Positions 1 through 7,476 of a DNA stretch of 7,476 bases are shown here, in pieces. The position numbers and the translations under genes are program-made. Under the pieces are notes generated by a model, which saw nothing but the letters and a program-made list of their open reading frames with translations, searched no databases and was not told the DNA's origin. The stretch spans positions 1 through 7,476 of the forward strand of contig PWHN01000008.1 in the NCBI GenBank assembly GCA_003554945.1, given 5' to 3'. Origin of the DNA: a bacterium (GTDB taxonomy: Bacteria > T1Sed10-126). Numbering within the stretch: the stretch's first letter is position 1; every line of letters begins with the position of its first letter.

Positions 1-110
1 ATATCTTATTTTCTCATTCTCATCCCGCCTCCAGCGGGACTCCGAGGTATGTATTCTTCAAAACAGGCCCCTCCAGGGCCTTGAAGAATACATAAATCCG
101 AAAATAAGAC
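1..110 (+). repeat. Structured palindromic element, copy A (possible ncRNA or MITE-like repeat)
   Basis: This is a multi-stem fold that shares a skeleton with the element at 3620-3748. The outer stem P1 pairs 4-13 (TCTTATTTTC) with 100-109 (GAAAATAAGA). Hairpin P2 pairs TCCCGC (23-28) with GCGGGA (34-39) around loop CTCCA. Hairpin P3 pairs TATGTATTCTTCAA (48-61) with TTGAAGAATACATA (81-94), and an inner stem GGCCC/GGGCC closes a second CTCCA loop. Blocks shared with the other copy are TCTCATTCTC (12-21), CTCCGAGG (40-47) and AATCCGA (95-101). The window edge probably cuts the outer stem, because the second copy has another 12 bp outside P1. Whether it is transcribed is unknown. It lies about 140 bp upstream of cysS, but the second copy has no comparable position before a gene, so a riboswitch role is unlikely. 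Confidence 0.8.
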
Positions 111-113
111 ATG

Positions 114-253
114 ACCTATCTCTCTCTATACGCTTATTTTTGGTCAAGAAGGTAATGGATCCTACTTTGTTAAATAAACGGTCGTTCTGAGAACGGGGAA
201 ACTGCAAAACTTTAGACAAGTCAATAAATAACAAAATAAAAGGAGAATGGAAG
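114..253 (+). promoter_or_regulatory. cysS upstream region with a short palindrome
   Basis: This is the leader between the structured element and cysS. It contains a 13-base palindrome, CGTTCTGAGAACG (183-195), which could be a small operator or a weak hairpin. No T-box signature (AGGGTGG-type block with an antiterminator) is visible, although T-boxes often control aminoacyl-tRNA synthetase genes in Firmicutes. I found no convincing -35/-10 pair. The Shine-Dalgarno AAGGAG sits just before the cysS ATG at 254. Confidence 0.3.
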
Positions 254-1696
254 ATGTCCAAGCTAAATGTTTACAACACACTTACAAATAAAACTGAAGA
301 GTTCGAACCCCAGAACTCACCTGAGGTGCGCATGTATGTCTGTGGACCGACGGTTTATGATGACTGTCACGTCGGCCACGCCCGGGCCTACGTGAGTTTT
401 GACGTTATCCGCCGTTTTCTGGAATATGAGGGCTACCGGGTAAAATATGTGCAAAACTTCACCGATATTGACGACAAGACAATTAATCGCGCCAAAGAAG
501 AGGCAGTCCCTTTTCGTGAAATTGCCGAGCGCTATACCCGGCGGTATTTTGATGTGATGGATGCTATCGGTGTGCAGAGGGCCGACTTGTATCCTACCGT
601 GAGTGGCCACGTTGAAGAGGTAATCGACCACGTTCAGGGGTTGATTGAAGCCGGCATGGCTTACCAGGTTGAGGGTGACGTATACTACCGGGTGAAAGAG
701 TTTGCCAATTATGGTTGTCTTTCCGGCCAGGATATAGAGGAAATGCTTGAAGGCGAGCGGGTTGAACCTTCGGCCAAAAAGGAGTCGCCGCTGGATTTTG
801 CTCTCTGGAAGCGTTCCCCGGAAGATGAGCCCGGCTGGGAAAGTCCCTGGGGACGTGGGCGTCCTGGCTGGCACATTGAGTGCTCTGTCATGGGCCGTAC
901 ACATCTCGGCGATACAATTGATATTCACGGTGGCGGTCAGGATTTAATTTTTCCCCACCATGAGAACGAAATAGCTCAGACTGAAGGGTTGACCGGCAGC
1001 CAGTTTGTTAAATACTGGCTCCACAACGGTTTTGTCACGATTGATGACGATAAGATGTCCAAGTCTCTTGGTAATTTCTATACTCTTGAGGAACTCTATG
1101 AGCAGTTTTCACCGGCGGTAATTCGTTATTTCATCTTAACCCGGCAGTATAGGAATCCAATCGACTTTTCCTTCGGAAGAATTGAGGAGGCCGGCCGGGC
1201 CTACACCAGGCTTAAAAAGTTTTTTGTCCGCTTGAAAAGAGCTGAAGCGAAATCCTGTGGACCGGTTAAAGTGCAGTCCGACCTGCCAGACAATTCGGAG
1301 TTCAGGGAAAAATTTCTTGCCGCCATGCGCGCTGATTTCAACACCGCCAGGGCACTGGGCGAAATCAGTAGCTGGATGAAACAGTGGAATGAAACTCTTG
1401 AAAGCTGGCGTGATCGCAAGCAGATAAATCGTCGTGAACAGGAAGCGGTAACCGAAGCTCGACATCTGCTGGATAAATTCACTTCCAAAGTGCTTGGGTT
1501 GGAGCTTGTTGACACATCTGAAGCGGGTTCTAATAATGAGGAGGATTTGATCGAGTTGTTAATTGAACTGCGCAGCCAGGCCCGGGAAAACGGCGATTAT
1601 GAGCGGGCTGATGAAATTCGTGAGCGTCTGCGGGGACTTGGATATGAGCTACATGATTCTTCTGAAGGAACCCGCTGGGAGCTTAAAAATGGCTGA
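254..1696 (+). CDS. cysS: Cysteinyl-tRNA synthetase (CysRS)
   Basis: This cytoplasmic class I aminoacyl-tRNA synthetase charges tRNA-Cys with cysteine using ATP. The 480-residue length is normal for the family. The Rossmann-fold signature HVGH (residues 39-42, HIGH class) and KMSKS (267-271) are both intact. The four zinc ligands that select cysteine are present as C30, C210, H235 and E239, inside VCGPT, HIECSVM and FPHHENE. The N-terminal YVCGPTVYD and the NFTDIDDK block (68-75) are also typical. The C-terminal helical tRNA-binding part ends in the usual ADEIRERLRGLGYEL...GTRW pattern. The start follows AAGGAG with good spacing. The gene overlaps rlmB by 8 bp and is first in a three-gene plus-strand cluster. 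Nothing is missing, and the identification is certain at family level. Confidence 0.98.
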   Translation: MSKLNVYNTLTNKTEEFEPQNSPEVRMYVCGPTVYDDCHVGHARAYVSFDVIRRFLEYEGYRVKYVQNFTDIDDKTINRAKEEAVPFREIAERYTRRYFDVMDAIGVQRADLYPTVSGHVEEVIDHVQGLIEAGMAYQVEGDVYYRVKEFANYGCLSGQDIEEMLEGERVEPSAKKESPLDFALWKRSPEDEPGWESPWGRGRPGWHIECSVMGRTHLGDTIDIHGGGQDLIFPHHENEIAQTEGLTGSQFVKYWLHNGFVTIDDDKMSKSLGNFYTLEELYEQFSPAVIRYFILTRQYRNPIDFSFGRIEEAGRAYTRLKKFFVRLKRAEAKSCGPVKVQSDLPDNSEFREKFLAAMRADFNTARALGEISSWMKQWNETLESWRDRKQINRREQEAVTEARHLLDKFTSKVLGLELVDTSEAGSNNEEDLIELLIELRSQARENGDYERADEIRERLRGLGYELHDSSEGTRWELKNG

Positions 1697-2438
1697 TCTT
1701 ATCTGTGGTCGTAACACTGCTCTGGAAGCACTTCGTGCGCGGCCCCGCCAAATTCGTAAGCTTTTTCTTTCAGAAAACGTTGAGCCGGACGAGAAAATAA
1801 AAAATATTCGTTCTCTTGCCCAGGCCGCCGGTATTGAACTGCAAGATCTTTCATCCGCTGAGCTAAGTGAGCTGGTCGGGACTGAAAATCACCAGGGGAT
1901 CGCCGCTCGCACCGAACCACTTTTGCTGGCTAGTCTCACCGAGTTGCTTCAAATTATTGGCAAACCACCGGGTGCCCGTCGACTGGTTGTGCTTGATCGG
2001 GTGCAGGATCCGGTTAATCTTGGCAAAATAATTCGCTCCGCCTGTTATTTTGGCATTGATGGGTTGATTAAAACTGAACATGAATCAGCCCCCTTAACCG
2101 CGACGGCTGTTCATACCTCGGCCGGAGCCGCCTTCCACCTTCCCCTGCTTGAAGTTTCCAACCTGCAAAATCTTTTTGCTCAGCTGAAGGAGGAACGTTT
2201 TTGGATAGTAGGCACGGCACCCGAAGCTGAACAGGTCCTGGATGCAGTGCCACTCGACCGTGACCTTGTTTATGTGCTTGGACACGAGGGTGAAGGATTG
2301 CGGCGTCTCACACGCGAACTGACTGATTACCTGGTCTGTATCCCCTCTTCCGGTGACTTTGATTCGCTGAACGTAGCAACGGCAGCCGCTGTTGTTGCTT
2401 ATGCCCTGCGCCCGCCGGGGAGTGAGGACTATGGCTGA
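1689..2438 (+). CDS. rlmB: SpoU-family 23S rRNA 2'-O-ribose methyltransferase, RlmB type
   Basis: This is a SAM-dependent SPOUT methyltransferase of 249 residues. RlmB-type enzymes methylate the 2'-OH of G2251 in the 23S rRNA P loop. The N-terminal ~75 residues fit the substrate-binding domain, starting with LICGRNTALEAL. The three SpoU motifs follow: LDRVQDPVNLGKIIRSA (102-118, with N110 and R117), VYVLGHEGEGLRRL (195-208, with E200), and CIPSSGDFDSLNVATA (217-232, with S226 and N228). The deep trefoil knot would be formed by the last two. An open frame extends upstream to 1563, but the ATG at 1689 is chosen because it gives the canonical N-terminus and is preceded by GGGAG seven bases upstream. 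It overlaps cysS by 8 bp, and cysS-rlmB adjacency is common in bacteria. The exact target nucleotide is inferred from the family. Confidence 0.93.
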   Translation: MADLICGRNTALEALRARPRQIRKLFLSENVEPDEKIKNIRSLAQAAGIELQDLSSAELSELVGTENHQGIAARTEPLLLASLTELLQIIGKPPGARRLVVLDRVQDPVNLGKIIRSACYFGIDGLIKTEHESAPLTATAVHTSAGAAFHLPLLEVSNLQNLFAQLKEERFWIVGTAPEAEQVLDAVPLDRDLVYVLGHEGEGLRRLTRELTDYLVCIPSSGDFDSLNVATAAAVVAYALRPPGSEDYG

Positions 2439-3585
2439 AAAGGAACTGCGCAGTTTTTTAAATCACATGCGAGCAAAGCTTTATCCTGAACCTGAAGCAA
2501 AAGTGACTGATCCTCATTCACCACCCCTCTGGAAGCGGTTAGGCTGGAAGGTGGGCTGGATTATCGAGGAGTCCTACACCGGCATACAGTGGTGCCTTAC
2601 GGATGAGGAGAACTGGGAAAAACTCACTTCGCATCTCGGTAACAATCGCCAGCAGAAGACGCAAATGTTTGTCAACTGGTATTCGCGAACTCTGAAAAAA
2701 CTGGCAGACAATTTTGGTGTACCTCTCCGCCTCGAATCAATCCGCTGGCGGCAGATTGACCTTTCTGCTATCGTCAACCGGCCTCGTATCCAGGACGAGA
2801 CCTGGTGGGAGATATCCTTTACTGACGATGAACTCGGAACCTGGTATTTGATAATACCACAACGTTTTCACCACCTGTTTGAGGAGGAAGAGACAGCGCC
2901 GGCCCAGGCCCGCCCTTCCTGGCATTTTTCCGAACTATGGAAAAAACTTGAAGATCGCCAGTGTCGGCGTTTGCTGGAGCTGATTGCACCCCATAGGGGA
3001 CTTCGCAATCATGTGGCTGCCCTTATTATTGGTGGTGTGCTGGAGTCGGAAAATGTTTTTGAACATCTGCCGGCGACACCGTCGGGAGAACTTAAAACTG
3101 CGCTTCACAAGCGCCGCCGGATGCTCGATAAGCAGACCAACCGTCAGCGCGAACAGACGCTAAAACAGTGGGCTAAAGACGCTGATTTTTACTTGACCCG
3201 GAAGCTGGGCAAGTGGTTGGAAGAAGAGAAATTGAAAGGGGAGGGCTGGCAAAAATATCGCGCCGACTGGAAACAGTTTCGGATAAAACAGCTTGAAAAA
3301 AATTATGGAGCCGACAACTGGCGGCAATTCTGGAAACAATTTGATGATCAAGATCTGAAACATATTGTTCCGCGTCTCAATTTTGAACAGTTGAGCCGCG
3401 CGGCGATAAAACTTTCCGAAAAACAACGCAGCCGAATTGCCGGTGAACTGCCAGCTCAGCAGCAAGAAAAATTTAAAAAAATGTCCGCCCGCGGCCCCGA
3501 CCGCGAGCTGATCTTAAAAGCCCGCCAGGAAATACACGAACAGGTCGAGGAAATCGCCGACAAACACAATTTGCTCGATAGTTAG
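2431..3585 (+). CDS. Tryptophan-rich protein with a FliG C-terminal-like domain, function unknown
   Basis: This 384-residue soluble protein has no signal peptide or membrane segment. I do not recognise the whole. Residues 30-150 are rich in Trp and aromatic residues and look like a mixed alpha/beta domain (for example WWEISFTDDELGTWYLIIP, 125-143). Residues 165-230 are helical, with NHVAALIIGGVLESENVFEH (193-212) vaguely like an armadillo helix pair. Residues 230-300 are highly charged, lysine-rich helices. Residues 302-378 match the pattern of FliG-C: FDDQDLKHIVPRLN, then LSRAAIKLSE, then RIAGELPAQQQEKFKKM, then KARQEIHEQVEEIAD. FliG-C is the flagellar switch domain that contacts the stator, but no flagellar genes lie here. 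I count 18 tryptophans, which is unusually many. The ATG at 2431 overlaps the rlmB stop by 8 bp and follows GGGGAG, so I prefer it to an upstream in-frame ATG inside rlmB. The FliG relation is from memory of the family pattern. Confidence 0.85.
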   Translation: MAEKELRSFLNHMRAKLYPEPEAKVTDPHSPPLWKRLGWKVGWIIEESYTGIQWCLTDEENWEKLTSHLGNNRQQKTQMFVNWYSRTLKKLADNFGVPLRLESIRWRQIDLSAIVNRPRIQDETWWEISFTDDELGTWYLIIPQRFHHLFEEEETAPAQARPSWHFSELWKKLEDRQCRRLLELIAPHRGLRNHVAALIIGGVLESENVFEHLPATPSGELKTALHKRRRMLDKQTNRQREQTLKQWAKDADFYLTRKLGKWLEEEKLKGEGWQKYRADWKQFRIKQLEKNYGADNWRQFWKQFDDQDLKHIVPRLNFEQLSRAAIKLSEKQRSRIAGELPAQQQEKFKKMSARGPDRELILKARQEIHEQVEEIADKHNLLDS

Positions 3586-3619
3586 TCCTTATCTTTCTTC
3601 CCCCACCAATCCGTTTACA

Positions 3620-3748
3620 AATGAAGGAGGTGCTTATTATCGGATTTTTAAATCTCGCTGGAAACAGGATGTTTCTGTTTTGCGTTATTTAAACCTCGGA
3701 GCGGCCTGGATGGCCGCGAGAATGAGATAATAAGATACCTCCTTCATT
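3620..3748 (-). repeat. Structured palindromic element, copy B (possible ncRNA or MITE-like repeat)
   Basis: Read on the minus strand, this has the same skeleton as the element at 1-110. The outermost arm AATGAAGGAGGT (plus strand 3620-3631) pairs perfectly with 3737-3748. P1 pairs CTTATTATC (3633-3641) with GATAATAAG (3726-3734). P2 pairs 3701-3706 with 3712-3717 (minus strand GCGGCC/GGCCGC) around loop ATCCA. P3 pairs TTTAAAT (3647-3653) with ATTTAAA (3687-3693), with apical stem GAAAC/GTTTC (3661-3665/3671-3675) and minus-strand loop ATCCT. Minus-strand blocks TCTCATTCTC, CTCCGAGG and AATCCGA are shared with the first copy. The element sits between the convergent ends of the FliG-like gene and the phosphatase gene, so it may also stop transcription or protect 3' ends, although no T tract follows. 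Confidence 0.85.
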
Positions 3749-3808
3749 ATTGTGGTATATCTGTAATCACAATCTTGGAAGAACACACCTTATCCAATAA
3801 ATTTTTTC

Positions 3809-4597
3809 TTACTGAGGAACATCGACCTTCTCCAGCAGCCAACCGTGCAGCGAGGTAGCATTGGAAGCGACTATATGCTTGCCGGTCAGCCAGTCGTCGC
3901 CGCCCGCCATGTCGGTAACCTTTCCCCCGGCTTCTTTCACCAGCAGGGCGCCGGCTGCCACGTCCCAGGCACTGAGATTATACTCCCAGAAACCATCAAA
4001 TACTCCCTCGGCTGTCAAACAGAGGTCGTGTACGGCCGAGCCGGCCCGCCGAATTCCTTGCACATCCCGTATGATTCGCTGAAAAACCGGCAGGTTGTAA
4101 CGCTCGCTCTCAGTTCGCATGTCGGCAAAACCGGTCGCCATTAGCGCCTTCAGTGGATCTGAATTTTTGCTTACTTCGATCCGCGCGTCGTTTTTGAAGG
4201 CCCCCTCCTCATGGCCGGCGCAGTAAAAGTCGTCCAGATAGGGGAAGTAGGCGTAAGCCTCGCTCAATTTTCCTTGCTTCTGCCGGCCGATTGAGATACC
4301 AAAGAAGGGATGGTGATGGACGTAGTTGGTCGTTCCATCGAGTGGATCGATAATCCATCTACAGTCGTTTTCACTGCTTTTTTCGATCTCTTCCTCGGCC
4401 AGGATGCCGTCCGCCGGGAACCGCTGTTCAAGCGCTTTGACGAGGCGACGCTCACTTTCTCGATCGACGTCGGTAACCAGGTCAATACGACTCTTGTGGT
4501 CACTGCTGGTCGGATTTATTTCAGCCTGCCGTTCGAGCTGATAATGTCCGACTTTTTTCAGCAACTTTGCGAACCAATCTCTGTTTTTCTTCAACAT
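3809..4597 (-). CDS. Inositol monophosphatase family protein (SuhB/IMPase-like)
   Basis: This is a cytoplasmic, Mg2+-dependent, Li+-sensitive-type sugar phosphatase of 262 residues, the usual length. Metal and catalytic motifs are intact: VTDVD (51-55), AEEE (67-70), IIDPLDGTTN (82-91) and the distal WDVAAGALL (211-219). The conserved RRAGSAVHDLCLTAEG block (183-198) is also present. Substrates in the family include inositol-1-phosphate, histidinol phosphate, fructose-1,6-bisphosphate and 3'-phosphoadenosine 5'-phosphate, and the sequence alone does not decide among them. The frame is open to 4639. I choose the ATG at 4597 because GAGGTG lies seven bases upstream, while the more distal start adds residues not expected in the family. 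It is transcribed against the cysS cluster, and its 3' end faces the structured element at 3620-3748. Nothing looks broken. Confidence 0.93.
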   Translation of the reverse strand: MLKKNRDWFAKLLKKVGHYQLERQAEINPTSSDHKSRIDLVTDVDRESERRLVKALEQRFPADGILAEEEIEKSSENDCRWIIDPLDGTTNYVHHHPFFGISIGRQKQGKLSEAYAYFPYLDDFYCAGHEEGAFKNDARIEVSKNSDPLKALMATGFADMRTESERYNLPVFQRIIRDVQGIRRAGSAVHDLCLTAEGVFDGFWEYNLSAWDVAAGALLVKEAGGKVTDMAGGDDWLTGKHIVASNATSLHGWLLEKVDVPQ

Positions 4598-4604
4598 AAA
4601 AATG

Positions 4605-4610
4605 CACCTC
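4605..4610 (-). promoter_or_regulatory. Ribosome binding site deciding the phosphatase start
   Basis: On the minus strand, GAGGTG is followed by seven bases and then the ATG at 4597. This supports the shorter 262-residue product over the in-frame ATG at 4639, whose upstream sequence I did not see as a good Shine-Dalgarno. Confidence 0.7.
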
Positions 4611-4721
4611 AAATCTTGTGATCCAGATTTTCCGGTCAAAAAATATCATGCTAATGCTTGTAGTGCAATCTCCCCTCCGTGGGAATTGGTCTGTTGAAAA
4701 ACTTGAATTTTGCGAGTAAAA

Positions 4722-4750
4722 ATTGTATCTTATATGGGCTTCATTGGCTA
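4722..4750 (-). promoter_or_regulatory. Weak sigma-70-like promoter candidate for the phosphatase gene
   Basis: On the minus strand, TACAAT (plus positions 4722-4727, five of six consensus) is preceded after 17 bases by TAGCCA (4745-4750, four of six). This would give a leader of roughly 115-120 bases before the ATG at 4597. The -35 is poor, so this is only a candidate. Confidence 0.3.
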
Positions 4751-4806
4751 ACTTTATCAGTATTTGGTACTTGTTTAGCGTGGCCCTGACAAAATAACCT
4801 GTGTTC

Positions 4807-4878
4807 CGTCATCCCGGGCATGCAATCCGGAATACAGTTTGAATTTGACGTCATTCCGGCCCCCGAGCCGGAATCCAT
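4807..4878. repeat. Two tandem REP-like palindromes
   Basis: The second unit is a clean hairpin: ATTCCGGC (4853-4860), loop CCCCGA, GCCGGAAT (4867-4874). The first unit is a degenerate cousin: ATCCCGG (4811-4817) pairing with CCGGAAT (4827-4833) with one mismatch. Both begin with GTCAT, so they are copies of one family in direct order. GTCATTCCGG...CCGGAAT palindromes are dispersed repeats in many bacterial genomes, often mobilised by RAYT-type transposases, but none is encoded here. They lie between the phosphatase promoter region and tRNA-Thr. Apart from these, the weak phosphatase promoter and a small stem TTGCG/CGCAA (4905-4909/4916-4920), I see nothing in 4640-4939. Confidence 0.7.
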
Positions 4879-4939
4879 CTTGAACTTGATCTTGATTTTC
4901 GGTCTTGCGCCTCTTCGCAACTTAGCATAGTCGCAAATT

Positions 4940-5012
4940 GCCGGCGTAGCTCAATTGGCAGAGCGGGGCTCTTGTAAAGCTCAGGTTGCCGGTTCGAGTC
5001 CGGCCGCCGGCT
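4940..5012 (+). tRNA. tRNA-Thr (anticodon TGT)
   Basis: This 73-base tRNA folds into a full cloverleaf. The acceptor stem is GCCGGCG/CGCCGGC with discriminator T. The D stem is GCTC/GAGC. The anticodon stem GGGCT/AGCTC (one G-T pair) holds loop CTTGTAA with TGT at 4973-4975. The T arm is GCCGG-TTCGAGT-CCGGC. No CCA is encoded, so the CCA-adding enzyme must supply it. It reads codons ACA and, by wobble, ACG. A repeat island begins only four bases after its end. Confidence 0.97.
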
Positions 5013-5016
5013 TTTG

Positions 5017-5060
5017 TTAGTATGAAAGTGTGAAAGTGGGAAAGTATGAAAGTAAAATCA
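5017..5060 (+). repeat. Left inverted repeat of the four-helix-bundle island (8-bp units)
   Basis: This is a 44-bp sequence starting TTAG and containing four 8-bp units ending in GAAAGT (ATGAAAGT, GTGAAAGT, GGGAAAGT, ATGAAAGT) followed by AAAATCA. By hand comparison it matches the reverse complement of 5758-5801 at 38 of 44 positions. It starts four bases after the tRNA-Thr end. Confidence 0.8.
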
Positions 5061-5123
5061 AGACCGAGGCAACCAGGGAGTCTGAGGGACAGGCGAAAAT
5101 TTAATTGAAGGGATGGGGGTAAA

Positions 5124-5486
5124 GTGCCCAGGTTTAATAAATTTGAAGAGATAGATGTCTGGCAAAAAGCGCGGGGGCATTGTCAAAAGATATATCAGAC
5201 AACGGCCCGGAGTAATTTTGGGAAGGATCGGAGTTTAAGTGAACAAATTCAAAAGGCAGTCGTCTCAATCTCTTCTAACATTGCCGAGGGCTTTGAGCGC
5301 AATTCTCGAAAAGAATTTATTCGTTTTCTTTTGTTTGCTAAAGGCTCAGCGGGTGAAGTGAGGTCACAACTTTATCTTGCGCGAGACCTTGGATATCTAT
5401 CCACAGAAGAGTTTGAAGAGTTGTATGAGGAAAATCTTGAAATTTGTAAAATGATTAGTGGTTTGATAACTTACCTTCGCGAATAA
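5124..5486 (+). CDS. Four-helix-bundle protein, S23/IVS-encoded family
   Basis: This is a 120-residue, all-helical cytoplasmic protein. The family hallmarks are present: the N-terminal FEEIDVWQKA (7-16), then SLSEQIQKAVVSISSNIAEGFER (37-59), then the SRKEFIRFLLFAKGSAGEVRSQL stretch (61-83), and LARDLGYLS (85-93). Members were first seen in insertion sequences within 23S rRNA genes and form pentameric barrels. The related bAvd accessory protein works with reverse transcriptases in diversity-generating retroelements, but there is no reverse transcriptase here. The role of stand-alone copies is unknown. The start is GTG at 5124, with GGGGGT or the weaker AAGGGA upstream, and the family N-terminus begins right there. 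The gene is alone between tRNA-Thr and tRNA-Tyr and is bounded by inverted repeats, which suggests horizontal or element-like movement. Confidence 0.93.
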   Translation: MPRFNKFEEIDVWQKARGHCQKIYQTTARSNFGKDRSLSEQIQKAVVSISSNIAEGFERNSRKEFIRFLLFAKGSAGEVRSQLYLARDLGYLSTEEFEELYEENLEICKMISGLITYLRE

Positions 5487-5574
5487 TTTTGAAATTTTTA
5501 ATTGAAAATTAAGAGGGATACTGATAAAATGTATAGTCAAGAGATGAACTTGCATTTTTGTAAAAAGTTTATTG

Positions 5575-5802
5575 ACCGAAGTTGATTTTATGGTTTTACT
5601 TTCAAACTTTCTAACTTTCACACTTTCTAACTAATACCGAAGTTGATTTTATGGTTTTACTTTCACACTTTCTAACTTTCACACTTTCTAACTAATACCG
5701 AAGTTGATTTTATGGTTTTACTTTCACACTTTCTAACTAATACCGAAGTTGATTTTATGGTTTTACTTTCACACTTTCTAACTTTCACACTTTCTAACTA
5801 AT
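5575..5802 (+). repeat. Four-copy 61-bp tandem repeat with nested 8-bp units
   Basis: Copies begin with ACCGAAGTTG at 5575, 5636, 5697 and 5742. The steps are 61, 61, 45 and 61 bp. Each copy is ACCGAAGTTGATTTTATGG followed by TTTTACTTTC and alternating CACTTTCT/AACTTTCA-type 8-bp units. The 45-bp copy lacks exactly 16 bp, or two 8-bp units, as expected from replication slippage or recombination. Copy one has one substitution (TTTCAAAC for TTTCACAC). The array ends a few bases before tRNA-Tyr. It holds no gene. Between the four-helix-bundle stop and the array (5487-5574) there is only AT-rich sequence with a weak stem. Confidence 0.95.
5758..5801 (-). repeat. Right inverted repeat of the four-helix-bundle island
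   Basis: This is part of the last tandem copy. Its reverse complement, starting TTAGTTAGAAAGTG, matches the 44-bp left repeat at 5017-5060 at 38 of 44 positions. It ends six bases before the tRNA-Tyr start, so the two repeats bracket almost exactly the whole inter-tRNA segment. Confidence 0.75.
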
Positions 5803-5807
5803 ACCCC

Positions 5808-5894
5808 GGAGGGGTAGCAAAGTCTGGTCAAATGCAGCAGACTGTAAATCTGCTGGCCGATGTGCCTTCGCAGGTTCAAATCCTGCCCCCTCCA
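5808..5894 (+). tRNA. tRNA-Tyr (anticodon GTA)
   Basis: This is a class II tRNA of 87 bases with a long variable arm. The acceptor stem is GGAGGGG/CCCCTCC with discriminator A. The short D stem is GCA/TGC, with GG in the loop. The anticodon stem GCAGA/TCTGC holds loop CTGTAAA with GTA at 5844-5846. The variable arm spans 5854-5869 and contains a GGC/GCC stem. The T arm is GCAGG-TTCAAAT-CCTGC. No CCA is encoded. In E. coli the homologous gene directly follows tRNA-Thr(TGT); here a repeat island separates them. Confidence 0.97.
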
Positions 5895-6228
5895 CTTTTC
5901 TTTTTTCCTTCCACCTTGAAGCTGTTTACGGAAAAAAACAACATCCTGCGCACATCGGGGCAGTTCTTTTTCACCCGCCCGCAAGCTAATCAGATATTTC
6001 TCTCAAAATTTGGAATTAGGTCCGAACATTTAGACCAGGTGCGCAAGTTGTTATCGTGGGATTCAGTCCTGCATAACTACTTCAAACCACCTTCCCGTCA
6101 GGAAAACAAAATCTTACAACCCGGGCAACTACTTCAAAGTATTTTGACGTAGTTGCGGAGGTGCCACATAAAACGCAGGAAGACCTGTTTGTAGGGGAAC
6201 TTGCTAACGTTATTTAGGGTGATTTTTA
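5895..6228. other. Gene-free stretch with one strong hairpin
   Basis: I see no convincing gene here; the open frames either run through tRNA-Tyr or have no family features. There is a hairpin at 6125-6156: GCAACTAC (6125-6132) pairs with GTAGTTGC (6149-6156), then one mismatch, then TCAAA/TTTGA (6134-6138/6143-6147) around a GTAT loop. The left arm sequence AACTACTTCAAA also occurs at 6075-6086, 52 bp upstream. No T tract follows the hairpin, so it is not a standard terminator. The T-rich sequence just after tRNA-Tyr (about 5895-5908) could aid termination of the tRNA transcript. No tRNA-Gly or tuf gene follows tRNA-Tyr. Confidence 0.6.
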
Positions 6229-6257
6229 TAGACAAACAAAAACATAAAATATATACT
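6229..6257 (+). promoter_or_regulatory. Sigma-70-like promoter candidate
   Basis: TAGACA (6229-6234, five of six) and TATACT (6252-6257, five of six) are separated by 17 bases in an AT-rich context. Transcription would start near 6264 and leave an approximately 210-base leader before the ATG at 6473. An open frame across this leader shows no family features. This would drive the zinc-ribbon membrane protein gene. Confidence 0.5.
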
Positions 6258-6472
6258 TTAAAAAGGCAGAAGGGTAGAAAAATTACTGTCTCACCGTTAA
6301 TGTCGGGGCAGGACAGGCAACCTAATATTTTAACAGCTCTGGATTCCGGCGCTGTCCGTATTCAGGCGGGTTTTCAATTTGCTGTTATCAGAAAGTTCCG
6401 GCCGTGGTTTATTGAAAGCTGGACTACCGGTTTGTCTTTCAGTTGGCTGGTCGAAACGGGGAGTTGTTTTAT

Positions 6473-7334
6473 ATGAACGTGACGCTGCTAATGATTTTGA
6501 TGTTTGTCGGTGGTGTGTTATTTTTTCTTTTTTTATACAGTTTAGATATGCCCAAAAAAAGCTGGCAAAAATATGCTGACCAGAAAAATTTTTTCTATCA
6601 ATGCAAATACGACGGTCTGTTGGGAAACTCTCCCCGAATAAAAGGGAAAGTGGACGGTTTTGTTTTTGAGCTTAAAATTGAATCAAGAGGGGGGGCACCA
6701 TCTGGAACACTTCACCCGGTTCACTTTTACTTTGCCTTTTAAAACAAATTTTACAATGGCAATCAACGACGAGGGTAATATTCTTTCGAAAACGGTTCGC
6801 AGGCTGGGCTTAAGGGAAGATGTAAAAACAGGAAACAGTAACTTTGACGAGCGGTTTCGTGTTAAAACTTCCGACCCGGAGAAATGTCGCGAAATTTTGA
6901 GCGGAGAAATTCAATTAGAATTACTTGGAATTGACAGGTTAGAACTAAGATGTGAAGGGGAGCAGGTTCGCATCTTATCGCACGGTATTCTTGAAGAACC
7001 GGCAGTTCTCGACAAGTTTTTGCAATTAGGAAAAGATATATCTCACTGCGTGGCCACCTCAACCGTCCCGGCAGCGCCACCCCCTCCCGCCCCGGATCAG
7101 GTTCCGAAAACAGAAGAGCGTCGAACCAGTTTTAGTCAATATCTGTTTGAAGGATCAACTTCCACTGCGGACGCTTCAAGTGGAGAAGAAACGGAGGCAA
7201 ATGTATCTGTTGAGGCGGGAAATTACAGTGCGAGGCAAGATGCCCAGGAGGAAGTTCGCTGTCCGGAATGCCGGCAGACAATCGCAGAAAATTTATTGAG
7301 CTGTCCTTTCTGTGGACATGAACTTATCAGTTGA
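6473..7334 (+). pseudogene. Membrane-anchored zinc-ribbon protein, split by a frameshift at a G7 run
   Basis: The reading frame from ATG 6473 (GGGGAG nine bases upstream) ends early at 6742, giving 89 residues. One base fewer in the run of seven Gs at 6689-6695 would join it to the frame that runs to 7334, giving 286 residues. The joined protein would have an N-terminal membrane helix (about 3-24, LLMILMFVGGVLFFLFLYSL), a cytoplasmic beta-rich domain continuing across the break (FELKIESRGG then HHLEHFTRFTFTLPF), the motif FDERFRVKTSDPEKCREIL (124-142), a Pro/Ser/Glu-rich linker (195-260), and a zinc ribbon CPEC-x10-CPFC (263-280). The downstream frame has no good start of its own near the break, supporting a single original gene. 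It may be a true pseudogene, a slippage-expressed gene or a sequencing error. I do not know the function; FDxxFxVk-DPe patterns occur in uncharacterised membrane-anchored bacterial proteins. Confidence 0.8.
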
Positions 7335-7343
7335 AAAAGCGGT

Positions 7344-7440
7344 AAGGGTTCTAATTAGACCCTCTCCGAAAAGGGTTAAACATCTCCTCCCCCTTGAGGG
7401 GGGAGGATTAAGGTGGGGGTGAAGAGGCCTCGTAGAGGCC
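7344..7440. repeat. GC-rich palindromes, dispersed-repeat-like, at the window end
   Basis: Several palindromes follow one another after the zinc-ribbon gene. AAGGGT (7344-7349), ACCCT (7359-7363) and a second AAGGGT (7371-7376) can form alternative stems. TCCTCCCCC (7385-7393) pairs with GGGGGAGGA (7399-7407) around loop TTGAG. GGCCTC (7426-7431) pairs with GAGGCC (7435-7440) around GTA. The sequence AAGGTGGGGGTGA (7410-7422) is answered by TCCCCCTCACCCT near 7463-7475 in inverse orientation, so the repeat may continue past the window. None is followed by a T run, although the first hairpins could help end the upstream transcript. Confidence 0.55.
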
Positions 7441-7476
7441 GAACAACGGTTGTGACGTTTTATCCCCCTCACCCTA

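Follow-up and report, generated by a model that had tools for sequence, protein, structure and literature searches.

Why do two short repeats on either side of a cysS cluster differ in their paired arms while the letters between the arms are the same? In the window analysed here, a stretch of 7,476 nucleotides of bacterial DNA, a sequence-only reading had placed two copies of a covarying multi-stem element at 1-110 and, on the minus strand, at 3620-3748, and both are present (1-112 and 3621-3747 minus; Table 1). The observation is correct and far larger than first reported. The positions given around the cysS cluster are right, but the flanking is incidental, as copies lie at many unrelated loci.

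Both window copies share the order stem P1, TCATTCTC, stem P2, TCCGAGG, stem P3, ANNCC, P1', forming a three-armed DNA repeat of about 150-155 bp per copy, in which the arm sequences vary yet stay paired and the junction letters are fixed. On the strand inferred to fold (the fold strand), copy 1 reads P1-GGATT-P3-CCTCGGA-P2-GAGAATGA-P1' and the consensus of the element P1-CGGWTT-P3-CCTCGGA-P2-GAGAATGA-P1'. The blocks first described as single stranded are indeed fixed, but their outermost bases belong to the stems, so that the unpaired letters are TCATTCTC, TCCGAGG and AATCC. The paired structure itself stands, since each window copy has a stability z of about -9 and none of 200 shuffles is equally stable. 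The compensatory T-A to A-T swap claimed for P1 holds as well, accompanied by eight other two-sided changes between copy 1 and copy 2.

Table 1. Coordinates of the two window copies, their arms and junction blocks, and the end of the composite repeat.
Feature	Position	Strand	Remark
Copy 1 of the three-way-junction element, subfamily a; upstream of cysS	1..112	- (strand inferred to fold)	covariance-model match 64.6 bits, minus strand
Contig start, within the copy 1 repeat	1		
Copy 1 P1 left arm TCTTATTTTC	4..13		pairs with 100-109
Copy 1 junction block TCATTCTC (GAGAATGA on fold strand)	14..21		invariant in cross-phylum alignment (block required by the search pattern)
Copy 1 P2 hairpin TCCCGC-CTCCA-GCGGGA	23..39		arms 23-28/34-39
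Copy 1 junction block TCCGAGG (CCTCGGA on fold strand)	41..47		invariant in cross-phylum alignment (block required by the search pattern)
Copy 1 P3 hairpin, A-rich bulge and inner GGCCC/GGGCC stem	48..94		arms 48-61/81-94
Copy 1 junction block AATCC (GGATT on fold strand)	95..99		ANNCC in most copies
Copy 1 P1 right arm GAAAATAAGA	100..109		pairs with 4-13
Right terminal inverted repeat GCAAAACTTTAG of larger composite repeat; left end beyond contig start	204..215	-	
Copy 2, subfamily c; between two convergent genes	3621..3747	+ (window plus = fold strand)	covariance-model match 64.1 bits, 3627-3740 plus
Copy 2 proximal P1, extended by ATGAAGGAGGT/ACCTCCTTCAT	3633-3641/3726-3734		
Copy 2 junction block GGATT	3642..3646	+	
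Copy 2 junction block CCTCGGA	3694..3700	+	
Copy 2 junction block GAGAATGA	3718..3725	+	

Further copies are numerous. The covariance model finds 44 in the 2.2-Mb genome of the window (all at E <= 2e-4, 41 at E <= 1e-9), and an exact pattern finds 20, its reversed form none. Beyond this genome, the core is present in Nitrospirota (maximum 127 copies per genome), Latescibacterota, Spirochaetes, Sulfurimonas, Proteobacteria and one CPR bacterium; the richest of the other element-bearing genomes hold 127, 88, 69, 51, 48, 35, 35, 34, 29 and 28 copies, with 0 or 1 for the reversed-pattern control. Occurrence across phyla is patchy, and the covariance-model search returned no copies in 58 other genomes, one of them from the same family as the window's genome. 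The original failure to recognise a known family agrees with Rfam 15, which gave no covariance-model match at E <= 1 in the window except two tRNAs, and none in nine other loci. When one window copy was compared by blastn with plasmids and with phages, no match was obtained. Carriage by phages was rejected: at least 120 pattern matches exist in IMG/VR; among the 120 examined, all but 28 failed the score filter, and those 28 appear by eye to be chance matches. The element was not described in the open-licence PMC papers searched by motif and by description, and this repeat family of several phyla appears undescribed.

The covariation expected from the two copies is strong in the alignment, where covariation extends to nearly all stem positions. 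In P2 and P3, pairing at each position examined is well above that in shuffled controls, almost all positions showing all four Watson-Crick types, and neither stem played any part in selecting the copies for this test. RNAalifold independently recovers P1, P2 and the junction, with two-sided changes in 15 of 19 pairs, and adds invariant GG/CC and UC/GA pairs. The P1 arms also covary from copy to copy and, in genomes other than the window's, form the ends of the element. Some 20 letters of the junction are constant from phylum to phylum, the invariance of TCATTCTC and TCCGAGG being that of alignment members found with a pattern that itself requires both blocks.

The copies are not static. Near-identical copies occur at unrelated sites in the window's genome, and copies sit within the P2 or P3 hairpins of others (nested a/b and c/e, plus an insert in b). 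Two close Nitrospirota species share 34 orthologous sites, at which the element is the same in 22, inverted in 9 and absent or altered in 3; thus 31 sites keep a copy in both species, and 9 of these 31 are inverted in place. Whole single hairpins have been exchanged between orthologous sites, and arm-to-arm compensatory changes are seen as well. Eight sites in genome G065 comprise a few clean absences and others that are remnant or rearranged; no clean empty site with a target duplication was found among them, and the remnants at several 'empty' sites point to loss rather than gain.

The best explanation, which we hold at about an even chance, is a mobile hairpin repeat, dispersed and non-autonomous, that behaves like a REPIN and has its identity in the three-way junction rather than in its ends. 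The fixed single-stranded junction letters would tie together three stems that are free in sequence as long as pairing holds, and we infer that recognition is of the fold strand in single-stranded form. The element may be moved or copied as folded DNA by a trans-acting factor whose gene lies elsewhere in the cell, in a role parallel to that thought for RAYT on REPINs; candidates are a nuclease of the HUH type, some other recombinase or a junction-processing enzyme of the host. From one jump to the next, flipping of the inside would be enabled by the long inverted repeat of P1, and hairpins could be exchanged through short-homology recombination or template switching. The sequence-only interpretation is supported as a whole, since none of the outcomes it named as refuting (a lack of further copies, a lack of significant covariation, a match to a described element) appeared, and among its three options (a structured non-coding RNA, a MITE-like element recognised by shape, or a replication or recombination signal) the second is the best supported. 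More tentatively, we suggest a new class of mobile elements in several phyla, with a folded three-way junction of single-stranded DNA or RNA recognised by a putative trans-acting enzyme, insertion preferring hairpins, and in-place flipping and hairpin exchange.

The strand and the nature of the folded molecule bear on this explanation. On the strand first read, internal P1 mismatches in unique contexts comprise 91 A.C against 21 G.T (p=1e-11), a bias that is lacking in the count without flank filtering and emerges once it is restricted to internal mismatches. The excess of A.C over G.T recurs in each of the eight genome groups, and therefore the opposite strand is probably the folding one. Any scoring bias works against the A.C excess, because the stem aligner weighted both mismatches equally and G.T was the one favoured by the copy finder. 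P1 shows the asymmetry clearly; P2 and P3, with their few events, do not show it. In 36 of 88 and 31 of 69 copies of two Nitrospirota, P2 has shrunk to GCTNYGC, which on the fold strand is essentially GCGNAGC. As GCGNAGC is an exceptionally stable DNA mini-hairpin, this was counted for DNA rather than RNA, and the element probably acts as folded single-stranded DNA.

Two other readings are possible, a structured RNA and a repeat in which recombination alone maintains the pairing. In the first, which we consider unlikely, an RNA made from the fold strand would serve the host or be the intermediate through which the element spreads; a k-turn-like GGA/GA at the P2 base and GGA or GNRA-like loops (CsrA-type sites) would, with the same low likelihood, bind protein. 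Wobble tolerated on one strand only, in P1, is typical of RNA, GGA, GNA and GNNA abound in the P2 loops of the fold strand, and the stems covary across phyla. However, wobbles make up only about 1% of P1 pairs, P2 is often down to a two-base-pair stem, the fold strand has no promoter-like excess upstream and carries no promoter or terminator signal, and both the in-place inversions and the missing Rfam match count against an RNA. Orientation to genes speaks against it too: in tandem-gene contexts copies lie mostly in the genes' sense (35:13 and 33:2 in two Nitrospirota, 8:2 in the window's genome), so that in the groups showing a bias the fold strand runs antisense to the flanking genes, and no orientation is common to all genome groups. 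This bias is not predicted by simple mobility either. A CsrA-binding sRNA built on GGA loops was rejected as not universal, the G061/G065 family being mostly without them, and so was a transcription terminator, as divergent contexts are not strongly avoided (27 divergent, 33 convergent, 129 tandem). A lagging-strand insertion bias was likewise set aside; the GC-skew bias is weak (88:57) and arises at least partly from orientation with genes.

In the second reading, which strikes us as improbable, the repeat is passive: template switching and inversion copy arm onto arm and ectopic gene conversion swaps hairpins, with no recognising factor. The in-place inversions, arm-to-arm changes and hairpin swaps at orthologous sites accord with it, as does the left arm often beginning at a stop codon, but it fails to explain some 20 junction letters fixed across phyla amid change elsewhere, the one-sided wobble tolerance, or the patchy cross-phylum occurrence and spread to unrelated sites. 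Very improbable is an end-driven MITE moved by an ordinary DDE transposase, with true ends CTAAAGTTTTGC...GCAAAACTTTAG in the window's genome and the junction as a passenger: a larger composite repeat there does house subfamilies a, b and d between conserved CTAAAGTTTTGC inverted ends 230-420 bp apart, but subfamily e has different outer ends around the same core, the P1 arms that form the ends elsewhere vary by copy, which a sequence-specific transposase would not tolerate, and no autonomous element with such ends was seen in this assembly of 121 contigs.

The mobile hairpin repeat we prefer was also examined for a linked partner. Clustering of flanking ORFs revealed no linked transposase or other gene; the clusters are housekeeping genes, each beside few copies. 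Nor does a promoter accompany the element. RAYT/Y1_Tnp was rejected in this role, since most genomes have it, but unlinked to the element, and its frequency is nearly as high in genomes that lack the element (22 of 25 genomes with the element, 39 of 58 without); three element-bearing genomes have no Y1 transposase at all, and no element lies within about 1.5 kb of 35 Y1_Tnp genes in element-bearing genomes.

Like REPINs and REPs with their RAYTs, the element is short, extragenic, non-autonomous and present in tens to hundreds of hairpin-forming copies, folding as single-stranded DNA or RNA and often set in inverted doublets (PMC3116915, PMC3733652), as in genome G082, where pairs lie about 350 bp apart. 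REPs, however, are single hairpins of 20-40 bp tagged by GTAG or CGTC, whereas the element is a covarying three-way junction of about 155 bp with about 20 fixed letters (TCATTCTC, TCCGAGG, ANNCC), lacks the terminal tetranucleotide, and has no copy near a Y1 transposase gene of the RAYT kind; some REP classes (CGTC) are also found without a linked transposase (PMC3733652). MITEs (Correia, ERIC, Nezha and similar) are likewise small, non-autonomous and intergenic, with long inverted repeats and nested insertions, but their terminal inverted repeats are conserved in sequence, shared with an autonomous element and accompanied by target duplications, whereas here the arms covary between copies and no target duplication was seen. 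Integron attC sites and AAV-type T-shaped terminal repeats are analogies, recognised by shape as a folded single strand with variable stems and few fixed unpaired letters, the T consisting of two inner hairpins on a long stem. The fixed letters of the element do not show the attC R/L boxes RYYYAAC/GTTRRRY, integron cassettes are not seen, and no gene family recurs beside its copies; unlike the AAV-type repeats it is neither terminal nor viral, and no associated integrase or Rep was found. BOX repeats are not known outside streptococci, and the core letters are unlike any known BOX module. The BOX of Streptococcus pneumoniae is similarly a modular structured repeat with a predicted RNA/DNA fold, inner modules varying in number or identity and no proven mobiliser, but its modules are conserved in sequence, whereas the element has interchangeable stems, a junction that alone is conserved, and several phyla as hosts (PMC3049150).

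A repeat that exceeds 100 copies in one 2-Mb genome and ranges over several phyla has apparently been overlooked until now, because its stems share no sequence and sequence-based repeat finders miss the family. Its variable paired arms and fixed junction point to a mobile or structured element of a kind not described before, with recognition through the folded shape, and show that a junction can carry the identity of a repeat. The two close species with 31 shared sites are a ready comparative system for measuring the flipping and swapping of hairpin DNA. If the mobiliser were found, a shape-guided transposition system would be added to the RAYT and IS200/IS605 kinds.

Both copies of the element in the window fold as the sequence-only reading had claimed, and their stems and blocks were located in the order P1 - TCATTCTC - P2 - TCCGAGG - P3 - AATCC - P1' along the strand of that reading (the reader's strand). 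The stability of the two folds lies about 9 standard deviations above that of shuffled sequence, and no match to either element was found in Rfam. Among 276 well-paired copies, the element has a median size of 155 bases and 26 Watson-Crick pairs in P1. Covariation, which had been proposed from the two copies, is present in all stems: pairing at each P2 and P3 position examined is well above shuffles in copies chosen with no regard to P2/P3 pairing, and all four Watson-Crick pairs occur at almost all of these positions. RNAalifold, unaided, recovers P1, P2 and two invariant two-pair junction helices (GG/CC and UC/GA). An alignment of 27 sequences has just three invariant blocks, CGG, CCTCGGA and GAGAATGA as read on the opposite strand, and the absolute invariance of the last two is partly built in, because the search pattern required both.

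Positions of the element copies and other features in the window
Feature	Position	Orientation	Remark
Element copy 1	1-112		
Element copy 2	3621-3747	opposite strand to copy 1	
ACTTTCACACTTTCTAACTAATACCGAAGTTGATTTTATGG copy	5017-5060	inverted	near the other tRNA gene
ORF, 120 aa	5124-5486		resembles, by eye, 23S rRNA intervening-sequence proteins (four-helix bundle)
Tandem array of ACTTTCACACTTTCTAACTAATACCGAAGTTGATTTTATGG units	5553-5805		directly upstream of a tRNA gene
Contig end, CTCGTAGAGGCCGAACAACGGTTGTGACGTTTTAT..CCCCTCACCC	7430-7476		

When the window's genome (2.2 Mb in 121 contigs) was searched with an exact pattern, 20 copies emerged and the reversed control gave no match; the pattern likewise has no match in 58 other genomes. 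A covariance model made from 27 diverse copies extended the count to 44, so that the expected further copies were indeed found, and again gave none in the 58 genomes, including one from the window's family. Degenerate-core variants (TCATTCTTG... and subfamily b with a P2 insert; loci L573, L568, L577 and L580) escape exact patterns. Contigs end inside subfamily a copies at copy 1, the end of C34 and the starts of C106 and C114; the repeat thus interrupts the assembly, which probably underestimates the number of copies. The other end of the window's contig recurs in locus L157 and therefore belongs to a repeat as well, one of another kind. Across named genomes, the matches listed mix chance matches with true copies, told apart by the pairing of P2, P3 and P1; among them, true copies lie chiefly in Nitrospirota/Thermodesulfovibrionales, with further hosts in Latescibacterota, Spirochaetes, a deltaproteobacterium, Sulfurimonas, a proteobacterium and a CPR bacterium (Niyogibacteria); whole-genome counts in these hosts reach 127 copies in 2.0 Mb. 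No copy was recognised among the pattern matches listed for viral contigs, nor in plasmids and phages, for which a single window copy each served as blastn query.

Near-identical copies stand in unrelated surroundings in the window's genome. Some copies are nested within hairpins of others: subfamily a houses b in its P2 hairpin (L003, L005-L007), b in turn has a further insert of about 130 bp in its P2 loop (L577), and subfamily c houses e in its P3 hairpin (L150, L151). Larger repeats ending in CTAAAGTTTTGC enclose subfamilies a, b and d, and e has other ends. In another bearer, G082, copies are paired in inverted orientation with a spacing of about 350 bp.

A site-by-site comparison was made between G061 and G065, two closely related Nitrospirota whose flanking genes are mostly 90-98% identical. 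At the 34 G061 sites with both flanks within fetched G065 loci, the counterpart has the same orientation in 22, is inverted in 9 and is missing or altered in 3. At several sites one hairpin was replaced while the remainder stayed nearly the same (P2 at sites 60 and 79, P3 at site 78), and the arms at site 60 changed jointly. Among probed G061 sites lacking a counterpart, some absences are clean, others leave remnants, and no target duplication was found. Opposite sites 35 and 54, G065 holds unrelated repeats (a GGAGGGG inverted repeat and a GTCATTGCGAG repeat), as though repeats of several families could settle at such intergenic spots.

The element lies between genes, its left arm frequently adjoining a stop codon. 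Tandem (129), convergent (33) and divergent (27) neighbours are all common; these and the orientation counts are approximate, with ORFs called simply as the longest non-overlapping frames. Between tandem genes, the reader's strand mostly runs in gene sense in G061 (35:13), G065 (33:2) and the window's genome (8:2), a bias that is strong in G061 and G065; other genomes show none. No recurrent gene family lies beside the copies. Of the 25 element-bearing genomes, 22 have Y1 transposases, against 39 of the 58 without the element, and none of 35 Y1 transposase gene flanks contains the element.

Internal P1 mismatches, counted once per context and with three Watson-Crick pairs required on either side, are mostly A.C on the reader's strand (91, vs 21 G.T; p=1e-11), an excess seen in each of the eight genome groups. 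Read on the opposite strand, such an A.C becomes G.T or G.U; that strand, P1-CGGWTT-P3-CCTCGGA-P2-GAGAATGA-P1', is therefore likely the one that folds. The few mismatches in P2 and P3 show no strand asymmetry. On the fold strand, GGA, GNA and GNNA are abundant in the P2 loops. In two Nitrospirota, P2 is shortened to GCTNYGC in 36 of 88 and 31 of 69 copies, which on the fold strand is essentially GCGNAGC, an exceptionally stable mini-hairpin as DNA and a weak one as RNA. Together with upstream sequence showing no promoter-like excess on the fold strand, this makes single-stranded DNA the likelier folded form and RNA a less likely one.

In behaviour the element resembles a REPIN or MITE, but defining features of both are lacking. 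Unlike REPIN/REP sequences, it has no GTAG/CGTC tag or linked RAYT, although palindromic repeats with no linked transposase have a precedent in CGTC-type REPs (PMC3733652); unlike in MITEs, its ends are not conserved in sequence from copy to copy. No target duplication was seen at the sites examined. It is best read as a shape-coded, non-autonomous mobile hairpin repeat with a putative mobiliser, which would recognise the junction of the folded strand, probably as DNA, while recombination may account for both in-place flipping and hairpin exchange.
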